The translations under genes and the position numbers were made by a program. Below are positions 1 through 64,000 of a stretch of DNA of 64,000 bases, piece after piece (the stretch's first letter is position 1; each line of letters starts with the position of its first letter). Source of the DNA: Rubripirellula tenax (GTDB lineage Bacteria; Planctomycetota; Planctomycetia; Pirellulales; Pirellulaceae); contig NZ_SJPW01000008.1 of assembly GCF_007860125.1 (NCBI RefSeq), positions 285,553 to 349,552 of the forward strand. The letters are read 5' to 3'. The notes beneath the pieces were generated by a model, which was given only the letters and a program-made list of their open reading frames with translations, made no database searches and was not told the origin of the DNA.

Positions 1-125
1 CTGGCCGAATTCTCTTCGGGCGCGCATCCGGCGCGGACGTCGACTAAATTCATTGTCGATGGTCGGTGGGACGTTCAGGTCCGTAAAGTCGCCGCCATTC
101 CCGCGATTTCAGGATCGAGCCCCGC

Positions 126-1604
126 ATGTCATTTCAACGCACGATGTTTCGCATCGTCCTTCTTATCATGGTCGGCGCCATCCACGGGCCAACCGACACA
201 GCGATTGCGCAGCAGGACATCGGCGCCGAACGCCCGAATGTCGTGATGATTGTGATCGACGACCTGAATGATTGGGTCGGATGTTTGGGTGGGCACCCAC
301 AAGTGCAAACGCCTCATATCGATTCGCTCGCCAAACGTGGCGTGACGTTCACAAACGCCCATTGCCAGGCCCCCATTTGCAACCCGTCGCGAATCAGCAT
401 GTTGCTGGGCCAATTGCCGTCCACGACCGGGCACTACTTCCTAACGCCCGGCTTTCGCGATGTGGAAGTCACTCGAAATGCCGAAACTTTGTTCCAGTCC
501 GTCCGTCGCCAGGGATATCGAACCGAAACGATGGGCAAGATTTTTCACGCCAGCGCCGACAAACCGTCGTTCGATCTTGCCCAACGTTCAAAAGGGATTC
601 GCGGTCTGCCGAAAAAGCTGCACTATGATTTGCCCGGATCCCATCCCCTGTGGGATTGGGGACAAGTAGATTTTCCCGACGAAGATCAGCGTGACTATCA
701 CACGGCATCATGGGCGGCCCAACGGTTTCCCGAACTGGCCAAGGCAGACCAACCGTTCGTGATGGCCGTTGGTTTTTATCTGCCGCATGTTCCCATCTAT
801 GCATCCAAGAAATGGTTCGATCTTTATCCGATGGACGAACTGGTGATGCCAACCGTCCCCGAAGGTGATCTCGACGACGTCCCGCCGATTGCGATCGAGT
901 TGAGCAAGAATATGACGGCCCCACGCAACGAATGGATGATCGAAAATGGCGAGGACAAAGAAGCGGTACGTGCTTACTTGGCATCGATATCGTTCGTCGA
1001 TCACTTGGTGGGAATGGTGCTGGATTCGGTCCAAAAGTCTGGTCACAGCGACGATACGCTCGTCGTGCTGTTAAGCGACCACGGTTTTCATTTGGCTGAA
1101 AAGAATAAGTGGGCCAAACGCAGTCTGTGGGAACGGACGACGCGAGTACCCCTGTTGGTTGCTGGACCTGGAATCGCAAACAACGCGCGTTGCGATGCCC
1201 CCGTCGGCCTGATCGATGTCTATCCGACGCTGTTGGATTTATGTGCCTTGCCGCAGCAAGAGAATCTGGACGGACATAGCCTGCGGCCATTGCTTGAAGA
1301 CGTGCAATCGCCATGGCAGCACCCAGCGATCTGTACATTCGGCCCTGGCAACCATTCGGTTCATTCCACCGACTACCATTTCATCCGTTACCGCGACGGA
1401 TCGGAAGAACTCTATGACCGGCGAAGCGATCGACTGGAGCAATACAATCTTGCAAACGATTCATCGATGTCCTCAGTCCTTGATGAACATCGAAAGTGGA
1501 TTCCCCAGAACGACGCGCCGATGGTTCCGGGCAGTCGAGGTTCCGACTCGCCACTTTACGGTGAATCCAACGGGCTTCAAAAAGCGATGAAGCGAGAGAA
1601 ATAG
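126..1604 (+). CDS. Exported sulfatase, iduronate-2-sulfatase type
   Basis: Hydrolyses sulfate esters, probably on sulfated polysaccharides, outside the cytoplasm. The 492-residue protein begins with a signal-peptide-like hydrophobic stretch (about residues 8-29). It has the metal-binding DD pair (D45, D46) and the sulfatase signature C-N-P-S-R with C85, the Cys that becomes formylglycine. Further on are the GKIFH element and the D-H / K-x-K-W region (SDHGFHLAEKNKW) of type I sulfatases. The CxPSR core and the GKxFH block match the iduronate-2-sulfatase-like branch that is expanded in planctomycetes. The start at 126 follows a weak AGGATCGAG; an ATG six codons later is also possible. It ends 4 bases before the convergent DUF1559 gene. 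The family is certain, the substrate unknown. Maturation needs a formylglycine-generating enzyme, which is not in this window. Confidence 0.93.
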   Translation: MSFQRTMFRIVLLIMVGAIHGPTDTAIAQQDIGAERPNVVMIVIDDLNDWVGCLGGHPQVQTPHIDSLAKRGVTFTNAHCQAPICNPSRISMLLGQLPSTTGHYFLTPGFRDVEVTRNAETLFQSVRRQGYRTETMGKIFHASADKPSFDLAQRSKGIRGLPKKLHYDLPGSHPLWDWGQVDFPDEDQRDYHTASWAAQRFPELAKADQPFVMAVGFYLPHVPIYASKKWFDLYPMDELVMPTVPEGDLDDVPPIAIELSKNMTAPRNEWMIENGEDKEAVRAYLASISFVDHLVGMVLDSVQKSGHSDDTLVVLLSDHGFHLAEKNKWAKRSLWERTTRVPLLVAGPGIANNARCDAPVGLIDVYPTLLDLCALPQQENLDGHSLRPLLEDVQSPWQHPAICTFGPGNHSVHSTDYHFIRYRDGSEELYDRRSDRLEQYNLANDSSMSSVLDEHRKWIPQNDAPMVPGSRGSDSPLYGESNGLQKAMKREK

Positions 1605-1608
1605 AGGA

Positions 1609-2619
1609 TCACCAATCGCCTTCGATCACTTCATGCCCATTGCGAGTCCCCAGTGCGTGCCAAATCGTGCGGTCGATTGAATCAGTAATCGACGACACGC
1701 TGCCATCCAGCTTAGCGGTGTTGACGAGCCCGACGTGATGGCTGCGTGAAGTGATAGCCGCATAAGTCGGATTTCCCGCGGATCCGTCTTTGCCTTCTTG
1801 CCACGAATTGAAATCCGTTTGCGGATACGTTTGCCCGGCGATCGTGAAGGCAACATTTGCGTTAGGCGGAAGCGTGACCGTGAACCCGGTGTGGTGGACT
1901 CGACCGTCCGGCCATTCGGTGTGCCCGGTGTCTTTGAACTGGGCTCCGCTGGCGACGACCATCTCGGCTTCGGCGGTCGTTTCGGGCAGCGAAGTCGATG
2001 ATGGGCCACCGTTACGTTGATAGGGCGTCCACGCTTTGACTTCCGATGTCAGCAACGTATGACTGGTGCCGTCCAAACAGTCACGGAAATCAAAGAACTT
2101 GTTTGGCGCAAACATGCCATCACCCGACTTCTCCGTCGCCGGATCGAAAACGAACCAACGACCAAAATTGAATCCGTAACATGTCGGATAGAGCGACGGC
2201 CGGTTGTCTGAAAACGTTCGCACTTGATCGCTTCCTGGATCACTCGGGCATGCATAAACGGGAACTTTCAACCCATCGATCAAGCGTTGATCGTCCCAAG
2301 CCAGCGAAAGGTCGACCGTTTCATAAATGTTGCCCTGTTCCAAGAACGGCAGAATTCGGCCGTGTACGCCCCACGAACCGTTGTTGCCCGTCGCATTGAC
2401 CGACAGATCAACAATCGCCGAAGGTGGAAGTCGTTTGAACGCACTTTGATAGTTGTGGCACGCCAACGCGATTTGCTTCAAGTGATTGCTGCATTGCATC
2501 CGCCGAGCCGCCTCACGTGCCGCTTGGACGGCCGGAAGCAACAGACCCACCATCACTCCGATGATCGCGATGACGACGAGCAATTCGACGAGGGTGAAGC
2601 CACTGTGTCTGGATCGCAT
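1609..2619 (-). CDS. DUF1559 pilin-like protein with type IV prepilin leader
   Basis: 336 residues. The N-terminus is a short basic leader followed by the prepilin motif GFTLVELLVVIAIIG, so it should be cut by a prepilin peptidase and N-methylated, leaving a hydrophobic helix. The rest is the DUF1559 domain (PAVQAAREAARRMQC, then H-NY), and near the end lies the H-X9-DG motif (HVGLVNTAKLDG). This family is strongly expanded in planctomycetes and its role is not settled; surface pseudopilin-like structure is the usual inference. The ATG at 2619 gives the compact leader MRSRHSGFT and is preferred to a TTG three codons upstream. It is transcribed away from the cysteine-rich/DUF1559/PepSY cluster. 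Confidence 0.92.
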   Translation of the reverse strand: MRSRHSGFTLVELLVVIAIIGVMVGLLLPAVQAAREAARRMQCSNHLKQIALACHNYQSAFKRLPPSAIVDLSVNATGNNGSWGVHGRILPFLEQGNIYETVDLSLAWDDQRLIDGLKVPVYACPSDPGSDQVRTFSDNRPSLYPTCYGFNFGRWFVFDPATEKSGDGMFAPNKFFDFRDCLDGTSHTLLTSEVKAWTPYQRNGGPSSTSLPETTAEAEMVVASGAQFKDTGHTEWPDGRVHHTGFTVTLPPNANVAFTIAGQTYPQTDFNSWQEGKDGSAGNPTYAAITSRSHHVGLVNTAKLDGSVSSITDSIDRTIWHALGTRNGHEVIEGDW

Positions 2620-2999
2620 GTTTCGCAAAAAGATCGAGGATGAAATCGAATTTACCGTTCCGATTCATCAACGTACGCAGACACCGTGCCAAACCCGCGA
2701 TCGTTCCCAAACACGCGATTGAGCAGGGTCGACGACGACGGTCCATCACACGGGGCGGTGTTTTCACCTCGCATGGTGGTTTTTCCGACACCGGTCGGCG
2801 ATGCCAGCGATCGATCCAAGTGAGCTGCGGCGAATTGACCTTTGGGGCTGCCAGCAATTGCCGAAACAACGGGATCCGGCGAAAATGAAGAACGTACAGT
2901 CCTCGAGTATTCTCCGACTTTCCCCGTGTTTCAATCGGCGTGACCCTTCCCAAGTTGTTTGTCGGCAAACGAACCCATCGCAGCTGCATCGGATGGACG
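2620..2999. other. Divergent intergenic region
   Basis: This stretch separates the leftward DUF1559 gene from the rightward cysteine-rich gene, so it should hold promoters for both. I could not identify convincing -35/-10 boxes. The cysteine-rich gene may begin at a GTG at 2940 instead of the ATG at 3000, which would shorten the gap. Open frames here on either strand have no recognisable content. Confidence 0.5.
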
Positions 3000-3557
3000 A
3001 TGTTGGCAGTGATGGTCGCTACGCTATTTGGCGTGCCTTCGATGGGGCGATTCGATCGCCAAAGTGCATCCAAGACCGAAGAACGTTTTCCGTGTGAAGA
3101 TTGTCCGTGCGGTTGCTCGACGGCTGAATATTGCTGGGACAAATGTTGTTGCCATAGCGATCGCGAAAAGTTGCGATGGGCGGCGAAAAACGCGGTCAAA
3201 CCGCCTCGTTTTTTGGTGAAACGGGTCGCCGACGCAGATTCTGTCTTGGCGTGTACGATTTCTGCGACGAACGATGACGGCAAAGTGTCTTCGTGCTGTT
3301 GTTGTGCTAAGAAACCCACTCCCAAGCCCACGAAAGATTCCGTCGCCGATGATTCGACCATCGGTACTTCGGTGGTTTTGATTTGGAAGGCTGCGGAATG
3401 CCGCGGCTTAAAATCGTTGTGGACGTTGTTGTCGACGGCGCTGATCGAAGTGAAATCGTTGTCGATGGATCCTGGCACGGCCATCGTCGACCGAATCGTT
3501 TTTCAGGACCACTTTTTGCTCGGTCGCGTTGATCATCCAGATCCGCCGGTGCCCTAG
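3000..3557 (+). CDS. Cysteine-rich, membrane-anchored or exported protein
   Basis: 185 residues from the ATG at 3000 (205 from a GTG at 2940). The N-terminus is hydrophobic (MLAVMVATLFGV), consistent with an anchor or signal sequence. A dense cysteine block follows at residues 32-51 (C-x2-C-x-C-x-C-x5-C-x3-CCC, then His), followed by a W-A-x3-A-V-x-P-P element. A second block of four adjacent cysteines lies at about 99-102, followed by a KP-rich linker. The C-terminal part carries DHFLLGRVDHPDPPVP. The cysteine spacing suggests metal binding or disulfide cross-linking, but no named domain is recognised. Planctomycetes appear to carry relatives of the CxCGC...CW..CCC block; this is from memory, not a search. 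It opens a same-strand cluster with a small ORF, a DUF1559 protein and a PepSY-TM protein, which hints at metal or redox handling at the envelope. Confidence 0.75.
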   Translation: MLAVMVATLFGVPSMGRFDRQSASKTEERFPCEDCPCGCSTAEYCWDKCCCHSDREKLRWAAKNAVKPPRFLVKRVADADSVLACTISATNDDGKVSSCCCCAKKPTPKPTKDSVADDSTIGTSVVLIWKAAECRGLKSLWTLLSTALIEVKSLSMDPGTAIVDRIVFQDHFLLGRVDHPDPPVP

Positions 3558-3573
3558 CACCCCTTCTTGATGG

Positions 3574-3591
3574 GCGGCGAGCAATCGCTGC
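3574..3591 (+). terminator. GC-rich hairpin with GCAA loop after the cysteine-rich gene
   Basis: GCGGCGA (3574-3580) can pair with TCGCTGC (3585-3591) around a GCAA tetraloop, with one G-U pair, 16 bases after the stop codon. The downstream run TTTCTCATTATTT is only moderately T-rich, so it may be a weak terminator, a processing or stability hairpin, or attenuator-like. GCAA belongs to the stable GNRA tetraloops. A longer inverted repeat, CTAGCACC (3554-3561) with GGTGCTAG (3624-3631), encloses it. Confidence 0.4.
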
Positions 3592-3652
3592 TTTCTCATT
3601 ATTTCGTTTGAACACCCCGACGCGGTGCTAGCGTTGTGCAGGAGGGTTGGTC

Positions 3653-3790
3653 GTGAATATCACGATTGCTCGACAGCCGATGCTGGCGTATCGCCGCGGA
3701 TCAGCACCTTCGTTTTTCGATGGATGCGGATGCGCCGCGTATCGGGCTGCGCAAGCGATGCCTATCGATCCAAAAATACCTTTCGCTTGA
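3653..3790 (+). CDS. Small ORF of 45 codons in the leader of the second DUF1559 gene
   Basis: A GTG at 3653 lies 7 bases after AGGAGG (3640-3645), the best Shine-Dalgarno I found in the window, and opens a 45-residue frame ending in TGA at 3788-3790. The peptide contains FFDGCGCAAYRAAQAMP, so it is another cysteine-bearing product beside the cysteine-rich protein. The frame is the same as the DUF1559 gene that follows. Only the single TGA separates them, with the next ATG 12 bases on, and that ATG has no good ribosome site of its own. Three readings are possible: a true small protein, a leader peptide that couples translation to the DUF1559 gene, or an N-terminal extension interrupted by a stop. 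I favour small protein or coupling leader; evidence is limited to the ribosome site and position. Confidence 0.5.
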   Translation: MNITIARQPMLAYRRGSAPSFFDGCGCAAYRAAQAMPIDPKIPFA

Positions 3791-3802
3791 TTGCAATTTG
3801 AT

Positions 3803-4936
3803 ATGAACTATCCAAGGATTTCTCCTATCCACAAACCACTTCCATCCGGTCACCGTCGCTCGTTCGGATTCACGTTGGTGGAGTTGCTGGTCGTGATCGC
3901 TATCATCGGCGTCCTCGTCGGAATGTTGCTTCCCGCCGTCCAAGCGGCGCGCGAGTCAGCGCGGCGAATGAGTTGCAGTAACAACTTCAAACAGATTGGG
4001 CTGGCGCTTCACAACTATGAATCTGCCTTCAAGACACTTCCTCCGGCCGGAACGCTTGATGCAGACTTTTCGGTTCAAGCCCGCATCCTGCCGTACATCG
4101 AGCAGTCTGGGTTGAACGACCAACTCAGCTTCAACGTGCCTGCGTTCAGCGGCAATTGGGCCGGAAAAGTACCGCATCCCGCAAACGCCGCGGCGTTTGC
4201 GAATGCAGTAGGAACTTATCTATGCCCCAGCGATCCCGCGGCGGCAACAACAACCGTCACGGTGTCGGGCAACGATTACACGTACGGTGGAAACAACTAC
4301 CTGGCCAGTTTCGGCAGCAACCGAAAACAAAACTATGATTTCCGTTGGAAGACGGACGGCATGTTTTTCTCGCCGCACGGCGTCAAGTTCAATCACGTTC
4401 TCGACGGCCTTTCCAATACGGTGATCATGAGCGAGACAGTACGCAGCGAAGGCGGCGACCAAACATTGCCAACCGGTCAACTTCCGCGAAGACCGTACAC
4501 CATGACGTTGAACGGGTCATCGGGTGTCAGCCCGGCATTGCAAACGAAGCAGGGCATGTCGGCGGGCGGCGTTTGGGCGGCGTATTTGAACGCCGACGGG
4601 TTGATCGAAAACCCCGACGTCGCCGCGATTTGGAACACGTTTTCGAATTGGCGTGGTGGATCGAGCCCCGCGATTCGTGGCCGGGGAATGAGCTGGGCAT
4701 TTACGGGCGCAATCAACTCGATGACCAACGGCTACCTGTCACCTAACAGTCCCACGCCCGACATTGTCACGCATTGGACCGGATACTTCGCGCCACGCAG
4801 CTATCACACCGGTGGCGCACTATTGCTGTTTGCCGACGGATCGGTCCACTTCCTAAGCGACAGCACGGATACCGAACTGCATCGTGACTTGCACAGCGCC
4901 AACGGTCACGAAGTGATTCAGGGTTTCGCACCATGA
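3803..4936 (+). CDS. DUF1559 pilin-like protein
   Basis: 377 residues. After a 25-residue basic leader comes the prepilin cleavage/N-methylation motif (GFTLVELLVVIAIIG) and hydrophobic helix, then the DUF1559 domain (VQAARESARRMSC, ALHNYES) and the terminal H-X9-DG motif (HTGGALLLFADG). The ATG at 3803 is preferred; a TTG at 3791 immediately follows the stop of the upstream small ORF. The stop overlaps the PepSY start as ATGA (4933-4936), so the two are probably translationally coupled. As in other members, the exported C-terminal domain has no known catalytic residues. The link to a PepSY-TM protein and a cysteine-rich protein suggests a dedicated envelope assembly, not a general pilus subunit. 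Confidence 0.92.
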   Translation: MNYPRISPIHKPLPSGHRRSFGFTLVELLVVIAIIGVLVGMLLPAVQAARESARRMSCSNNFKQIGLALHNYESAFKTLPPAGTLDADFSVQARILPYIEQSGLNDQLSFNVPAFSGNWAGKVPHPANAAAFANAVGTYLCPSDPAAATTTVTVSGNDYTYGGNNYLASFGSNRKQNYDFRWKTDGMFFSPHGVKFNHVLDGLSNTVIMSETVRSEGGDQTLPTGQLPRRPYTMTLNGSSGVSPALQTKQGMSAGGVWAAYLNADGLIENPDVAAIWNTFSNWRGGSSPAIRGRGMSWAFTGAINSMTNGYLSPNSPTPDIVTHWTGYFAPRSYHTGGALLLFADGSVHFLSDSTDTELHRDLHSANGHEVIQGFAP

Positions 4937-6375
4937 ACGATTCACCCTCTACCCAATCGAAACCAAGTGGTCGTCGGCAATGGCCCGACTATGCGTCGGT
5001 TTGGCGCTGGCATTTTTACGCAGGAGTGTTTTGCATTCCGTTCGTGATCGTGCTATCGATCAGCGGAACCATTTACCTGTATCGGCCTCAGATCGAGGCG
5101 TGGCAAGAAAGACACTACGACCAATTGCCCGTGGACGGACGATCGCCCATATCGCTGATGCGTCAAGTTGAATCTGCCGTCGCGAGCGTGGATGGCGGTC
5201 GATTCGTTTTGGCAGAACGCCCCCACGCCTTCGATGACTCCGACCCTACGACATCGGCTACACGAGTGATCGTCGATCGCGGAGGTGATCGATTGCGAAT
5301 TTTTGTCCACCCCATCGACGGATCGGTCTTGGGAACCGTCGAAGAGGATCAGCGGTTCGTCCGTGTCGTGCGGCGCATTCACGGTGAACTCTTGCTGGGA
5401 AAGCGAGGCTCGTATCTGGTCGAACTTGCGGCAAGCTGGACGATCGTGATGGTGTTGACAGGACTGGTGCTATGGTTGCCGCGCAAGTTCCAGCTTGCCG
5501 GAGTGGTCTATCCACGATGGAACGCCAAGGGGAAATCGTTTTGGAAAGACATCCACAGCGTTGGCGGTCTGTGGGCGTCCGGACTGATTGTGTTCTTAGT
5601 CGCAACCGGGTTGCCTTGGTCACTTTTCTGGGGCGACTATTTTAAGTCGATCCGCAAGGTGACGGGTACGACGCACGCCAGTTCGCATTGGGACAACGGA
5701 TCACCGAAGGGCGAACATGCCAATCACGAGGAGAAACGTCCGGCCCGATCGGGTTCTCCGCCTTGGAGAAGCCCTATACCCGATCCATCCACATTCCATT
5801 TATCGCAAATCGATCGCGTGGCCCCGTTTGCACAGTCATTGAATTGGTTGCCGCCCATCACCCTTGCACCGCCCAGCAACGGCGGTTCGATTTGGACAAT
5901 CAAATCGGAAACCGCGAATCGGCCGCACCAGCAGACGTTGCGATATGATGCCGAATCGCAAGAGCCGGTCGGTGTCGAAACGTTTGCGGACAGGCATTGG
6001 GTTGATCGTGTCGTTGGTCAAGGAATTGCCCTGCACGAAGGACAACGATTCGGCCTTGCCAATCAATTGATCGCATCGGCCGTGACCGGAATGCTGTTGA
6101 TTCTGTCGGTTACGGGGATCGTCCTTTGGTGGCGTCGGCGCGATTCGTTTGGGCTCTCGCCGCCCGCGTCGATTTCTCGACACGGCAGGATCACCGATCG
6201 CATCAGTCGCGGACGCTGCATCGGACTGGGGTTAGCAGTCATCGGACTGACGATCTACTTACCGCTATTCGGGCTTTCGCTGGTGGTGGTTTTGCTGCTC
6301 GATGGGTTGGTCTTCACCAGGTTCACGCCCCTAGCGATCTGGTTGGGGCGCCGATGTGCCGCCGTTGGACCGTGA
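4933..6375 (+). CDS. PepSY-associated TM helix protein
   Basis: 480 residues, a polytopic inner-membrane protein. The N-terminal helix (about 25-50) carries the family hallmark W-R-W-H-F-Y-A-G. Further membrane segments lie near residues 165-185 (SWTIVMVLTGLVLW), 205-228, 385-405 (VTGMLLILSVTGIVLWWRRR) and the C-terminus. Two periplasmic PepSY-like regions lie between them, around 55-150 and 250-370. PepSY-TM proteins are often found with iron or siderophore uptake genes and some are reductases; no TonB receptor is seen here. The middle loop contains a His/Glu-rich piece (HANHEEKRP). The gene starts inside the stop codon of the DUF1559 gene (ATGA), so it belongs to the same operon. Role inferred: redox or metal-related membrane step. 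Confidence 0.88.
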   Translation: MNDSPSTQSKPSGRRQWPDYASVWRWHFYAGVFCIPFVIVLSISGTIYLYRPQIEAWQERHYDQLPVDGRSPISLMRQVESAVASVDGGRFVLAERPHAFDDSDPTTSATRVIVDRGGDRLRIFVHPIDGSVLGTVEEDQRFVRVVRRIHGELLLGKRGSYLVELAASWTIVMVLTGLVLWLPRKFQLAGVVYPRWNAKGKSFWKDIHSVGGLWASGLIVFLVATGLPWSLFWGDYFKSIRKVTGTTHASSHWDNGSPKGEHANHEEKRPARSGSPPWRSPIPDPSTFHLSQIDRVAPFAQSLNWLPPITLAPPSNGGSIWTIKSETANRPHQQTLRYDAESQEPVGVETFADRHWVDRVVGQGIALHEGQRFGLANQLIASAVTGMLLILSVTGIVLWWRRRDSFGLSPPASISRHGRITDRISRGRCIGLGLAVIGLTIYLPLFGLSLVVVLLLDGLVFTRFTPLAIWLGRRCAAVGP

Positions 6376-6725
6376 AAACAACGGCGATCCATTGAAAACG
6401 CCGCTGCTGAACTAACATGTACCGGAACAGCCGACCACGCTGAAAATGCCGCGAAAGAAGGGAGTTCCGTAGTGACCGTTGCGCCGTCTGCCGACCGACG
6501 GTGCGGGTTTGTGAATGACCGATACGTTTACCCGTACGATACGGGTATAACTAAAGGAAGTATTCAAGCGTCTTGATCCCCGTGGGGCATCTTGACGCGG
6601 GACACGATGACGATGGGAATGCAACGTGTGGCGGAGCAGACGGAGACGTCACAGTCCTTTCTGTTGCGACGCTTGTTCGAGTTACACGATTGCAAATGAC
6701 CTCAGGAGGATCGAGATAATTCATC
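6376..6725. other. Intergenic region before the kinase gene
   Basis: About 350 bases without a convincing gene. It contains one strong symmetric site (6529-6547, listed separately) and a purine-rich AGGAGGA at 6704-6710, 15 bases before the kinase ATG, which is far for a ribosome site. No terminator for the PepSY gene is clear. Confidence 0.5.
6529..6547. promoter_or_regulatory. Palindromic site, possible operator
   Basis: TACCCGTA and TACGGGTA form a perfect 8-base inverted repeat around CGA. The heptamer CGATACG also occurs twice as a direct repeat (6520-6526 and 6537-6543), so two half-patterns overlap. The short spacer and dyad symmetry fit binding by a dimeric regulator better than a terminator, since no T-run follows. 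It lies 179 bases upstream of the kinase gene and 153 bases after the PepSY gene. The regulator is unknown. Confidence 0.4.
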
Positions 6726-7736
6726 ATGCTTTCCATCTCCAGCACCGACATCCAGCTTCCTTCGCCGTTGCCAACGGGCCTCGATCGATACGCCGATCGG
6801 AAGGAAATGGCTCGCGGCGGCAATGGACTTCTCTATTCGGGGTTTGATCTGATCGTCGGACGGACGGTTGCGATCAAGATGTTGTTGCCCGAGCATCGTC
6901 TGGATCGCACGTTTCGCCGGCGACTGCTTCGCGAAGCACGCGTCACGGCCCAATTGCAACACCCCGGTACGGTGCCGGTGTACGAAATCGGTGAAGACGA
7001 CGAGTGCGGCATCTACTACACGATGAAGCGGATTTCGGGCGAAAATTTCTTCAACGTACTGCGGTCCATCGCAAAGGGCGACGAGGAAGTGTTGCGGGCT
7101 TTTCCGCTGTATCGACGGATCGAGATCATTCAAGACGTTTGCCAAACGCTCGCCTCGGCGCATGTAAGCGGCGTGATTCACCGTGACGTAAAGCCTGAAA
7201 ATATTTGGGTTGGAAATTTTGGTGAAGTCACATTGCTGGATTGGGGCACGGCAAAGGTTTGGGGCGAATCGATGCCGTTCATGACCGAGCCCGAAGGCCA
7301 GCGTCGCAACGTGATTCGCGACTCGGCTTCGGACGACAGCGTCGTCCACCAAACGGGCGACTACGATCTGCCGCCGTTGACACCGGCCGAGAAAATGGTC
7401 GGGACCCCGACCTACATGTCGCCCGAGCAAATCGGAAACCGCGACATCGACGATCGCAGCGACATTTTTTCCGTGGGAATTTGCCTGTACGAAGCGATGG
7501 CGATTGCGGAACCATTTCGAGGGGCCGATCGCGACGAAACGTTCGACAACATCTGTTCGCGTCAACCGACACCTCCGAGCGAGCGATCCCCGACGCGAGG
7601 GATCCCGGAATTGGCCGATGATATTTTTGCCAAAGCGACTAGCAAGCAGCCGTCCCGTCGACAACAAACCATGCGTGAGTTAATTGCCGATTTAGATAAG
7701 CTCTTGCAAGTGGTTGGTCAGTCGCCCGACCCGTAG
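6726..7736 (+). CDS. Soluble Ser/Thr protein kinase (Hanks type)
   Basis: 336 residues, almost entirely kinase domain. Seen are a glycine-rich loop (MARGGNGLLYSG, about 28-39), VAIK with K51, a Glu at 70 for the alpha-C helix, the catalytic HRDVKPEN (152-159) and an MSPEQ that replaces APE. The metal-binding DFG is DWG (172-174), which still keeps the essential Asp. There is a long insertion in the activation region (about 180-225). No transmembrane helix or sensor domain follows, unlike PknB types, so it should be cytoplasmic. It is followed after 189 bases by an ECF sigma factor gene. Kinase/ECF sigma linkage is a recurrent planctomycete theme, so the kinase may control that sigma factor by phosphorylation; this is inference. 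Confidence 0.92.
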   Translation: MLSISSTDIQLPSPLPTGLDRYADRKEMARGGNGLLYSGFDLIVGRTVAIKMLLPEHRLDRTFRRRLLREARVTAQLQHPGTVPVYEIGEDDECGIYYTMKRISGENFFNVLRSIAKGDEEVLRAFPLYRRIEIIQDVCQTLASAHVSGVIHRDVKPENIWVGNFGEVTLLDWGTAKVWGESMPFMTEPEGQRRNVIRDSASDDSVVHQTGDYDLPPLTPAEKMVGTPTYMSPEQIGNRDIDDRSDIFSVGICLYEAMAIAEPFRGADRDETFDNICSRQPTPPSERSPTRGIPELADDIFAKATSKQPSRRQQTMRELIADLDKLLQVVGQSPDP

Positions 7737-7925
7737 CGATCCCGAACTCCCTGCGTTGATCGTATTCGCGTGCTAGCGAGGCGATCGCCGCGGCGGCCTT
7801 TTCCTTTTCCAGCTTTTTCGGAAATACGCTGGGATGTCGATCGCTCGACGGCATCCTTGAATGTGACGACCTTGATTGGGACGGAACAGTGAAGCCATGG
7901 GCGACCATGCGGAAACTCGGCACGC

Positions 7926-8468
7926 GTGACTGGAGACGCATCGAACGTGATCGACGCGGCAGATCTATCGCAACTTTGGAACGATCACGCGAGCCGTTTG
8001 CTGCTGATAGCGCGGTCGATGGGTGATGCTCGCGGTGTGTCACTTGCCGACGATGCGGTGCAGGAAGCGTTCATCGCCTTGGCGTTGCAACCAAAGTTGC
8101 CCGACGATCCGTTCGCTTGGATGGTACGCGTCGTACGGAACCAGATTCTGAGTTGGCACCGATCGGGTGGTCGCCGAAAGAATCGCGAGTCCATGCTCGC
8201 GAAATGCGACTGGTTTCAAACGGACGTCGCTGCCGGCATCGACGCCGACGAAGTGACACAACGATTGATGCACTTAAACTCGCCAACTCGCGAGGTGATC
8301 GTGATGCACGTTTGGGGCGAAATGACTTTCGATGCCATCGCCGAGGTACTTCAAATTTCGCGGTCCAGCGCCCATCGCCAGTTCACCCAAGGCATTGATT
8401 CGCTGCGACAACAACTTGCCCCGCCCGACCTGGCTACGGAAGTATCCCATTCCGAGAGATCATCATGA
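7926..8468 (+). CDS. ECF-family RNA polymerase sigma factor
   Basis: 180 residues. Region 2 spans about 18-85, with the core-binding helix DDAVQEAFIAL and the WMVRVVRNQILSWHRS helix for -10 recognition. Region 4 is about 118-165 (TREVIVMHVWGEMTFDAIAEVL followed by the recognition helix ISRSSAHRQFTQG). Region 3 is missing, as expected for ECF factors. The start is a GTG at 7926; no strong ribosome site supports it, so the exact N-terminus is uncertain. The stop overlaps the next gene as ATGA, and three further genes follow with the same overlaps. That arrangement makes it likely that the sigma factor governs its own operon. Confidence 0.92.
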   Translation: MTGDASNVIDAADLSQLWNDHASRLLLIARSMGDARGVSLADDAVQEAFIALALQPKLPDDPFAWMVRVVRNQILSWHRSGGRRKNRESMLAKCDWFQTDVAAGIDADEVTQRLMHLNSPTREVIVMHVWGEMTFDAIAEVLQISRSSAHRQFTQGIDSLRQQLAPPDLATEVSHSERSS

Positions 8469-9016
8469 ACGACAACGACAACCAGACGTGGGTCGAGAAT
8501 CTGCGACGATTGCAACCGACGCCTATCGAGTCACCAAACGAAACGATGTTTCGAATCGGTTACGCGACCGCGCAGCGTGAAGTCAGTCACGAGCGTCGCA
8601 GTTTTCCGATTCGCGGTTGGATGATTGCCGCGTCTTTGGTCGCTTGCACCGCCGGTCCGCTCGGTTACTGGACGATTCAACTGCGACGCGAATTGAGACA
8701 CTTGACCAACGTTGCATTGCCGAAGGCGACGTCTAAGCAGGAACCAACGATCGGGATTGCTGCCCGAGCCCGCCAAAACCCTCTTCCGATGAAACCAACT
8801 CGCGTCTTCGTCGACCCCTCGTTGCCCGACGACATGCTTGTCGCCTTTCATCGGTCGATTGAAATCAACGAAGACGGCAGCCTTCCGATGATGGACCGTT
8901 GGACTGGGTTTCAGCAGGCTTCGCGAAGCCAGCACAGCGACTCCGCCGCACAACCGTCGACGCTATCCGTTCGCGACTTGCATACAATGACCCACGCATT
9001 GGAGACCCGACGATGA
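8465..9016 (+). CDS. Single-pass membrane protein in the anti-sigma position
   Basis: 183 residues. A short charged cytoplasmic N-terminus (about 1-48) is followed by one membrane helix (about 51-70, GWMIAASLVACTAGPLGYW) and a periplasmic tail. Topology, size and overlap with the sigma gene (ATGA) are what an ECF anti-sigma factor would show. However, the H-x3-C-x2-C zinc motif of the common ZAS anti-sigma domain is missing and no named domain is recognised. It overlaps the following gene as well. Anti-sigma function is inference from context. Confidence 0.72.
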   Translation: MNDNDNQTWVENLRRLQPTPIESPNETMFRIGYATAQREVSHERRSFPIRGWMIAASLVACTAGPLGYWTIQLRRELRHLTNVALPKATSKQEPTIGIAARARQNPLPMKPTRVFVDPSLPDDMLVAFHRSIEINEDGSLPMMDRWTGFQQASRSQHSDSAAQPSTLSVRDLHTMTHALETRR

Positions 9017-10479
9017 AAAACGTCTTTTCGTTACGAGCCATCGGGTCGTTTTGGATCGTGGCATTGGCGTCTACGGCGCCGATGACCTGGGCCGACGACG
9101 GCGCGGCGCCGCGAACCGTCTCGATCGCACCGATGGCTGCCCCCGATCCCATGCTTCGCTATCGCTTTTGGCCTGCTGCCGAACATCGCCAGGACCGCGA
9201 TCCAATGCCGGGTGTTTTGCGGGCGTTGATCCTGATGCATTCCGCGGTTGCGAACGCCGCGGACGACGAACCGAACGAATATGAGCAGCATTTTCAATGG
9301 AATGAACTGCCGCTCGACCAGCTTCCCGTCGACGACGTGCATCGCTCGCTCGACCGATTCAATACATCGATCAACGAATTGATGCGAATCGAGAATGCGA
9401 TGAAGATTCATTACGACCTTGGCGTCGAAGCGTTGTCGGTGAACGAGACGATCGGGCTTCTGTTGCCTGAATTTCAAGACATGCGGATGCTTTGCCGGAT
9501 CTTGGAACTAAAAGCTCGGCTGGCAATATTGGAACATCGCTACGACGAAGCGATCGAAACCGTGCGCATCGGATTCAGATTGTCGGAAGTCGCGTCGCAA
9601 AGCACGCCATTTTTGGTCGGGCGACTGATTGGAATCGCGATCGCCGAAAGAATGCTGCAAGTCGTCGAGGCCGCCGTGGTGCAGCCCGACTTCCCCAACG
9701 TCTATTGGGCGCTGGCGGCGCTGCCCAGCGAAAGACTGTTCGAAGTACGTCAGGCGATCGAGTTCGAATCGACGCTGCTGACAAAAATGTTACCCGGTGC
9801 GCCCGACATGTCGTCACCAACAATCGGTCAAGACGCGGCAGCTTCGCAACTTCTCGATTTGGCGGACCAAGCACACGGCGTCCTCGTCGGAACGACGTCT
9901 TCACCAGACGATGATCATCGCGCTGCAATGCTGATGATGGGAATGTACGTCGCGATGATGGCGGAACCGTCTCGGGATGGGCTGCAATCCACAGACGTTT
10001 GGAAAAACCGTGCGGGTGAACTTTCGGATTGCGAAGCGGTGTTACGTTGGACGAGCCTTCGTTTGCGTCGCTTCCGAGACCAATGGGAAGCATGGCAGAC
10101 GCTCCCACCCGACGTGTTCGCCGCGTCTCAATCCCAGCGCTGGATGCTGGCCGATGATTCCGAATCGCGTGACTTGGCTGTCCGTGTAGCTCGTGAGCTG
10201 ACGCCGTCGTTTCAACAGTATCTATACAACTTGCGAGCATACCAGCATCGGTCTTGGTTGATGACCATCGAAGCAATTCGAATGCACGCGGACCAAACGG
10301 GCGAACTTCCGGCGACGCTAGAAAAACTTTCGCCGGTTCCGGCTTGGGACGACCCGATCGCGAGTGGACCGTTCGTGTACCAACGTACCGATGCCGAACA
10401 CGCCACGTTGACGAGGGCTAGCACCAGCGGCAACGACGTTGACTTGACGGTTCAACTTGTCTTGAAAGGAAAATCATGA
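9013..10479 (+). CDS. Exported protein of unknown function, ECF operon
   Basis: 488 residues from the ATG at 9013, which overlaps the previous stop and gives a good signal peptide (MKNVFSLRAIGSFWIVALASTAPMTWA reads as basic start, hydrophobic core and A-x-A-like end). The mature part is mostly helical, with a repeat-like segment of alternating Leu and Arg near 150-220. Near the C-terminus IEAIRMHADQTGELP...PVPAWDDPIA...FVYQ resembles a segment in many planctomycete exported proteins that looks like the C-terminal part of type II secretion pseudopilins. No catalytic motif is recognised. It shares ATGA overlaps on both sides, so it belongs to the sigma factor operon and may be a target or sensor of it. 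Confidence 0.75.
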   Translation: MKNVFSLRAIGSFWIVALASTAPMTWADDGAAPRTVSIAPMAAPDPMLRYRFWPAAEHRQDRDPMPGVLRALILMHSAVANAADDEPNEYEQHFQWNELPLDQLPVDDVHRSLDRFNTSINELMRIENAMKIHYDLGVEALSVNETIGLLLPEFQDMRMLCRILELKARLAILEHRYDEAIETVRIGFRLSEVASQSTPFLVGRLIGIAIAERMLQVVEAAVVQPDFPNVYWALAALPSERLFEVRQAIEFESTLLTKMLPGAPDMSSPTIGQDAAASQLLDLADQAHGVLVGTTSSPDDDHRAAMLMMGMYVAMMAEPSRDGLQSTDVWKNRAGELSDCEAVLRWTSLRLRRFRDQWEAWQTLPPDVFAASQSQRWMLADDSESRDLAVRVARELTPSFQQYLYNLRAYQHRSWLMTIEAIRMHADQTGELPATLEKLSPVPAWDDPIASGPFVYQRTDAEHATLTRASTSGNDVDLTVQLVLKGKS

Positions 10480-11432
10480 TTTCGTTTCGTTTGCTCGGTT
10501 CGATACTTGCGTTGCTTCTGTTTTCCCCGGTAGAAGCCATGAGTCAATCGGTGCTTCATGTCGAAATACCGCCGGTCCTGATCAACGATGTAGCCCCCAC
10601 CGGTGTCAGACCTCACGCTATGACGCCCTATTTGGAATCGTCGTCATGCATCTTGATGGAGCTTGGGATCAAGGAACTAGATTTGGAAAGCGTTTCGCTT
10701 TGGATCGGCGAGCTCGGCGATGAAAGTCCGATATTGAAATCTCCATGGTTTGAAACCATTCGGCGGATCGCCAAAAAAATTGTCACCGAAGGTGGCAACC
10801 GGGCGTTCGTCGCTGCATCACCACGAATGTATCTTGAGGGCGCACCGCTGGTGATGATTCCGACATCGTCTCCTGCCGCGGCGAGTCGGCTTGCCAGTTC
10901 GATTGAATCTGTCCTGGATTCATCACCGTGGAAAATGCTCGTGCGTGTTCAGACAGATCACAAGTCGGTTTTGATCGGGACCGCTGAGACGATTGGGCGC
11001 GTGATGCAGCCGCGACCGGCCGGACGTGGGGACCTGTCATCACCGCTAACCAGCGCCGATGTGTTTCCTCATCGCGCCGTCATTTCGATTAGCGATGCGA
11101 CTCGCGGAAACTTGGTTGCACTGTGGCCAGATACGCTGCCCGGTCGCTGGGGTGTGGACCTGAACCCGAAGCAAACAATGGTCGATGTCATACGAATGAC
11201 TCTATCGATGCGATTAACGCCGAAGCTTGACGCCAGCTTGAAACTCGAGACCCCGGATCTGGCCGCGATGGAGCGGACGCAGGAAGCCGTTACCCGATGG
11301 ATTTCTTCAAGATCTGGCTGTGATGGAGTGACGGTCGCTGATGAAGGAACCGAACTTACTGTGTCGCTGCCAGAATCGTTTTTCGCCGAAATCTTGAAAA
11401 GCAAGAAATTCCAAGCTCAAACGCCCGACTGA
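10476..11432 (+). CDS. Exported protein of unknown function, last gene of ECF operon
   Basis: 318 residues with a clear signal peptide (MISFRLLGSILALLLFSPVEA). The rest has a mixed alpha/beta look without cysteine clusters or known motifs. Its start overlaps the stop of the preceding exported protein (ATGA). The pair of periplasmic or surface proteins behind a sigma factor and membrane protein suggests the operon monitors or builds something at the envelope. I do not recognise the family. Confidence 0.72.
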   Translation: MISFRLLGSILALLLFSPVEAMSQSVLHVEIPPVLINDVAPTGVRPHAMTPYLESSSCILMELGIKELDLESVSLWIGELGDESPILKSPWFETIRRIAKKIVTEGGNRAFVAASPRMYLEGAPLVMIPTSSPAAASRLASSIESVLDSSPWKMLVRVQTDHKSVLIGTAETIGRVMQPRPAGRGDLSSPLTSADVFPHRAVISISDATRGNLVALWPDTLPGRWGVDLNPKQTMVDVIRMTLSMRLTPKLDASLKLETPDLAAMERTQEAVTRWISSRSGCDGVTVADEGTELTVSLPESFFAEILKSKKFQAQTPD

Positions 11433-11594
11433 TTCACACGGCCGTTCATTACCGCAGTAGGGTCGTCTGTGGTTTTTCCTTGTTGGCAATACGAACCGTT
11501 CCTTCCGCGTCTTGCCAGTGACGCTATAAAATAAGGCTGCCGTCTCGAACGTATCGATGCGACACAAGACGATCGACACACGCGGGAAACGGTC

Positions 11595-12158
11595 ATGGGA
11601 TTTACGATTCAGTACTGTTCGACCGAGGCGATGCATCCGGCCCAGGCGTTCGAGATCAAGCAGGACGCAAGCATTTTGAGCAGCGGATTCACGTGGCTGA
11701 GTTGTGAACCGGTCATTTTGAATCAAAAGTCGGACGGCCGGTTGGCGGGTGCCAGCAAACCGAACTTCTTTGCCGATCCGCCCCCAAGCGATGATACGAA
11801 TGCCGAGGGACTTCCCGATGGCAACGTTTTGACCATGACCGACGTCCTTTGCGAACTGTCGCGCCGGCACAAAATCAATTGGAAGATCGGCCACGATTAT
11901 GAACAGGACCCCATCGGCGAAATCCGTGCCGGTGTCATCGACCCGGACCTTCTAGAACAACTGGAAGCATTCGGATCGATCGGCGAGTTGCTCGACAGCA
12001 TGGCGGACGATGACGAGGAAGAAGACGATCTTGCATTGAGGGCGAGTAGGCTCTCGTTTCTTGCTGATCAAGACAACGTCAACAAAGGCAAAGTCGACGA
12101 AGACCAAGCGGATGATGACGATGAACCTCGCTTGTTGAAGTTTCCCGGACGAGACTGA
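11595..12158 (+). CDS. Hypothetical acidic protein
   Basis: 187 residues with no signal peptide or membrane helix. The N-terminal half is an ordinary globular sequence (MGFTIQYCSTEAMHPAQAFEI...SCEPVIL). The C-terminal third is very acidic (DSMADDDEEEDDL, then EDQADDDDEPRLL) and probably disordered. A purine run GGGAAACGG lies just before the ATG. It stands alone between the ECF operon and the ABC exporter, in the same direction. The N-terminal start MGFTIQY...A is shared by many small planctomycete proteins as far as I recall; no function can be given. Confidence 0.65.
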   Translation: MGFTIQYCSTEAMHPAQAFEIKQDASILSSGFTWLSCEPVILNQKSDGRLAGASKPNFFADPPPSDDTNAEGLPDGNVLTMTDVLCELSRRHKINWKIGHDYEQDPIGEIRAGVIDPDLLEQLEAFGSIGELLDSMADDDEEEDDLALRASRLSFLADQDNVNKGKVDEDQADDDDEPRLLKFPGRD

Positions 12159-12228
12159 AACGATTTCTACGCCTGAATCTAGCCTTCGATGGTCACCGGA
12201 CGGGGACCTTTCTAACTCGGCCGTCGTC

Positions 12229-14016
12229 ATGCGATTGCTGCGATTGGCTTGGGGCTACCGTGGTTGGTGCGCCGCGATGTTGGTTTTACAGGCGGTTCTG
12301 ATGGCACTCGCCGTGATGTTGGTCCAAATCGGTGGGCTTGCAATCGATGTGATCCGCTTTCATGCAGGCGACACCCCGTCGATGCCGACACTTCCCTTTG
12401 GCATTCGCTTTCCCGAATCCTGGCCTGCGATGACGCAGGTGATCGCCTTGTCCGGATCGATGATCTTGATCGCAGTGGTCCGCGCGGCGTTGAACTATTC
12501 GTATGCGCTCGTTTCTGGGACTCTGGTCCATCGCAAAATCGTCGTTGATCTTCGAGCCGACGTTTACGCGAAACTGCAACGGCTAAGTCTGCGGTTTTAT
12601 AACGACCAACCTGCCGGCACCATCATCAATCGCGTGACCGGCGACGTCCAATCGACGCGAACGTTCATCGATGGCGTTTTGATTCAGTTGTCGATCTTGG
12701 TGATGTCGCTGGTCGTGTATCTGTTCTTCATGTTACGAATCGATATCGGTTTGACGATTGTTTGTCTGATGACGACACCGATCGTGTGGTGGACCAGCAT
12801 TCGGTTTTCGCAAGCCGTGCGGCCGATGTATGACCAAACCCGCCATTTGTTTGACGCACTGGTCTTGCGAGTATCCGAATCCGTCGATGGTGTCACCGTG
12901 ATCAAATCACTCGGTCGCCAATCCGCAGAGATCGCGCGGTTCAAGGAAGCCAACGATCTCGTTCAGACTCAACAACAAGCAGTATTCGTAAAGGTCAGCC
13001 GATTCGGTCCGTCGATTCAATTTCTGACTCAAATCAACTTAGTCGTTCTGTTGATGTACGGCGGATACTTGACTTCGATCGATCGATTGTCGCTGGGCAG
13101 CGGGTTGATCGTCTTCGCGGGACTGCTGCAACAATTCAGCAACCAAGTCGGTAACCTGTCGGGCTTGGTCGGTACCGTTCAACAGTCGCTGACCGGTGCC
13201 CGGCGCGTTTTCGAAGTGCTTGACGCGGCAGAGGAAGTCGTACCGCCCGATGATCCATGGGTACCCGAAACCGTTCGCGGCGAGATCCGGTTTCAAGGCG
13301 TCTGGTTCCAATACGGAGATGGTTCGCCAGTGTTGTCGGACATCGTTCTAAAAGTGCGCCCGGGCGAGAAGATTGCGATCATGGGTGCGGTGGGGCAGGG
13401 TAAATCGACACTGCTGAGCTTGATTCCCCGGTTCTATGATCCGCAGTGCGGAACGATCGAAGTGGACGGCGTCGACGTGCGCCGCTGGGACCTACCAACG
13501 CTACGCCGCAGCGTCGGCCTGGTGTTGCAAGAACCGCTGTTGTTAAGCAACACGATCGGCGCCAACATCGCCTTTGGATTCCCGAATGCTTCGCGAGAGC
13601 AAGTTCGTATGGCTGCGCGATTGGCGGCGGCGCACGAGTTCATCGAAGCATCGCCGATGGGTTACGACACGATGTTGGGCGAATTTGGGATGTCGCTATC
13701 GGGCGGACAACGGCAAAGATTGGCGCTCGCGAGGGCGTTGCTGACCGATCCGGCGATTCTGTTGCTTGACGATCCGGTCTCGGCGATCGACCCGGAAACC
13801 GAACACGAGATCGTGTCGGCAATGAACGCGGCAAGCGTCGGACGGACCACGTTGACGGTCGCCAATCGAATCAGCACGCTGCGGGGCGCCGACCGAATCA
13901 TCATTCTTGATCATGGAAGGATCGTGCAAGAAGGCAGCCACGAAAAGCTGATCGACGAAGCCGGCCACTACCGCGACGTCGTGCTCAGCCAATCGTCATC
14001 GGAGTCGCAGCCATGA
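12229..14016 (+). CDS. ABC exporter half-transporter, subunit with degenerate ATP site
   Basis: 595 residues: an N-terminal six-helix membrane domain (about 1-330) and a C-terminal nucleotide-binding domain. The Walker A is GAVGQGKST (K392) and the signature is canonical LSGGQ (490-494). The Walker B is LLLDD, with Asp515 where the catalytic Glu normally stands, and the H-loop His is replaced by Asn546. These two changes mark the non-hydrolysing half-site of heterodimeric exporters. The stop overlaps the start of the second half-transporter (ATGA). Together they should export a hydrophobic compound, lipid or peptide; substrate unknown. Confidence 0.93.
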   Translation: MRLLRLAWGYRGWCAAMLVLQAVLMALAVMLVQIGGLAIDVIRFHAGDTPSMPTLPFGIRFPESWPAMTQVIALSGSMILIAVVRAALNYSYALVSGTLVHRKIVVDLRADVYAKLQRLSLRFYNDQPAGTIINRVTGDVQSTRTFIDGVLIQLSILVMSLVVYLFFMLRIDIGLTIVCLMTTPIVWWTSIRFSQAVRPMYDQTRHLFDALVLRVSESVDGVTVIKSLGRQSAEIARFKEANDLVQTQQQAVFVKVSRFGPSIQFLTQINLVVLLMYGGYLTSIDRLSLGSGLIVFAGLLQQFSNQVGNLSGLVGTVQQSLTGARRVFEVLDAAEEVVPPDDPWVPETVRGEIRFQGVWFQYGDGSPVLSDIVLKVRPGEKIAIMGAVGQGKSTLLSLIPRFYDPQCGTIEVDGVDVRRWDLPTLRRSVGLVLQEPLLLSNTIGANIAFGFPNASREQVRMAARLAAAHEFIEASPMGYDTMLGEFGMSLSGGQRQRLALARALLTDPAILLLDDPVSAIDPETEHEIVSAMNAASVGRTTLTVANRISTLRGADRIIILDHGRIVQEGSHEKLIDEAGHYRDVVLSQSSSESQP

Positions 14017-15839
14017 ACTCCTCGAACGCTTTCCCCGCAATGGTCAAGGTGATCCGCGATCCGGATGCCGAGGCACGGCGCCGCCCGCTTTCGATGGCGT
14101 TGATTCGTCGACTGTGGACGCTGATGCGTCCGTATTCGCGCAAACGAAACGCATTGACCGGACTCGTGTTGCTTCGTGCTTGCCAATTGCCAGCCCTAGC
14201 ATGGTCCATCGGCGCCGTGATCAACGGCCCCGTTTCTGGCCGGGCCCCGTTCGCCTCCATCGCGTTTGCTTCGCTGGGCGTGTTGGCGTTAGCCGCCTGG
14301 ACTCAGTTGACGCTGGTTTATCGGCAACGAATGGCACTTGAACTGGGCGAGGCGATCATTCACGACCTGCGTGGACGCGTGTACGAACATCTGCAAACGA
14401 TGCCGATGTCGTTCTACACGAAAACGAAAACCGGTCGCGTGATCAGCAGGATCACCAGTGATTGCGATTCCGTTCGTACCGGTGTCCAAGACGTGTTGTT
14501 TGTCAGTATGGTTCAAGGCGGCCAAATGATCATCGCGGCGATCGTGATGGGATGCTATGACCTGCCGCTGCTTGTGGTCGTGTTGGCGATGAGTCCGATA
14601 CTTTGGCTGATCGGTAAGGTCATGCGAGGTCGCTTGAGCCAAGCGTACCGCGACGTCCAAGAGAGCTTTAGCCGCGTGACGGCAACGATCGCCGAGTCGG
14701 TCTCGGTAATCCGAGTGACCCAGGCACTTGCTCGCGAAGAAACCAATGCCGAATTGTTTCGCCAGCTGACCGTTGACCACGCCGAATACAACATGAGAAG
14801 TACGCGCGAGGGTGGCCGAATGATGCCGCTGCTTGAATTGACAGGCCAAGTTTCGCTGGGGCTGGTCCTTATCGTGGGGGCCTATCGGGCGATCATCGCC
14901 AATGATCCCATGCCGGTCGGCGACCTCATTCAGTTTTGGTTCCTAGCAGGACTATTCTTCAGCCCCATTCAAGTGCTTGGCAATCAATACAACCAAGCAC
15001 TGACCGCCATGGCGGGTGCCGAGCGGGTGTTTGCATTGCTGGACACCGAGCCGCTTTGGACGGACCTTCCCGATGCCAAACCGTTCGCCGAACCGATCCT
15101 CGGCAAACTTGAACTCAGCGAAGTAACGTTCGCATACGAACCCGCGCGTCCGGTCTTGATCGACGTTTCGTTGCACGTCCCCGCGGGTTCGATGGTGGCG
15201 TTGGTTGGCGAGACCGGCAGCGGCAAGTCGACACTGGCGTCTTTGGTAGCTCGGTTTTATCTTCCCGACCAGGGAACGATTTGTATTGACGACCAAAACT
15301 TGCGTGAGATCACCACCGCATCGATCGCCCGCGCCGTATCGGTCGTTCCCCAACAGAACTATCTGTTTAGCGGCACGGTGCTGGATAACATCGTGGCCGG
15401 CCGCAGCGGCGCGACCGAGTCGGATGCGATCGCTGCTCTTGAATCACTGGATTGCAGTTGGTTGATCGATGACTTGCCCGAAGGGCTACACACCCAGGCC
15501 GGATCACGTGGCGGGCGGGTCTCGCTGGGCCAAAGACAATTGATTTGTTTTGCTAGAGCATTGGTGGCTGATCCGCGCGTCTTGATTCTTGATGAGGCCA
15601 CCAGCGCCGTGGACAGCTTGACGGAGGTGCGAATTCAAGCGGCATTATCGCGATTGCTTCAAAACCGAACCAGCTTGGTGATCGCCCATCGTTTGAGCAC
15701 GATTCGGGCGGCCGACCAAATCCTGGTATTGTCCAACGGTCGCGTCGTAGAACGAGGCCAGCACGCCGAAATGCTGCGTGCTGAGGGGCCCTATCGACGC
15801 CTACACGATCGTTTTGTGGCGGGGCACGACGTGTTTTAG
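14013..15839 (+). CDS. ABC exporter half-transporter, partner subunit with deviant signature
   Basis: 608 residues: six membrane helices (about 45-340), then the ATPase domain. It has Walker A GETGSGKST (K405), Walker B LILDE with catalytic E528, and H-loop H559. The signature is VSLGQ (503-507) instead of LSGGQ. In a heterodimer each ATP site combines Walker motifs of one subunit with the signature of the other, so this deviant signature faces the subunit that lacks Glu and His. The canonical site is made of this Walker B and the partner's LSGGQ. That complementary pattern supports one asymmetric transporter of the BmrCD/LmrCD/TM287-288 kind. Confidence 0.93.
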   Translation: MNSSNAFPAMVKVIRDPDAEARRRPLSMALIRRLWTLMRPYSRKRNALTGLVLLRACQLPALAWSIGAVINGPVSGRAPFASIAFASLGVLALAAWTQLTLVYRQRMALELGEAIIHDLRGRVYEHLQTMPMSFYTKTKTGRVISRITSDCDSVRTGVQDVLFVSMVQGGQMIIAAIVMGCYDLPLLVVVLAMSPILWLIGKVMRGRLSQAYRDVQESFSRVTATIAESVSVIRVTQALAREETNAELFRQLTVDHAEYNMRSTREGGRMMPLLELTGQVSLGLVLIVGAYRAIIANDPMPVGDLIQFWFLAGLFFSPIQVLGNQYNQALTAMAGAERVFALLDTEPLWTDLPDAKPFAEPILGKLELSEVTFAYEPARPVLIDVSLHVPAGSMVALVGETGSGKSTLASLVARFYLPDQGTICIDDQNLREITTASIARAVSVVPQQNYLFSGTVLDNIVAGRSGATESDAIAALESLDCSWLIDDLPEGLHTQAGSRGGRVSLGQRQLICFARALVADPRVLILDEATSAVDSLTEVRIQAALSRLLQNRTSLVIAHRLSTIRAADQILVLSNGRVVERGQHAEMLRAEGPYRRLHDRFVAGHDVF

Positions 15840-15897
15840 GGAATCGGGATTGAGCCGGCGGACTTCGTCACCTAAAGGTAATGGCAAGGATTTAACT

Positions 15898-16956
15898 ATG
15901 AAAAACAGCATCGATCTTGCCGGCGACCTTGATGAGTTTCTTATCCTGTTGCGCGGATTGGTTCGTGAACCGTCGGTGATTGGCAGCGAGGACGCTTTCT
16001 TTCGCGTGCTCCGTCGCGAACTCGACGAACTGCCGATCGAGGTGACTCGGTACCACGGACTGTTGGTTGCTCGTGGAAAAGCCCCCAAGGGCCAGATTTT
16101 GTCGGCTCACGTCGATCGGCACGGACTGATTTGCACCGGACCCAATGAATTCCAATATGCCGCGTTTATCATTGCCAATCGCAGCGAAATGACCGGCGAC
16201 AGCGTATCGGAACAAACGATGGAATTGATCGCCGATCGGTTCCACGGCCAACGCGTTCAAGCTCACACCCCGTACGCGGGAAGCTACCTGGGCCAGGGCA
16301 CGATCAACCGATCCTTCATCTGTCCGAAGCGACGAAACCTGATCTTTGAAGTCTCGGGGCTCGACTTCTTGCAACCTGGAACGCCCGTTTCCTTTTTGGA
16401 CCGATTGACGGTTTCGAGTGGCTTCGTGCGTGCCCAGCTGGACAATGTTTTGTCCGTTGCCATGCTGGTCTATCTATTTCGATGCGGCTTTCAAGGCACA
16501 GCGTTGTTCACTGCCGGCGAAGAAGCGGGACGAAGTTGGCAGCACGCGCTTGCATGGTTTCAACGACATGACATCGCCACCGATCGGATGATCGTTTTGG
16601 ACACCAGCCCCTATTCCAGCGAACAAGATGCATTGGCCCAGCATGTCGTGCTACGTACGCGAGATGCGACGTCGACGTTCGCGTCCAACGTGACACAAGA
16701 ACTGGAATCACGCTGCAAAACGCTGGGAATCGAATACACCTACAAAGACAAGTACGTCGAAATGCTGAACCGATCTCGCGAGAAGCCCCTCTCGTTCGGC
16801 CGCACAGAACTAGGCCGACTGATCGGTGCTACCGAAGGGCGCATCACCGGAACGACTTTGCAAGTCCCAACGACCGGCTATCACACCGCCAACGAAACAG
16901 CGTCGCTCGAATCGATTCAAGCGACGCTGCAATTGTTGAAAACGTATATCCGCTAA
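15898..16956 (+). CDS. M42-like dinuclear zinc aminopeptidase
   Basis: 352 residues, cytoplasmic. The cocatalytic metal set of the M42/M28 fold is complete: H71-x-D73 (SAHVDRHG), bridging D182 in QLDN, catalytic Glu pair E208-E209 in AGEEAG, D235 in VLDTS and H329 in TGYHTANE. Such enzymes remove N-terminal residues from peptides. The ATG at 15898 with AAGGATTT upstream is preferred over an earlier in-frame start inside the ABC gene. It lies 58 bases after the exporter genes in the same direction, so it could be co-transcribed; processing of an exported peptide is one possibility, housekeeping peptide turnover another. It ends 15 bases from the convergent SOD gene. Confidence 0.85.
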   Translation: MKNSIDLAGDLDEFLILLRGLVREPSVIGSEDAFFRVLRRELDELPIEVTRYHGLLVARGKAPKGQILSAHVDRHGLICTGPNEFQYAAFIIANRSEMTGDSVSEQTMELIADRFHGQRVQAHTPYAGSYLGQGTINRSFICPKRRNLIFEVSGLDFLQPGTPVSFLDRLTVSSGFVRAQLDNVLSVAMLVYLFRCGFQGTALFTAGEEAGRSWQHALAWFQRHDIATDRMIVLDTSPYSSEQDALAQHVVLRTRDATSTFASNVTQELESRCKTLGIEYTYKDKYVEMLNRSREKPLSFGRTELGRLIGATEGRITGTTLQVPTTGYHTANETASLESIQATLQLLKTYIR

Positions 16957-16971
16957 GCAATGTGCGGCGTC

Positions 16972-17556
16972 TTATTCTTTTGGTGCGTACTTGAATTCGG
17001 GATTGCCGACTCCGATGATTCCGAGTCCCACGCGAGGACCGGCCGCACCGCTGGGCTGACTGGTCAAGTCGTCCTTGTCCGCGTGAATCACAAAGGCACG
17101 ACCGAGCACAAAGTGCAGTTGGGTGTTCTTTACGGTAATGTCGATACTCGCAACGCCTTCGCCATCGGCGGTGATGTTTCCAAGGTCACCGACGTGACCG
17201 TGATCGGGCGCGCCATGCGGGGCACCGCTGGGGTTGAAGTGACCGCCGGCGCTGGTGCCGTCTTCCATATTACGTAGGTCACCAAATTCATGAATGTGAA
17301 ACCCATGTTCGCCCGGTGACAAGTTGCGAATTTTGCCGACCACGTGAAGGTGATCGCCGGTTTGGGAAAGGCGAATCACGCCCCGAACTTTGTTTTCCTT
17401 TGTCGGCACCACGACCGCAATTCCAAGGTTAGGCATCGCCGCGTGAGCACCCTCGGCATGATCAGCGTGAGCCTTTACTTCTTGGGCTGAAAGCTGTGGT
17501 ACGGTCAGAAACGCAATGGAGAAAACGGTGGACGCGGTAAAGAGAGAGCGAAGCAT
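16972..17556 (-). CDS. sodC: Exported Cu/Zn superoxide dismutase without cysteines
   Basis: 194 residues with a signal peptide ending about residue 24 (QLSA). All metal ligands are present: GFHIHE (H87, H89), GGHFNP (H106), H114, H121 and D124 in HVGDLGN, and H158 in FVIHAD. The active-site Arg is R175 in GPRVGLG. The enzyme converts superoxide to peroxide and oxygen in the periplasm or outside. The two cysteines forming the conserved intrasubunit disulfide are absent: the first position is within EDGTSAG and the second within RVGLGIIG. The whole protein has no cysteine. Between signal peptide and domain lies a His-rich linker (HADHAEGAHAA) that could gather metal. Confidence 0.93.
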   Translation of the reverse strand: MLRSLFTASTVFSIAFLTVPQLSAQEVKAHADHAEGAHAAMPNLGIAVVVPTKENKVRGVIRLSQTGDHLHVVGKIRNLSPGEHGFHIHEFGDLRNMEDGTSAGGHFNPSGAPHGAPDHGHVGDLGNITADGEGVASIDITVKNTQLHFVLGRAFVIHADKDDLTSQPSGAAGPRVGLGIIGVGNPEFKYAPKE

Positions 17557-17674
17557 GCGCGATCATCCTCGGTATCTAGAGTTGATGGGGGGGAACAGGA
17601 GTGGAAGAGTTTAGCAGCTTGAAAGTTGGATCAACAGGAATCATAGCCGCATACAAGCAAGACTGGATAAAAGG

Positions 17675-19699
17675 TCAGTCAGCGGCGACGAGTTGCCCTG
17701 ATTCACCCAACAGCCCCATCGTCGCTGACGAGCTCTGATCGAGCACAAAAGGGCCGATGGTGCGATCCAGGTGGAGCATTAGTTTCGTCTTCGCCGAGAC
17801 CGTCAAACGGCGAACGGGCGAAAAGGCGTCCGCATAGTCAGCTCCCTCGGTGATGCGGACTTCGTCAATTTTCCCAAGAAAACTGCGAGTCGCGCCCCCA
17901 TTGGGGTTCGTGTCTGCACCGATGTAGAGCGGCAAACGGTTTCGCTTGCGTGTGCCTTGACCGGGCGTTGAACCGGCCAAGTTTCCGTTGACGTAGAGCC
18001 GTACCGTTGTACCGTCGAAAACCCCGGCCAAATGAGTCCACTGGCCTACCGACAATAACCCGGTCGCCTTCGCTGAAACATACTTGCCATTCAAATGTAC
18101 ATCGAATTGCGGCACGCCTTCATCCATGAAGATTGCAAACTCACTGCTTTCAGTTTTTGCGACCACGCCACGCATGCCAGCCAACTGCGAAGGATTGACC
18201 CACGCTTCTAACGTAAAAGGGCCATCGCCCAGCTTCAGATCAGAAGATTCGATTCGCACGGCGTCACGTTCCGTTGTCATATTCAAACAACGGTTGGGTT
18301 GGTCCGCAAAGTAGTCCGCCGGGACAGCCGACAAACCGATCGCAATGGGCGTGAACACCGGCGGCAATGCGATCCGTGCGGATTCCCCGACATAGTCCAA
18401 GTCCAATCGAAGTCGTGGGATCACCAAATCGGACTTCGGATCCGGCAACCGACGTAATTCGAGTTCGACCAACTTTGACTGCCCCGCAGCAACAGTGAAG
18501 TGATCGTGGTCAAGCGTTGTTTTCCAATCACCACCTGGCTGATCAAGTGACACGGTCACATCCACGGGGTTGGACGCGGGATTCTTGATTGTGAATTCCA
18601 ACGTACCCGAAGCCGAGCCATCGACGTCCAGCAAAATTTGGTGATCCGTTTGCTCAGGACGAATTCGTTGCGCCTTGCCCATTTCGGCCAAGAATTCTTC
18701 CGTAAAATCTTTCGGGTCGATGACCGAACCGATGGGAAGCGCAGAAACGGAGATCCCGCTTTTACGAACGGTCACGACGTTCAAGTGATGCAAGTATCCG
18801 GCGCCGGGAAAGTCCGCCGACAGATGTCCGCCCGTCGTCGCCAGCGCGTAGTATTCGATTCCATCCTTGGGGCCATCAAAACGCATCTGGTGAATATGAC
18901 CTGCAAAAACGGCGGACACATTTCCGGCCGACTTCAAGGTTTCGTGAACGACGTCCCAATTCCCACCAGCGTAACCGCGCCCGACCCAGCGGGGATGGTG
19001 CAAGAAAACAAAGACGTTCTCGCGTTCTTTGTGCTCATCGAGTGCTATTTTAAGAAAGTCCAATTGCGCGTCGCTCATCGTTTGCAATCGACCTTCGTGA
19101 AAACCCTTGGCGTTTGTTTCGGGGTCACCTTCGTCGCTATACAAGACGATGAAACCCGCGTCTTTGTGTCGGAAGGAATACCACAACGGACCAAAGTGTT
19201 TCTCGTAATTGGATTCATGCTGACCAGGCGGTGGCGGCGTTTTGCCTCGCCAATAAACATCGTGATTTCCGGCAACGGGGAACCATCGCATTTTCAGCCC
19301 GTTCATGATCTCCTTGAACTCGACCATCTGCTCCATCCATTCCGGCGGCTCGTTGTAGCCTTGAATCAAATCGCCCACCGTCATGACCAGGTCGGGATCG
19401 AGCAAGTTTGTATCGACCACGGCTTGTTCTAAAACCTTCAAGCCCGCAGGAACGCCACCGGTTCGGTCACCATAGATGACGAAATGAAAAACGTCCTCTT
19501 CTTTGGTCAGCGGCAGCGACTTGTGCTCACCACGGGTGGTAAAGATCTTTCGCTGATCTTCTGAAGTCGACGCGTGGTCGTGGTCGTGATCACCCTCATG
19601 ACCCTCATGACCTTCGTGGGCGAGAGCCAACGAAGCCAGTAAAAGACTGGCCATCGACGCGGTCATGCAAAGCCGAAAGCGAAACAGGAAGAGATTCAT
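17675..19699 (-). CDS. Exported metallophosphoesterase with C-terminal LamG domain
   Basis: 674 residues. The signal peptide (MNLFLF...LASLALA) is followed directly by a His/Asp/Glu-rich tract (residues 28-42, HEGHEGHEGDHDHDH). The calcineurin-like phosphoesterase core shows GDRTGG, TVGDLIQG, AGNHD, FLHHPRW and GHIH, the full two-metal set. A beta-sandwich region with a CARDB-like look (about 370-470) comes next, then a LamG/concanavalin-like domain near the C-terminus (FTLEAWVNPS ... WTHLAGVFDG ... LYVNGNL ... IDEVRI). Probably a surface or periplasmic phosphatase or phosphodiesterase that binds a polymer. The start at 19699 is chosen because it gives the signal peptide; an upstream ATG adds 25 residues without signal features. 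Confidence 0.9.
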   Translation of the reverse strand: MNLFLFRFRLCMTASMASLLLASLALAHEGHEGHEGDHDHDHASTSEDQRKIFTTRGEHKSLPLTKEEDVFHFVIYGDRTGGVPAGLKVLEQAVVDTNLLDPDLVMTVGDLIQGYNEPPEWMEQMVEFKEIMNGLKMRWFPVAGNHDVYWRGKTPPPPGQHESNYEKHFGPLWYSFRHKDAGFIVLYSDEGDPETNAKGFHEGRLQTMSDAQLDFLKIALDEHKERENVFVFLHHPRWVGRGYAGGNWDVVHETLKSAGNVSAVFAGHIHQMRFDGPKDGIEYYALATTGGHLSADFPGAGYLHHLNVVTVRKSGISVSALPIGSVIDPKDFTEEFLAEMGKAQRIRPEQTDHQILLDVDGSASGTLEFTIKNPASNPVDVTVSLDQPGGDWKTTLDHDHFTVAAGQSKLVELELRRLPDPKSDLVIPRLRLDLDYVGESARIALPPVFTPIAIGLSAVPADYFADQPNRCLNMTTERDAVRIESSDLKLGDGPFTLEAWVNPSQLAGMRGVVAKTESSEFAIFMDEGVPQFDVHLNGKYVSAKATGLLSVGQWTHLAGVFDGTTVRLYVNGNLAGSTPGQGTRKRNRLPLYIGADTNPNGGATRSFLGKIDEVRITEGADYADAFSPVRRLTVSAKTKLMLHLDRTIGPFVLDQSSSATMGLLGESGQLVAAD

Positions 19700-19892
19700 G
19701 GCGGGCGATGTCCGATTCAGGGGCGTCGAGGCGGGGGCAATGGCGGGTCGTTGCGGTTGCAATTCTACATGCAACGTATTTTGCCGTGTTTGAATCCTGG
19801 CAGAGCATTGGGCGAAACAAGCAGGATTTGGCGAGCACCCCCCTCCAACGCGTCAAGAGTCTATGCCGATTGGCCGATTCCGCTGACAATGG

Positions 19893-20915
19893 ATGCGTAG
19901 AGCAACCCTTCCCCCAAGTGATGAAAATAGTGCCTTGCGATTTCAACTGACCTCAATCTATTCGTGCCTTGCGACCGGACTGCTCTTTAGCTTCATAGGA
20001 TGCGATCGCGTCGCCAAACCCGTCGCGCCGCCGACTGCTGACGTCTCGGTCGCATCGGAACCCGCGCGGATTACCGCAGAAGCGCCGGCACCCGTTTCAA
20101 CGGAGACTCCAGCAGCGGTGCCAACAGATTCGGCGTCGGTCGCGCCCCATGTCGGCGAAAAGATCCGCATCTTGGCATGGAACATTGAATCCGATGGTGC
20201 GAATGCTGACGTGATTGCCGACCAGCTGGACGCCATGCCCCGTTACGACGTCTACGGATTCTCGGAAGTGCGTCCTTTGGACTTTGCGGTGATCAAGGAT
20301 CGCCTGGGGGACGAATACACTTGTCGCTATAGCAAATCAGGCTACGACGATCGGTTGGCATACGCTATACGCAGCGACCGGTTCGAGATTGTCGAGCAAT
20401 ACGAGATCAAGAATTTCGAAGACCACGTCTTGAACCCGGGCAACTATCGATCGCCTTACATCACCGTCGTAAAAGACCTGAAGTCGGGCCAGACGTTGAC
20501 GTTGATGCTGAACCACCTGGCGCGTGGCAAGGCCGAAGTTCGCGCCATGCAAGCTGCTGGTCTGCGTGCATGGGCAGCGGCGCAAGGCGATGAACCGATT
20601 GTAGCGATCGGTGACTACAACTTTGACTATGTGTTTGCGACCGACAAAGGGAACGAATCGTTCGATGAGTTCTTGCGAGACGATACGTTCGTTTGGCTAC
20701 GTCCCGAACCGATGATCGACTCGAATTGGTTCGATGGCGATGGGGATGGAAACGACGACTACCCCGGCTCATTGCTGGACTTTGCGTTTGTCGCGGGAAC
20801 CGCGAAAGAGTGGAAAGCCGAATGCCGAGTCCTGGTTCGTGACCAAGACTTCCCTGACGATAAAACCACCAGCGACCATCGCCCGATCGAACTGACGATT
20901 TGGCCAAGCTGGTAG
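19893..20915 (+). CDS. Endonuclease/exonuclease/phosphatase family lipoprotein
   Basis: 340 residues. A hydrophobic segment ends in LLFSFIGC (C37), a lipobox-like site, followed by a Pro/Ala-rich linker. The EEP fold motifs are all present: ILAWNIE, FSEV, LNHLARG, AIGDYNFD, the DFAFV strand and TSDHRP. Members cleave phosphodiester bonds in nucleic acids, lipids or inositides; which applies here cannot be told. The ATG at 19893 is used, but a TTG at 19935 would give a more typical short lipoprotein signal. The neighbouring, divergently transcribed metallophosphoesterase is also exported, so the pair may serve phosphate scavenging. Confidence 0.85.
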   Translation: MRRATLPPSDENSALRFQLTSIYSCLATGLLFSFIGCDRVAKPVAPPTADVSVASEPARITAEAPAPVSTETPAAVPTDSASVAPHVGEKIRILAWNIESDGANADVIADQLDAMPRYDVYGFSEVRPLDFAVIKDRLGDEYTCRYSKSGYDDRLAYAIRSDRFEIVEQYEIKNFEDHVLNPGNYRSPYITVVKDLKSGQTLTLMLNHLARGKAEVRAMQAAGLRAWAAAQGDEPIVAIGDYNFDYVFATDKGNESFDEFLRDDTFVWLRPEPMIDSNWFDGDGDGNDDYPGSLLDFAFVAGTAKEWKAECRVLVRDQDFPDDKTTSDHRPIELTIWPSW

Positions 20916-21403
20916 TGGCTCCGCGTTGAGAGTTCTGCGTCGTTGCCCGACGAACCTGAAAAGAAAAAGTTTTCAATTTCTGCGTTGGTCTCCCGATAGC
21001 TGCCGCACCCGACGTGGCACCAAGGCGCCACGCAAATCAGGAATCTGCAAGGGTCATTGAATCGCGAAGAAGGGGGCCCAGAAGGCTAAAACGCAACCCT
21101 TCAAGTCCGATCGAACTCTATCGGTTTGAAACGAGGTTTTCGCGAAGCCGTTGCGGGGCTGGCCCCATGCGCCGACGAGCACAATGAGACCGAAGAAACG
21201 GCATGATTTTTCGGACCGGCCCTTTCCTGGGGCGACGTAACCTATAAACTACGATATTCCAGAGGCGGAAACTGGATGAAGCTCGCAGCGGGTTGCCCTG
21301 CATTTTGTAAATGCATCTACCCCGTCAATCGTTGACTTAGCAACCTGCTAACGAACGGTTTCCCCCGGTGCGATCACACCACTTCGTCGGTCTCGTTGGA
21401 TCT
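20916..21403. other. Intergenic region upstream of ATP-grasp operon
   Basis: Nearly 490 bases with no gene I can support. TGCATTT and AAATGCA (21299-21315, loop TGT) form a small inverted repeat about 90 bases before the operon start and might be a regulator site. Neither a terminator for the upstream gene nor clear promoter boxes could be identified. Confidence 0.45.
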
Positions 21404-22966
21404 ATGACGCACAATCGTTCGCAGTCGCAAGCCTCTGCCACCCAAAATCAATCACAAACGTCCGCCCTCACTGAGCAAGGCTTCGTCGCACCTCAATTGG
21501 CCGGATACAAGTGTGAAGGATTTTTCGACGAATTGGTGGATGAAAACAATTTCGCCCGTCCAGATGCGGAAAACCTGATCGAATTGATCAACCGTCTTCC
21601 GCCGGAAGAACTCTTGCGGCGACAAAATGCGATCGAAAAATCGTTATACCGGATGGGCATCACCTTCACGGTCTATAGCGACGAAGCCGGCACCGAAAAA
21701 ATCATGCCGTTCGACGTCGTACCGCGAATCGTTTCGGCCATGCTTTGGCAGCACATCGAAGCCGGCCTTAAGCAACGAATCCGTGCACTCAACCGGTTCC
21801 TATCGGATATCTACGGCGAACAAAAAATCATCCAAGACGGTGTCATACCGCGCGATATCATCGACTCGGCTCCTTCGTTCTTGAAAGAGTGCATTGGCTT
21901 GAAACCGCCCGGTGACGTTTGGTGCCACATCACCGGCACGGATTTGGTGCGAGACAATTCGGGCGGCGTCTACGTTCTGGAGGACAACCTTCGCTGCCCA
22001 TCGGGCGTTTCATACGTGTTGCAGAATCGCCACGTTATGAAGCGAAATTTCCCGCAAGTCTTTGCCGCTTCGCAAGTCCGTCCCGTGAACGACTATCCAT
22101 CAAGGTTGTACGGGATGTTGCAGGCGATCGCGCCGAAGGGTGTCACCCATCCGATGATCGCAGTGTTGACGCCGGGCGTTTACAACAGTGCGTACTATGA
22201 ACACTCGTACTTGGCCCAACAAATGGGCGTCGAGCTGGTCGAGGGTCGCGATCTGACGGTCAAGAACGACATCGTTTACATGCGAACCACGGACGGATTG
22301 CAACGCGTCGACGTGATCTATCGCCGCGTCGACGATACGTTCCTAGATCCGGAAACATTCCGCAAGGATTCGTGCCTCGGTGTGGCGGGTTTGATGAAAG
22401 CTTATCGAGCGGGCAACGTTTCCCTAGCCAATGCGCCGGGCACTGGCATTGCGGACGACAAAGTCGTTTACGCATTTGTACCTGACATGATCAAGTACTA
22501 TTTGGGCGAAGAATCCATCTTGGCGAACGTGCCAACCTACTTGTGCCATCGCGACGAAGATCGTGAGTACGTGCTTGCCAACCTCGACAAGTTGGTTGTT
22601 AAGGCGGCAGGCGAATCCGGTGGCTACGGAATCTTGATCGGCCCGCACGCTTCGCCCGCCGAACGTGAAGAGTTTGCTGGCAAGATCCGGACTGACCCCC
22701 GCAACTATATCGCGCAACCAACACTTCAACTTTCCCGCGTGCCGACGTTGGCTGGCAACGCGCTGGAAGGACGACACGTCGATTTGCGGCCTTACATTTT
22801 GTGTAGCGGCAAAGACGACATTTGGGTCATGCCGGGCGGACTAACTCGAGTCGCGTTGAAGAAAGGATCGCTGGTTGTCAATTCGTCCCAGGGCGGTGGC
22901 AGCAAGGATACATGGGTCTCCGCCGAGGCGGGGCAAGATATCGCCAGCGACTGGCAAGACGAGTAA
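21404..22966 (+). CDS. Circularly permuted ATP-grasp protein (DUF404/DUF407)
   Basis: 520 residues from ATG 21404 (a GTG at 21368 would add 12). It contains the long conserved blocks of the CP-ATP-grasp type 2 family: a start block (YSDEAGTEKIMPFDVVPR), VLEDNLRCPSGVSYVL, RVDVIYRRVDD, VKAAGESGGYG and HVDLRPYI. ATP-grasp enzymes form amide bonds from a carboxylate and an amine with ATP; the ESGGYG loop and DLRP segment fit nucleotide binding. The substrate is not known. It is followed by alpha-E and transglutaminase genes, a fixed trio in many bacteria, predicted from comparative genomics to make or modify a peptide. Confidence 0.9.
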   Translation: MTHNRSQSQASATQNQSQTSALTEQGFVAPQLAGYKCEGFFDELVDENNFARPDAENLIELINRLPPEELLRRQNAIEKSLYRMGITFTVYSDEAGTEKIMPFDVVPRIVSAMLWQHIEAGLKQRIRALNRFLSDIYGEQKIIQDGVIPRDIIDSAPSFLKECIGLKPPGDVWCHITGTDLVRDNSGGVYVLEDNLRCPSGVSYVLQNRHVMKRNFPQVFAASQVRPVNDYPSRLYGMLQAIAPKGVTHPMIAVLTPGVYNSAYYEHSYLAQQMGVELVEGRDLTVKNDIVYMRTTDGLQRVDVIYRRVDDTFLDPETFRKDSCLGVAGLMKAYRAGNVSLANAPGTGIADDKVVYAFVPDMIKYYLGEESILANVPTYLCHRDEDREYVLANLDKLVVKAAGESGGYGILIGPHASPAEREEFAGKIRTDPRNYIAQPTLQLSRVPTLAGNALEGRHVDLRPYILCSGKDDIWVMPGGLTRVALKKGSLVVNSSQGGGSKDTWVSAEAGQDIASDWQDE

Positions 22967-23094
22967 GAAAAGTCATTGGCAGGTGGTTCCGCCGGCAACA
23001 ATTGACTGCCCGATCCGCACCATTCGCTTTCAATCAGTGTCTTCGACACCAAACATCTACAACCTAGCATCTAAACCTTAATCCCATTTGCCTC

Positions 23095-24045
23095 ATGCTC
23101 TCCCGCGTTGCCGAATCGATTTATTGGATGAGCCGCCAAATGGAACGGGCTGAAAACTTGGCCCGCTTCCTGGAAGTCACGCTGAACCTCACACTGGATC
23201 AAGCTGACTCGCTGGTGGATCCCTGGGAACCACTGGTCCAGGTTACCGGCGACACCGAGTGGTTCGTCGAAAAATATGGTGTGCCGACCCAACAAAGTGT
23301 GGTCAACTTCCTGGCGTTCGACTTGGAATACCACTCGTCCATGTTGACCTGCTTGCGAGCAGCGCGCGAAAACGCAAAGAGTGTCCGTGAGATGCTTTCC
23401 AGCGAAGCTTTCGAGCAAATCAACGAGTTCTATCACTTCGTTTCTGATTCCAGCGCGACTCAGATTACCGATCCGACGGCGGCATTCTTCGACAGTGTCC
23501 GGGACTACTCGCTGCTTTGGTCGGGAATCCTAGACAGCACGATGGCCCATGACATGCGTTGGCACTTCGCCAACGTCGGTCGGTTGCTGGAACGAGCGGA
23601 TAAGACATCGCGGATTTTGGATGTCAAATACTTTAACCTGTTGCCCAATGTTACGGACGTGGGAACCGCGATTGACGACCTTCAATGGTCAACGCTTCTG
23701 TTGGCGATTAGCGGGTTTGAAGCTTACCGGCGCGAACACCATCTCGTGAATATCGAGAAAGTCGTCGCGTTCTTTTTGTTCCACCAAGCGTTCCCTCGTT
23801 CCGTTCGATCATGCGTTGCCGGCGCACACTGGTCGCTGACCGAGATCGAAGCAAAGTCAAATTCCGACGAACCCGGCGAAGCCATTCAACATATCGCCAC
23901 CCTGCAACACCGATTGACCGAAAGCAACGTCAAGGAAGTGATCGCTGGAGGTATGCACCAGTTTATCGACTTGGTTCAACTCGAATTGAATCAAATCGGT
24001 GAGTCTCTCACTTACGACTATTTCAACGCACCTAGGCCTTCATGA
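23095..24045 (+). CDS. Alpha-E domain protein (DUF403)
   Basis: 316 residues, all-helical, beginning with the family hallmark LSRVAESIYWMSRQMERAENLARFLEV. It has conserved Glu and Arg residues along amphipathic helices and a second characteristic segment (FANVGRLLERADKTSRILDVKYF). The biochemical role is unknown; in conserved gene neighbourhoods it accompanies circularly permuted ATP-grasp and transglutaminase proteins, and is thought to assist the ligase. The gap to the ATP-grasp gene is 128 bases, and the stop overlaps the next start (ATGA). Confidence 0.9.
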   Translation: MLSRVAESIYWMSRQMERAENLARFLEVTLNLTLDQADSLVDPWEPLVQVTGDTEWFVEKYGVPTQQSVVNFLAFDLEYHSSMLTCLRAARENAKSVREMLSSEAFEQINEFYHFVSDSSATQITDPTAAFFDSVRDYSLLWSGILDSTMAHDMRWHFANVGRLLERADKTSRILDVKYFNLLPNVTDVGTAIDDLQWSTLLLAISGFEAYRREHHLVNIEKVVAFFLFHQAFPRSVRSCVAGAHWSLTEIEAKSNSDEPGEAIQHIATLQHRLTESNVKEVIAGGMHQFIDLVQLELNQIGESLTYDYFNAPRPS

Positions 24046-27000
24046 CCATTCGCGTCGCGCTCCACCACGTCACACGTTATCAGTACGATCGTCCCATTGC
24101 TGTCGGGCCCCAACTGGTCCGCCTTCGTCCCGCTTACCACGGCCGGACAAAGATTGAGGCGTATGATATTCGGGTTTCGCCCAAGCAACATTTTTGCAAT
24201 TGGCAACAAGATCCTTTCGCCAATCCGATCGCGCGATACGTTTTCGAGAAGCCGACGGACCATTTCTCGGTTACCGTCGACTTGATTGCCGACATGACGG
24301 TGATCAATCCCTTCGATTTCTTCGTGGAAGAGTCGGCTGATTGCTGGCCATTTGAGTACGACGCGGAACTGAAGCTTCAACTGTCTCCCTACTTGGTCAA
24401 AGCGGAATTGACACCGAAGTTGGCCGAGTGGGTCGAATCGATGCCAAAGAAGACGGATCGCATCATCGATTTCTTGGTCGAAGTCAATCGACGCGCGCAA
24501 GAACGTGTTAACTACAACATCCGGCTTGAACCGGGCATGCAGTCGCCCGAAGAAACGCTGACGATCAATAGCGGATCATGCCGCGATTCGGCGTGGATGC
24601 TTGTCGAGTCGTTCCGCCAAATGGGCATGGCCGCTCGCTTCGTGTCCGGATACTTGATTCAACTGGTTGCCGACGAACCGCCGATCCCCGAAGCCGACGG
24701 CAGCGTCGCGCCAACGGGTCCGCAAGAAGACTTTTGCGATCTGCATGCTTGGATCGAAGTCTATTTGCCGGGTGCCGGATGGGTCGGATTGGACCCAACC
24801 AGCGGGCTGTTTGCCGGCGAAGGCCATATCCCACTGGCCAGCACGCCTTCGTATTCGGGGGCGGCACCGATTTCGGGCGGACACGAAAAAGCGGAAGTCA
24901 AGTTTCATCACGAAATGAGCGTCACGCGGGTCTACGAAACTCCGCGAGTGACGAAACCCTATAGCGACCAGCAATGGACGCGCATTATGGAAGTCGGCGA
25001 CGAAGTCGACGACTTGCTTGACAAAAATGACGTTCGGCTGACGATGGGCGGCGAGCCGACTTTCGTTTCCATCGACAACATGGATGATCCACAGTGGAAT
25101 AGCGAAGCAGTCGGCGAAGAAAAGCGTGTGCTCAGCAATGTGCTGCTACTGCGTCTTCGTGACAAATTGGCGCCGGGATCGCTGCTGCACTACGGTCAAG
25201 GAAAATGGTATCCCGGCGAGTCTCTGCCGCGTTGGGCGTTGACGTGTATGTGGCGCCGCGACGGCCAGCCGATTTGGAACAAACCAGAATTCATTGCGGA
25301 CGAGGGAACCGATTACGGCCACACACCCGATGACGCAAAGAAGTTTGTGCATAGCTTGGCTGCGGAGCTGAACATCAGCGCTCGTATGACGGTGCCGGTC
25401 TACGAGGACTTGTTCCATTACCTGTGGCGCGAAGATCGATTGCCCATCGATGTCGACCCGACCGATCCGAAATTGGACGACCCCAACGAGCGTGCGATGA
25501 TGATGCGCGCGTTCACGCAGGGCCTTAGCAACCCCGTTGGCTTTGTATTGCCCGTACGCCGCGCATGGTGGCAAGCACGCGCGGGTTGGGTCAGTGGTCG
25601 GTTGCCCGTTCGAAGCGACAAGCTGTTCTTGATCCCCGGCGATTCGCCGATCGGATTGCGATTGCCGTTGGCCGCCCTGCCGACAACTTATGCTGCGACA
25701 GCACCGTTCTATACCACGCCTGCGGATCCGTTTTCGAAGCGAGCTCCGTTGCCGGGAATGCCACGCGGGAACGAACCGGCGGTTCGCCATAGTGAACCTA
25801 GCCGCGGACCGGGGGAATTTGGCGGACGGGTCAACGAACAAGAACTGGACGAAGAGAATCCCGACGATTTGCCGACCAGCGATGACGTCGTCGGTACGGC
25901 GCTTTGCGTTGAATGTCGTTTCGGGCGTCTGCACGTTTTTATGCCGCCGACTCAGCGACTGGAAGACTATCTGGATTTGATCACTGCGATCGAAGCGACG
26001 TGCGAACGACTGAATACGCCCATCGTGGTCGAAGGTTATCTGCCGCCGCCGGATGATCGCATCGACTACTTCAAAGTCACGCCTGACCCCGGCGTGATCG
26101 AAGTCAACACGCAACCGACGTCGTCGTGGCCTGCGTTGGTCGAGCAAACGGAGTCGCTCTACCACGAAGCCAGAATGAGCCGCTTGGGCGCCGAGAAGTT
26201 TGACCTGGACGGTCGTCACACCGGCACCGGTGGTGGCAGCCACGTCGTTCTGGGTGGTTCATCGCCGTCGGAAAGTCCTTTCATTCGACGTCCCGACTTG
26301 TTGGCCAGCGTGATTCGGTTTTGGCACAACCACCCCGCGCTGTCCTTCATGTTCAGCAGCCGATTCATTGGGCCGACCAGCCAAGCACCGCGGATGGACG
26401 AATCGCGACGCGATGCGGTTTACGAAATGGAAATCGCGATGTCTCAACTCGATCGGATCGGCGAGCATCGCCCGCCTTGGTTGGTCGATCGATTGTTTCG
26501 TGATCTTTTGACGGACCTGACGGGGAACACGCACCGCGCCGAAATCTGTGTCGACAAACTTTACTCACCCGACTCGTCGACCGGACGATTGGGGCTGGTC
26601 GAGTTCCGCGGTTTCGAAATGCCGCCGAACTCACGCATGAACCTGTCCCAGCAGTTGCTGATTCGTTCCGCCGTGGCAGCGTTTTGGAAGCATCCCTATC
26701 GTCAACCGTTGGCGAACTGGGGAACTAGCCTGTATGACCGCTACATGCTGCCGCACTTCATTTGGCAAGACCTTTGCAACCTAGTCGGCGACCTTCGCCG
26801 CGAGGGTATCAATATCGAAAGCGAATGGTACGCGCCCCATCACGACTTTCGTTTCCAAAAGATTGGCGAAGTCTCCTTCAAAGACGTTCACCTACAGCTG
26901 CGAAATGCCATCGAGCCGTGGTATGTGATGGGCGAAGAACCGGCCGCAGGCGGAACAGCCCGCTACGTAGATTCCTCTCTTGAACGGATGGAGGTCCTTG

Positions 27001-27404
27001 TCGATGGATTTGATTCGGCGCGGATGGATGTTCTTTGCAACGGCATTCGCGTCCCCATGCACCCCACGGGCGTCCAGTCGCAATCCGTTGCCGGTATCAA
27101 GTATCGTGCTTGGCAGCCGCCGCGTTGCCTGCACCCGACGATCGGCATTCATACGCCGCTGCAGTTTGACATCGTCGAGCGGGCAACCGGTATGTCGATC
27201 GGCGGCTGTCGCTATCACGCTGTCCATCCGGGCGGTCTGTCGCACGCTTCGTTCCCGATCAATGCGAACGAAGCCGAGTCGCGACGAGCTTCGCGTTTTC
27301 AAGCAGGCACGATGACGGGCGGCGTGATCGACGTCCCCCGTGTTCCGCCACCGACCGGCGCAACCGAGTACGCTGTAACCCTGGACATGCGGTCGGCTTT
27401 CTAG
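24042..27404 (+). CDS. Transglutaminase-like / DUF2126 fusion protein
   Basis: 1120 residues, no signal peptide. The N-terminal beta domain of bacterial transglutaminases (about 1-90, LHHVTRYQYDRPI) is followed by the transglutaminase core with the triad C180 (GSCRDSA), H235 (LHAWIEV) and D251 (GLDPTSG). From about residue 300 to the end lies DUF2126, starting VRLTMGGEPTFVSIDNMDD and YGQGKWYPGESLPRWAL, with conserved blocks such as EVNTQPTSSWPALV. A low-complexity linker sits near 585-625. The family is expected to act as a peptidase or amide-transfer enzyme on the product of the ATP-grasp partner. A bidirectional terminator directly follows, closing the operon. Confidence 0.92.
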   Translation: MTIRVALHHVTRYQYDRPIAVGPQLVRLRPAYHGRTKIEAYDIRVSPKQHFCNWQQDPFANPIARYVFEKPTDHFSVTVDLIADMTVINPFDFFVEESADCWPFEYDAELKLQLSPYLVKAELTPKLAEWVESMPKKTDRIIDFLVEVNRRAQERVNYNIRLEPGMQSPEETLTINSGSCRDSAWMLVESFRQMGMAARFVSGYLIQLVADEPPIPEADGSVAPTGPQEDFCDLHAWIEVYLPGAGWVGLDPTSGLFAGEGHIPLASTPSYSGAAPISGGHEKAEVKFHHEMSVTRVYETPRVTKPYSDQQWTRIMEVGDEVDDLLDKNDVRLTMGGEPTFVSIDNMDDPQWNSEAVGEEKRVLSNVLLLRLRDKLAPGSLLHYGQGKWYPGESLPRWALTCMWRRDGQPIWNKPEFIADEGTDYGHTPDDAKKFVHSLAAELNISARMTVPVYEDLFHYLWREDRLPIDVDPTDPKLDDPNERAMMMRAFTQGLSNPVGFVLPVRRAWWQARAGWVSGRLPVRSDKLFLIPGDSPIGLRLPLAALPTTYAATAPFYTTPADPFSKRAPLPGMPRGNEPAVRHSEPSRGPGEFGGRVNEQELDEENPDDLPTSDDVVGTALCVECRFGRLHVFMPPTQRLEDYLDLITAIEATCERLNTPIVVEGYLPPPDDRIDYFKVTPDPGVIEVNTQPTSSWPALVEQTESLYHEARMSRLGAEKFDLDGRHTGTGGGSHVVLGGSSPSESPFIRRPDLLASVIRFWHNHPALSFMFSSRFIGPTSQAPRMDESRRDAVYEMEIAMSQLDRIGEHRPPWLVDRLFRDLLTDLTGNTHRAEICVDKLYSPDSSTGRLGLVEFRGFEMPPNSRMNLSQQLLIRSAVAAFWKHPYRQPLANWGTSLYDRYMLPHFIWQDLCNLVGDLRREGINIESEWYAPHHDFRFQKIGEVSFKDVHLQLRNAIEPWYVMGEEPAAGGTARYVDSSLERMEVLVDGFDSARMDVLCNGIRVPMHPTGVQSQSVAGIKYRAWQPPRCLHPTIGIHTPLQFDIVERATGMSIGGCRYHAVHPGGLSHASFPINANEAESRRASRFQAGTMTGGVIDVPRVPPPTGATEYAVTLDMRSAF

Positions 27405-27423
27405 GATTGTCGCTGAGAAACGC

Positions 27424-27460
27424 AAAAAGCCTCACCAAGAATTTCCTGGTGAGGCTTTTT
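27424..27460. terminator. Bidirectional intrinsic terminator
   Basis: AAAAAGCCTCACCA (27424-27437) pairs perfectly with TGGTGAGGCTTTTT (27447-27460) around a 9-base loop. The T-run lies on the + strand side and the A-run gives a T-run on the - strand, so it can stop both the transglutaminase operon and the convergent barrel gene. Confidence 0.93.
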
Positions 27461-27486
27461 TAGTCAATCCGCGTCGTCCGGTAGAG

Positions 27487-29112
27487 TTACCAGTTCAGTT
27501 CTGCACCTACATAGGCTCCGTGCAACAGATAGCTGTCGTCGGCATGAACTTGGCCGCTGGCGGCAACGGAAGAGTAGTAGTCGGGATAGTTATCGACCGA
27601 GCTTGCGACCCCGGTGATTCCCATCACGCGGTAGCCACCACGAATGGTCCAAGCGTTGCTGATGCGGTATCCAAGTCCCAGATCCAATTCGCCGAGCGTC
27701 GACAAGACCGTATCCGTCGACGTGGTGTTGATGTCGTCGGTTCCCGAAGCGGTCAGGTAAGCGATCTGATCTTCGGTTCCCAAGCGGTGCTTCAGTTCTG
27801 CACGGTTTCCGTAGACACCGAACTTGCCGCCGATGTTCAAGTCCAGGCGACTGCCCAAGCAGTAAGTCAAGCGACCACCGAACTGGTATCCGAACAGGTT
27901 GTTTTCGACATCAACATTGTCGTAGATATCGCCGACTTGATAGCCGGGTGCACCGTCAACATTGTAGGCGGTTTCGATGGAGTCGTTGATTTGGAACCAA
28001 CGGAAACCGTGGCTCGTCATCACACGCACTCGGCCGCTGTTGGATCGTGCAAGCGGGCCGGTTGCTCCGCCGAAACCGCGTCCGCCACCAAGCCCCAGTC
28101 CATTGCCGAACACGGAACCGTTGCCGCAACCGGCATAGGCAGCCCGTTGGGCACCCATCAAACCGAAGCTGAACAAGTTCGCTTCAATGCCCTGGAATTG
28201 AACGTCACGATTGACGCGAACATTCGTGGCCCCCAGCGAGTCGACCGAAGTCCCGTCGATATGATCGTAGACGCTGTCGGCTCCGCTACCGAAGTCGAGG
28301 TTGACGTCACGGTACTGCGGCATCGAAGCACGAATCGAACCTGCTGCTCCGCTGGCGATGACCTGTTCGTCGCCGGGGTTCCACAAGAAGTAGCCGATTC
28401 CCAGACCGAACCGTCCGTTGTCCAAGTAGCGGCCGGCCGAGATGTCGAATCCAGTCGAGTAACCAGGATTCACCATCGACGTGTTGAAGCCATTGCCAAA
28501 GTTCGTTCCCGTCGCGATCTGGCGACCGACGCTTTGCTCAAGCGTGAAGAACAGCAAGTTCGCGCTGCCGAAATATGGGAACAGTGCCGGACGCGACGCT
28601 CCATATCCGGCTGATGCACCCGAGCTGCAAGCCGATCCGCCGTCGTAGGTCGTGCCGTCCCAATTGGACGAGACCGCGTTGCTATAGGCGCTTCCGCCTG
28701 AGCAATTACCAGACGAATGACCGCTGGAGCCGTAGCTCGAGTAGGGCTGCGATTGGCAGGGCGCGCAACCGGCCGCCGAAGGCGTCGAGTACGAAGCCGA
28801 TGGCGAGTATGATGGAGCAGCGGGCGAATAGTTTGGAGCTTCGCTTTGCATGGGCTGCGAGTAGTGCGCGCCATGATCGGGCGTCGCAATCGGAGCTGGC
28901 AATTCTTCGGCTGGGCCACGCAGTGTCTCAATGGCCGACTTCGCCTGTTCGGCCGCGCTATTGCCAGCACTGTTTATTTTTTCCGATACAGGTCGGAAAT
29001 TATCCCAACGCGAAGGCGCGCTGTACGTTGATTGAGCGTGGGCCGCGGTTCCCGCCCCGATGATTCCTAGCCCAAGGGCTACCGCTGATGTACGAATTAG
29101 GTTGGTTCTCAT
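27487..29112 (-). CDS. BBP7-like outer-membrane beta-barrel protein
   Basis: 541 residues. The ATG at 29112 has a good ribosome site (AAAGGA, 9 bases before) and gives the signal peptide MRTNLIRTSAVALGLGIIGAGTAAHA. Residues about 55-160 form a low-complexity region rich in Ser, Tyr, Pro and Gly with a few cysteines (AGCAPCQSQPY, then SGNCSGGS). From about 175 onward there are alternating beta strands with aromatic residues (FPYFGSANLLFFTLEQ, GRFGLGIGYFLW, LSTLGELDLGLGYRISNAWTIRGGYRVMG) and the final residue is Trp within a strand (YVGAELNW), as in outer-membrane barrels. The pattern resembles the planctomycete BBP7 family (DUF1551), though assignment is by eye. It is monocistronic, convergent to the transglutaminase operon. 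Confidence 0.78.
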   Translation of the reverse strand: MRTNLIRTSAVALGLGIIGAGTAAHAQSTYSAPSRWDNFRPVSEKINSAGNSAAEQAKSAIETLRGPAEELPAPIATPDHGAHYSQPMQSEAPNYSPAAPSYSPSASYSTPSAAGCAPCQSQPYSSYGSSGHSSGNCSGGSAYSNAVSSNWDGTTYDGGSACSSGASAGYGASRPALFPYFGSANLLFFTLEQSVGRQIATGTNFGNGFNTSMVNPGYSTGFDISAGRYLDNGRFGLGIGYFLWNPGDEQVIASGAAGSIRASMPQYRDVNLDFGSGADSVYDHIDGTSVDSLGATNVRVNRDVQFQGIEANLFSFGLMGAQRAAYAGCGNGSVFGNGLGLGGGRGFGGATGPLARSNSGRVRVMTSHGFRWFQINDSIETAYNVDGAPGYQVGDIYDNVDVENNLFGYQFGGRLTYCLGSRLDLNIGGKFGVYGNRAELKHRLGTEDQIAYLTASGTDDINTTSTDTVLSTLGELDLGLGYRISNAWTIRGGYRVMGITGVASSVDNYPDYYSSVAASGQVHADDSYLLHGAYVGAELNW

Positions 29113-29555
29113 TAATCGAATCCTTTGCAATGTCTCGTCGCCGCGTAAGTTCGGATTTTTGGAAATTCCGTCGAACCGAAGCCTCGACGAGCGAACCGGA
29201 TGGAGGGCGGAGTCCTTTCCGTTGATATCGATTCCGTTCTGGGAAGGTACCGGTAAAGGAAGACGCGGCTCCTGCCACGCCCAACGATCAAAGAACTAAT
29301 CGCAACCTTATGGAAGTCTTCCTGCGGTAAACATCGACACAACACCAGCCGTGGTTCCCAACGAACTTGCAATCGACGGCCGAACAAAGTGACAACCAAG
29401 ACTACAAGTCGGTTTTCAATGCCGATTTGACTGACCGGAAAACTGGCCATCGATCGTCGGACTCTCGTCAACCGCTACAGATTCACAACCGGCCAAGCCC
29501 CTTCGAGCGACCTGTACAACGATCGCATCGACACAATGAATGAAGACGATCGTTG
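29113..29555. other. Intergenic region between barrel gene and UbiB-like gene
   Basis: About 440 bases serving as upstream region of the barrel gene and downstream region of the kinase-like gene, both leftward. A perfect inverted repeat ACAACGATCG (29516-29525) / CGATCGTTGT (29547-29556) touches the kinase stop codon; with a 21-base loop and no strong T-run it is at most a weak terminator. No gene is seen. Confidence 0.45.
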
Positions 29556-31289
29556 TCAATCGTCGTTGCCGCGAGTCAAGTGGCCACTGCGGTTGATGGC
29601 CAACAACAGCCACATCATCACCGAGATGCTGCCCAGGATTCCAAGGATGCCGATCGCACTAAGATCTTGAATTCCCATGAACATTCGCTCGTGAAATAGC
29701 AACGGCGGCACTTTCATCGCCAAGATCAACGACGACCCCAGGAAGACGGCACTCGCCATCAATCCCAGCACCATCCGGTTGACGGTCGGCCCAAGCTTTT
29801 GATGCTCCAGGGTCACCCGAATGTCGCCCTGACGGGCCATCTTCAGCAGTGCGATCAATTCATCAGGCGCCGCTTCAAGAAAGTTTTCGGCTTCCAAATA
29901 GACACGGCGCGCCTGTCGAAGCCGTCGACCGGGGCTCAACCGTTTCAGCATCGATCCGCGCATGTACTGGTGAACGACGTCCAACGAATCGAAACTTGCG
30001 CCGAGCTCGCGGAGCGTACCTTCTAAAGAAATCAACATCTTCAGCAGCAACGCCGATTGGTTGGGTAACTTGATCAAGTGCCGGTGAAGCACATCCGTCA
30101 ATTCATTGAGCGCGCCGGTCAGATCAAACTCGCCGAAACTCTGTTTTCCATAGGTGCCAATAAACTCAGCAACGTCGATCGCCAATCGCGATTCGTCCAG
30201 CGTCGGTGGTGGATCGCCGATTCGGCGAATCAGTCTGGTCAATCGATTTTGATCACCTGATGAAATCGCGACCAACATGTCTTCGATCGACTCACGAAGA
30301 TTTTCGTCGATCCGGCCGATCATCCCAAAGTCAAGAATTCCTAGTTGCCCGTTCTCCATGACAATCAAGTTGCCCATGTGGGGATCCGCATGAAAAACCG
30401 CTTCGTCAAAGATCATGGTCAGATAGACGTTTGCGATCGATTCACACAAGCGATGCTTGATCTCAGATCGCGATTTCGCTGTCATCTCATTCGATGGCGA
30501 CTCGTCGCTGGATTCCTCGGCCAGAAACTGGGCCAACGGTTGACCGACCAACTCGTCCATCACCAGCACGCGCCGTGTGCAAAGCGGCTTGTGTGGACGC
30601 GGCACTACCACATTCGATCCTCGTCGATCGAACATCTCGGCGAACAGTTCAAGATTTTGACGTTCGCGAGTGAAATCGAGTTCACGACTGATCATGGGTG
30701 CGAGTTGGCGAACCATGTCGGTGGGTCGCCAAGCAGCGAACCCTTCCACGCGCTCGGCCAATTGTGCGACGCCTGACAACACTTCGACGTCTTGTCGCAT
30801 GGTCGGTTCAATATTCGACCGCTGGACCTTGATGACGACGTGAGAGCCATCGTTGAGAATAGCGCGGTGTACCTGTCCGATCGAAGCGGTCGCCAAGGGT
30901 TGAGGATCAATCGATTGGAAATGGGTTTCATAGTCGTCACCCAATTCACTTGCCAACGTTTTACGAACTTGCTCGATCGTGTCCGCTTGAACATCGGCGC
31001 GAAGACGTTTCAGTTCTTCGCTCAATTTTGGACCGACCAAATCAGGCCGGGCAGCTAGAATCTGTCCGACCTTGATGAACGTCGGCCCCAGATCCACGAT
31101 GGCCATGCGAACGCGTTGCTCGCGCGAGTATTGCGACAACGGGACACCACGACCGTCCTTGAGCATGTCGCGAAACGGCAGCCGAAACTCGGTCAACCAG
31201 TCCGCCAAGCCGTAACGCCGCAACACCGTCAGTATTTCCCGCCATCGCTTCAGATTGCGGTACAGTTGAGGAATCGAGGTGATTTTCAT
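29556..31289 (-). CDS. ABC1/UbiB-family atypical kinase
   Basis: 577 residues. UbiB-type hallmarks are present: the KxGQ motif (FIKVGQILAARPDL), the Ala-rich loop that replaces the glycine-rich loop (ATASIGQVHRA), VIKVQR lysine, the ELDFTRERQN segment, the catalytic HADPHMGNL and the metal-binding LDFGMIG. Two C-terminal membrane helices lie at about 515-570 (VLGLMASAVFLGSSLILAM and AIGILGILGSISVMMWLLLAI). Members act as ATPases needed for isoprenoid quinone synthesis or lipid handling. It faces away from the ABC permease gene; the gap between them is 110 bases. Confidence 0.92.
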   Translation of the reverse strand: MKITSIPQLYRNLKRWREILTVLRRYGLADWLTEFRLPFRDMLKDGRGVPLSQYSREQRVRMAIVDLGPTFIKVGQILAARPDLVGPKLSEELKRLRADVQADTIEQVRKTLASELGDDYETHFQSIDPQPLATASIGQVHRAILNDGSHVVIKVQRSNIEPTMRQDVEVLSGVAQLAERVEGFAAWRPTDMVRQLAPMISRELDFTRERQNLELFAEMFDRRGSNVVVPRPHKPLCTRRVLVMDELVGQPLAQFLAEESSDESPSNEMTAKSRSEIKHRLCESIANVYLTMIFDEAVFHADPHMGNLIVMENGQLGILDFGMIGRIDENLRESIEDMLVAISSGDQNRLTRLIRRIGDPPPTLDESRLAIDVAEFIGTYGKQSFGEFDLTGALNELTDVLHRHLIKLPNQSALLLKMLISLEGTLRELGASFDSLDVVHQYMRGSMLKRLSPGRRLRQARRVYLEAENFLEAAPDELIALLKMARQGDIRVTLEHQKLGPTVNRMVLGLMASAVFLGSSLILAMKVPPLLFHERMFMGIQDLSAIGILGILGSISVMMWLLLAINRSGHLTRGNDD

Positions 31290-31399
31290 GGACGAAAGGC
31301 AACGAGAAAACGAACCGGGCCGAGCAAGCAGGGATGGTTTAAGATGCGGTCAAAAGCGACAAACTGCTTGTTCATTCTATTTCCGCAAAGGGACTTTCC

Positions 31400-32941
31400 T
31401 TGGCCTGGTTTACTCCGCTGATGATGACGCTGCAATTGATGGCGGCTTCGGTCGCGATCGCAGCGATTATCGGTATTGTAGGTGCATGGGCCGGATCGAG
31501 CCTTCAATTGGGCGGCCGATCCTCGCGTTTTTTGAGCAGGCTGTTTTTCGTGTCGATGACCGCAGCAGCCGTCATGCCCATGATTTTGCATGCAACGGCC
31601 TGGGAAGCGACGGCGGGAAAATTTGGCTGGTGGCTACTTACCCAGACCGGATCTCGGACCAATGAATCAGGCGTCTACGGCTTTTTCGCCGGATCAGTCG
31701 CCTCGGTTTGGATCCACGGTATGGTAGGCGCTTCGCTGGTCACGATCGCGACTTGGTTCGGTGTCACGCGAATCTCGCCGGCGACCGTCGCGCAAAGCCG
31801 CCTTGATTTCGGGCCGGTCGCGGCGTTCTTTCGAGTTCAGTTGCCACTCGCCGCGCCATGGTGGATCGCAAGCTTGGTCGCAACGGCGGCGCTGGCAGCA
31901 ACAGAAATGACCGTCGTGGATTTGTATGGATATCGAACGATCGCGGATCAGTTCTATTTGTTTTACGCGATGGACCCGAGCACGTTTTCGATCATCGCGA
32001 CCTGTATGATTCCACTGGCAACGGTGTCGACCGCTTTCGTTTGGATGTTTGTTTCGAAACGCAACCTGAGCGTCGGACGATTGCGAACGGTTGAGTCATC
32101 GATGGCGACAGAGTCGTTTTCGTGGCAGCATCAGTCTGTTGCAGCGGGGTTGGCGGCCATCGTCGTCTTGATCGTGGCCGTGGTCCCCATTGCCGGGCTT
32201 GTGCTGAAAACCGGTCAAGATGTCATCGTCAAAAACGATTCCGTCGAATGGACTTGGTCAGCAGCTGCATTCGTACAACGGCTGGCGGAATCGCCGGTTG
32301 TGTTTGCGAGCGAGTTTCAGTGGACGATTGTGCTTGCGTCGTTGACTGCGTCCGCGGCGGTCGTATTGGCGTGGCCAGCGGCGGCGATTGCCACTCAGCG
32401 GCCGCGACTTCGGTGGGTCTTTGACGCCGTTTCCATTTTGATGATTTGCATTCCCGGTCCGATTATCGGTCTAGCCGTCGTTCGCCTCTTCCAGTTCGAT
32501 GCATTGTGGTTACGAACGCTATACCAACAAACTTTGCTACCGACCGTGATGTCGCTGTCGATGCGAGCGGTTCCCGTCGCCTATTGGGTGCTTCGCGCCC
32601 GGTACCAGGGTATCGATCGTGTCATCTTCGAATCGGCTGCGATCGATTGCACTTGGTGGCAGCGCATTTGGAAGATTGACCGCTCCTTAATCAGTCGATC
32701 GCTTGTTTCGGCGTGGTTGGCCGTGGCCGTGATTTCGTCCGGTGACGTTCCAGCGACGCTGCCCGTGATTCCGGCAGGCGTGACAACTGTTTCGGTAAGA
32801 CTGTTCGGCCTCCTGCACAGCGGAGCCCGCTATCAGGAATCATCCTTGGCGATCCTTTACGTCACGATGCTGGTTGTGTTGGTTGCGATTTGCTTTCGAC
32901 GTGAAGGGCAACGACGTGCTAAAATGGTCCGTGGGGCGTGA
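31400..32941 (+). CDS. Iron(III)-type ABC transporter permease, two-module
   Basis: 513 residues with about twelve membrane helices in two permease halves. The loops with the ABC permease look are QSRLDFGPVAAFFRVQLPLAAPWW in the first half and ESAAIDCTWWQRIWKIDRSLISRSL in the second, each the coupling-helix region that meets an ATPase. The arrangement resembles FbpB-type iron(III) permeases. No ATPase or binding protein lies beside it, so partners must be elsewhere. The TTG at 31400 is uncertain; ATGs at 31421 or 31424 are possible. The stop overlaps a GTG of the next gene (GTGA). Confidence 0.8.
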   Translation: MAWFTPLMMTLQLMAASVAIAAIIGIVGAWAGSSLQLGGRSSRFLSRLFFVSMTAAAVMPMILHATAWEATAGKFGWWLLTQTGSRTNESGVYGFFAGSVASVWIHGMVGASLVTIATWFGVTRISPATVAQSRLDFGPVAAFFRVQLPLAAPWWIASLVATAALAATEMTVVDLYGYRTIADQFYLFYAMDPSTFSIIATCMIPLATVSTAFVWMFVSKRNLSVGRLRTVESSMATESFSWQHQSVAAGLAAIVVLIVAVVPIAGLVLKTGQDVIVKNDSVEWTWSAAAFVQRLAESPVVFASEFQWTIVLASLTASAAVVLAWPAAAIATQRPRLRWVFDAVSILMICIPGPIIGLAVVRLFQFDALWLRTLYQQTLLPTVMSLSMRAVPVAYWVLRARYQGIDRVIFESAAIDCTWWQRIWKIDRSLISRSLVSAWLAVAVISSGDVPATLPVIPAGVTTVSVRLFGLLHSGARYQESSLAILYVTMLVVLVAICFRREGQRRAKMVRGA

Positions 32942-32994
32942 GCCGGTCGCTGACCCCATCCTTCTTCTTGCCTCGTTGTTGCTTTGGAAACCGA

Positions 32995-34068
32995 ATGCCA
33001 AGGTTGGTTACACTCGTCATCGTTTGCATTTTCCTTCCCGCGGTGGCCAATGTCGCGGCGGTGGAAACGGTGCGTTTCAATGATGGCGCCGTCGAGCGAA
33101 GCGTCGTGGGAAAGCTTTTGGTCGAAGCCCAAAACGGCGACGTCATGATTCAAGCCGATGACGGACGGATCTGGACGATCGAAATTGACGATCTGATTGA
33201 TCGGAAGTCCGATGACACCGAATTGGTACCCATCGACAAGGACCAGGCGGCCAAACGACTGCTGGACGAACTCGGCGATGGATTTGCGGTCTACCAGACT
33301 CAAAACTATGTGATTCTTTATAACGGCGATGAACGATATGCGAGGCAGGTGGGTGGGCTGTTCGAGAAGTTGCATCGCGGCTTTTTTACGTTCTGGAAGA
33401 ATCAACGCTGGGAGCTTCCCGAACCAGAATTCCCTCTCGTGGCGGTGGTGCTTCGTGACCACCAAGCGTTTCTAAGTCATGCGGGAAATGAAATCGGCAC
33501 TCGCGCCGAGTCCGTGATCGGTTACTACAACCTAGCGACCAACCACATGACCACATTCAACGTCCCCAACTGGGAACGGAATGTCGCAACGATCATCCAC
33601 GAAGCGACCCATCAATTGGCGTACAACAGCGGAATGCAACAACGCTTCGCGGACAATCCGATTTGGGTCAGCGAAGGTTTGGCGATGTTCTTTGAAACGC
33701 CCGACATGAAGAATCCCGGAAATTGGCGATCCATCGGAGCAGTGAATCGTGTCAAGTTAGCTCATTGGCAAAAGTACGTTCGCTATCGACCGGACGAATC
33801 ATTGGCGACGCTCTTGTCCGATGACACTCGCTTTCTCAATCAGGCGACCGCGACAGAAGCGTACGCCGAGGGATGGGCGTTGACTTACTTCTTGATCACG
33901 ACGAAGCGCGAAGAGTACATCGAGTACTTGAAGAAACTGAGCGAAGGCAAGCCGGCAGCCGTTCAAACTCCACGCGCACGCATCCAAATGTTCGAAGAAG
34001 CCTTCGAAACAACACTGGCGGATCTCGACAAAACGTTCGTCAACTACATGAGGCGCGTTCGCGGTTGA
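32995..34068 (+). CDS. Exported DUF1570 putative metallopeptidase
   Basis: 357 residues from the ATG at 32995, which gives a clean signal peptide (MPRLVTLVIVCIFLPAVANVAA). A GTG at 32938 overlaps the permease stop and is the alternative. A small beta domain (about 22-75) precedes the DUF1570 domain, which contains a zinc peptidase HExxH at H202-E203-x2-H206 (HEATHQ). A downstream Glu within VSEGLAMFFE could serve as third ligand, as in gluzincins (MA clan). Substrate unknown. The family is common in planctomycetes and seldom characterised. Confidence 0.85.
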   Translation: MPRLVTLVIVCIFLPAVANVAAVETVRFNDGAVERSVVGKLLVEAQNGDVMIQADDGRIWTIEIDDLIDRKSDDTELVPIDKDQAAKRLLDELGDGFAVYQTQNYVILYNGDERYARQVGGLFEKLHRGFFTFWKNQRWELPEPEFPLVAVVLRDHQAFLSHAGNEIGTRAESVIGYYNLATNHMTTFNVPNWERNVATIIHEATHQLAYNSGMQQRFADNPIWVSEGLAMFFETPDMKNPGNWRSIGAVNRVKLAHWQKYVRYRPDESLATLLSDDTRFLNQATATEAYAEGWALTYFLITTKREEYIEYLKKLSEGKPAAVQTPRARIQMFEEAFETTLADLDKTFVNYMRRVRG

Positions 34069-34209
34069 CCGTTGAATCGAAGGCAAGTGCTTTGAAAAAG
34101 CTAAATGTAGAGTAGGCAACTTGCCAATGGTGTTCAGCACGGAATTGGTATCCACAGGATATGTAGCAAAACGATCCTGCCTTGCGGTGGATTTGGCGTA
34201 TCGAAATTC

Positions 34210-35199
34210 CTACTCCACCGTGAACTCATTCAACTTCGCAGCGATCTCTTCAATGACGCTGATGGGCATCGATTCGATGTGATTAACACCGCTGACCTCG
34301 ACAAAGTGTTTGGGATCGCTGCGGGCCGAATCGTAAAGCGTCTTACCACGGACAAACGGGATGACCTGGTCATCGGTGCTGTGGACCTGAATCAGCGGTC
34401 CCTTGTAAACGGTCAGCTTGGCAACGGAATCGTATCGATTGCGCATCAAGAATCGAACTGGGACGAACGGATAGCGCAGCGCGGCGACCTCAAACATTCG
34501 ATCAAACGTGCTCTCCAAGATCAAAGCCTTGGCACCATTGCGGCTAGCAACCGCGACGGCGCATCCGCCGCCCAATGACCGACCGTAAAGGACTAAGTCC
34601 GTCTGCTTCAAATCGTATCGCTTGCACAGGTAGTCGCTTGCCGCCACGCAGTCCTCGATCACGCCCCGTTCGTTTGGCGTGTTATCGTCTTCAAACCCAC
34701 GGTACTCGGCCGCCATGACGGTTGCGTCGCATTGTTGGGACAGTTCGATCAGCCATCCGTCGAGCCACTTCGCCTTACTCTCATTGCCGTGAAAGAACAG
34801 GATCGTATAGCGGCTGCCTGGACGCTCGAGCAATCGACCGGATAACTGGATATCACCGGGCGAATTGTAGGTGACCGTTTCGACCGGCGAAGAAGCCTCG
34901 GCGACCGGTTTGCCGTCGTCCTTCATGTAGGCACCCGGATAGACCAGCCGGTCTTCCATCAAAACGAGGACGACTAAAATTGCCGCGTAGCCAATCCCGA
35001 TGATTTGAAGCAGAGCGATCACGGCACGCGCGGCCGGCGACCGATACTTCACACGTTTCTTGCGATTGGGGTTGGGCTGGCTCGGTTGATGCGTGGCTGG
35101 GCGTTCTCGGCGTGGCGTTGCTGAGGTTACGGTTTTTTTGGGTGCGCTTGGATTCTGGGCCGATGCGATGTTTTCGTTCCGGTCGTCAGATTTCGCCAT
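34210..35199 (-). CDS. Membrane-anchored alpha/beta hydrolase
   Basis: 329 residues. A Lys/Pro-rich cytoplasmic N-terminus (about 1-55) is followed by one helix (about 58-82, AVIALLQIIGIGYAAILVVLVLM) and a serine hydrolase domain: oxyanion region FFHGNESK, nucleophile elbow GRSLGGG, Asp in STDDQVIP and His in VNHIESMP. It resembles the BEM46/ABHD13-like group. Esterase or peptidase activity on the outer side of the membrane is likely; substrate unknown. The leader between 35200 and 35253 contains an inverted repeat GTCGGTTT/AAACCGAC, 37 bases apart. Confidence 0.88.
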   Translation of the reverse strand: MAKSDDRNENIASAQNPSAPKKTVTSATPRRERPATHQPSQPNPNRKKRVKYRSPAARAVIALLQIIGIGYAAILVVLVLMEDRLVYPGAYMKDDGKPVAEASSPVETVTYNSPGDIQLSGRLLERPGSRYTILFFHGNESKAKWLDGWLIELSQQCDATVMAAEYRGFEDDNTPNERGVIEDCVAASDYLCKRYDLKQTDLVLYGRSLGGGCAVAVASRNGAKALILESTFDRMFEVAALRYPFVPVRFLMRNRYDSVAKLTVYKGPLIQVHSTDDQVIPFVRGKTLYDSARSDPKHFVEVSGVNHIESMPISVIEEIAAKLNEFTVE

Positions 35200-35392
35200 G
35201 GTCGGTTTGTCGGGTTAAGGGCAGTCGCCGATCATCAGTGTTAAAAAACCGACAATTCGAGCCTTCGGTCCAATCGTATCCGATCGAGCCCCGGTTTGGC
35301 CCTGGCCTTCACGACACGAAGGTCCTGCGGGCCAATTGTGTGCTAGGTTTTTATAGTCCGTTGTCCGGTTGTAGCGACTTCGAAGAACTTTC

Positions 35393-35881
35393 ATGTTGCG
35401 ACTCGATTCCACCACCGACCCCATTCACGATGCCGAGAAGCTTCGCAAGTGGCGATATGGTCGCATTGTCATGCGCGGCGGAGCTTTTGTCGAAGTCCAA
35501 CGCCGTTTGACGTGCGGCAGCGTTTCCATGGCCCAGGTTTGGTGGCAAGCCAAATATGGCCGCAACGACGATGACGTCTGCTGGATCGACTATCACCAAC
35601 CGCTCGGCATGCGGTCTTTTTTGACGCTCGACTATATTCGAGCCGGAACGTTGGCCGGATACAAATCGTTTATCGGCGCCTGTAACGTGCTTGACGAAGT
35701 CGCACGGATTCGCGGCGCCAACGCGATTGTTGCGCACGTTTCCAACGGAAACATCAGTGACCGATTGTTGACGCGATTGGGGTGGGAGCGGCACCTGTTG
35801 AGTTGGAAGGGTCGCCACTGGATCCGACGTTTCTATGACGGATATCCACCATCGACGTTGCATCGTTACGCAAACGTCTAG
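35393..35881 (+). CDS. Small protein with acetyltransferase-like C-terminus
   Basis: 162 residues, cytoplasmic, rich in Trp and Arg. The segment ANAIVAHVSNGNISDRLLTRLGWERH (about 118-143) looks like the end of a GNAT domain, where an Asn-containing loop and a helix precede G-W/F-E. The N-terminal half does not show the GNAT acetyl-CoA loop clearly. It could be a diverged acetyltransferase or an unrelated conserved planctomycete protein. It faces away from the hydrolase gene and runs convergently into the Rieske gene. Confidence 0.65.
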   Translation: MLRLDSTTDPIHDAEKLRKWRYGRIVMRGGAFVEVQRRLTCGSVSMAQVWWQAKYGRNDDDVCWIDYHQPLGMRSFLTLDYIRAGTLAGYKSFIGACNVLDEVARIRGANAIVAHVSNGNISDRLLTRLGWERHLLSWKGRHWIRRFYDGYPPSTLHRYANV

Positions 35882-35904
35882 TTCGAATCACAGGGCGATC
35901 CGCC

Positions 35905-36219
35905 CTATGCGATGCGAACTTCGATTTTTCCGCCCTGTTCGCGGACATCAAATGTTTTCATCAGCGGCTGCCGGTTGATCGTTTGAATCCCGGTTGCCAA
36001 TTCGTATTGCCATCCATGCCACGGGCAGGTCACGCAACCGCCTTCGACCTTTCCCTGAGCGATCGGGCCGCCTTGATGGGCACACATGCCGTCCATCGCG
36101 AAAAGTTCGCCGTTGTTGCGAAATACGGCCAAGATCAGGTCGCCAACGACGACTTCGATCGCTTGTCCTTCATCGATCGCGTCGGCGTCCGCGATTGGGG
36201 TCCAAGGGTTGTTTGTCAT
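35905..36219 (-). CDS. Rieske-type [2Fe-2S] ferredoxin
   Basis: 104 residues, one Rieske domain. The cluster ligands are C46-x-H48 (MCAHQGGPI) and C65-x2-H68 (CPWHGW), with the second block followed by WQYELATG. This small soluble type (NirD/ferredoxin component of oxygenases) passes electrons to an oxygenase or nitrite reductase; no such enzyme is adjacent. It stands alone. Confidence 0.93.
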   Translation of the reverse strand: MTNNPWTPIADADAIDEGQAIEVVVGDLILAVFRNNGELFAMDGMCAHQGGPIAQGKVEGGCVTCPWHGWQYELATGIQTINRQPLMKTFDVREQGGKIEVRIA

Positions 36220-36315
36220 TTGATTTGAAAGGGTTTTTGCGGGCTGTTATCCGTTCGGATCGACAAGGGTACAATCCGTGTCTGATCGATCAAGTTTGTC
36301 TATCACCTAAGGAGT

Positions 36316-39189
36316 ATGGCCGTGGCCATGGATCACTATCAACCGGACCCGACGTATTTCACGAAAGCGCGAGGCACGTCTGTGTCGTTGGCTTGCGTGG
36401 CGATTTGTTTTTTAACCGCACAAGTCATGCGGGCTGACGAGCCCATCACCGCGACTGACGAAAAACCAGCAAAAGTTCAAACCCAGGAAGCCCCCATGGA
36501 TGGCGTTGCGAGTAAGAGAATGCCCGGCGTCGAAAAAATTACCGAGATCGAAGGGATCTCGGAATATCGACTCGACAATGGAACGCGGATTTTGTTGTTC
36601 CCGGACGAGAGTAAAGAAGTTGTGACCGTGAACATGACGATTTTCGTCGGTTCGCGTCACGAAGGGTACGGCGAAGCCGGCATGGCCCACCTATTGGAAC
36701 ACATGCTGTTCAAGGGCACTCCGATGCATCCCGATATTCCAAAGGTTTTGAAGGAACGCGGTGCTGGGAACTCGATGAATGGCACCACTTGGATGGACCG
36801 CACCAACTACTACGAAACGCTGCCCGCCACGGGTGATAATCTTGAGTTCGCGATCCGCTTGGAAGCCGATCGATTGGTCAACAGTTTCATCAAGGGTGAA
36901 GACCTCGAGAAGGAAATGACCGTCGTCCGCAACGAATTCGAGAGCGGCGAGAATTCGCCGATCCGAGTCCTGATGCAGCGGATGCAATCGGCGGCATATG
37001 ATTGGCACAACTACGGTCGATCGACGATCGGCAATCGCAGCGACATCGAACGCGTGCCAGTCGTCAATTTGCGGCGTTTTTACCGCAAATTTTATCGCCC
37101 GGACAATGTGATGGTCACCCTCGCGGGCAAATTTGATCCAGACGAGGCCTTGAAATACGTCGATCAGTATTTCGGTGCGCTCAAGAAACCCGATACGCCG
37201 ATCGATGCCACCTACACGACCGAACCGGCTCAGGATGGCGAACGAACGGTGTTGTTGCGCCGCGTCGGCGAGATCCAATTGGCTGGCGCCGCCTATCACA
37301 TTCCGGCCAGCAGCCACCCCGACTTTGCCGCCGCAAAAGCGTTGGTTTATGTCTTTGGCGACGAACCGAGTGGGCGTTTGTACAAGAACATGGTCGAAAC
37401 AGAAATCGCGTCCAACGTCTACGCGTTGGCATACGCGTTCACGGAACCAGGCCTTTTCATGACATTGGCAGAGGTCCCTGTCGAAAAATCGGTGGAGGCT
37501 GCTCGATCGACCTTGATCGAGCTCATGGAAGAATCGCTGAAGAAAGACCCCATTACCCAACAAGAACTGGACCGCGCGGTTCAACAAATTTTGAAGCAAC
37601 GTGAGTTGGCGGCGGGTGACTCGGATAAGGTCGCAATCGCGCTGAGCGATTGGGCTGCGCAGGGCGATTGGCGACTGTATTTCATGTTCCGTGACATGGT
37701 CGAATCGTTGACGTTGGAACAAGTCCAAGCCGTTGCCGAAAAGTACTTCGTTCGCAACAACCGCACGGTGGGATTGTTCATTCCCAGCGAAACATCTGAG
37801 CGAATCGAGATCCCGGAAGCTCCCGACTTGAAGACGGTCTTGAACGACTACAAGGGACGCGAAGCGATGGCGGCCGGAGAACAGTTTGATCCGTCGCCCG
37901 AAGCCATCGAAGCACGTACCGAACGCGGCAACCTGATCAGCGGCATTCAATACGCGATTTTGCCTAAGAAAACACGCGGAGCAACCGTATCGTTGATGCT
38001 GACGCTTCGGTTTGGTACTGGCGAAACGTTGAAAGATCGTCTCGGTGCTGTCGAGTTGCTTGGATTGGTAATGAACCGCGGTACCCAAAACCTGGACTAC
38101 ACCGCGCTGCAGGATGAATTGACGCGTTTGCGAGCCGAATTGTCGATGAATACGACCGTCGGTTTGATGCAAATGACGGTCAAGACGAAACGAGAATCGT
38201 TGCCCGAAGTGATCGGGCTGATTGGTGATATCGTTCGTCGTCCACGGCTAGACGGTGACGAATTGGATGTGTTGAAACGCCAAATCGTGGCGAGTTTGCA
38301 AAAGAGCACGACCGAACCGCAAGCTCTTGCGCCGCGAAGTGTCCAGAAGTCGTTGTCGCCATATGGCCCCGATGACATCCGGTACGTGATGTCGGTCGAG
38401 GAAGAGATCGCGATGTATAACGCTGTCACGATTGAAGAACTGAAGGATCTGCATGCCAAGTTCTTCAGCAATCAGGCCGGCGAACTGTCCGTCGTGGGCG
38501 ACTTCGATGCTGATGAAGTCAAATCGCTTTTCAAAGCTGAACTGGCAGATTGGGCGACCGACATGGCTTACGAACGTGTGGATCGTGATCCACACACCGA
38601 CATTCCCGGTTCGACCGATTTGATCGAAACGCCCGACAAAGCGAATGCATTTTACTACAGCAGCCAGCAATACCAGTTGCATGACGACGATCCCGAGTAT
38701 GCCGCACTGGTGCTGGGGAATTTCATCCTTGGTGGCGGATCTCTGAGCAGTCGGCTCGGCGATCGCGTACGGCAACAAGAAGGTTTGTCGTATGGCATTC
38801 GGAGCGGGTTGAGTGCGCGAACGAAAGACGATCGAGTTGACTTTACCCTGTACGCGATCACAAATCCGCAAAACAAGGATCGACTCTCCAAAGTCATTCG
38901 CGAAGAGATCGACCGAATCCGGACGGACGGCGTCACGGCTGATGAGCTCGAAAAAGCCAAAGTTTCGTACTTGCAGGCTGCTCGAGTTAGACGCGTTGCC
39001 GATGCGTCGTTGGCGGGCGAACTGTTAAGCACGATGTTCAACGACCGTACGATGGCATACTACGCCAAGCACGATCAACAGATCAGTGATGCAACGGTTG
39101 ACAGCGTTAACGCGGCGATTCAAAAGTACATCAACCCGGACAGGTTGGTGATCGCAATCGCTGGTGACTTTGCCGCTGTAAAGGAATAG
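36316..39189 (+). CDS. Exported M16 zinc peptidase, fused two-repeat form
   Basis: 957 residues. A signal or anchor segment (about 15-42, SVSLACVAICFLTAQVMRA) is followed by two M16 repeats in one chain. The first has the inverted zinc motif HLLEH (H125, E128, H129) with the downstream Glu region EKEMTVVRNEFESGE. The second repeat (from about 530) has no HxxEH, as usual for the structural half, and ends with the typical RLGDRVRQQEGLSYGIRSG segment. A strong AAGGAG at 36309-36314 is too close to the ATG at 36316 but ideally placed (7 bases) for the GTG at 36322, so the true start may be two codons in. It degrades peptides in the periplasm. A terminator follows. Confidence 0.92.
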   Translation: MAVAMDHYQPDPTYFTKARGTSVSLACVAICFLTAQVMRADEPITATDEKPAKVQTQEAPMDGVASKRMPGVEKITEIEGISEYRLDNGTRILLFPDESKEVVTVNMTIFVGSRHEGYGEAGMAHLLEHMLFKGTPMHPDIPKVLKERGAGNSMNGTTWMDRTNYYETLPATGDNLEFAIRLEADRLVNSFIKGEDLEKEMTVVRNEFESGENSPIRVLMQRMQSAAYDWHNYGRSTIGNRSDIERVPVVNLRRFYRKFYRPDNVMVTLAGKFDPDEALKYVDQYFGALKKPDTPIDATYTTEPAQDGERTVLLRRVGEIQLAGAAYHIPASSHPDFAAAKALVYVFGDEPSGRLYKNMVETEIASNVYALAYAFTEPGLFMTLAEVPVEKSVEAARSTLIELMEESLKKDPITQQELDRAVQQILKQRELAAGDSDKVAIALSDWAAQGDWRLYFMFRDMVESLTLEQVQAVAEKYFVRNNRTVGLFIPSETSERIEIPEAPDLKTVLNDYKGREAMAAGEQFDPSPEAIEARTERGNLISGIQYAILPKKTRGATVSLMLTLRFGTGETLKDRLGAVELLGLVMNRGTQNLDYTALQDELTRLRAELSMNTTVGLMQMTVKTKRESLPEVIGLIGDIVRRPRLDGDELDVLKRQIVASLQKSTTEPQALAPRSVQKSLSPYGPDDIRYVMSVEEEIAMYNAVTIEELKDLHAKFFSNQAGELSVVGDFDADEVKSLFKAELADWATDMAYERVDRDPHTDIPGSTDLIETPDKANAFYYSSQQYQLHDDDPEYAALVLGNFILGGGSLSSRLGDRVRQQEGLSYGIRSGLSARTKDDRVDFTLYAITNPQNKDRLSKVIREEIDRIRTDGVTADELEKAKVSYLQAARVRRVADASLAGELLSTMFNDRTMAYYAKHDQQISDATVDSVNAAIQKYINPDRLVIAIAGDFAAVKE

Positions 39190-39225
39190 CTTCCGGCGGA
39201 CGCAATCCGTTGGCGTGTGCATAAA

Positions 39226-39263
39226 AAAAGGCTGGACTCTCTTTGGAAGGAGTCCAGCCTTTT
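39226..39263. terminator. Bidirectional intrinsic terminator
   Basis: AAAAGGCTGGACTC (39226-39239) pairs perfectly with GAGTCCAGCCTTTT (39250-39263), 10-base loop, with an A-run on the left and T-run on the right. It lies between the convergent M16 peptidase and the Met-rich protein genes and can serve both. Confidence 0.92.
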
Positions 39264-39308
39264 GCGTTGATTGAGATCCGTTCGGCTGCGGTCTGTGAAG
39301 AGTGTAGA

Positions 39309-41057
39309 TTAGAACTCGAACTCTTCTTCGCCCGCGGGCTTTGCTTCGGCCGCGGCAGCCGGCGCCGCGGCGCCAGGTACTGCAGCGGGCGCTGCGTCGG
39401 CGTCACCCATCGGTTGGGCTGCACCGGGTGCTGCACCGGGTGCTGCACCGGCTACCTTGTCGTCGGCTCCAAAGATGGCTTCCTCATCGACGGGGTCTCC
39501 TGCGATCAAACGCAGGGCTTCGGCCTGGACTTCGAGTCCTTCGATATACTTCGTGCGATCGTCCAGCATTTCATCGTTCAAGCCGTCAACGACCTCTTGC
39601 ATCGACGTGACCCACGCTTCGATGACAGCCTTCTGATTCGCGTCAGCAGATGACAACAAACCGCCGACGTTGCGAGTTGGCAAGCCTGCGACACCTTGAC
39701 CGGTCACGCCTTGGTGGAGTTGTTGCAGCATAAAATTGAGCTTACGACGTGATGCCAAAACTTCGGGAGGCTGAGGCTTTGCTTTGGGGAGCATCGTGCC
39801 CATTCCCATTCCCATTCCCATCATGTCCATTCCCATCATGTCCATGTCGTCGTATCCCATTTCCATATCCATTCCCATCTCAGGGCCGCCGTAGCTCTCC
39901 ATTCCCATATCCATATCTTCCATTCCGTAATCGCCGCCTCCCATGCCGCGCATTCCGGGACGGATCGTCGTCTTGACGGCTTTGTTGACAAGGTCGCCTG
40001 GTTTTCGCGGCTGCTTGGTAGCTTGTGGCAAACGCTCGAGAGCTTCCAGCCGTTCGACTTCGTCTTTGAAAGATTCCCTGATCCGACGCGCCCAGCTGGC
40101 CAGCACTTTCTCGTGGTTGACGGCGGCGCCTTTCATCGACGGCCCGATTTCGCCGATTCGTGCAACCGAGTGCATCGCGATCATGTCCGATGACTTCTCG
40201 GCCGTACTGATGCTGATCAGTTTGGTTCCAAGCGTCGCATCATTGGCCGCACGAAACGTGCTGAGAATATCAACGGCATATCGCTGAAGAAACGCATGAA
40301 CATCGTCGGTGCGGAACATTGGTGGTTCGCCGTCAAGCAGCGTCGTCATCTCGCCCGCGATCTTGCCACGCACGTCTGGCGGAATGGCGGGAAAGCCGAG
40401 CGTGACCTGGCGATGGATACCCTGCAACGCCGCTGCCCGCACGCCGTCTGGATTCTTCTCGTTCGAATAAATTGACATGAACACCGGCAGCGCGGCCAAG
40501 TAGGGAACCGGCGGCGTCTTGGTTGCACTTTCGGCTTGTTTCTGATCCAACCGTGACATCAGAAGAATTGCACTGATTCGGCCCGCCGGTAGGTAGTTTC
40601 CCTCGGCAACTCTCTTCAAGCCGTTGAATGCATCAACTGTGATCTTCTGGCTGATCTCAGCCCGGTTCGATCGTGCCGCTCGCGCAATGTACCCCGAAAC
40701 ATCGGAAACGATCTTCGGCATCTCTTTGACCGAGTCGGGAGCCGTCAGCATCGCCGGAACGTAAAGCGTGTAGTACGCCGTCACCATACGGGGGTTGCCG
40801 CTGCCGTTGGACGCGTAAGATTTCGCGGCGGACTCGACCTGTTTGATGACCGGTTCGGTCAAAGCCTGGTGCATCGCAATGGTGTCGTACTTTTCGCCAG
40901 CTTGTGCGAAAACGCGCGACGAACACAGCGCCGCCACAACAAAAACCACGGATGTCATCAGCACCCAGTTCAGCCGATCATGGGCGTGTTCATCGGATCG
41001 GACTGCGGCTGAAGGACCAACGTGGGAATTCGAGGTCGTTCGAGGACTCATGGGCAT
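39309..41057 (-). CDS. Exported protein with Met/Asp/Gly-rich tract
   Basis: 582 residues from the ATG at 41057 (another two codons on at 41051; an upstream one at 41087). A hydrophobic segment (WVLMTSVVFVVAALCSSRVFA) serves as a long signal peptide. The main part is helical and HEAT/ARM-like in look (ISAILLMSRLD, AALQGIHRQV, MHSVARIGEIG). Then comes a tract of about 55 residues made mostly of Met, Gly, Asp and Tyr with repeats such as DMDMMGMDMMGMGMGMG. The C-terminus is Ala/Pro-rich (APGAAPGAAQP) and ends EEEFEF. The Met-rich tract may bind copper or simply be a slippage-expanded linker. No known enzyme motif. Confidence 0.78.
   Translation of the reverse strand: MPMSPRTTSNSHVGPSAAVRSDEHAHDRLNWVLMTSVVFVVAALCSSRVFAQAGEKYDTIAMHQALTEPVIKQVESAAKSYASNGSGNPRMVTAYYTLYVPAMLTAPDSVKEMPKIVSDVSGYIARAARSNRAEISQKITVDAFNGLKRVAEGNYLPAGRISAILLMSRLDQKQAESATKTPPVPYLAALPVFMSIYSNEKNPDGVRAAALQGIHRQVTLGFPAIPPDVRGKIAGEMTTLLDGEPPMFRTDDVHAFLQRYAVDILSTFRAANDATLGTKLISISTAEKSSDMIAMHSVARIGEIGPSMKGAAVNHEKVLASWARRIRESFKDEVERLEALERLPQATKQPRKPGDLVNKAVKTTIRPGMRGMGGGDYGMEDMDMGMESYGGPEMGMDMEMGYDDMDMMGMDMMGMGMGMGTMLPKAKPQPPEVLASRRKLNFMLQQLHQGVTGQGVAGLPTRNVGGLLSSADANQKAVIEAWVTSMQEVVDGLNDEMLDDRTKYIEGLEVQAEALRLIAGDPVDEEAIFGADDKVAGAAPGAAPGAAQPMGDADAAPAAVPGAAAPAAAAEAKPAGEEEFEF
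39793..39960. repeat. Low-complexity repeat tract coding Met/Gly/Asp
   Basis: Short units of the type CCCATT, CATGTCC and TCCATATC recur on the + strand and encode the Met-rich tract on the - strand. Such tandem hexamers tend to vary in copy number between strains. A smaller unit, GCTGCACCGGGT, repeats at about 39418-39450 and encodes the APGA repeats. Confidence 0.75.
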
Positions 41058-41384
41058 TCCACCATGGAGAAAGGGGTGTGAGTACAAGCGCTGGCATCAT
41101 TGGCCGGCAGAGAAGAGACTTTTTCACAACCTAAGTATCCTCGAACGGGGCCCTTGCCGTCAATGAAATTCAGGGGTTCAACCCGGTAACCACGGTAAAA
41201 AAGACACTCTGGCGCGTTCCGGGGACACATGACGGCCCGGTCGTGGCCGTGTCGCAGTTGCATCACAGCGGCGATGGTCGCCGGGTAAGCCCTACAATCG
41301 ATTCCCCGTCCCGTCGTCCTTTTCGTGCCCAGCGGGCCAAATGGACTTTCAAGCGTTCCGACGTTTTTGATAGTTCCCAACATC

Positions 41385-42785
41385 ATGGAATGTTCATCTC
41401 GCACCACCGCCGGGGATCCCCGGTCGTCGACGTCGTTTTTTGCCGGGTTGGATGCCGTTCGCGCCGGGGCCGCCCTTGCCGTGGTCGCGTTGCATGCGGG
41501 AACTCCGTACTTAAAGCACTCGATGCCGGGTTTGACGTGGTCGATGCGAGACGCGTCGAGCCCCGTGGTCGACTTTGTTTTTTGGTCGATCGAGCTGATG
41601 ATCATGCCAATTTTCTTGGTCGTCGCCGGTTTTTTCGCATTTCAATCACTCAAGCGAGGCACGCCGAAATCGTTGGTTTCTTCGCGAGCCCGGCGGTTGC
41701 TGGTACCTCTCGCCTTTGGCGTGTGCTTCATTCTTCCGCTCAGCCTCTACAGCTGGGTTCTCGGCTGGGTCATTGAAGGCTGGGTGGCACCGGTGAAGCT
41801 GCGAAGCTTGAAATTTGACGGGGTGATCGACCGCGATTTATGGGGTCTGGGCCATCTTTGGTTCCTTCAATACTTGTTCACGTACATGATCGTTTTGGGT
41901 GTCGGCGCCGTTGGGTTGGATCGAACGAGCGCCTGGCGAAGCCGACTTGCCGTTTCGGATGCCGCGAAACGAATCGCTGCGATTCCACGTCGGTGTTTCC
42001 TTGTCGCCGCATGGATCACTGTTGCGGCGACGGTTCTGTGGTTTCGGCCAAACGTTGTGTGGGGATTTCAGCACGCATTTTTTCCCGTACCGAGCAAATG
42101 GCTGTACCACGGACTGTTCTTTGCCGTCGGAGTCGCACTGGCGAGAGTTGATCCGAAATTTGCGTGGCTGAAGTCGGTCACACCGCGACTGGCGGCTCCG
42201 GCCGCTTTATTGGCGGCAATGACAGTGCTAATGGGGCAATGGCACCTTGCCGGTACGAATACCGAATTTGCCGCGGCGCCCCTGTCCGTTGCTAGCGGAC
42301 TTGCCGATCTGACATTGGCGGTCATGACGGCCTCCGCCGCCTTGGCATCGACGCTCGCTGTCATCGGCCTAGCGGTCACTTATCTACGCCGAAACATGGT
42401 CGCAGTCCAGTACTTAGCGGCGGCGTCTTTCTGGGTGTATTTAGTACACCATCCGATCCTGAGCATCGTTCACATCGATCTAAAATGGCTAACCCCTGGG
42501 CTCGCGCCGGCGGTAAAAGCGTCGATCGCATGCGCTGTTGCCATCGGGTTGAGTCTTGCGACTTTCGAGGTTTTCGCCCGGAAAACTCGCCTGGGCCGAC
42601 TACTCGGATTCGATTGGACGTTTCCCAGCAACGAAGTTTCTGATTCAAAGCAAAGCAATGACCGCGATACCAACAGCGATTTTGAACGCGAAGTGATCTC
42701 AATCGAGTTCACAGGCCGGTCGGAACCACCGGGTCCGTCTGAAATCCCTTCAAGTGACGGTATTTCCACTCGCCGAGCGGCCTAG
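41385..42785 (+). CDS. Acyltransferase 3 family membrane protein
   Basis: 466 residues from ATG 41385 (a GTG at 41325 is possible), with about ten membrane helices. The first block, GLDAVRAGAALAVVALHAGTPY, carries the conserved Arg and the catalytic-type His of acyltransferase 3 proteins. A second typical element is HLWFLQYLFTYMIVL, near the OpgC/NolL-like branch. Such proteins O-acylate glycans or lipids using acyl-CoA from the cytoplasm. The C-terminal 60 residues are polar. It stands alone between a leftward exported protein and a DUF4261-like gene. Confidence 0.88.
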   Translation: MECSSRTTAGDPRSSTSFFAGLDAVRAGAALAVVALHAGTPYLKHSMPGLTWSMRDASSPVVDFVFWSIELMIMPIFLVVAGFFAFQSLKRGTPKSLVSSRARRLLVPLAFGVCFILPLSLYSWVLGWVIEGWVAPVKLRSLKFDGVIDRDLWGLGHLWFLQYLFTYMIVLGVGAVGLDRTSAWRSRLAVSDAAKRIAAIPRRCFLVAAWITVAATVLWFRPNVVWGFQHAFFPVPSKWLYHGLFFAVGVALARVDPKFAWLKSVTPRLAAPAALLAAMTVLMGQWHLAGTNTEFAAAPLSVASGLADLTLAVMTASAALASTLAVIGLAVTYLRRNMVAVQYLAAASFWVYLVHHPILSIVHIDLKWLTPGLAPAVKASIACAVAIGLSLATFEVFARKTRLGRLLGFDWTFPSNEVSDSKQSNDRDTNSDFEREVISIEFTGRSEPPGPSEIPSSDGISTRRAA

Positions 42786-42926
42786 CGCGTCGTCAAAGCT
42801 TGGCTTCCGCTCCGAAAACATCGTGATACTGGCATCCGCTTCGGTTGCTGATCCCCTCGTGAACGAACGGTCGTTGCGGTAAGTTGATCGATCAAAGTTT
42901 GTCGAGTTGGTTTGGCGAGGAAGTTG

Positions 42927-43976
42927 ATGGCGAAGGGTCTGTTCACGCAAGGAATGTGCATCCTGCTGCGCAATCCCATCGCGATTGCCAGCTTGGAAGA
43001 AAGGCTGAAAGACTTCCAGCTTGTCGGTCGTCACGATTCGATCGAGGACGACCACGCACCGCGAACCTTGGTCTATGACTACCGCGCCGACGTCGGCGGG
43101 CATCTGTTGGTCACGCCATCAGACACCGTTTGGCCCGACGACATGGGCGATCCCGATGAGTCGCCCGAACGGTTTGTGGCTTGGTCGCTGGGCCAATTTG
43201 GGCCGCTTGCTTTTCCAGGTTGCCTGCGTCGGTCGACCGAGCAGTCTTGGCAGTGGGAAGACGGCGAATCAATCGTCAAAGAACACACCGCGCACATTCG
43301 ATTGCTGATCAGCTATGTCCTTGGGGCCGAGGATCCCGTGGACGACGACGACGATATGCCGTTGATCCCAGATGACTATGATCCGCTGGACGAATTGTCG
43401 TTCATCACACGCGCCGTCACGACGCTGCTGGAGGATGAAGATGCGATCTGTTACTTCAACCCGGGTGGTGAAGTCCTGCTGGACGAAAATGGTCTACGAC
43501 GCGGCCTCAATCACGCTTGGAACCAGGAGGTTCCGCCTCTGGAAATGTGGACCAACGTGCGTTTGTTCCATGCCACCGAACAATGGTCGTTGATGGACAC
43601 GGTCGGCAATGCACAGTTCGATCTGCCCGATCTGGAAGCTGTTTACGATGCCGAAAAATTCGAAGCCGGTGATGTGGAAACTTTTCTGCGCAGTGCTTCG
43701 TTGTACATGATGCGGGCGGACGACGGCGTCGAGGACGGCGATACTGCCGACGGTCCCGGCGAAATCAGTTGGAAGGCGATGGAGTGCTTTGATGCACTTT
43801 CGGATCCACCACGCGAAACGATCCGCTGGCTTCCCCAAGACGGCTCGACGCCGCCCGACGAGTTGCTCGAACGGGGTGAGGAACCCGACTACGACTACGA
43901 CGATGATGTCGACGAAGATTTGTACTTGGACGACGACGGCGACGACGACGGTTTGGATACCAACATCGAGTTTTAA
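42927..43976 (+). CDS. DUF4261-like protein with acidic tail
   Basis: 349 residues, cytoplasmic. GAGGA lies just before the ATG at 42927. The opening MCILLRNPIAIASLEERLKDF, the middle EHTAHIRLLISYV with the TRAVTTLLEDEDAICYFNPGGEVL block, and the closing domain resemble DUF4261, a family found near toxin/immunity and Smi1-type loci; the assignment is by recall. The last 40 residues are almost only Asp, Glu, Tyr and Leu (DYDYDDDVDEDLYLDDDG). Function unknown. Confidence 0.65.
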   Translation: MAKGLFTQGMCILLRNPIAIASLEERLKDFQLVGRHDSIEDDHAPRTLVYDYRADVGGHLLVTPSDTVWPDDMGDPDESPERFVAWSLGQFGPLAFPGCLRRSTEQSWQWEDGESIVKEHTAHIRLLISYVLGAEDPVDDDDDMPLIPDDYDPLDELSFITRAVTTLLEDEDAICYFNPGGEVLLDENGLRRGLNHAWNQEVPPLEMWTNVRLFHATEQWSLMDTVGNAQFDLPDLEAVYDAEKFEAGDVETFLRSASLYMMRADDGVEDGDTADGPGEISWKAMECFDALSDPPRETIRWLPQDGSTPPDELLERGEEPDYDYDDDVDEDLYLDDDGDDDGLDTNIEF

Positions 43977-44000
43977 CCGCTTCCATTTTGAACGGCCGTC

Positions 44001-45260
44001 TCAAAACAAGCTGGACGAATCCGCTTGTACCATCGCGTTCATCATTTCATTCGTCATGCGGATCTCTTTACCTTCCTGCACAACAGTGTTGACGATGGTC
44101 CGCTCGGTGTCGCTAATCGGAAACGGTGGTGCGTCGGCGCCGACAGTTTGAATCACGGGCGTTGCGTACGAACTGTCGTGACGTCGAACGACCGTTGCGA
44201 TGGAACCGTCATCAAGCTCAACGCGACTGCTGATCGGGTAAAGCGTCAACTGATTTAGGAATGCGCGCATGACCGTGGAATCAAACACTCCTCGACCACA
44301 CTGTCGAAGCAGGAATACCATTGCATCGTGTTGCGAGAAGCTGAGCCGCCCTGGCCCCGGTCCAGTCAATGACAAAAAGGCGTCGACGACGCTAAGTAGC
44401 TTCGCAATCGGATGAATGATGGTGCCTCGGATGCCGCGCGGATAGCCCGTTCCATCCGCTCGCTCGTGCACTTGATGAGCGATCAATCGCGTTTCGTCGG
44501 AAATGACGGTCATGTTTGCCATCAAATCAACGGTCACGGTCGGATGTCGGCGGTACTGCCACACCTCGTCGGCGTTCATCACTGAGGACGGGTCGCGAAA
44601 TTTTGCCGGGAATCGGTAGAGGCCAAAATCGTGGACAAGTCCCGACGTTCCCGCCTGGACCACTTCGTTTTCTGTCATCCCCAACTCGATAGCAGTCCCA
44701 ATCGCCAAGACCGACATTCGAACGCAACGGTCCGCCAGTGGGTCGGGCGACTGTGCTTCACCCGATGTCACGATCGCAAGCGCCGAGTCTTCTTCGGCCA
44801 ACGCCATCAGCGTGGTCGGGATTTTGCGCAGCGACTTCAATTCGCATATGCTGGCCCAATCGATCTGCGAACCCACAACTGAAACGAAATTGATCGCTGA
44901 GCTGACTTTCGATCGCATCATCGCCGCAAGCTTGGGCGAGTACGCTTCGCTTGCACGATCGACCACACGCGACTTCACCGATTTATCGACGACCGACTTC
45001 TTGCTGACGACTGGCGGTGCACCACCTTTCGGCATTTCGCCGCGAAGCGATTTCGCGTCGTCGGGATGAACTTCAAGAAACGACACGCCGCGCTCGAGGA
45101 TTTGGTCGCGCACCGTCGCCGTAAGCGGACGACCATTGCCCAGCAGCAAGATCCCCAGCTCGTCGGAAATGTCAAATCTACAGGTGGCTCCCAGACTGAT
45201 TTCGTCTAGGCTGACGCGCACCGTGCCCTGATCCTGCATGGTACGTTTGCCCCTACGCAT
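44001..45260 (-). CDS. HD-GYP domain protein with partly altered active site
   Basis: 419 residues from ATG 45260; the ATG at 45239, with AGGGG before it, is equally likely. An N-terminal domain (about 1-100: LGATCRFDISDELGILLLGNGRPL ... RGVSFLEV) of the type often placed before HD-GYP is followed by the HD-GYP domain. Canonical HDIGK reads HDFGL, the HP site is kept (YRRHP), the HHE motif reads VHE (QVHERADGTGYP), the GYP element is intact and the last Asp is present (VVDAFLSL). Family members hydrolyse cyclic di-GMP. Loss of the Lys and of the first His of HHE may change metal content or abolish hydrolysis. It lies just downstream of an Hpt-like gene, leftward. Confidence 0.87.
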   Translation of the reverse strand: MRRGKRTMQDQGTVRVSLDEISLGATCRFDISDELGILLLGNGRPLTATVRDQILERGVSFLEVHPDDAKSLRGEMPKGGAPPVVSKKSVVDKSVKSRVVDRASEAYSPKLAAMMRSKVSSAINFVSVVGSQIDWASICELKSLRKIPTTLMALAEEDSALAIVTSGEAQSPDPLADRCVRMSVLAIGTAIELGMTENEVVQAGTSGLVHDFGLYRFPAKFRDPSSVMNADEVWQYRRHPTVTVDLMANMTVISDETRLIAHQVHERADGTGYPRGIRGTIIHPIAKLLSVVDAFLSLTGPGPGRLSFSQHDAMVFLLRQCGRGVFDSTVMRAFLNQLTLYPISSRVELDDGSIATVVRRHDSSYATPVIQTVGADAPPFPISDTERTIVNTVVQEGKEIRMTNEMMNAMVQADSSSLF

Positions 45261-45397
45261 ACCGGATAAATCAAAATTTCGAAGCACTCATTGCGAGTGC
45301 GATTGTCTAGTCGTCATCGTTGTCGGCGCCCTGATCACTCCATCCCATCCTTCGATAGGGCATCAGCATCGTTGAAAGGCATTTGACCGTACCGGTT

Positions 45398-46039
45398 CTA
45401 ACGATTTTCGGTTCCGCCTTCGTTCAAGCCAAGGTCGTCGGTTAGGCTTGCTTCGATGCCGGACTGGGCCGCGTCAAGACTCGCTTCGATGCGTTCAACA
45501 GCCGAAATTTCGGTAGCGTCGGCTTGCTTTTTTGTTTGCGACGGACCGGGCCCTGTCGTCGGTGCCTTTGCGCGTGGGACGGCGCCGCGTCGTCGGGATT
45601 CGTTTGATGCGGTCGTCGCCGGCGGATCATCCGTTACCAACGCGTCGGTTCGGATACCCATTCCGCAAAGCAATGCGTCGAGTTGTTCACAAAGTTCGCG
45701 ATTGTTGCTGTCGTTGCTCGACTCGATGGACTGCAACAGGCTTTTCAAACGGTCAGTCGTCTTCGATATCACTTCGATGCGGACCGCTAGCGAAATATGG
45801 CTTCGATGTCGAAGGCTATCGACAAGGTTCTCGAGACGGCGAGAAACTTGAAAAATCTGAACCAGCCCGAGGCTGTCTGCTGTGCAAACAATTTTATGAA
45901 GGGACTGATAAATCGAGTCGACAAGATCGCCGCTGACTTGATCTTCGGTCGTTTCTAGCTGCTGTAAGTTCGTTCGGACATCGGAGAGGTACCCGCATGC
46001 ACGATCGGCGAATTCACGAATCAAATCTGCGTCGAGCAT
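45398..46039 (-). CDS. Hpt-like phosphotransfer domain protein
   Basis: 213 residues from the ATG at 46039 (TTG at 46054 possible). The N-terminal 120 residues are helical and contain IYQSLHKIVCTADSLGLVQI followed by SRRLENLVDSLR. This matches the Hpt pattern H-T-L-K-G-x3-x-G-L then LE-x2-x-D-x-LR, with H48 as the candidate phospho-acceptor. The usual K-G after the His is altered (HKIV), so phosphotransfer is not assured. The C-terminal half is polar, Thr/Pro/Lys-rich and probably disordered. No histidine kinase or receiver is adjacent; the downstream HD-GYP gene, 138 bases away, is the likely partner. Confidence 0.68.
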   Translation of the reverse strand: MLDADLIREFADRACGYLSDVRTNLQQLETTEDQVSGDLVDSIYQSLHKIVCTADSLGLVQIFQVSRRLENLVDSLRHRSHISLAVRIEVISKTTDRLKSLLQSIESSNDSNNRELCEQLDALLCGMGIRTDALVTDDPPATTASNESRRRGAVPRAKAPTTGPGPSQTKKQADATEISAVERIEASLDAAQSGIEASLTDDLGLNEGGTENR

Positions 46040-46341
46040 GGCTCTCTCTGCCAACGATTGAAGGCGTGGCGATTGCTGGGGAGGACGGCGGAAGACGGAG
46101 GAAATGTCCGTACCTGTTGCAGTTACCTATGTCGCCGATAGTGCTGGGGCAAACGCTTTCTGTACCAGAATCGCCGATTCCCCGTACCAACATGTACCGA
46201 ACGCAAAAATCAGTTAAATCCTATGCAAAATCGTTCGAAGGCTCGTCCTTTGATGTATATCAAAATCGAAAAGCGTGGCCAAACGCGTCGCAAACGACCG
46301 CAAAAAGTTCGTCCACACTGCCTAGGCAAAATACAAACCGA
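46040..46341. other. Intergenic region between Hpt-like and giant anchored protein genes
   Basis: About 300 bases, upstream of the Hpt-like gene. It is less GC-rich than its surroundings, with runs such as AAAATCAGTTAAATCC. On the + strand a 47-codon basic ORF begins here (listed separately, low confidence). No promoter or terminator was clear. Confidence 0.4.
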
Positions 46342-46366
46342 TCAATCCGCCTGCCTGAAAGCTTGA
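46223..46366 (+). CDS. Possible small basic protein of 47 residues
   Basis: ATG at 46223, TGA at 46364-46366. The peptide is very rich in Lys and Arg (for example KIEKRGQTRRKRPQKVRP) with two Cys, like a nucleic-acid-binding small protein. There is no ribosome site, and its last 25 bases overlap the 3' end of the opposing giant gene. It may well be a chance frame; it is recorded because the composition differs from other random frames nearby. Confidence 0.22.
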   Translation: MQNRSKARPLMYIKIEKRGQTRRKRPQKVRPHCLGKIQTDQSACLKA

Positions 46367-49300
46367 ACGTTGGACGGTGAAACGGAATATTCGACACCGG
46401 ACAACACCAACGGCTGGATGATCGAATCGGCGGTCGCTTTGACGATCATTTCGTAGTCATCCGTCTCGACGCGGATGAGTTCCGCTGGAACCGATTCGGC
46501 GATATCACCCACGTGAACCGTCATCGTGACTCGGACCGTCCCCTTTGCACGCTCCAATTCAGCTGTCCAGTCCGCAAGCGATTTTTCCGTGTCGTCGCCT
46601 TCATCGGTGGCTTTCGATTGGATCAAGCCCGCGACGACATCATGATCGACCGGGACTCTGTCTTCCCATGCTAGCCGTTTGCCGACATCAGGCCCGAACC
46701 AAATTCGCGATTCGTCGTTCCACCGAAAAGCGATGGCGTCATCCATGGCAAACGCTGCGGCAACTTCAAACAGCCGACGCGTCGCCATCGGAAGTTGATC
46801 GATGATCGCAATTTTTAATTGCTTCGCCTCTTTTTGGAACGCGTCGCGATTCCGCATTGCAAGCGCTGAACTGCGAACCGTCGGAATCGATACTTCGAAC
46901 AGCAAGTGCTGTCCGGATTCGGACGTGACGGACCAAGCCGTTGAAATTTGCTTGCCAGTGGGCTGAGGAATGTCGCGAGCTTCCACTGTCTCGCCTAACT
47001 CACGCTCAAACGTTGACGTCAAAATTTCGATCGTCAGTGGTCGATCGGCCGGAATCCAAAGAACGCCCTCGCTTTCCGCGACAAAGTAAGTGACCCAAAG
47101 CGGATACGTATCGATGATGGACGATCGCAACGCTTCAACGTCTCTTACCAGCCATCGACGACGGGTCGGTGACGTCAACCATGAAGAAACTTCTTCGCGA
47201 TCGACGTCTTTCAACAGTGAAACAAGTTGCTCGTTGTCGCGAAGTGCGAGCGCGATGAGCGCTTGATCCGACAGAGAATCTTCCGCATTGAAAAGGGATC
47301 GCTTGATCGAACCGGTGTCGACCACGGGACGATCACGCACGACGTTCGATGCTTCTTTGAAGTCTTCGCATTCCAATAACGCTTGAAGCCGCAGATTGCG
47401 TTGGATGGCGATCCAAGGTGGTTGCGACTCGACGTCCCCGATCGCGGTTTCCGCAACAGCCAATTCCTTGGCGGCTTCGGAAAATTGGCCGGTCGACATC
47501 CTCAGTTGGGCGACATTGTCCCGGATCGCAGCGAGATGGCCCTCGTCCTGGATCGATCGGGCTCGTGGGAGCCAAGCCCGTACCGTTTTCGAATCCAGCA
47601 ACGCTGACGCTTCGGCGATCACACTTCGCGACAGTTCTGCAAGATCGCCATCGTTAATCTGAATCTCGCTGGGCACGACTCGATTGGCAACGATGGCTCG
47701 CGCGCGGTCACGGAGCGTTGTCGACTGAAGTGACGTGTCCTGTTCGGTATCCATTGTTTTCGCGATCCGCAAAGCCTCGCGAAAGGAATTGTCGGCCGCT
47801 TCGACTTGGACTTCATTGAACGCAATGAACGCCTTCAGCATCTCGCGTGTCCAAGCGATTTCCGGATCCGAAAAGCCCATGGTTTTCGCAAGAAACGATT
47901 CGGAAGTCGCAGCTTCCTCTCGCTGTAAATACTCAACAATCTGCAATTGCACATCGATGTCGTTCGGAAATTTTTCAGCGACGGCTTCCGACTGCCCCAT
48001 TTCCAGCATCGTTTCAACAATCACTCGCCGCAGTGCTCGGGTCACGTTCGCAGCTTGCTCATCCGATTGCGACCGATTCCATACTTCGAATCGCGTCAGC
48101 TCGGGCAATGCCAGGGGGTTCTGATCAAGAACGTGATGGCAGTAGCCTTGGATAGCGTCACGAAAATGACTCGCCCGTTCACTTTCCTCGACCCGCAGGT
48201 CAACGGCGTCGGATTGCAGCGCATCGGACAAGGATTGCAAGTCGCCATAGAAGTCATCGCCAAAAAGCCACTGCGTGATCGTAGCGAGTGTCTGCGGCAA
48301 ATCGTCGGTTTCGCGAAACAATTCCGGATACCGATTGCTTTCGATTCGAGCGTCCAAGTGGTCTTGGATCGCGACATCGTGAATGGATCCCGGACCGGAT
48401 TTGTCCCGAGCAACTAAAAACCACTCGGCCGACTTGTCATAGTCCCGTCGCGACCAAGCCTCGTTCGCTTTCAGGATCGCCACAACAGACTCATTCACGC
48501 TTTCACGCAACGAAACTTCGGCCACAACATTGCTTGCCCAAACCGAATCGTACGTGATTGCATCAGCAAGGGTCATCCAGGCATCGTCCCCGTTCGCCAC
48601 GATCGCATCAAGCAATGTTGGTAGATCTCCTTTGCGGCGGTTTCCAATCACCATATCGATGATGGCCATATCCAATGGACACCCCCGCAGCGCAAGCACC
48701 GCTTCGTCTGCGGCCTCGTCGTCACGCCCAAGGGATGCCAGGACCGTCGACATCAGCCAATGTGACCGCGGGTGGTTTGGCGATTGGGCACTGGATTTCA
48801 TAGCCGCTTCGAGAGCTTTTCCATCTTGATCGGCGTCCAAATATCCGAGCGTCAGCATCGGCCAAACGCCCCACATGTGATCAGGATCATGAATGGATTC
48901 GAGCAGTCCAACGGCTTCGTCGTAGCGATCCAGTTCGATCCACGCATACGCGATCTGAAGCAACGCGGTGGATCGGTCTTCTTTCAACGTCTGGACGCGG
49001 TGACAGGACTTTAACTTTGCGAAGGCTTGTTCTTCGGCACCGTCATCAAACAAGCGGTTCGCTCCTTCGATGCGGTCCATGATCTCGTTAAATCCGCTGG
49101 ATAGTTTCTCGGATCCGGAAATAAACGATGCGTATTCGTCCGACGTTCTCCGGCCGTCATCAAGCGATTGCCAGTCATAAACTTGCCACCGTCCATCGAC
49201 GTTGACAAGAAACCACTGTTGAGACTCCGGCAGATTGTTTGCCGAATAGAACATCAGGTCGACTGATACCAATCGAGGTTCCGTGTCAGATGAAGCGACC

Positions 49301-49857
49301 GATAAGCCCGTTGCGGGACGTATTGCCAGGATTCGGTAGTGGTTGTCGAAGCCGTTGGGGATGGGCCGGTAGTCTTCGAAACCGTTTTGAATCGAGACGC
49401 GATCCAGCCAATTGAGGCTACCCGAACCGTCGGGGCTTGCTTCGACTGCATCAAGAAACATTTCCTCGTGCATCGGAATGTGTTCACCGTTGCGATCCGC
49501 CTGAACGCATTGCTCGACAAAATCAACGACACTCTGATCGAAACGGGCTCCGGTACTCTCGTCGTCACTGTCCCACCGCGCGAGCGTCCATCGGTTCAGG
49601 GATTCGTTGAACGCATCGGCGTCGGCTTGAAATGAATCCTGGCGAGAATCCGGTCGCGCCGGAACTGGCAAAGGTCCACGTGGAACGTCCAACGAAAAAT
49701 AGAATGCCGTCAACATGCCGCCGCACAGCACGATTCCAAAAAGGAACAGCATGCCGAGTATCAAAGCGGTGCGGTACGGTGATCCACCGGTCGGGGCCGG
49801 TCGTGGCGACGGAACTTGGGTCGGGGCAGCGTGTTCAGAAAATGGATCGTGGTTCAA
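46342..49857 (-). CDS. Large membrane-anchored TPR-like protein
   Basis: 1171 residues. A short Pro-rich cytoplasmic start is followed by one helix (about 30-54, TALILGMLFLFGIVLCGGML) and a very long extracytoplasmic part. A region from about 255 to 400 looks like tetratricopeptide helices (LLQIAYAWIELDRYDEAVGLLES, LTLGYLDADQDGKALEAAMKSS, LMSTVLASLGRDDEAADEAVLAL). Comparable helical pairs recur around 600-870. The last 250 residues look globular and mixed. No enzymatic motif is seen; TPR scaffolds of this size in planctomycetes are uncharacterised. It lies upstream of nothing obvious in the same direction apart from the 118-base gap to the DUF900 gene behind it. Confidence 0.8.
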   Translation of the reverse strand: MNHDPFSEHAAPTQVPSPRPAPTGGSPYRTALILGMLFLFGIVLCGGMLTAFYFSLDVPRGPLPVPARPDSRQDSFQADADAFNESLNRWTLARWDSDDESTGARFDQSVVDFVEQCVQADRNGEHIPMHEEMFLDAVEASPDGSGSLNWLDRVSIQNGFEDYRPIPNGFDNHYRILAIRPATGLSVASSDTEPRLVSVDLMFYSANNLPESQQWFLVNVDGRWQVYDWQSLDDGRRTSDEYASFISGSEKLSSGFNEIMDRIEGANRLFDDGAEEQAFAKLKSCHRVQTLKEDRSTALLQIAYAWIELDRYDEAVGLLESIHDPDHMWGVWPMLTLGYLDADQDGKALEAAMKSSAQSPNHPRSHWLMSTVLASLGRDDEAADEAVLALRGCPLDMAIIDMVIGNRRKGDLPTLLDAIVANGDDAWMTLADAITYDSVWASNVVAEVSLRESVNESVVAILKANEAWSRRDYDKSAEWFLVARDKSGPGSIHDVAIQDHLDARIESNRYPELFRETDDLPQTLATITQWLFGDDFYGDLQSLSDALQSDAVDLRVEESERASHFRDAIQGYCHHVLDQNPLALPELTRFEVWNRSQSDEQAANVTRALRRVIVETMLEMGQSEAVAEKFPNDIDVQLQIVEYLQREEAATSESFLAKTMGFSDPEIAWTREMLKAFIAFNEVQVEAADNSFREALRIAKTMDTEQDTSLQSTTLRDRARAIVANRVVPSEIQINDGDLAELSRSVIAEASALLDSKTVRAWLPRARSIQDEGHLAAIRDNVAQLRMSTGQFSEAAKELAVAETAIGDVESQPPWIAIQRNLRLQALLECEDFKEASNVVRDRPVVDTGSIKRSLFNAEDSLSDQALIALALRDNEQLVSLLKDVDREEVSSWLTSPTRRRWLVRDVEALRSSIIDTYPLWVTYFVAESEGVLWIPADRPLTIEILTSTFERELGETVEARDIPQPTGKQISTAWSVTSESGQHLLFEVSIPTVRSSALAMRNRDAFQKEAKQLKIAIIDQLPMATRRLFEVAAAFAMDDAIAFRWNDESRIWFGPDVGKRLAWEDRVPVDHDVVAGLIQSKATDEGDDTEKSLADWTAELERAKGTVRVTMTVHVGDIAESVPAELIRVETDDYEMIVKATADSIIQPLVLSGVEYSVSPSNVQAFRQAD

Positions 49858-49975
49858 TGGTCGATGCCGTGCGATGGGTCGATGGGGATTCCGGCCCCGA
49901 TTGTACCGTGACCGACGTCACATCCCAGATCACGGCTGTTTTCGCTTCCGATGACCTAATTTGGCATATCTATCT

Positions 49976-51646
49976 CTAGCGCCGCACTTCCATGGGCATC
50001 TGAGCTTGAACATCGGTGCCCAGTTGCCAATAGATTAAGTTTCCAGTGCGGCGGGTGATCAGCGACGCGCGTTGTGGCGCCGATTTCCGTTCTCGGACAA
50101 CACCATACAGTTCCCTCAACATCGCTTCGTTGTCGCCATAGTAGCTGTGCCCAAGGATGCTCAAATCGATCCCGCTGACATCAACGGTTTCAATACCGGG
50201 GACGACAACGATGTCGACGCCGCTGTCGCCCGCCCGCGGGTAACCATGGACCTGTTTCGACGCGACCAACGCTTGATCGTCGGATGACGCGTAAAGCGTG
50301 ACGTGATTTGCGATGGCGGCTAGCGGTGATGCAAAATCGCGGACGAACCGATCGGCGTCAACATCCGGCGCAGCCATCACCAATCGGTCGAACGGACGTG
50401 CGGCACTGGGATCGGCTTGCGATTGGATCTGGCTCATCGCAGCGACCATGGCACGATTGCCCATACTGTGTGCGATCACGTTGATGGACGAAGCACCACT
50501 GTCGCGAGCCAATTCCAACAAGAACTCTCGTAAGTGAGTGATCGTCCATTCCGAGTTATTTTCATCGATCGTGTAACCAAGAAGCGACCCTTGGCTCGGC
50601 CACGTATAGCAGATCGGCACTCCTTCGAATGGCAAATCGACGGACACTTGAGCGGTACGCTGAATCGCTGACTCGAAGTCAACGTTGTATCCGTGAATGA
50701 ACACCAAGGCGTCTTGTTGGGGTGATCCAGCGATCCGATGGGCCAATCGACTCGAGAAGTCGCTTTGCGTTAGCTCAACCGCGGACGTCATGACGATGTG
50801 TTTGTCTTGGTTCTCGCGAAATTCGAATCGAAACAGATTCGGCCGCTCGACAACACCCTTTGCGTGTGACCGAGGCACCGTGACTTCGCAGATCCCGCGA
50901 GAAAGGATGCCACGGTCGCTGGTGTACGTGACGCCGTGCTTTTCGATGTTCGCTTGTCCCGACATCAAGATGGCCGCCGCACCACAACCCGTCGCAAGTC
51001 CGGTAAAGATGGCAAAGACCGTTTGTTTCGAATTGCCACGCAACCAACATGCAAGCGCTCCCATCAAGATTAAGACGGAAGCGAAGCTGAAGACGACAAA
51101 CATTTGTTTCTGGCCGGTGACTTCATAAGCCGACAGAGGCATCGCACCGCGCGCACGATCGGTGGCGTAGAACACTTCGACCGTCGTGTAGGACGCATCG
51201 CGACTGTCATCAATGGCCGGGGGCATATCGGGAATCTGCTGGGACTCCCGCTGCATCGGAAGTGTTTCGGTCACGGGCCCGTTGTTGGTTTTCTGCATCG
51301 CGGTTGTGCGCGCAGGCGACAACATCGTGGTTGGCGGAGCTGTGATGGCGTCTTCGTGAAAGACTTCGAACGAAGGATCGGTTGACCGTTGCGAGGGCGG
51401 TTGTTGGCTGACAGAACTGTCCAACCGCGGCGTGGATGCGTCGTGGTGGAAATTCTCGTTCGGTGCGGCGACTGCGTCACCGGGTGCAATTTGGGTACTC
51501 GCTTCCTGATGCTGTGCACGGCCGCATCCGACCTGGAGAACCACGGACACACCCAAAAGCAAGAGAACGTACGTGCGTCCACGGTCGGGCGCAGTCCGCC
51601 CATGCTGGTCGATCTCTCGGTCTTGCGTGGTACGTTGAGTCGACAT
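49976..51646 (-). CDS. DUF900 alpha/beta hydrolase, membrane lipoprotein-like
   Basis: 556 residues from ATG 51646 (ATG 51673 possible). The first hydrophobic segment ends in a lipobox-like VVLQVGC. A Pro/Ser/Thr-rich stretch is followed by two membrane helices (about 190-245: MFVVFSFASVLILMGALACW and VFAIFTGLATGCGAAAIL). These interrupt the DUF900 domain, whose start (EVFYATDRAR) lies before them. The hydrolase part has FIHGYNVDFESA, ICYTWPSQG, the nucleophile elbow AHSMGNRA, and Asp and His candidates in APDVDADRF and LGHSYYGD. Serine esterase or lipase-like activity is likely; substrate unknown. Confidence 0.85.
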   Translation of the reverse strand: MSTQRTTQDREIDQHGRTAPDRGRTYVLLLLGVSVVLQVGCGRAQHQEASTQIAPGDAVAAPNENFHHDASTPRLDSSVSQQPPSQRSTDPSFEVFHEDAITAPPTTMLSPARTTAMQKTNNGPVTETLPMQRESQQIPDMPPAIDDSRDASYTTVEVFYATDRARGAMPLSAYEVTGQKQMFVVFSFASVLILMGALACWLRGNSKQTVFAIFTGLATGCGAAAILMSGQANIEKHGVTYTSDRGILSRGICEVTVPRSHAKGVVERPNLFRFEFRENQDKHIVMTSAVELTQSDFSSRLAHRIAGSPQQDALVFIHGYNVDFESAIQRTAQVSVDLPFEGVPICYTWPSQGSLLGYTIDENNSEWTITHLREFLLELARDSGASSINVIAHSMGNRAMVAAMSQIQSQADPSAARPFDRLVMAAPDVDADRFVRDFASPLAAIANHVTLYASSDDQALVASKQVHGYPRAGDSGVDIVVVPGIETVDVSGIDLSILGHSYYGDNEAMLRELYGVVRERKSAPQRASLITRRTGNLIYWQLGTDVQAQMPMEVRR

Positions 51647-51783
51647 GGGTACACTTTGGCGGATGGGGTACATTCAAATTACCGATGAAGCGACGTTCGG
51701 TAACTGATTGTCCGTATCAGAACTTTCGACCAAAATCGATGTTGATTCTTATTTCCTTGATGCAGCTGGTGAAAAACGAAACG

Positions 51784-52488
51784 ATGAAACGAATCTCTTT
51801 TTGCTTAGTTTTGATGTTTTTGGCTACGTTCGAATGCTCTGCGCAGACCGAGCCCGGTGGCAGCCTTAAGGCGGGAATCAACGCTCCTTTCCTGGACCCC
51901 GATTTGAATGTCAGCGAGTGGGTAGAGAAATTCGAAGTGGAAAGTCGCGAAATCTTTTCTTGCCGAGAAGAAATCGTTCGGAAAATGAACTTGGTTACGG
52001 GCGAGCGGATTGCCGACGTGGGAACAGGAACCGGGATATTCGTTGAACCGTTTTCGGATGCTGTGGGACCGCGCGGCTGGGTCTTTGCTCTGGATATTGT
52101 GACGAAATTTGTTGAGCGAGTGGAGCGGATTGCCGAACTGAAGTCGCTCGGAAACGTGACGGCAATGCTGTCGGGACAGGATGATGTTCGGTTGCCGCCG
52201 GATTCGATCGACGTTGCATTCGTGTGCGACGTTTACCACCACTTTGAATTCCCCGTCGAGTCGCTGCGTTCCATCAAGCGGGCACTGCGTCCGGGCGGCC
52301 GACTCTATGTCATCGATTTCGAGCGAATTGAGGGCGTTTCACGTCCCTGGACGATGGGGCACGTCCGTGCCGGAAAGCCCGAATTCAAATCAGAGATTGA
52401 AGCGGCGGGGTTCCAGTTTGTCGAAGAAATCGCTGTGGAAGGCTTCAAAGAAAACTACTTTTTGTCCTTTGTGCGGCCTAAATCGTAG
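51784..52488 (+). CDS. Class I SAM-dependent methyltransferase with signal peptide
   Basis: 234 residues. The ATG at 51784 gives a typical signal peptide (MKRISFCLVLMFLATFECSAQ); earlier in-frame starts exist but add non-conserved sequence. The Rossmann methyltransferase motifs follow: IADVGTGTGIF (motif I), FALDIV (motif II Asp), FVCDVYHHF (motif IV) and LRPGGRLYVIDF (post-motif). This is the methyltransferase 11 type. Export is unexpected, because S-adenosylmethionine is cytoplasmic; the helix may instead anchor the enzyme. It is the only + strand gene between two leftward blocks. Confidence 0.85.
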   Translation: MKRISFCLVLMFLATFECSAQTEPGGSLKAGINAPFLDPDLNVSEWVEKFEVESREIFSCREEIVRKMNLVTGERIADVGTGTGIFVEPFSDAVGPRGWVFALDIVTKFVERVERIAELKSLGNVTAMLSGQDDVRLPPDSIDVAFVCDVYHHFEFPVESLRSIKRALRPGGRLYVIDFERIEGVSRPWTMGHVRAGKPEFKSEIEAAGFQFVEEIAVEGFKENYFLSFVRPKS

Positions 52489-52737
52489 CTGTTTCGTTTG
52501 AAACGATGACGCTCTGACCCTACGAGCGGGCGAAGTCGAACAATCGTTGCAGAGTGACGAAAAACCTTTGCGAAAACGGGGAAACCTTTCTGATCGAGTA
52601 AAGTTTCCGACCTAGAGGGCGATCGTCGGGTATCTTTCAGTTGCAGGTCACATCTCGGGGGATAGGTGGCCAGCACTGCGACTCTTTTCTTTGCATCTAC
52701 GCCCATCCGCCTCTATCGTTAGCGGAGTCTCTAAACG

Positions 52738-53262
52738 ATGAATCACGCCCCCGAAGCGACGAAGGAAACCGATACCGGTTTCTTCCGTTGCCCCGTCTCG
52801 TCCGAACAAGGTCAAGCGATTGTTCGCGTTGGCCGACGCAATTTTCCGGCGCAAGTCCAAGAGACTTCGATCGACGGCTTCACCATTTTGGTTTCCGCCA
52901 AGCACGCATCTAAGCTGAAAGTCGGTCGACCCTGGGTGCTTCAACACGACGGTACTCGCGTCGAAGTCCATCCCCAGTGGATGTTCAATTCGCCCGATGG
53001 AACCGTACAACTTGGGCTGCGACGGCTTCGCGATCTGACTCGACCGACTCCGACGAAAAAGTCGCTGCTTTCATCCATTGGCGGACGCCGGTACGAAGAC
53101 CCGACCTATTCCGCAGTTGCGTTTGGCGGTTTCGTCTTGTTCCTGTTTTCGCTCATGTCGCTGCCCGGACTTGGTGATCGATTGGGAACGTCGGATCGTA
53201 TTCAAGGAACGTTCAAATGGATCGTCAGCGAAGTTAGCGTAACGTTGAATCAGTTCTTCTGA
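52738..53262 (+). CDS. Hypothetical protein with C-terminal membrane helix, PilZ-like N-terminus
   Basis: 174 residues. The N-terminal 100 residues are beta-rich (GQAIVRVGRRNFPAQVQETSIDGFTILV ... GRPWVLQHDGTRVEVHPQWMF ... VQLGLRRL). The order of strands and the S-x-D-G-F element recall a PilZ domain, but the R-x3-R c-di-GMP motif is not clear. One helix at about 124-143 (AVAFGGFVLFLFSLMSLPGL) anchors it. Its last 29 bases overlap the convergent cytidylate kinase gene. Function unknown. Confidence 0.68.
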   Translation: MNHAPEATKETDTGFFRCPVSSEQGQAIVRVGRRNFPAQVQETSIDGFTILVSAKHASKLKVGRPWVLQHDGTRVEVHPQWMFNSPDGTVQLGLRRLRDLTRPTPTKKSLLSSIGGRRYEDPTYSAVAFGGFVLFLFSLMSLPGLGDRLGTSDRIQGTFKWIVSEVSVTLNQFF

Positions 53263-53920
53263 TCTGGGCGGTTTCCGTCGTCGCGCGGATGATCTCAATC
53301 GCGCGACGCAAAACTTCGTCGGGCGACATTCCGTCGCTGTGCAGCAAAATCGCGTCGTCGGCAGCTCGCAGGGCGCCGACTGGGCGATTTTCGTCTTCAA
53401 AGTCACGTCGCTTCTGTGCTGCGACGACATCTTCGATCGCCATGTGACGCCCTGCCTCGGCAAGTTGTTGATGACGGCGAATAGCTCGCTCCGTCGGCGA
53501 AGCGGTTAGAAAAATCTTGCATTCGGCGTCTGGGAAGACTTCCGATCCTTGGTCACGTCCCTCGGTCACGATATCACGGCCTTCCGCGATTTTCCGTTGC
53601 TGCATCGACAACAGCGATCGGATTTCGGCGATGTCGGCGATGCGCCCAATCGCGGCCGTCACTGTCGGAGTTCGAATGTCATCGGTCACATCGACGTCGT
53701 CGAGATAAACGCGACATTCTTCCCACCGCAATCTCGCTAGCCGAGCATATTGAATCAAGCCGTCGATATCGTCGAACTCGATCTGGCGACGAATTGCACC
53801 CAGGGTGATTGCGCGGTACATCGCGCCGGTGTCTAGGAATTCGAACCCGAGTTCGTCCGCAACTTGCCGGGCAATGCTGCTTTTGCCAGCACCAGCGGGG
53901 CCGTCGATCGTTACTATCAC
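53234..53920 (-). CDS. cmk: Cytidylate kinase
   Basis: 228 residues, the usual length. Phosphorylates CMP and dCMP with ATP in the cytoplasm. The P-loop is GPAGAGKS (7-14), followed by LDTGAMYRA, the CMP-binding insert with the R-x2-x2-V-x-AAIGRIADI region, DIVTEGRDQGSEVFPDA (lid) and a C-terminal helix. It starts with GTG at 53920, overlapping the stop of the transglutaminase gene upstream (GTGA), so this housekeeping enzyme is tied to the MoxR/DUF58/TgpA run. The 3' end overlaps a + strand gene by 29 bases. Confidence 0.96.
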   Translation of the reverse strand: MIVTIDGPAGAGKSSIARQVADELGFEFLDTGAMYRAITLGAIRRQIEFDDIDGLIQYARLARLRWEECRVYLDDVDVTDDIRTPTVTAAIGRIADIAEIRSLLSMQQRKIAEGRDIVTEGRDQGSEVFPDAECKIFLTASPTERAIRRHQQLAEAGRHMAIEDVVAAQKRRDFEDENRPVGALRAADDAILLHSDGMSPDEVLRRAIEIIRATTETAQIRRTDSTLR

Positions 53921-56463
53921 GCTTTCCGCTCCGCGGCGTTCTGGCCGATGATCATGAGGTCTACACTTTGCGTCAGTTGATGAAGAGCGTCTTGGACGTC
54001 TTGTCCCGCGTCACTTTGATCATGCCCCGATTTGGTTGCGATTTCAAGGTCTGGGATCTGGCCAAACCGGTGCCGATAGAAAGCCTCGGTCAGCACGGCC
54101 AGGGGACCACCAATCGATGGCACCTGCGGATGCTGGAGCCGTGTCGTCGCGTCGCTGGCTAATTCGGATGGCGTTTGGGATGCCACGCGACGAATTCCCG
54201 TTCGCGATAATTGCGAGAGTGTTTGGCTGTAAAACGCTATTTTCGGTTCGGCGACGTCATCTGAAGTCTGTTCTGAGCGTTCACCGCGTAGCCAGACGGG
54301 CGTAGGCATTCGGAACAGGACAACAGCCAGCAGCGTCAGCCCAACGCCCAACACCGCCGCAGGCCAAGAAAAGAGGCTTCGTCCGGCCAAAGAGCCGCCG
54401 CCGAGTTCACCGGCCCGGACACGACGAACGATGTTGCCTAGCTTCTCGACAAATTTAACGTACGAACGGTGCATCGGATTGATACCGCTGTTTCCTAGGA
54501 ACGCCTTTTCTTGCCGTGTGCCGTCCATATCGACGACGTAGTCGTCCCACATGTTTTGCGCCAGATCGAAAACCTCGCCGACTCCGCCGGCCCGCTCGTC
54601 CATCCGCCCCGTACCCGGCGTTGGATCGAGCCGCAACCAATACGCGCCGGCCTCGGGTTGTCCGTAGACGTTTCGATTGCGATCGAGTTGGTCACGATTG
54701 ATCAGCGCCTCGACCCAAGCGTGTGCATGCAATTGACGGGCGACGTAATTGTTACCGATTTCGTTGTACTCGTCGGTGTGGTAACCGACAACGATTCGCG
54801 AGGGGATGCCTTGACTGCGCAACATCATGACCAGCGCCGACGCGAAGAACTGGCAATGGCCTTTTTTGTCGATCAACACGAACTGCTCGGTCGGGTCCAT
54901 ACCCGGATAACGATCCGCATCTAGTTTTAGCGTGTAACCAAACTCGCCCGATGACGCCAAATGCGATTCCATTGCCTTTGCAATTTGATAGTCGTTTTTG
55001 CGTCGCCCAGAAACAGAGTCGGCAAGCATTTCGGCTAACCTTGCGGTCTCCGCCATGGCGTCGCGGTCAAACTTTAACAGTGCCTTGACGTAGTTTTCGT
55101 GACGGCGTTCTTCATCCGTGCGCAGACGCAACGCATCGCCATAGGACGCAATTACTTCGCTGGACAATCGCTGTTTCGATCGATTTTCGGATCGATCGAA
55201 CGCGTCGGGATTAACACGCACACTTGAAACCTGGGCAACCAAATCAGACTGGGTGCCACGACGAAACGCGTGCGTACCCCATTCATAAGAAATTCGGGGA
55301 TGGTTCCAGCTAGTCTTCGCCAAGCGGCCGATGGTCCATCGATCAGAACAATGTTCAATTTCGGGCTCGGACCGCACACGGTGATAGGGTGGAATCGCGA
55401 ACAGTGCATCGCTGCGAGATGCCTCGCTGACGATTTTGGCTTCCACCACATCGTAGAAGTTATCATCGGTGCTGCGACGAGGCACGAATTCCAGCGGCAG
55501 ATCTTTTTGGTGGTTCACCGTCGCTTCATTGAGGTTGTGCCAGACCGCAGTATCCTTTTGAGGAGCGTATCGCTCGAGCACGCGTCCCCTTAAATAGAGT
55601 CCGTCGTCAACGATGTAGGGCCCGCCGGTAGCACGATTCGTCAGCCAAACACGCAACGCTATTTGACTGCTTTGCATCATTTCGCCGATCTGTTCCAGCC
55701 GCAATTCATCGCTGAAGCCCACCAGAGCTTGGCCCGGATTGTTTCCTCGCGCGGCTTCGGTCGTTCGCGGCAGCGCGTAGAAGAAGATCGTACCGACCAG
55801 CAACACCGCCGGAGCCACCGTCATGATCGTAAACCGAGGCAAGCGAAGCGATGTCTTTGCCAACGCGCCCGACGATTGAGATGCAACAATCGAAATCACA
55901 GACGTCGAATCATCGCGACTTCGCGGGCGGTGACCGTCATCATCTTCGATGCCGATCCCCGACAGCACACCTTCCGAAGCGGAAAGCGCCGCCAACGAAG
56001 TTAGCGCCCAGGCACCGATGATGCTAATGGGAACAAGGATCAATCCAAAGTTGATCGCGTTGTTGAAAACGGCCGCGACAATCAACTGCAGCAGACAAAA
56101 GACGCCTAACTGCTCAAGGATACGCCTCGTCTTGCGCTGCATCATCAATATGCCCTGCACAAAGACCAGCAACTGAGCAACCGCTACCATTTGGTGGTTC
56201 CCCGGTGCGTCAAGGTCAACGAAGTCGCTAACGCAATACAGCGCAGCCAAACCCATCGCCGCGTAGGCAGCGATCGGCGGCAACGCAAACAGTCCCAACC
56301 AATCAACGAAAACGTAACCGAAGGCGGCAAAGAAGATGGCCAAATACGAAATCGATTCCACCGACGTGCCCGAAGTCAAAACGAGTCCGCCCAAGCATGA
56401 CAATAAAGCAAAATAGAGTTTGAGCCGAGATCCGATTCGTTGTGCGTCTGCGTTCGGGATCAT
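53917..56463 (-). CDS. TgpA-type membrane transglutaminase (DUF3488/DUF4129)
   Basis: 848 residues. The N-terminal part has about six to seven membrane helices (residues 12-270, including LYFALLSCLGGLVLT and IMTVAPAVLLVGTIFFYAL). The transglutaminase core follows at about 525-640 with catalytic C in KKGHCQFFASALVMMLRSQGIP, His in LHAHAWVEALI and Asp in RLDPTPGTG. A last helix lies near 735 (WPAAVLGVGLTLLAVVLF), followed by a cytoplasmic tail. The start at 56463 overlaps the DUF58 stop (ATGA-type). With MoxR and DUF58 it forms the widely conserved trio thought to handle envelope protein assembly or maturation. Confidence 0.92.
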   Translation of the reverse strand: MIPNADAQRIGSRLKLYFALLSCLGGLVLTSGTSVESISYLAIFFAAFGYVFVDWLGLFALPPIAAYAAMGLAALYCVSDFVDLDAPGNHQMVAVAQLLVFVQGILMMQRKTRRILEQLGVFCLLQLIVAAVFNNAINFGLILVPISIIGAWALTSLAALSASEGVLSGIGIEDDDGHRPRSRDDSTSVISIVASQSSGALAKTSLRLPRFTIMTVAPAVLLVGTIFFYALPRTTEAARGNNPGQALVGFSDELRLEQIGEMMQSSQIALRVWLTNRATGGPYIVDDGLYLRGRVLERYAPQKDTAVWHNLNEATVNHQKDLPLEFVPRRSTDDNFYDVVEAKIVSEASRSDALFAIPPYHRVRSEPEIEHCSDRWTIGRLAKTSWNHPRISYEWGTHAFRRGTQSDLVAQVSSVRVNPDAFDRSENRSKQRLSSEVIASYGDALRLRTDEERRHENYVKALLKFDRDAMAETARLAEMLADSVSGRRKNDYQIAKAMESHLASSGEFGYTLKLDADRYPGMDPTEQFVLIDKKGHCQFFASALVMMLRSQGIPSRIVVGYHTDEYNEIGNNYVARQLHAHAWVEALINRDQLDRNRNVYGQPEAGAYWLRLDPTPGTGRMDERAGGVGEVFDLAQNMWDDYVVDMDGTRQEKAFLGNSGINPMHRSYVKFVEKLGNIVRRVRAGELGGGSLAGRSLFSWPAAVLGVGLTLLAVVLFRMPTPVWLRGERSEQTSDDVAEPKIAFYSQTLSQLSRTGIRRVASQTPSELASDATTRLQHPQVPSIGGPLAVLTEAFYRHRFGQIPDLEIATKSGHDQSDAGQDVQDALHQLTQSVDLMIIGQNAAERKA

Positions 56464-57767
56464 GACGACGCCTCCATTTCCAAAGTCGCAGTTTCGCGAA
56501 CTTGATTTGCTTCGACCGCTGCTTGATCGGCTGGATGGTTCGCATCGACGCTTGACGATTCTTTGCGGATGGCCCAACGCTGTATTTCTCGGTCGCGCGT
56601 GTTGATCCAGCGGAACGCATTACGCCGAGTCCAGGGTGCGATCGTTTCGTTCAACAATGGGTCGGCGATTCTCGCATCCGCTAGCGACCGCGAGCTGATC
56701 ACGACCAAGTCTTGCGCGGCACCCGCAATTCGCAAGGCACGATTCGCGGCTTCTCGTAGGTCGGGTTGTCGCGTCGCTTGGACATCGGCCAACAGTTCCA
56801 ACATCTTACGTTTCCCCACAACGGACCCGGCGCCGATGATTGCTTCGGATGTTTTCGATGCGATCGCAAGGACGACACGGTTGGACGGTGTACCGACCAA
56901 ATGAATCATAAGCGTTGCCGCAAAGCTGATCGCGAACTCGAAAGCGTCGGTTTCGGAATCAGGTGACGCGAGCGGAAGCCGTTCGTCAGTGCTTGATCGG
57001 AAGGCGTCCAGCATGATGCAAGTGTCGAAGCGGCGTTGTTGTTCAAACTGACGCACGGCGGGTTCGTTCATCCGCGCCGTCGTCCGCCAATGGATCCACT
57101 TGGGACTATCGCCCGTTTGCCATTCTCGCAGACCAAAAAAATCACCCTCGCTGGGGCCGCTCCGACGACCGGTCGTCGACATGCCGCCCGATTTGCTGAT
57201 CAGCAGCCGCCGCCAATCCGTTCGCAAGGTGAGTATCTCTGGGAAGACATGGAACTCTTCACGATCGTCAACAATTTGCTGCGAACAAAACAGCGAAAAA
57301 GGAAAAGTGGTCATCAGCGTGATAGGACCAACGCGATATCGACCCCGGCGTGAAATCAGCAAGTCACAGTGCGGCCCCACGGTCTGTTTGGCCGAGATAA
57401 CGGGGGCGGCACAAATCGCTACGGCAACCGACGAATGATCGACCGATTCCACTCGATCTTCCACCCGCATCATCCAAACCGGCATCAAACGACTGTGATT
57501 GCGAAGCATGTAACGGACGCGAAACGGTTTGCCAACAAACGCTTCTTCCGGTGATCGCCTGGTAACCGAGACGGCCTCGACGGATCGCTTGGACCATCGC
57601 CACTGCATGATCAGGGTGCCGACCAACAGCCCCGCTAAGACCAACAAGAGATTGAATCCCCGCAGTGCGCCGCCGAGCATCGCGAAGGAACCGACGAACA
57701 GGAAATGGAATCCCAAACGAGTCAGTCTGTGTTTACGGCGGGGCTCGATGCTGCGATGCGTTTTCAC
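56460..57767 (-). CDS. DUF58 domain protein
   Basis: 435 residues. Two N-terminal helices (about 15-55, FHFLFVGSFAMLGGALRGFNLLLVLAGLLVGTLIM) are followed by a beta region and the DUF58 core, with GDSPKWIHWRTTARMNEPAVRQFE and a vWA-like strand CIMLDAF with the metal-site-like D. The family is a membrane-bound vWA-like partner of MoxR ATPases. It is encoded 58 bases after MoxR and overlaps the TgpA gene by 4 bases. Confidence 0.92.
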   Translation of the reverse strand: MKTHRSIEPRRKHRLTRLGFHFLFVGSFAMLGGALRGFNLLLVLAGLLVGTLIMQWRWSKRSVEAVSVTRRSPEEAFVGKPFRVRYMLRNHSRLMPVWMMRVEDRVESVDHSSVAVAICAAPVISAKQTVGPHCDLLISRRGRYRVGPITLMTTFPFSLFCSQQIVDDREEFHVFPEILTLRTDWRRLLISKSGGMSTTGRRSGPSEGDFFGLREWQTGDSPKWIHWRTTARMNEPAVRQFEQQRRFDTCIMLDAFRSSTDERLPLASPDSETDAFEFAISFAATLMIHLVGTPSNRVVLAIASKTSEAIIGAGSVVGKRKMLELLADVQATRQPDLREAANRALRIAGAAQDLVVISSRSLADARIADPLLNETIAPWTRRNAFRWINTRDREIQRWAIRKESSSVDANHPADQAAVEANQVRETATLEMEASS

Positions 57768-57825
57768 GTGATGCGATTCCTAGTGACGGACATTCCGCTG
57801 CGTCAGATCCTCGATTGCCGCCGTC

Positions 57826-58767
57826 TCACATCGGAACGGGCACTTGCTGAAGCAGGTCGGCAAGTTGGGTTTCCACTGCCTGGCGGCTAGCGCCCTGAAA
57901 AACGCCTTCGGGAAGAACGCGGTGAGACAGCGACGGAACGGCTAATGCTTTGACATCATCGGGCGTAACGTAGTCTCGTTGTTCGGTGACGGCACGCGCC
58001 TGACATCCGCGGTAAAAGCTGAGTGCACCACGCGTCGACACGCCAACTTGGAATCCGTCGTGATCGCGCGTCGCTTCGACGATGTCCAACAAGTAATCGA
58101 CTAACGACTCGTCGAACCGTACATTGCGGACTTCGTTCTGAGCACGCGCGATCCCATCGACTCCCACCACAGAGTCGAGTGTATCAACGGGCTCGCCCAT
58201 GCGGTGCGTCAACATCACTTGCTGCTCGACCGATCGCGCCGGATACCCGATCGATGTTCGCAACAGGAACCGGTCGAGTTGACTCTCGGGCAACGAATAG
58301 GTTCCTTCGAACTCGAAGGGGTTTTGCGTTGCAACAACGATGAACGGCTTTGGCAGCGGGTGAGTTTTCCCGTCGATGGAAACTTGTCCCTCGCTCATCG
58401 CTTCCAACAGCGCAGATTGGGTGCGAGGGGGAGCACGATTGATCTCATCGGCCAAAATCACGTTCGCAAAGATCGGTCCCGGGCTGAACTCGAACTCGCG
58501 TGTATCGGATCGATAGATCATGCTGCCAGTGATATCGCTGGGCAGAAGATCCGGCGTGAATTGAAGCCGCGAAAAACTGCCTTGGATACTATGGGCCAGC
58601 GCCTTCGCGGCCAGGGTCTTGCCCACGCCGGGGACGTCTTCTAGCAAAACGTGTTCGCCCGCCAGCATCGCGATGACCAACATTTGAACGACGTCGGGTT
58701 TCCCCAGCACGACGCGTTCGATGTTTTGACGTAGCAAACCAGAAATCTCGAACGCTTCCTGCAACAT
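57826..58767 (-). CDS. MoxR-family AAA ATPase
   Basis: 313 residues. The Walker A lies in EDVPGVGKT, the Walker B in ILADEINRAP, sensor 1 in VVATQNPFE and the arginine-finger region in LPESQLDRFL. The C-terminal lid includes VSTRGALSFYRGCQARA. MoxR proteins are chaperone-like ATPases that act with vWA-domain partners to mature protein complexes. It heads the run MoxR, DUF58, TgpA-type transglutaminase, cytidylate kinase on the - strand. The start codon at 58767 is an ATG with weak ribosome site. Confidence 0.95.
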   Translation of the reverse strand: MLQEAFEISGLLRQNIERVVLGKPDVVQMLVIAMLAGEHVLLEDVPGVGKTLAAKALAHSIQGSFSRLQFTPDLLPSDITGSMIYRSDTREFEFSPGPIFANVILADEINRAPPRTQSALLEAMSEGQVSIDGKTHPLPKPFIVVATQNPFEFEGTYSLPESQLDRFLLRTSIGYPARSVEQQVMLTHRMGEPVDTLDSVVGVDGIARAQNEVRNVRFDESLVDYLLDIVEATRDHDGFQVGVSTRGALSFYRGCQARAVTEQRDYVTPDDVKALAVPSLSHRVLPEGVFQGASRQAVETQLADLLQQVPVPM

Positions 58768-59017
58768 TGGCGGTAGGCTCTGAGTCGGGGGTGATTAGGT
58801 TTTCGAAGGCTTCTGAAAGTCGGTGTCGAATCTTTCCCGCAAAAATGAAGCATCAAAACAAGGCTTCATCTTATCGGGCATTGGCCCGTCATTCTATCGG
58901 GCACACAATTCGCAATTGGAACGCGACTTCGACGAAAGTGGATCGGCGGATCTGGCGCCGGAACGGGCATTTTCAGCCCTCGCCCGACAACGACTTGAAT
59001 TTAGGCTCTCGCGAACA

Positions 59018-59866
59018 ATGGAAATGCTAAACCGAAACAGACCATTGACCACCGTCATGTTGCCGCTGCTGGCCGCTGTTGCGTTTTCGATCGGGACCGA
59101 CGCATCCGCGCGGGCAGGGGCAAAAGTATATGTGGGCCAAAAGGTCGATTCCTCGATCTCGATGGATGCCGTGGATCATTCCGCTTGGACGAGTTTGTTA
59201 AAGAAATTCGTGAATCCACTCGGGCGGGTGGACTACCGTGGTTGGAAATCCAGTGCCGGCGACATCCGCTCACTTGACGCTTATCTGGCAACATTGTCGA
59301 CAGCATCATTGACGCAGAAGTCATCCAAGAACGCGACGTTGGCTTTCTGGATCAACGCTTACAACGCGGTCACCGTTCGTGGGATCCTTCGCGAGTACCC
59401 GACGACGAGTATCCGAAATCACACGGCGAAGTTGTTTGGCTACAACATTTGGAAAGATCTGTTGTTGCACGTCGGCGGATCGACAGTCTCCCTAGACGCG
59501 ATCGAACACCAGAAACTTCGGCCAATGGGCGACCCCCGGATCCACTTCGCAATCGTTTGTGCATCGATCGGTTGCCCGCGACTGTTGGACGAAGCTTACG
59601 AGGCGGATCGCCTTGATGGTCAACTTGATGAGGCGGCGCGTGGATTTTTTTCGCTTTCCATGAATTTGCGCTATGACGATCGGTCAAACGCGTTCGAGCT
59701 GTCGTCGATCATGGATTGGTTCGGGCAAGACTTTGGCGACGGAGACTCGGCGGTCCTCAAACGTATCGCTCCGTGGATTCCGAGCGGGCCGGCGAAAGAT
59801 TCAGCGACGCGAGGGACGTCGTCAATTCGATACATGAACTACGATTGGTCGCTCAACGAACAGTAG
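59018..59866 (+). CDS. Exported DUF547 protein
   Basis: 282 residues from ATG 59018 (ATG 59024 also possible), giving the signal peptide MEMLNRNRPLTTVMLPLLAAVAFS. An open frame runs upstream but lacks protein-like features. The DUF547 core is recognisable: WTSLLKKFVNP, VDYRGW, AFWINAYNAVTVRGIL, SLDAIEH, and VCASIGCPRLLDEAY with two cysteines. DUF547 is predicted to be papain-fold-like, with the Cys and the His in IEH as candidates for catalysis, but no activity is established. It stands alone; the upstream MoxR gene is divergent. Confidence 0.88.
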   Translation: MEMLNRNRPLTTVMLPLLAAVAFSIGTDASARAGAKVYVGQKVDSSISMDAVDHSAWTSLLKKFVNPLGRVDYRGWKSSAGDIRSLDAYLATLSTASLTQKSSKNATLAFWINAYNAVTVRGILREYPTTSIRNHTAKLFGYNIWKDLLLHVGGSTVSLDAIEHQKLRPMGDPRIHFAIVCASIGCPRLLDEAYEADRLDGQLDEAARGFFSLSMNLRYDDRSNAFELSSIMDWFGQDFGDGDSAVLKRIAPWIPSGPAKDSATRGTSSIRYMNYDWSLNEQ

Positions 59867-60133
59867 CCATTGAGCCAAAAGAATCTGGATCGGCAACGTT
59901 TCCCCCATCAACTCCACGTTCCAACGATTGGGGTTGTGCCGGTTGGGCCGTATTTGCGGTGATTTGTGACGGCGAACGTCACGAGTTTGCGGAAACCGTT
60001 GGATGTCGAAAAGTACGCGATTGCGAAGTCACTTTCGGCTTCGTTGATTTACAATTGCGTCAACGCGATCATTTTCGCGAAATCGATTGGAACCCGTTAC
60101 CGGCCAAGGTGATTCTTGACGCGTCGTCCGTTC

Positions 60134-61336
60134 ATGCGATCCGAGATTGCATTTTGTATTTCGATGTTTTTCGCCGTGTTCGGGTGCGTTGGTGCTTTGG
60201 CGGACGATTCGATCACCATGGTGTTGGATTCGTTTGGTGGGGCGCGAGCAACACGAGCGCATGCGTCGCCCTATCCCCGGCTTGCTGCGGAATTTGAGCC
60301 AACGCGCGCGTTGCTGTTAGGGGTCGCCGATTGGCAACCGCACCATCGTGAAATCCTGATTGAGATCGCGGACAAGACGGCGGGTCACGTCAACGTGATG
60401 GTGCTTTGCAATGACACCTGGCAAATCAAAGGCACGACCGAATGGTTGCTGGAGAGCGACGCCAAGGACAAGTCGCATGTATATTTCTGTGAAGTCCCTT
60501 TAAACACCGTTTGGCTTCGCGACTTCGGTCCGATCTTTTCGCAAACGGCGGACGGAGCGTCCGTGCTGGATTTCTACTACGAAGGTACTCGACCCAAAGA
60601 CGATTCGCTGCCAAGCATCTGGTCCAAACGCAGTGGAGCCGAGTACGTCGAAGTGCCATGGACGGTCCAAGGCGGAAACTTGATCAGCAACGGTCAGGGT
60701 CTAGCGTTGGCGACGAATCGCATTTTCGAAGACAACCACATCACGTTTCCACGTCCGTTGCCCGGTGCGAATCCTGAAATCGAGCGCCGAAAGATGGTGG
60801 TGGATCAGTTCGTCAAGTTCTGCAACCTGTCGCAATTCGTTGTGCTAGAACCGTTGACGTCGGAGTCCACCAAACACGTTGATATGTTCACGACGTTTTT
60901 GACTGCTGAAGACGTGCTGGTAGCGAGTCTTGACCCAAGCCGCGATCCGGTCAACGCTGCGATCTTGAATCGAAACGCCCAGCGGCTCGCCGAAGTGAAC
61001 GTTGGTGGTCGTCCCTTGCGCGTCCATCGCGTGCAAATTCCCGTTCGCGAGAACATGTCCTGGTCCGCGTACACGAATGTGATCATTGCCGGCGATCTAG
61101 TGCTGATGCCGATCTTCGCGACTGATCCGCCGGACATGGTGGCCGCGGCCATGGCGGCTTACCGCCTCCTGATGCCCGGGTACACCGTGGATACGGTGGA
61201 CATGACCAGCATGAAACAGCTGCAAGGTGAACTACATTGTTTGTCGTTGCATGTCCCCTCATTCGCACCGATGCCAGATCGGATCTACCCGTTCGTGAAT
61301 TCGGTGAAAGCCTATTTTCCGGATCAATCGAATTAG
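60134..61336 (+). CDS. Exported agmatine-deiminase / peptidyl-arginine-deiminase-like protein
   Basis: 400 residues from ATG 60134 (TTG 60116 possible). The signal peptide is MRSEIAFCISMFFAVFGCVGALA. The pentein fold motifs are present: TVWLRDFGP (Trp, Arg-Asp), QGGNLISNGQG, HVDMFTTF (His, Asp) and the C-terminal Cys in GELHCLSLH. Family enzymes hydrolyse the guanidinium group of agmatine or peptidyl arginine. Export rules against the usual cytoplasmic polyamine route and points to use of extracellular guanidines or modification of surface proteins. It is 267 bases after the DUF547 gene and convergent with a small membrane protein. Confidence 0.88.
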   Translation: MRSEIAFCISMFFAVFGCVGALADDSITMVLDSFGGARATRAHASPYPRLAAEFEPTRALLLGVADWQPHHREILIEIADKTAGHVNVMVLCNDTWQIKGTTEWLLESDAKDKSHVYFCEVPLNTVWLRDFGPIFSQTADGASVLDFYYEGTRPKDDSLPSIWSKRSGAEYVEVPWTVQGGNLISNGQGLALATNRIFEDNHITFPRPLPGANPEIERRKMVVDQFVKFCNLSQFVVLEPLTSESTKHVDMFTTFLTAEDVLVASLDPSRDPVNAAILNRNAQRLAEVNVGGRPLRVHRVQIPVRENMSWSAYTNVIIAGDLVLMPIFATDPPDMVAAAMAAYRLLMPGYTVDTVDMTSMKQLQGELHCLSLHVPSFAPMPDRIYPFVNSVKAYFPDQSN

Positions 61337-61369
61337 GCTGCGGATGTCGCGATACGCATCGGATCTGCG

Positions 61370-61846
61370 TTAGAGATTCGTCACGTTCACGGTATCAATT
61401 TTCGCTGGCACGCCGCGAACCTTTGTGTACCCGGATATAGCCACGATCACTGCAGCCAAAATGACCAGAACGGTCAGCCACTTCTTACGTGCATTGCGGA
61501 TTCCGGCCAGCTTTTCACTGCGTCCGACCAACGCAGCAGCAAGGAAGAAAACAAACAAGGCCAGCACCATCTTGATTCCGATCAACATGTGGTAGGTGCC
61601 GTCGCCCTTGTGCAACGGAATCGCGCGAACAAAGTTGTACAGGCCGCTGACCAAAAACAGAGTCACGCCGATATGAACAAACTTTTTCCAACGGCCAGCA
61701 ATCGCTGCAGCCAGTTTTTTGTGCGGTTCCTCGCCCAATTCACTCGCAGATGGCAACAGCACCATTAGCGTAAATAAGCTGCCACCGACCAATGCGATCG
61801 CGGTCGATACGTGAACGATGCGGGACAGAACGTCGATCCAAAACAT
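61370..61846 (-). CDS. Small four-helix membrane protein, CopD-like
   Basis: 158 residues from ATG 61846, preceded by AGGA 10 bases upstream. Four membrane helices (about 8-30, 55-75, 85-108, 122-142) with a conserved His near the first helix (IVHVSTAIALVGGSLF) and H in GDGTYHMLIG. The arrangement recalls CopD/DUF2269-like integral proteins that may bind copper or haem, but the assignment is loose. It follows the ExbB-like gene by 82 bases on the same strand. Confidence 0.7.
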   Translation of the reverse strand: MFWIDVLSRIVHVSTAIALVGGSLFTLMVLLPSASELGEEPHKKLAAAIAGRWKKFVHIGVTLFLVSGLYNFVRAIPLHKGDGTYHMLIGIKMVLALFVFFLAAALVGRSEKLAGIRNARKKWLTVLVILAAVIVAISGYTKVRGVPAKIDTVNVTNL

Positions 61847-61928
61847 GAGTTTTCCTAGTTCGTTTGAAAACGGACGACGCGTCTCGTATCGATGCGCGAT
61901 CCGATGAACGGTCGCCGTTTTCGTGAAG

Positions 61929-62666
61929 TTACGCCGTTGGGGGCGGTTGTTTGGGCGGACGGCTCGGGGCCGTCGGTTGAGCAGATGGTGGTTTCGCGGG
62001 AGCAGGATTGCCAGTCGCCGGATTGGTCGCGGGACGAGTTCGCGAGGCGGGGCGTCGCTTGATCGGTGACAATGCGAGTTGACTTTGATAGGCGACGTCG
62101 GCAATCAGCGAATCCACACGGTTACGACACACTGCGTAAACGGCAAGCGACGGAATCGCAACGACCAGACCGCCAACCGTCGTCACCAGCGCTTGATAGA
62201 TGCCCTCTGCCAAGTCGCCGGCGCCGGCGCCACCGCGAGTCGTTGCGACTTGTTGGAAAGCAAAGATCATGCCCGTCACAGTGCCGAGCAGGCCGACCAT
62301 CGGTGCGATATTGCCGATCACCGACAAGTACTCGATGCGCCGCATCAACCGCGATGCCTGACTGGCCAATGAATCTTCCACCGCTTTTTCGACCTCGTTC
62401 CAACCGAATTCGTATTCCGATAAGCCTGATAGCAACACAACGCTCAAGACGCTCGGGGCACGACGACAAGCCGCATCGGCTTCTGCGATGCGTCCGGTCA
62501 ACAAAGATTGCCGAACCGCGTCGCTAACACCTTCGGGCAGCACCTCGCTGCGTCGTAACGTCATCACTTGGTCAAACACCAAGTAGGCCGCTGCGACCGA
62601 AAGTGCAAACAAGACCAGCAGAATGATGACACCGACAACGCCACCGCTGAGCAGAATTTCAACCAT
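61929..62666 (-). CDS. MotA/TolQ/ExbB proton channel family protein
   Basis: 245 residues from ATG 62666. Three membrane helices (about 8-31, 113-140, 158-180) with the family signature LLGTVTGMIFAFQQV (127-141) and TTVGGLVVAIPSL. These proteins use the proton gradient to drive a partner, normally ExbD, TolR or MotB. The C-terminal 45 residues are an unusual Pro/Ala/Lys tail. No ExbD/TolR gene follows. The start overlaps the stop of the GTPase-like gene as TAATG, so the two are translationally coupled. Confidence 0.92.
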   Translation of the reverse strand: MVEILLSGGVVGVIILLVLFALSVAAAYLVFDQVMTLRRSEVLPEGVSDAVRQSLLTGRIAEADAACRRAPSVLSVVLLSGLSEYEFGWNEVEKAVEDSLASQASRLMRRIEYLSVIGNIAPMVGLLGTVTGMIFAFQQVATTRGGAGAGDLAEGIYQALVTTVGGLVVAIPSLAVYAVCRNRVDSLIADVAYQSQLALSPIKRRPASRTRPATNPATGNPAPAKPPSAQPTAPSRPPKQPPPTA

Positions 62667-64000
62667 TAGGTCATCTCCGTTTCTGCGGCCCCAGCCGAAA
62701 GCAAAAACTCGGCGTCCGAAAGCAACGGTTCGTCCCAACGCAAACGCAGAACGCCATCGTTTTGCAATTGTTCGATCGTCGAGTGGTGGCTTTCACGGAT
62801 GCGAGCCTCCGCCGCGCGGACACGACCCCGGCTCTGCGAAACAGAAATCACGATCATTGCAAACAACGCCGTCGGCAGGACGGACAAAATCAAGCTGGTC
62901 AACATCATGGCCAAGTCAGGCCGCGGGAACGCATCGATGTCACCGCCAAGATCACGCAGTGTGACCAGGCTGGCGTCGAAATAGCTGCGGTAAAGCGCGA
63001 CGACCGGTCCAGCCATCAAGAACCAAAAAATTGCAGTTCCGATCAATCCGCATAACATCGCCATGGTTGATGTGATGGAGACGCGATCGACTTCGGAATC
63101 AAAGATTTGTTGCGATCGTTCTTGTAACGTATCAATGCCCGATAGATACGCGACCTGGCCCCGCGATTCTGTATCGGTTAGCGAAGGTGTCGAGTGGCGT
63201 TTTCCGTCACGAAGTGCGGCAACTTCGTCACGAAATCGGACGGCCAGCGGCCCCAGTCGATCGGCGACGGCTGCATCGCTTCGCCTGCGAAGACCGTCGC
63301 GCAGGTCTGACTGGGCGTCACGATCAGACGTCAAATTCTTTGTCGTTGTCCACATGGCGCTTATTAGCGAGGGCAGCGACCCGGACAACGACATCAGCAC
63401 GCGATCCCAAGCGCCGTGCGTCAGATTTAGAATCGCAAGTTGAGTCCGATAGGGAAACCAGAACGCTGCGGTCTCGTTCAACAGCGACAGCCGCAGTCGC
63501 GACCGCACGGCCGCCTGCAGCGAACTGCCGCTGCCGACCAACGACTCGGCGACCTGCAACGGCAATTTGCGAGCTTCTTCGTTGAGCCGTCGGACTGCCG
63601 CGGTCAGATCTGGCAGGCGATCCCTCAGTATCGAATGCAATGCTGCTCGGAACCGCGAGTCCAACGCTGACAAACGGGTGCTGCGACGTCGATCGCCTTC
63701 CCACACTTCGCCGATTTCTGAATTCAATCGTTCCGCAATCGTTTCGGCAGCCGCGGCGCCGACATCGTTCTCGCTGCGATCGCCGACGTCAAAGTCTTCC
63801 ACGATCACGGGTGCGACCACGCGGCTGGTCGGTGCTGCTTTTCGCATTCGTGCGATGAACGCGTCGATGTCGGTATCAAGTGAATCGTCGCGGCGGACGG
63901 CGTTGACCACTGGGATCACGATCGTTCCCTCACTCGCCTCGGTCAGCAGCGCCACCGTTTCGCTGCGCAGTTGATCGCGGCGAACCACTAACAACAAAAC
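62666..64000 (-). CDS. GTPase-like membrane protein, 3' part, cut by window end
   Basis: 444 codons are visible; the frame stays open to the edge, so the N-terminus lies beyond. The first visible residues, LLVVRRDQLRSETVALLTEASEGTIVIPVVNAVRRDD, look like the second half of a P-loop GTPase (strand, NKxD-like NAVRRDD). A helical, Arg/Leu-rich region follows and then two membrane helices (AMLCGLIGTAIFWFLMAGPVVALY and MLTSLILSVLPTALFAMIVI). This resembles dynamin-like or YcjX/DUF2868-type membrane GTPases, but the G1 motif is outside the window, so the call stays tentative. It is coupled to the ExbB-like gene. Confidence 0.5.
   Translation of the reverse strand, partial: VLLLVVRRDQLRSETVALLTEASEGTIVIPVVNAVRRDDSLDTDIDAFIARMRKAAPTSRVVAPVIVEDFDVGDRSENDVGAAAAETIAERLNSEIGEVWEGDRRRSTRLSALDSRFRAALHSILRDRLPDLTAAVRRLNEEARKLPLQVAESLVGSGSSLQAAVRSRLRLSLLNETAAFWFPYRTQLAILNLTHGAWDRVLMSLSGSLPSLISAMWTTTKNLTSDRDAQSDLRDGLRRRSDAAVADRLGPLAVRFRDEVAALRDGKRHSTPSLTDTESRGQVAYLSGIDTLQERSQQIFDSEVDRVSITSTMAMLCGLIGTAIFWFLMAGPVVALYRSYFDASLVTLRDLGGDIDAFPRPDLAMMLTSLILSVLPTALFAMIVISVSQSRGRVRAAEARIRESHHSTIEQLQNDGVLRLRWDEPLLSDAEFLLSAGAAETEMT

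Follow-up and report, generated by a model that had tools for sequence, protein, structure and literature searches.

A planctomycete ECF sigma factor cassette with a predicted transmembrane anti-sigma factor and two exported partners

Planctomycetes encode many ECF sigma factors, and for a good part of these the regulators are unknown. The question of what controls such a factor is raised by a 64,000-nucleotide stretch of the Rubripirellula tenax genome (contig NZ_SJPW01000008.1; the whole stretch is called the window, and positions are counted from its first letter), in which the gene for an ECF sigma factor stands between a kinase gene and the gene for a membrane protein, here called the slot protein. 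An earlier note on this DNA described a soluble kinase followed by a four-gene chain at 7926–11432 linked by ATGA overlaps, and both the coordinates and the three overlaps that join the four genes (8465–8468, 9013–9016 and 10476–10479) were confirmed. The features of the locus are as follows, the signal peptides of P4 and P5 having been judged by eye.

6726–7736, + strand: Ser/Thr protein kinase without a transmembrane segment, 336 residues (PF00069, E 1.5e-33).
7830–7858, + strand: predicted promoter of the sigma operon, TGGGA (7830–7834), 17 bases, CATCCTT (7852–7858), from a dyad and a weight matrix.
7926–8468, + strand: ECF sigma factor (P0002) with a GTG start; PF04542, PF08281 and TIGR02937 above cut-off.
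8465–9016, + strand: slot protein (P0003) with one transmembrane segment, 183 residues, a predicted anti-sigma factor from its motif family and a zf-HC2 swap.
9013–10479, + strand: P4 (P0004), predicted exported, mostly helical, 488 residues, a conserved partner in the cassette.
10476–11432, + strand: P5 (P0005), predicted exported, 318 residues, corresponding to the N-terminal part (P5N) of a P5N-DUF1559 protein and lacking DUF1559.

We consider it likely that the locus is a planctomycete ECF sigma factor/transmembrane anti-sigma factor cassette that works as a switch, with the kinase a separate gene.

The window sigma factor is an ECF factor by the test of its regions, having sigma-2 and sigma-4 only and the acidic pair of region 2.2. 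It scores 58.3 bits against TIGR02937 (cut-off 42.9) and also exceeds the cut-offs of PF04542 and PF08281, and the sigma profile matched CnrH in the PDB as the third of 19 matches (E 2.6e-10). Translation could equally well start at the GTG at 7947, since the relatives at loci L093 and L100 begin there. ECF43 factors are missing the acidic pair and have Ser/Thr in its place. Across 89 sigma factors of the cassette (four of 93 ORFs being excluded for length), the second position is Asp in all 89, while the first is acidic in 77 and Thr in one. Neither the Ser/Thr replacement of the acidic motif nor the conserved Ser/Thr kinase linkage of ECF43 was found for this sigma factor, and the retained pair suggests that it should bind core polymerase without phosphorylation.

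The kinase gene lies 189 bases upstream of the sigma gene on the same strand, and the mean hydropathy of its product stays at or below 1.24 in every 19-residue stretch. Such proximity would suit a scheme in which the kinase phosphorylates and controls the sigma factor, as in ECF43 and EcfP, leaving the membrane protein as a mere anchor. The window sigma factor is not assigned to any ECF group, and the groups tabulated as phosphorylation-regulated in PMC8999054, as excerpted, include ECF59, 61, 62 and 217, with planctomycete examples among them. However, just two of 75 comparable loci have a kinase in the 3 kb upstream, L112 being the one other locus with a kinase in that position, and the closest kinase homologues (60–76% identity) are distant from the sigma gene in all four checked relatives with both genes (G034, G011, G002 and G032); a fifth relative, G018, has a kinase homologue and no cassette match. 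Because of these unlinked homologues, the rarity of the pairing and the promoter-like site between the two genes, the kinase is most likely a separate neighbour outside the cassette. With the acidic pair also retained, phosphorylation by this kinase is a very improbable mode of control. The locus resembles ECF43 and other STPK-linked ECF groups in that a Ser/Thr kinase adjoins the sigma gene in the window genome, but differs from them in that the kinase is not conserved, the acidic pair is intact and a candidate anti-sigma factor is present. The suggestion in the earlier note that control may run through the kinase was therefore not borne out: the kinases, whose linkage to the sigma gene among orthologues formed one half of the test it had put forward, were found unlinked in the relatives checked.

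The gene order of the remainder was observed directly: a unit of sigma factor, protein with one transmembrane segment and P4, often then P5, recurs in several planctomycete classes among 121 loci examined (114 non-redundant). Of the 93 loci that extend 2.5 kb or more upstream of P4, 84 have the sigma gene directly before it, a count that replaces a looser 93 of 102 admitting sigma loci with little upstream sequence. The arrangement goes beyond chance, with the qualification that the kinase has no conserved place in it. A candidate slot ORF is present at 92 of 93 sigma loci, and 85 start between 60 bases before and 9 bases after the sigma stop, as located by a script that favoured starts close to that stop. 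In 75 of 104 loci P5N, the N-terminal domain of P5, comes next after P4. When 60 genomes were searched with a slot profile built with many of the loci it then found, the 26 best matches (E ≤ 5.4e-5) were all at P4 loci, 25 adjoining a sigma gene and the remaining one, in G001, at the edge of a contig. A P4 profile matched in 31 of 149 genomes sampled across the phylum, with at most 10 candidates scored per genome; four matches were near full length (E < 1e-100) and the others were mostly partial, at about residues 66–237, which may represent a wider helical family. P4 proper looks sparse outside the order to which the window belongs.

In the window slot protein the most hydrophobic stretch starts at residue 53, which would leave a cytoplasmic part of about residues 1–52 (41–94 residues precede the transmembrane segment across 88 slot proteins). 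It gave no Pfam or NCBIfam match, and HxxxCxxC is absent, in agreement with the earlier observation that the protein in the anti-sigma position lacks the zinc motif of ZAS factors. The family has an N-terminal motif, LxxLxP...DRDxLMYxAG, and one transmembrane segment, in a domain unknown to Pfam. Conservation of the motif was observed among 83 core slot proteins (strict form in 29, loose form in 73), and 75 of the 83 are more positively charged before the transmembrane segment than after it, as expected for an N-in orientation. The window motif is weakened (PNETMFRIG versus the consensus DRDxLMYxAG), and since the flanks of its transmembrane segment carry equal charge (+2 on each side), its topology rests on its relatives. 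The short cytoplasmic part, single transmembrane segment and absent zinc motif are class II features, the length being borderline with respect to the < 50 residues that PMC7406223, in excerpt, gives as a hint of class II. The slot profile gave nine listed matches among PDB sequences to E 10, none of them an anti-sigma factor, CnrY-type included. A hydrophobic ORF alone proves little, since the transmembrane threshold reached in 87 of 93 slots was also reached in 13 of 93 cases when the opposite strand was searched and in 52 of 93 inside P4, and a search with the single P0003 sequence returned mostly noise, with matches in 60 of 99 genomes at E ≤ 1. An ORF at L194 considered as a natural fusion of sigma factor and slot protein was rejected, as it looks like a frame change.

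The best evidence that the short slot domain is an anti-sigma domain comes from loci in which zf-HC2 and the sigma factor are swapped together, a co-swap observed directly. HxxxCxxC occurs in five of 88 slot proteins, and zf-HC2 exceeds the Pfam cut-off of 22.2 bits in two of the four scanned, L114 (24.0 bits) and L115 (29.4 bits). The sigma factors of these two loci belong to a clade remote from the rest (median tree distance 5.7, versus 3.5 for a typical member), and their P4 and P5N belong to the usual families. The tail of the L114 protein beyond the transmembrane segment scores 25.4 bits against the short-motif family's tail profile (none of 200 shuffles reached this score, the best being 9.3), and that of L203, which has HxxxCxxC in its N-terminal part, scores 20.8 bits (0 of 200 shuffles). 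Tail homology failed for L115, L119 and L166, where 7, 23 and 37 of 200 shuffles, respectively, reached the score. On balance we lean towards a reading in which the cassette is spread over several planctomycete classes, its miniature anti-sigma domain forms a new class, and the sigma factor and its matching anti-sigma domain can together give way to a zf-HC2 version with no change in the outer tail or the two exported partners. The slot protein might instead support the sigma factor as a positive partner or tether it to the membrane, since its inhibitory role is deduced and the motif is short and partly degenerate, but this is unlikely given that zf-HC2, a typical anti-sigma domain, fills the same slot beside the same exported partners. 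The slot protein, of an undescribed family, probably holds the sigma factor inactive; of the two controllers offered earlier, the kinase or a new anti-sigma fold, the motif, the coupling to sigma and the zf-HC2 swap favour an unrecognised anti-sigma domain.

The exported proteins had both been described as without recognised family, which holds for P4 (no family in Pfam or NCBIfam) but not fully for P5, whose relatives link it to DUF1559. The AlphaFold2 model of P4 is mostly helical (pLDDT 90.3, pTM 0.88); its best Foldseek match has E 0.24, and its best VIA-align match (Z 9.1) is to designed helical repeats, in a range that this program describes as usual for models of helical proteins. All five longer P5 relatives chosen for scanning end in DUF1559 (PF07596), and like these planctomycete proteins P5 appears to belong to a family in which P5N precedes DUF1559, but a Pfam scan found no PF07596 in the window copy; by sequence comparison, P5 is a DUF1559 protein that in the window has been cut back to its N-terminal domain. 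A first P5 profile drifted to DUF1559 pseudopilins, matching window ORFs at 1609–2628 and 3791–4936, and was discarded; the P5 counts given here come from a profile rebuilt from the N-terminal domain only. With VIA-align, TP0453 takes ranks 1–4 against P5N (Z 11.0, rmsd 4.1, 203 aligned; next Z 6.3), and Foldseek gave no match at E ≤ 0.001. In one version of the preferred explanation, P4 and P5 would be sensors rather than output of the switch, as CnrX, a periplasmic metal-binding domain protein, senses for CnrY (PMC4598750, in excerpt). Their conservation beside the anti-sigma tail suits this role, but P4 is kept without a sigma gene in nine of 93 loci, with P5 alongside in three, and the Foldseek and VIA-align searches of P4 and P5 found no fold in common with a known ECF sensor, so that we regard it as possible at somewhat less than even weight.

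The site at 7830–7858 is predicted to be the sigma operon's own ECF-type promoter. A conserved promoter-like sequence is observed at the cassette, the dyad TGGGA-N17-CGTC lying 5' of 13 of 91 sigma genes versus 0.07 expected. The window site (TGGGA-N17-CATC, 7830–7855) is the only TGRGA-N16-18-CRTC on the + strand of 6376–7990, and scores 13.3, above the 1% null threshold of 12.2, with a weight matrix derived from the same sequences it scored; 45 of 89 loci fall below the 5% threshold, including L114, L115, L119, L166 and L203. A search for further targets with TGRGA-N15-GGCRTCCTTG, a pattern partly drawn from the window itself, returned 44 forward and 26 reverse sites at up to two mismatches versus 15 in each direction with the reversed control; among the sites returned there was no second perfect site and neither one-mismatch site was promoter-like before a same-strand gene. 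Scans for generic sigma-70 promoters and for terminators did not rise above the level of shuffles.

In the mechanism we propose, the slot protein would span the inner membrane and expose its short N-terminal domain to the cytoplasm, where this domain would bind the sigma factor and keep it off RNA polymerase, much as CnrY does with CnrH. An envelope signal that acts on the outer tail, either directly or via the exported partners, may then release the sigma factor, which would transcribe its own operon from 7830–7858 and so yield more sigma factor, anti-sigma factor, P4 and P5.

Two short CnrY helices hold CnrH. The class II system CnrH-CnrY-CnrX of Cupriavidus metallidurans is similar in its ECF sigma factor, its anti-sigma factor with one transmembrane segment and a very short cytoplasmic part without zinc motif, and its partner outside the membrane. 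The present cassette differs in the lack of a PDB anti-sigma match to the slot profile among those listed, in a P4 without convincing PDB match, in a second exported protein and in phylum. ZAS/zf-HC2 anti-sigma factors occupy the same position in the gene order at L114 and L115, with the same tail in L114, whereas the window protein has no HxxxCxxC and a cytoplasmic part about half the class I mean for the anti-sigma domain (101 residues; PMC7406223, in excerpt). The cassette would be a novel variant of ECF sigma/anti-sigma signalling, its short slot domain working like CnrY. A literature search returned no title on this cassette; the ECF re-classification paper or the 2012 planctomycete survey might describe it.

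If this reading is correct, a candidate for the inhibitor domain can be named for the cassette, along with a promoter sequence and two exported partners, and the natural swap would mark the boundary between the sigma-reading and signal-reading halves of the anti-sigma factor, making the system a modular switch with a replaceable recognition half.

The earlier note described a kinase gene followed by four genes linked through ATGA overlaps, and all five genes and the three overlaps, which join the sigma factor, slot protein (the one-TM protein between sigma and P4), P4 and P5 genes, were confirmed on the forward strand of this 8 Mb genome. Among the five, Pfam and NCBIfam name just the kinase and the sigma factor; P4 and P5 are the first and second predicted exported proteins, and the cassette comprises sigma, slot protein, P4 and often P5.

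6726-7736, + strand: kinase (Pfam/NCBIfam match)
7830-7834, + strand: TGGGA of the predicted sigma-operon promoter, followed by N17 and CATCCTT (dyad/weight matrix)
7926-8468, + strand: sigma factor (Pfam/NCBIfam match)
8465-9016, + strand: slot protein, one TM (no Pfam/NCBIfam match)
9013-10479, + strand: P4, predicted exported (start resembles a signal peptide, judged by eye)
10476-11432, + strand: P5, predicted exported (start resembles a signal peptide, judged by eye)

Upstream, two DUF1559 proteins with N_methyl (pilin-type) starts are encoded on opposite strands (3791-4936 and 1609-2628), the former gene overlapping a PepSY_TM protein gene (4933-6375) via ATGA. Downstream, 11595-12158 encodes a protein of 187 aa that matches no Pfam family; locus L091 has a homologue of it (51% identity), likewise on the downstream side of the cassette, about 2.7 kb past P5.

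Of 99 genomes, 51 contained P4 homologues (E up to 0.001), this one included; the closest named matches are in Rhodopirellula, Stieleria and Rubripirellula, and many top-ranking sigma matches adjoin P4 homologues. The locus sample combined 40 P4 loci from these genomes with the window and with planctomycete loci from named records, of which the best 80 out of 101 were taken; the record titles point to Pirellulales, Isosphaeraceae, Gemmataceae, Phycisphaerae and Sedimentisphaerales, and most of these sequences are metagenome-assembled. This gave 121 loci, or 114 after removal of 7 duplicates. Where 2.5 kb or more of sequence precedes P4 (93 loci), sigma lies directly before it in 84; adding loci with shorter upstream sequence brings the loci with sigma to 93. 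P5N, the N-terminal domain of P5, comes after P4 in 75 of the 104 loci whose sequence extends 1.5 kb or more downstream. Of the loci with 2.5 kb or more before P4, nine have no sigma there (L094, L095, L165, L175, L190, L192, L197, L198 and L200), and P5N still follows P4 in L094, L095 and L197. The exported pair can stand alone, because L094 and L095, from the window's own genus, have P4-P5 with neither sigma nor slot protein.

The kinase is not conserved beside sigma. Among sigma loci whose upstream sequence reaches 3 kb or more, 2 of 75 have a same-strand kinase ending within 3 kb before sigma: the window and L112, where it is a different protein of 596 aa. In relatives, the proteins most similar to the window kinase occur in genomes G034 (76% identity), G021 (67%), G018 (66%), G032 (61%), and G011 and G002 (both 60%). 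The 16-17 kb around those in G034, G018, G032, G011 and G002 contain no other cassette or flank gene (E up to 1e-12). Four of these five genomes, G034, G032, G011 and G002, also carry the cassette, on a different contig or megabases away (about 2 Mb on one contig in G002), and G018 has a kinase homologue and no cassette match. The suggested kinase-sigma linkage is therefore not supported, and the kinase is most likely a local neighbour of the cassette.

A candidate slot ORF was present in 92 of the 93 sigma loci, and in 85 its start fell no more than 60 bases before or 9 bases after the sigma stop codon, a position that the script favoured. Excluding L103, L194, L167 and L199 (weak TM or distant start) left 88 slot proteins, with 41-94 residues before the TM. 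Five (L114, L115, L119, L166 and L203) contain HxxxCxxC. The N-terminal parts of the remaining 83 follow a common pattern, roughly (F)ExxLxxLxPxxxxxDRDxLMYxAG, which 29 fit strictly and 73 loosely; the window protein carries a degenerate form of it. Finding a hydrophobic ORF is not strong evidence on its own, since the TM threshold, reached in 87 of 93 slots, is also reached on the opposite strand (13/93) and inside P4 (52/93); the motif and profile carry the weight. In 60 genomes all 26 slot-profile matches with E up to 5.4e-5 fall at P4 loci, many of which had gone into building the profile; 25 are with a sigma gene and one (G001) is at a contig edge. Of eight weaker matches one is at a P4 locus (G034, C3) and the others are partial.

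The slot proteins of L114 and L115 score above the Pfam cut-off for zf-HC2, and the sigma factors of these two loci group in a distant clade; the L119 sigma is distant too, yet P4 and P5N in all three belong to the usual families. The common tail profile fits the slot tails of L114 (25.4 bits) and L203 (20.8 bits), scores reached by 0 of 200 shuffles in each case, and does not match those of L115, L119 and L166 (reached by 7, 23 and 37 of 200 shuffles). On the simplest reading of these sequences, the slot cytoplasmic domain would read sigma and be swapped along with it. Somewhat better than an even case can be made that a miniature anti-sigma domain and its sigma are exchangeable as a pair for a zf-HC2 version, with tail and exported partners unchanged. 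Separately, the slot proteins of L119, L166 and L203 carry an insertion resembling GHxFxCxxCG within the cytoplasmic part, which may mark a zinc- or redox-responsive variant; the usual sigma clade is kept in L166 and L203, not in L119.

Most of the sigma factors retain the acidic sigma-2.2 pair (the second Asp in 89/89, an acidic residue at the first position in 77/89), and the sigma should therefore be active unless restrained, unlike ECF43 (PMC8999054). The slot protein would be the natural restraint. Two short helices are enough in CnrY, according to PMC4598750 and PMC7406223, and CnrH, the sigma of CnrY, is among the better PDB matches of the cassette sigma profile. Once freed, sigma would turn on its own operon. 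An ECF sigma/transmembrane anti-sigma switch, with binding presumed, is a probable explanation of the cassette as a whole.

Without a prior pattern, TGGGA-N17-CGTC was the top dyad upstream of 91 sigma genes (13 loci versus 0.07 expected), and no dyad exceeded 6 loci in one shuffled set. With a weight matrix derived from this dyad and from the close relatives, and tuned on the same data, 44 of 89 loci exceeded the 5% null threshold and 28 the 1% threshold, or 31 and 15 of 76 without the 13 seed loci. The 45 loci below 5% include L114, L115 and L119, with distant sigma factors, but many loci with the usual sigma as well. The predicted window promoter is downstream of the kinase stop (7736), with no further site of this type on the + strand of 6376-7990; close relatives have GGCATCCTTG in common, with TGAGA. 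A whole-genome scan gave no second perfect site, and the cassette operon is therefore the only nameable sigma target.

That the exported proteins lack a recognised family holds for P4 and not fully for P5. The high-confidence P4 model (pLDDT 90.3, pTM 0.88) is helical with a small C-terminal beta part and has no convincing PDB match, and among 65 P4 members any given Pfam or NCBIfam family matches one at most. Residues ~66-237 (9208-9723) match parts of other proteins in planctomycete genomes without full-length P4, which suggests that this segment belongs to a wider helical family. The window P5 represents the N-terminal domain of an exported protein that is longer in relatives; all five longer relatives scanned have DUF1559 (PF07596) at the C-terminal end. 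Ten of 78 P5 proteins after P4, the window copy included, are below 380 residues, in at least L040 and L156 because the contigs end there. In L091, a locus from the same genus, DUF1559 starts at the point where P5 of the window and of L093 stop, so part of the genus has apparently lost the domain. The P5 model (pLDDT 86.6, pTM 0.81) resembles Treponema TP0453 in a VIA-align comparison, where four TP0453 entries took ranks 1-4 (the best with Z 11.0 and rmsd 4.1 over 203 aligned residues) and the row after them had Z 6.3, although Foldseek returned no match with an E-value of 0.001 or less. TP0453 binds lipids and is associated with the outer membrane; the likeness of the P5 model to it is a lead only.

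Because P4 survives without sigma in nine loci, we lean towards P4 and P5 carrying out the response rather than sensing the signal. Literature searches turned up no paper on the cassette, though ECF classification work may still mention the sigma group. As far as this search reached, the cassette is a previously undescribed form of known ECF sigma/anti-sigma signalling.
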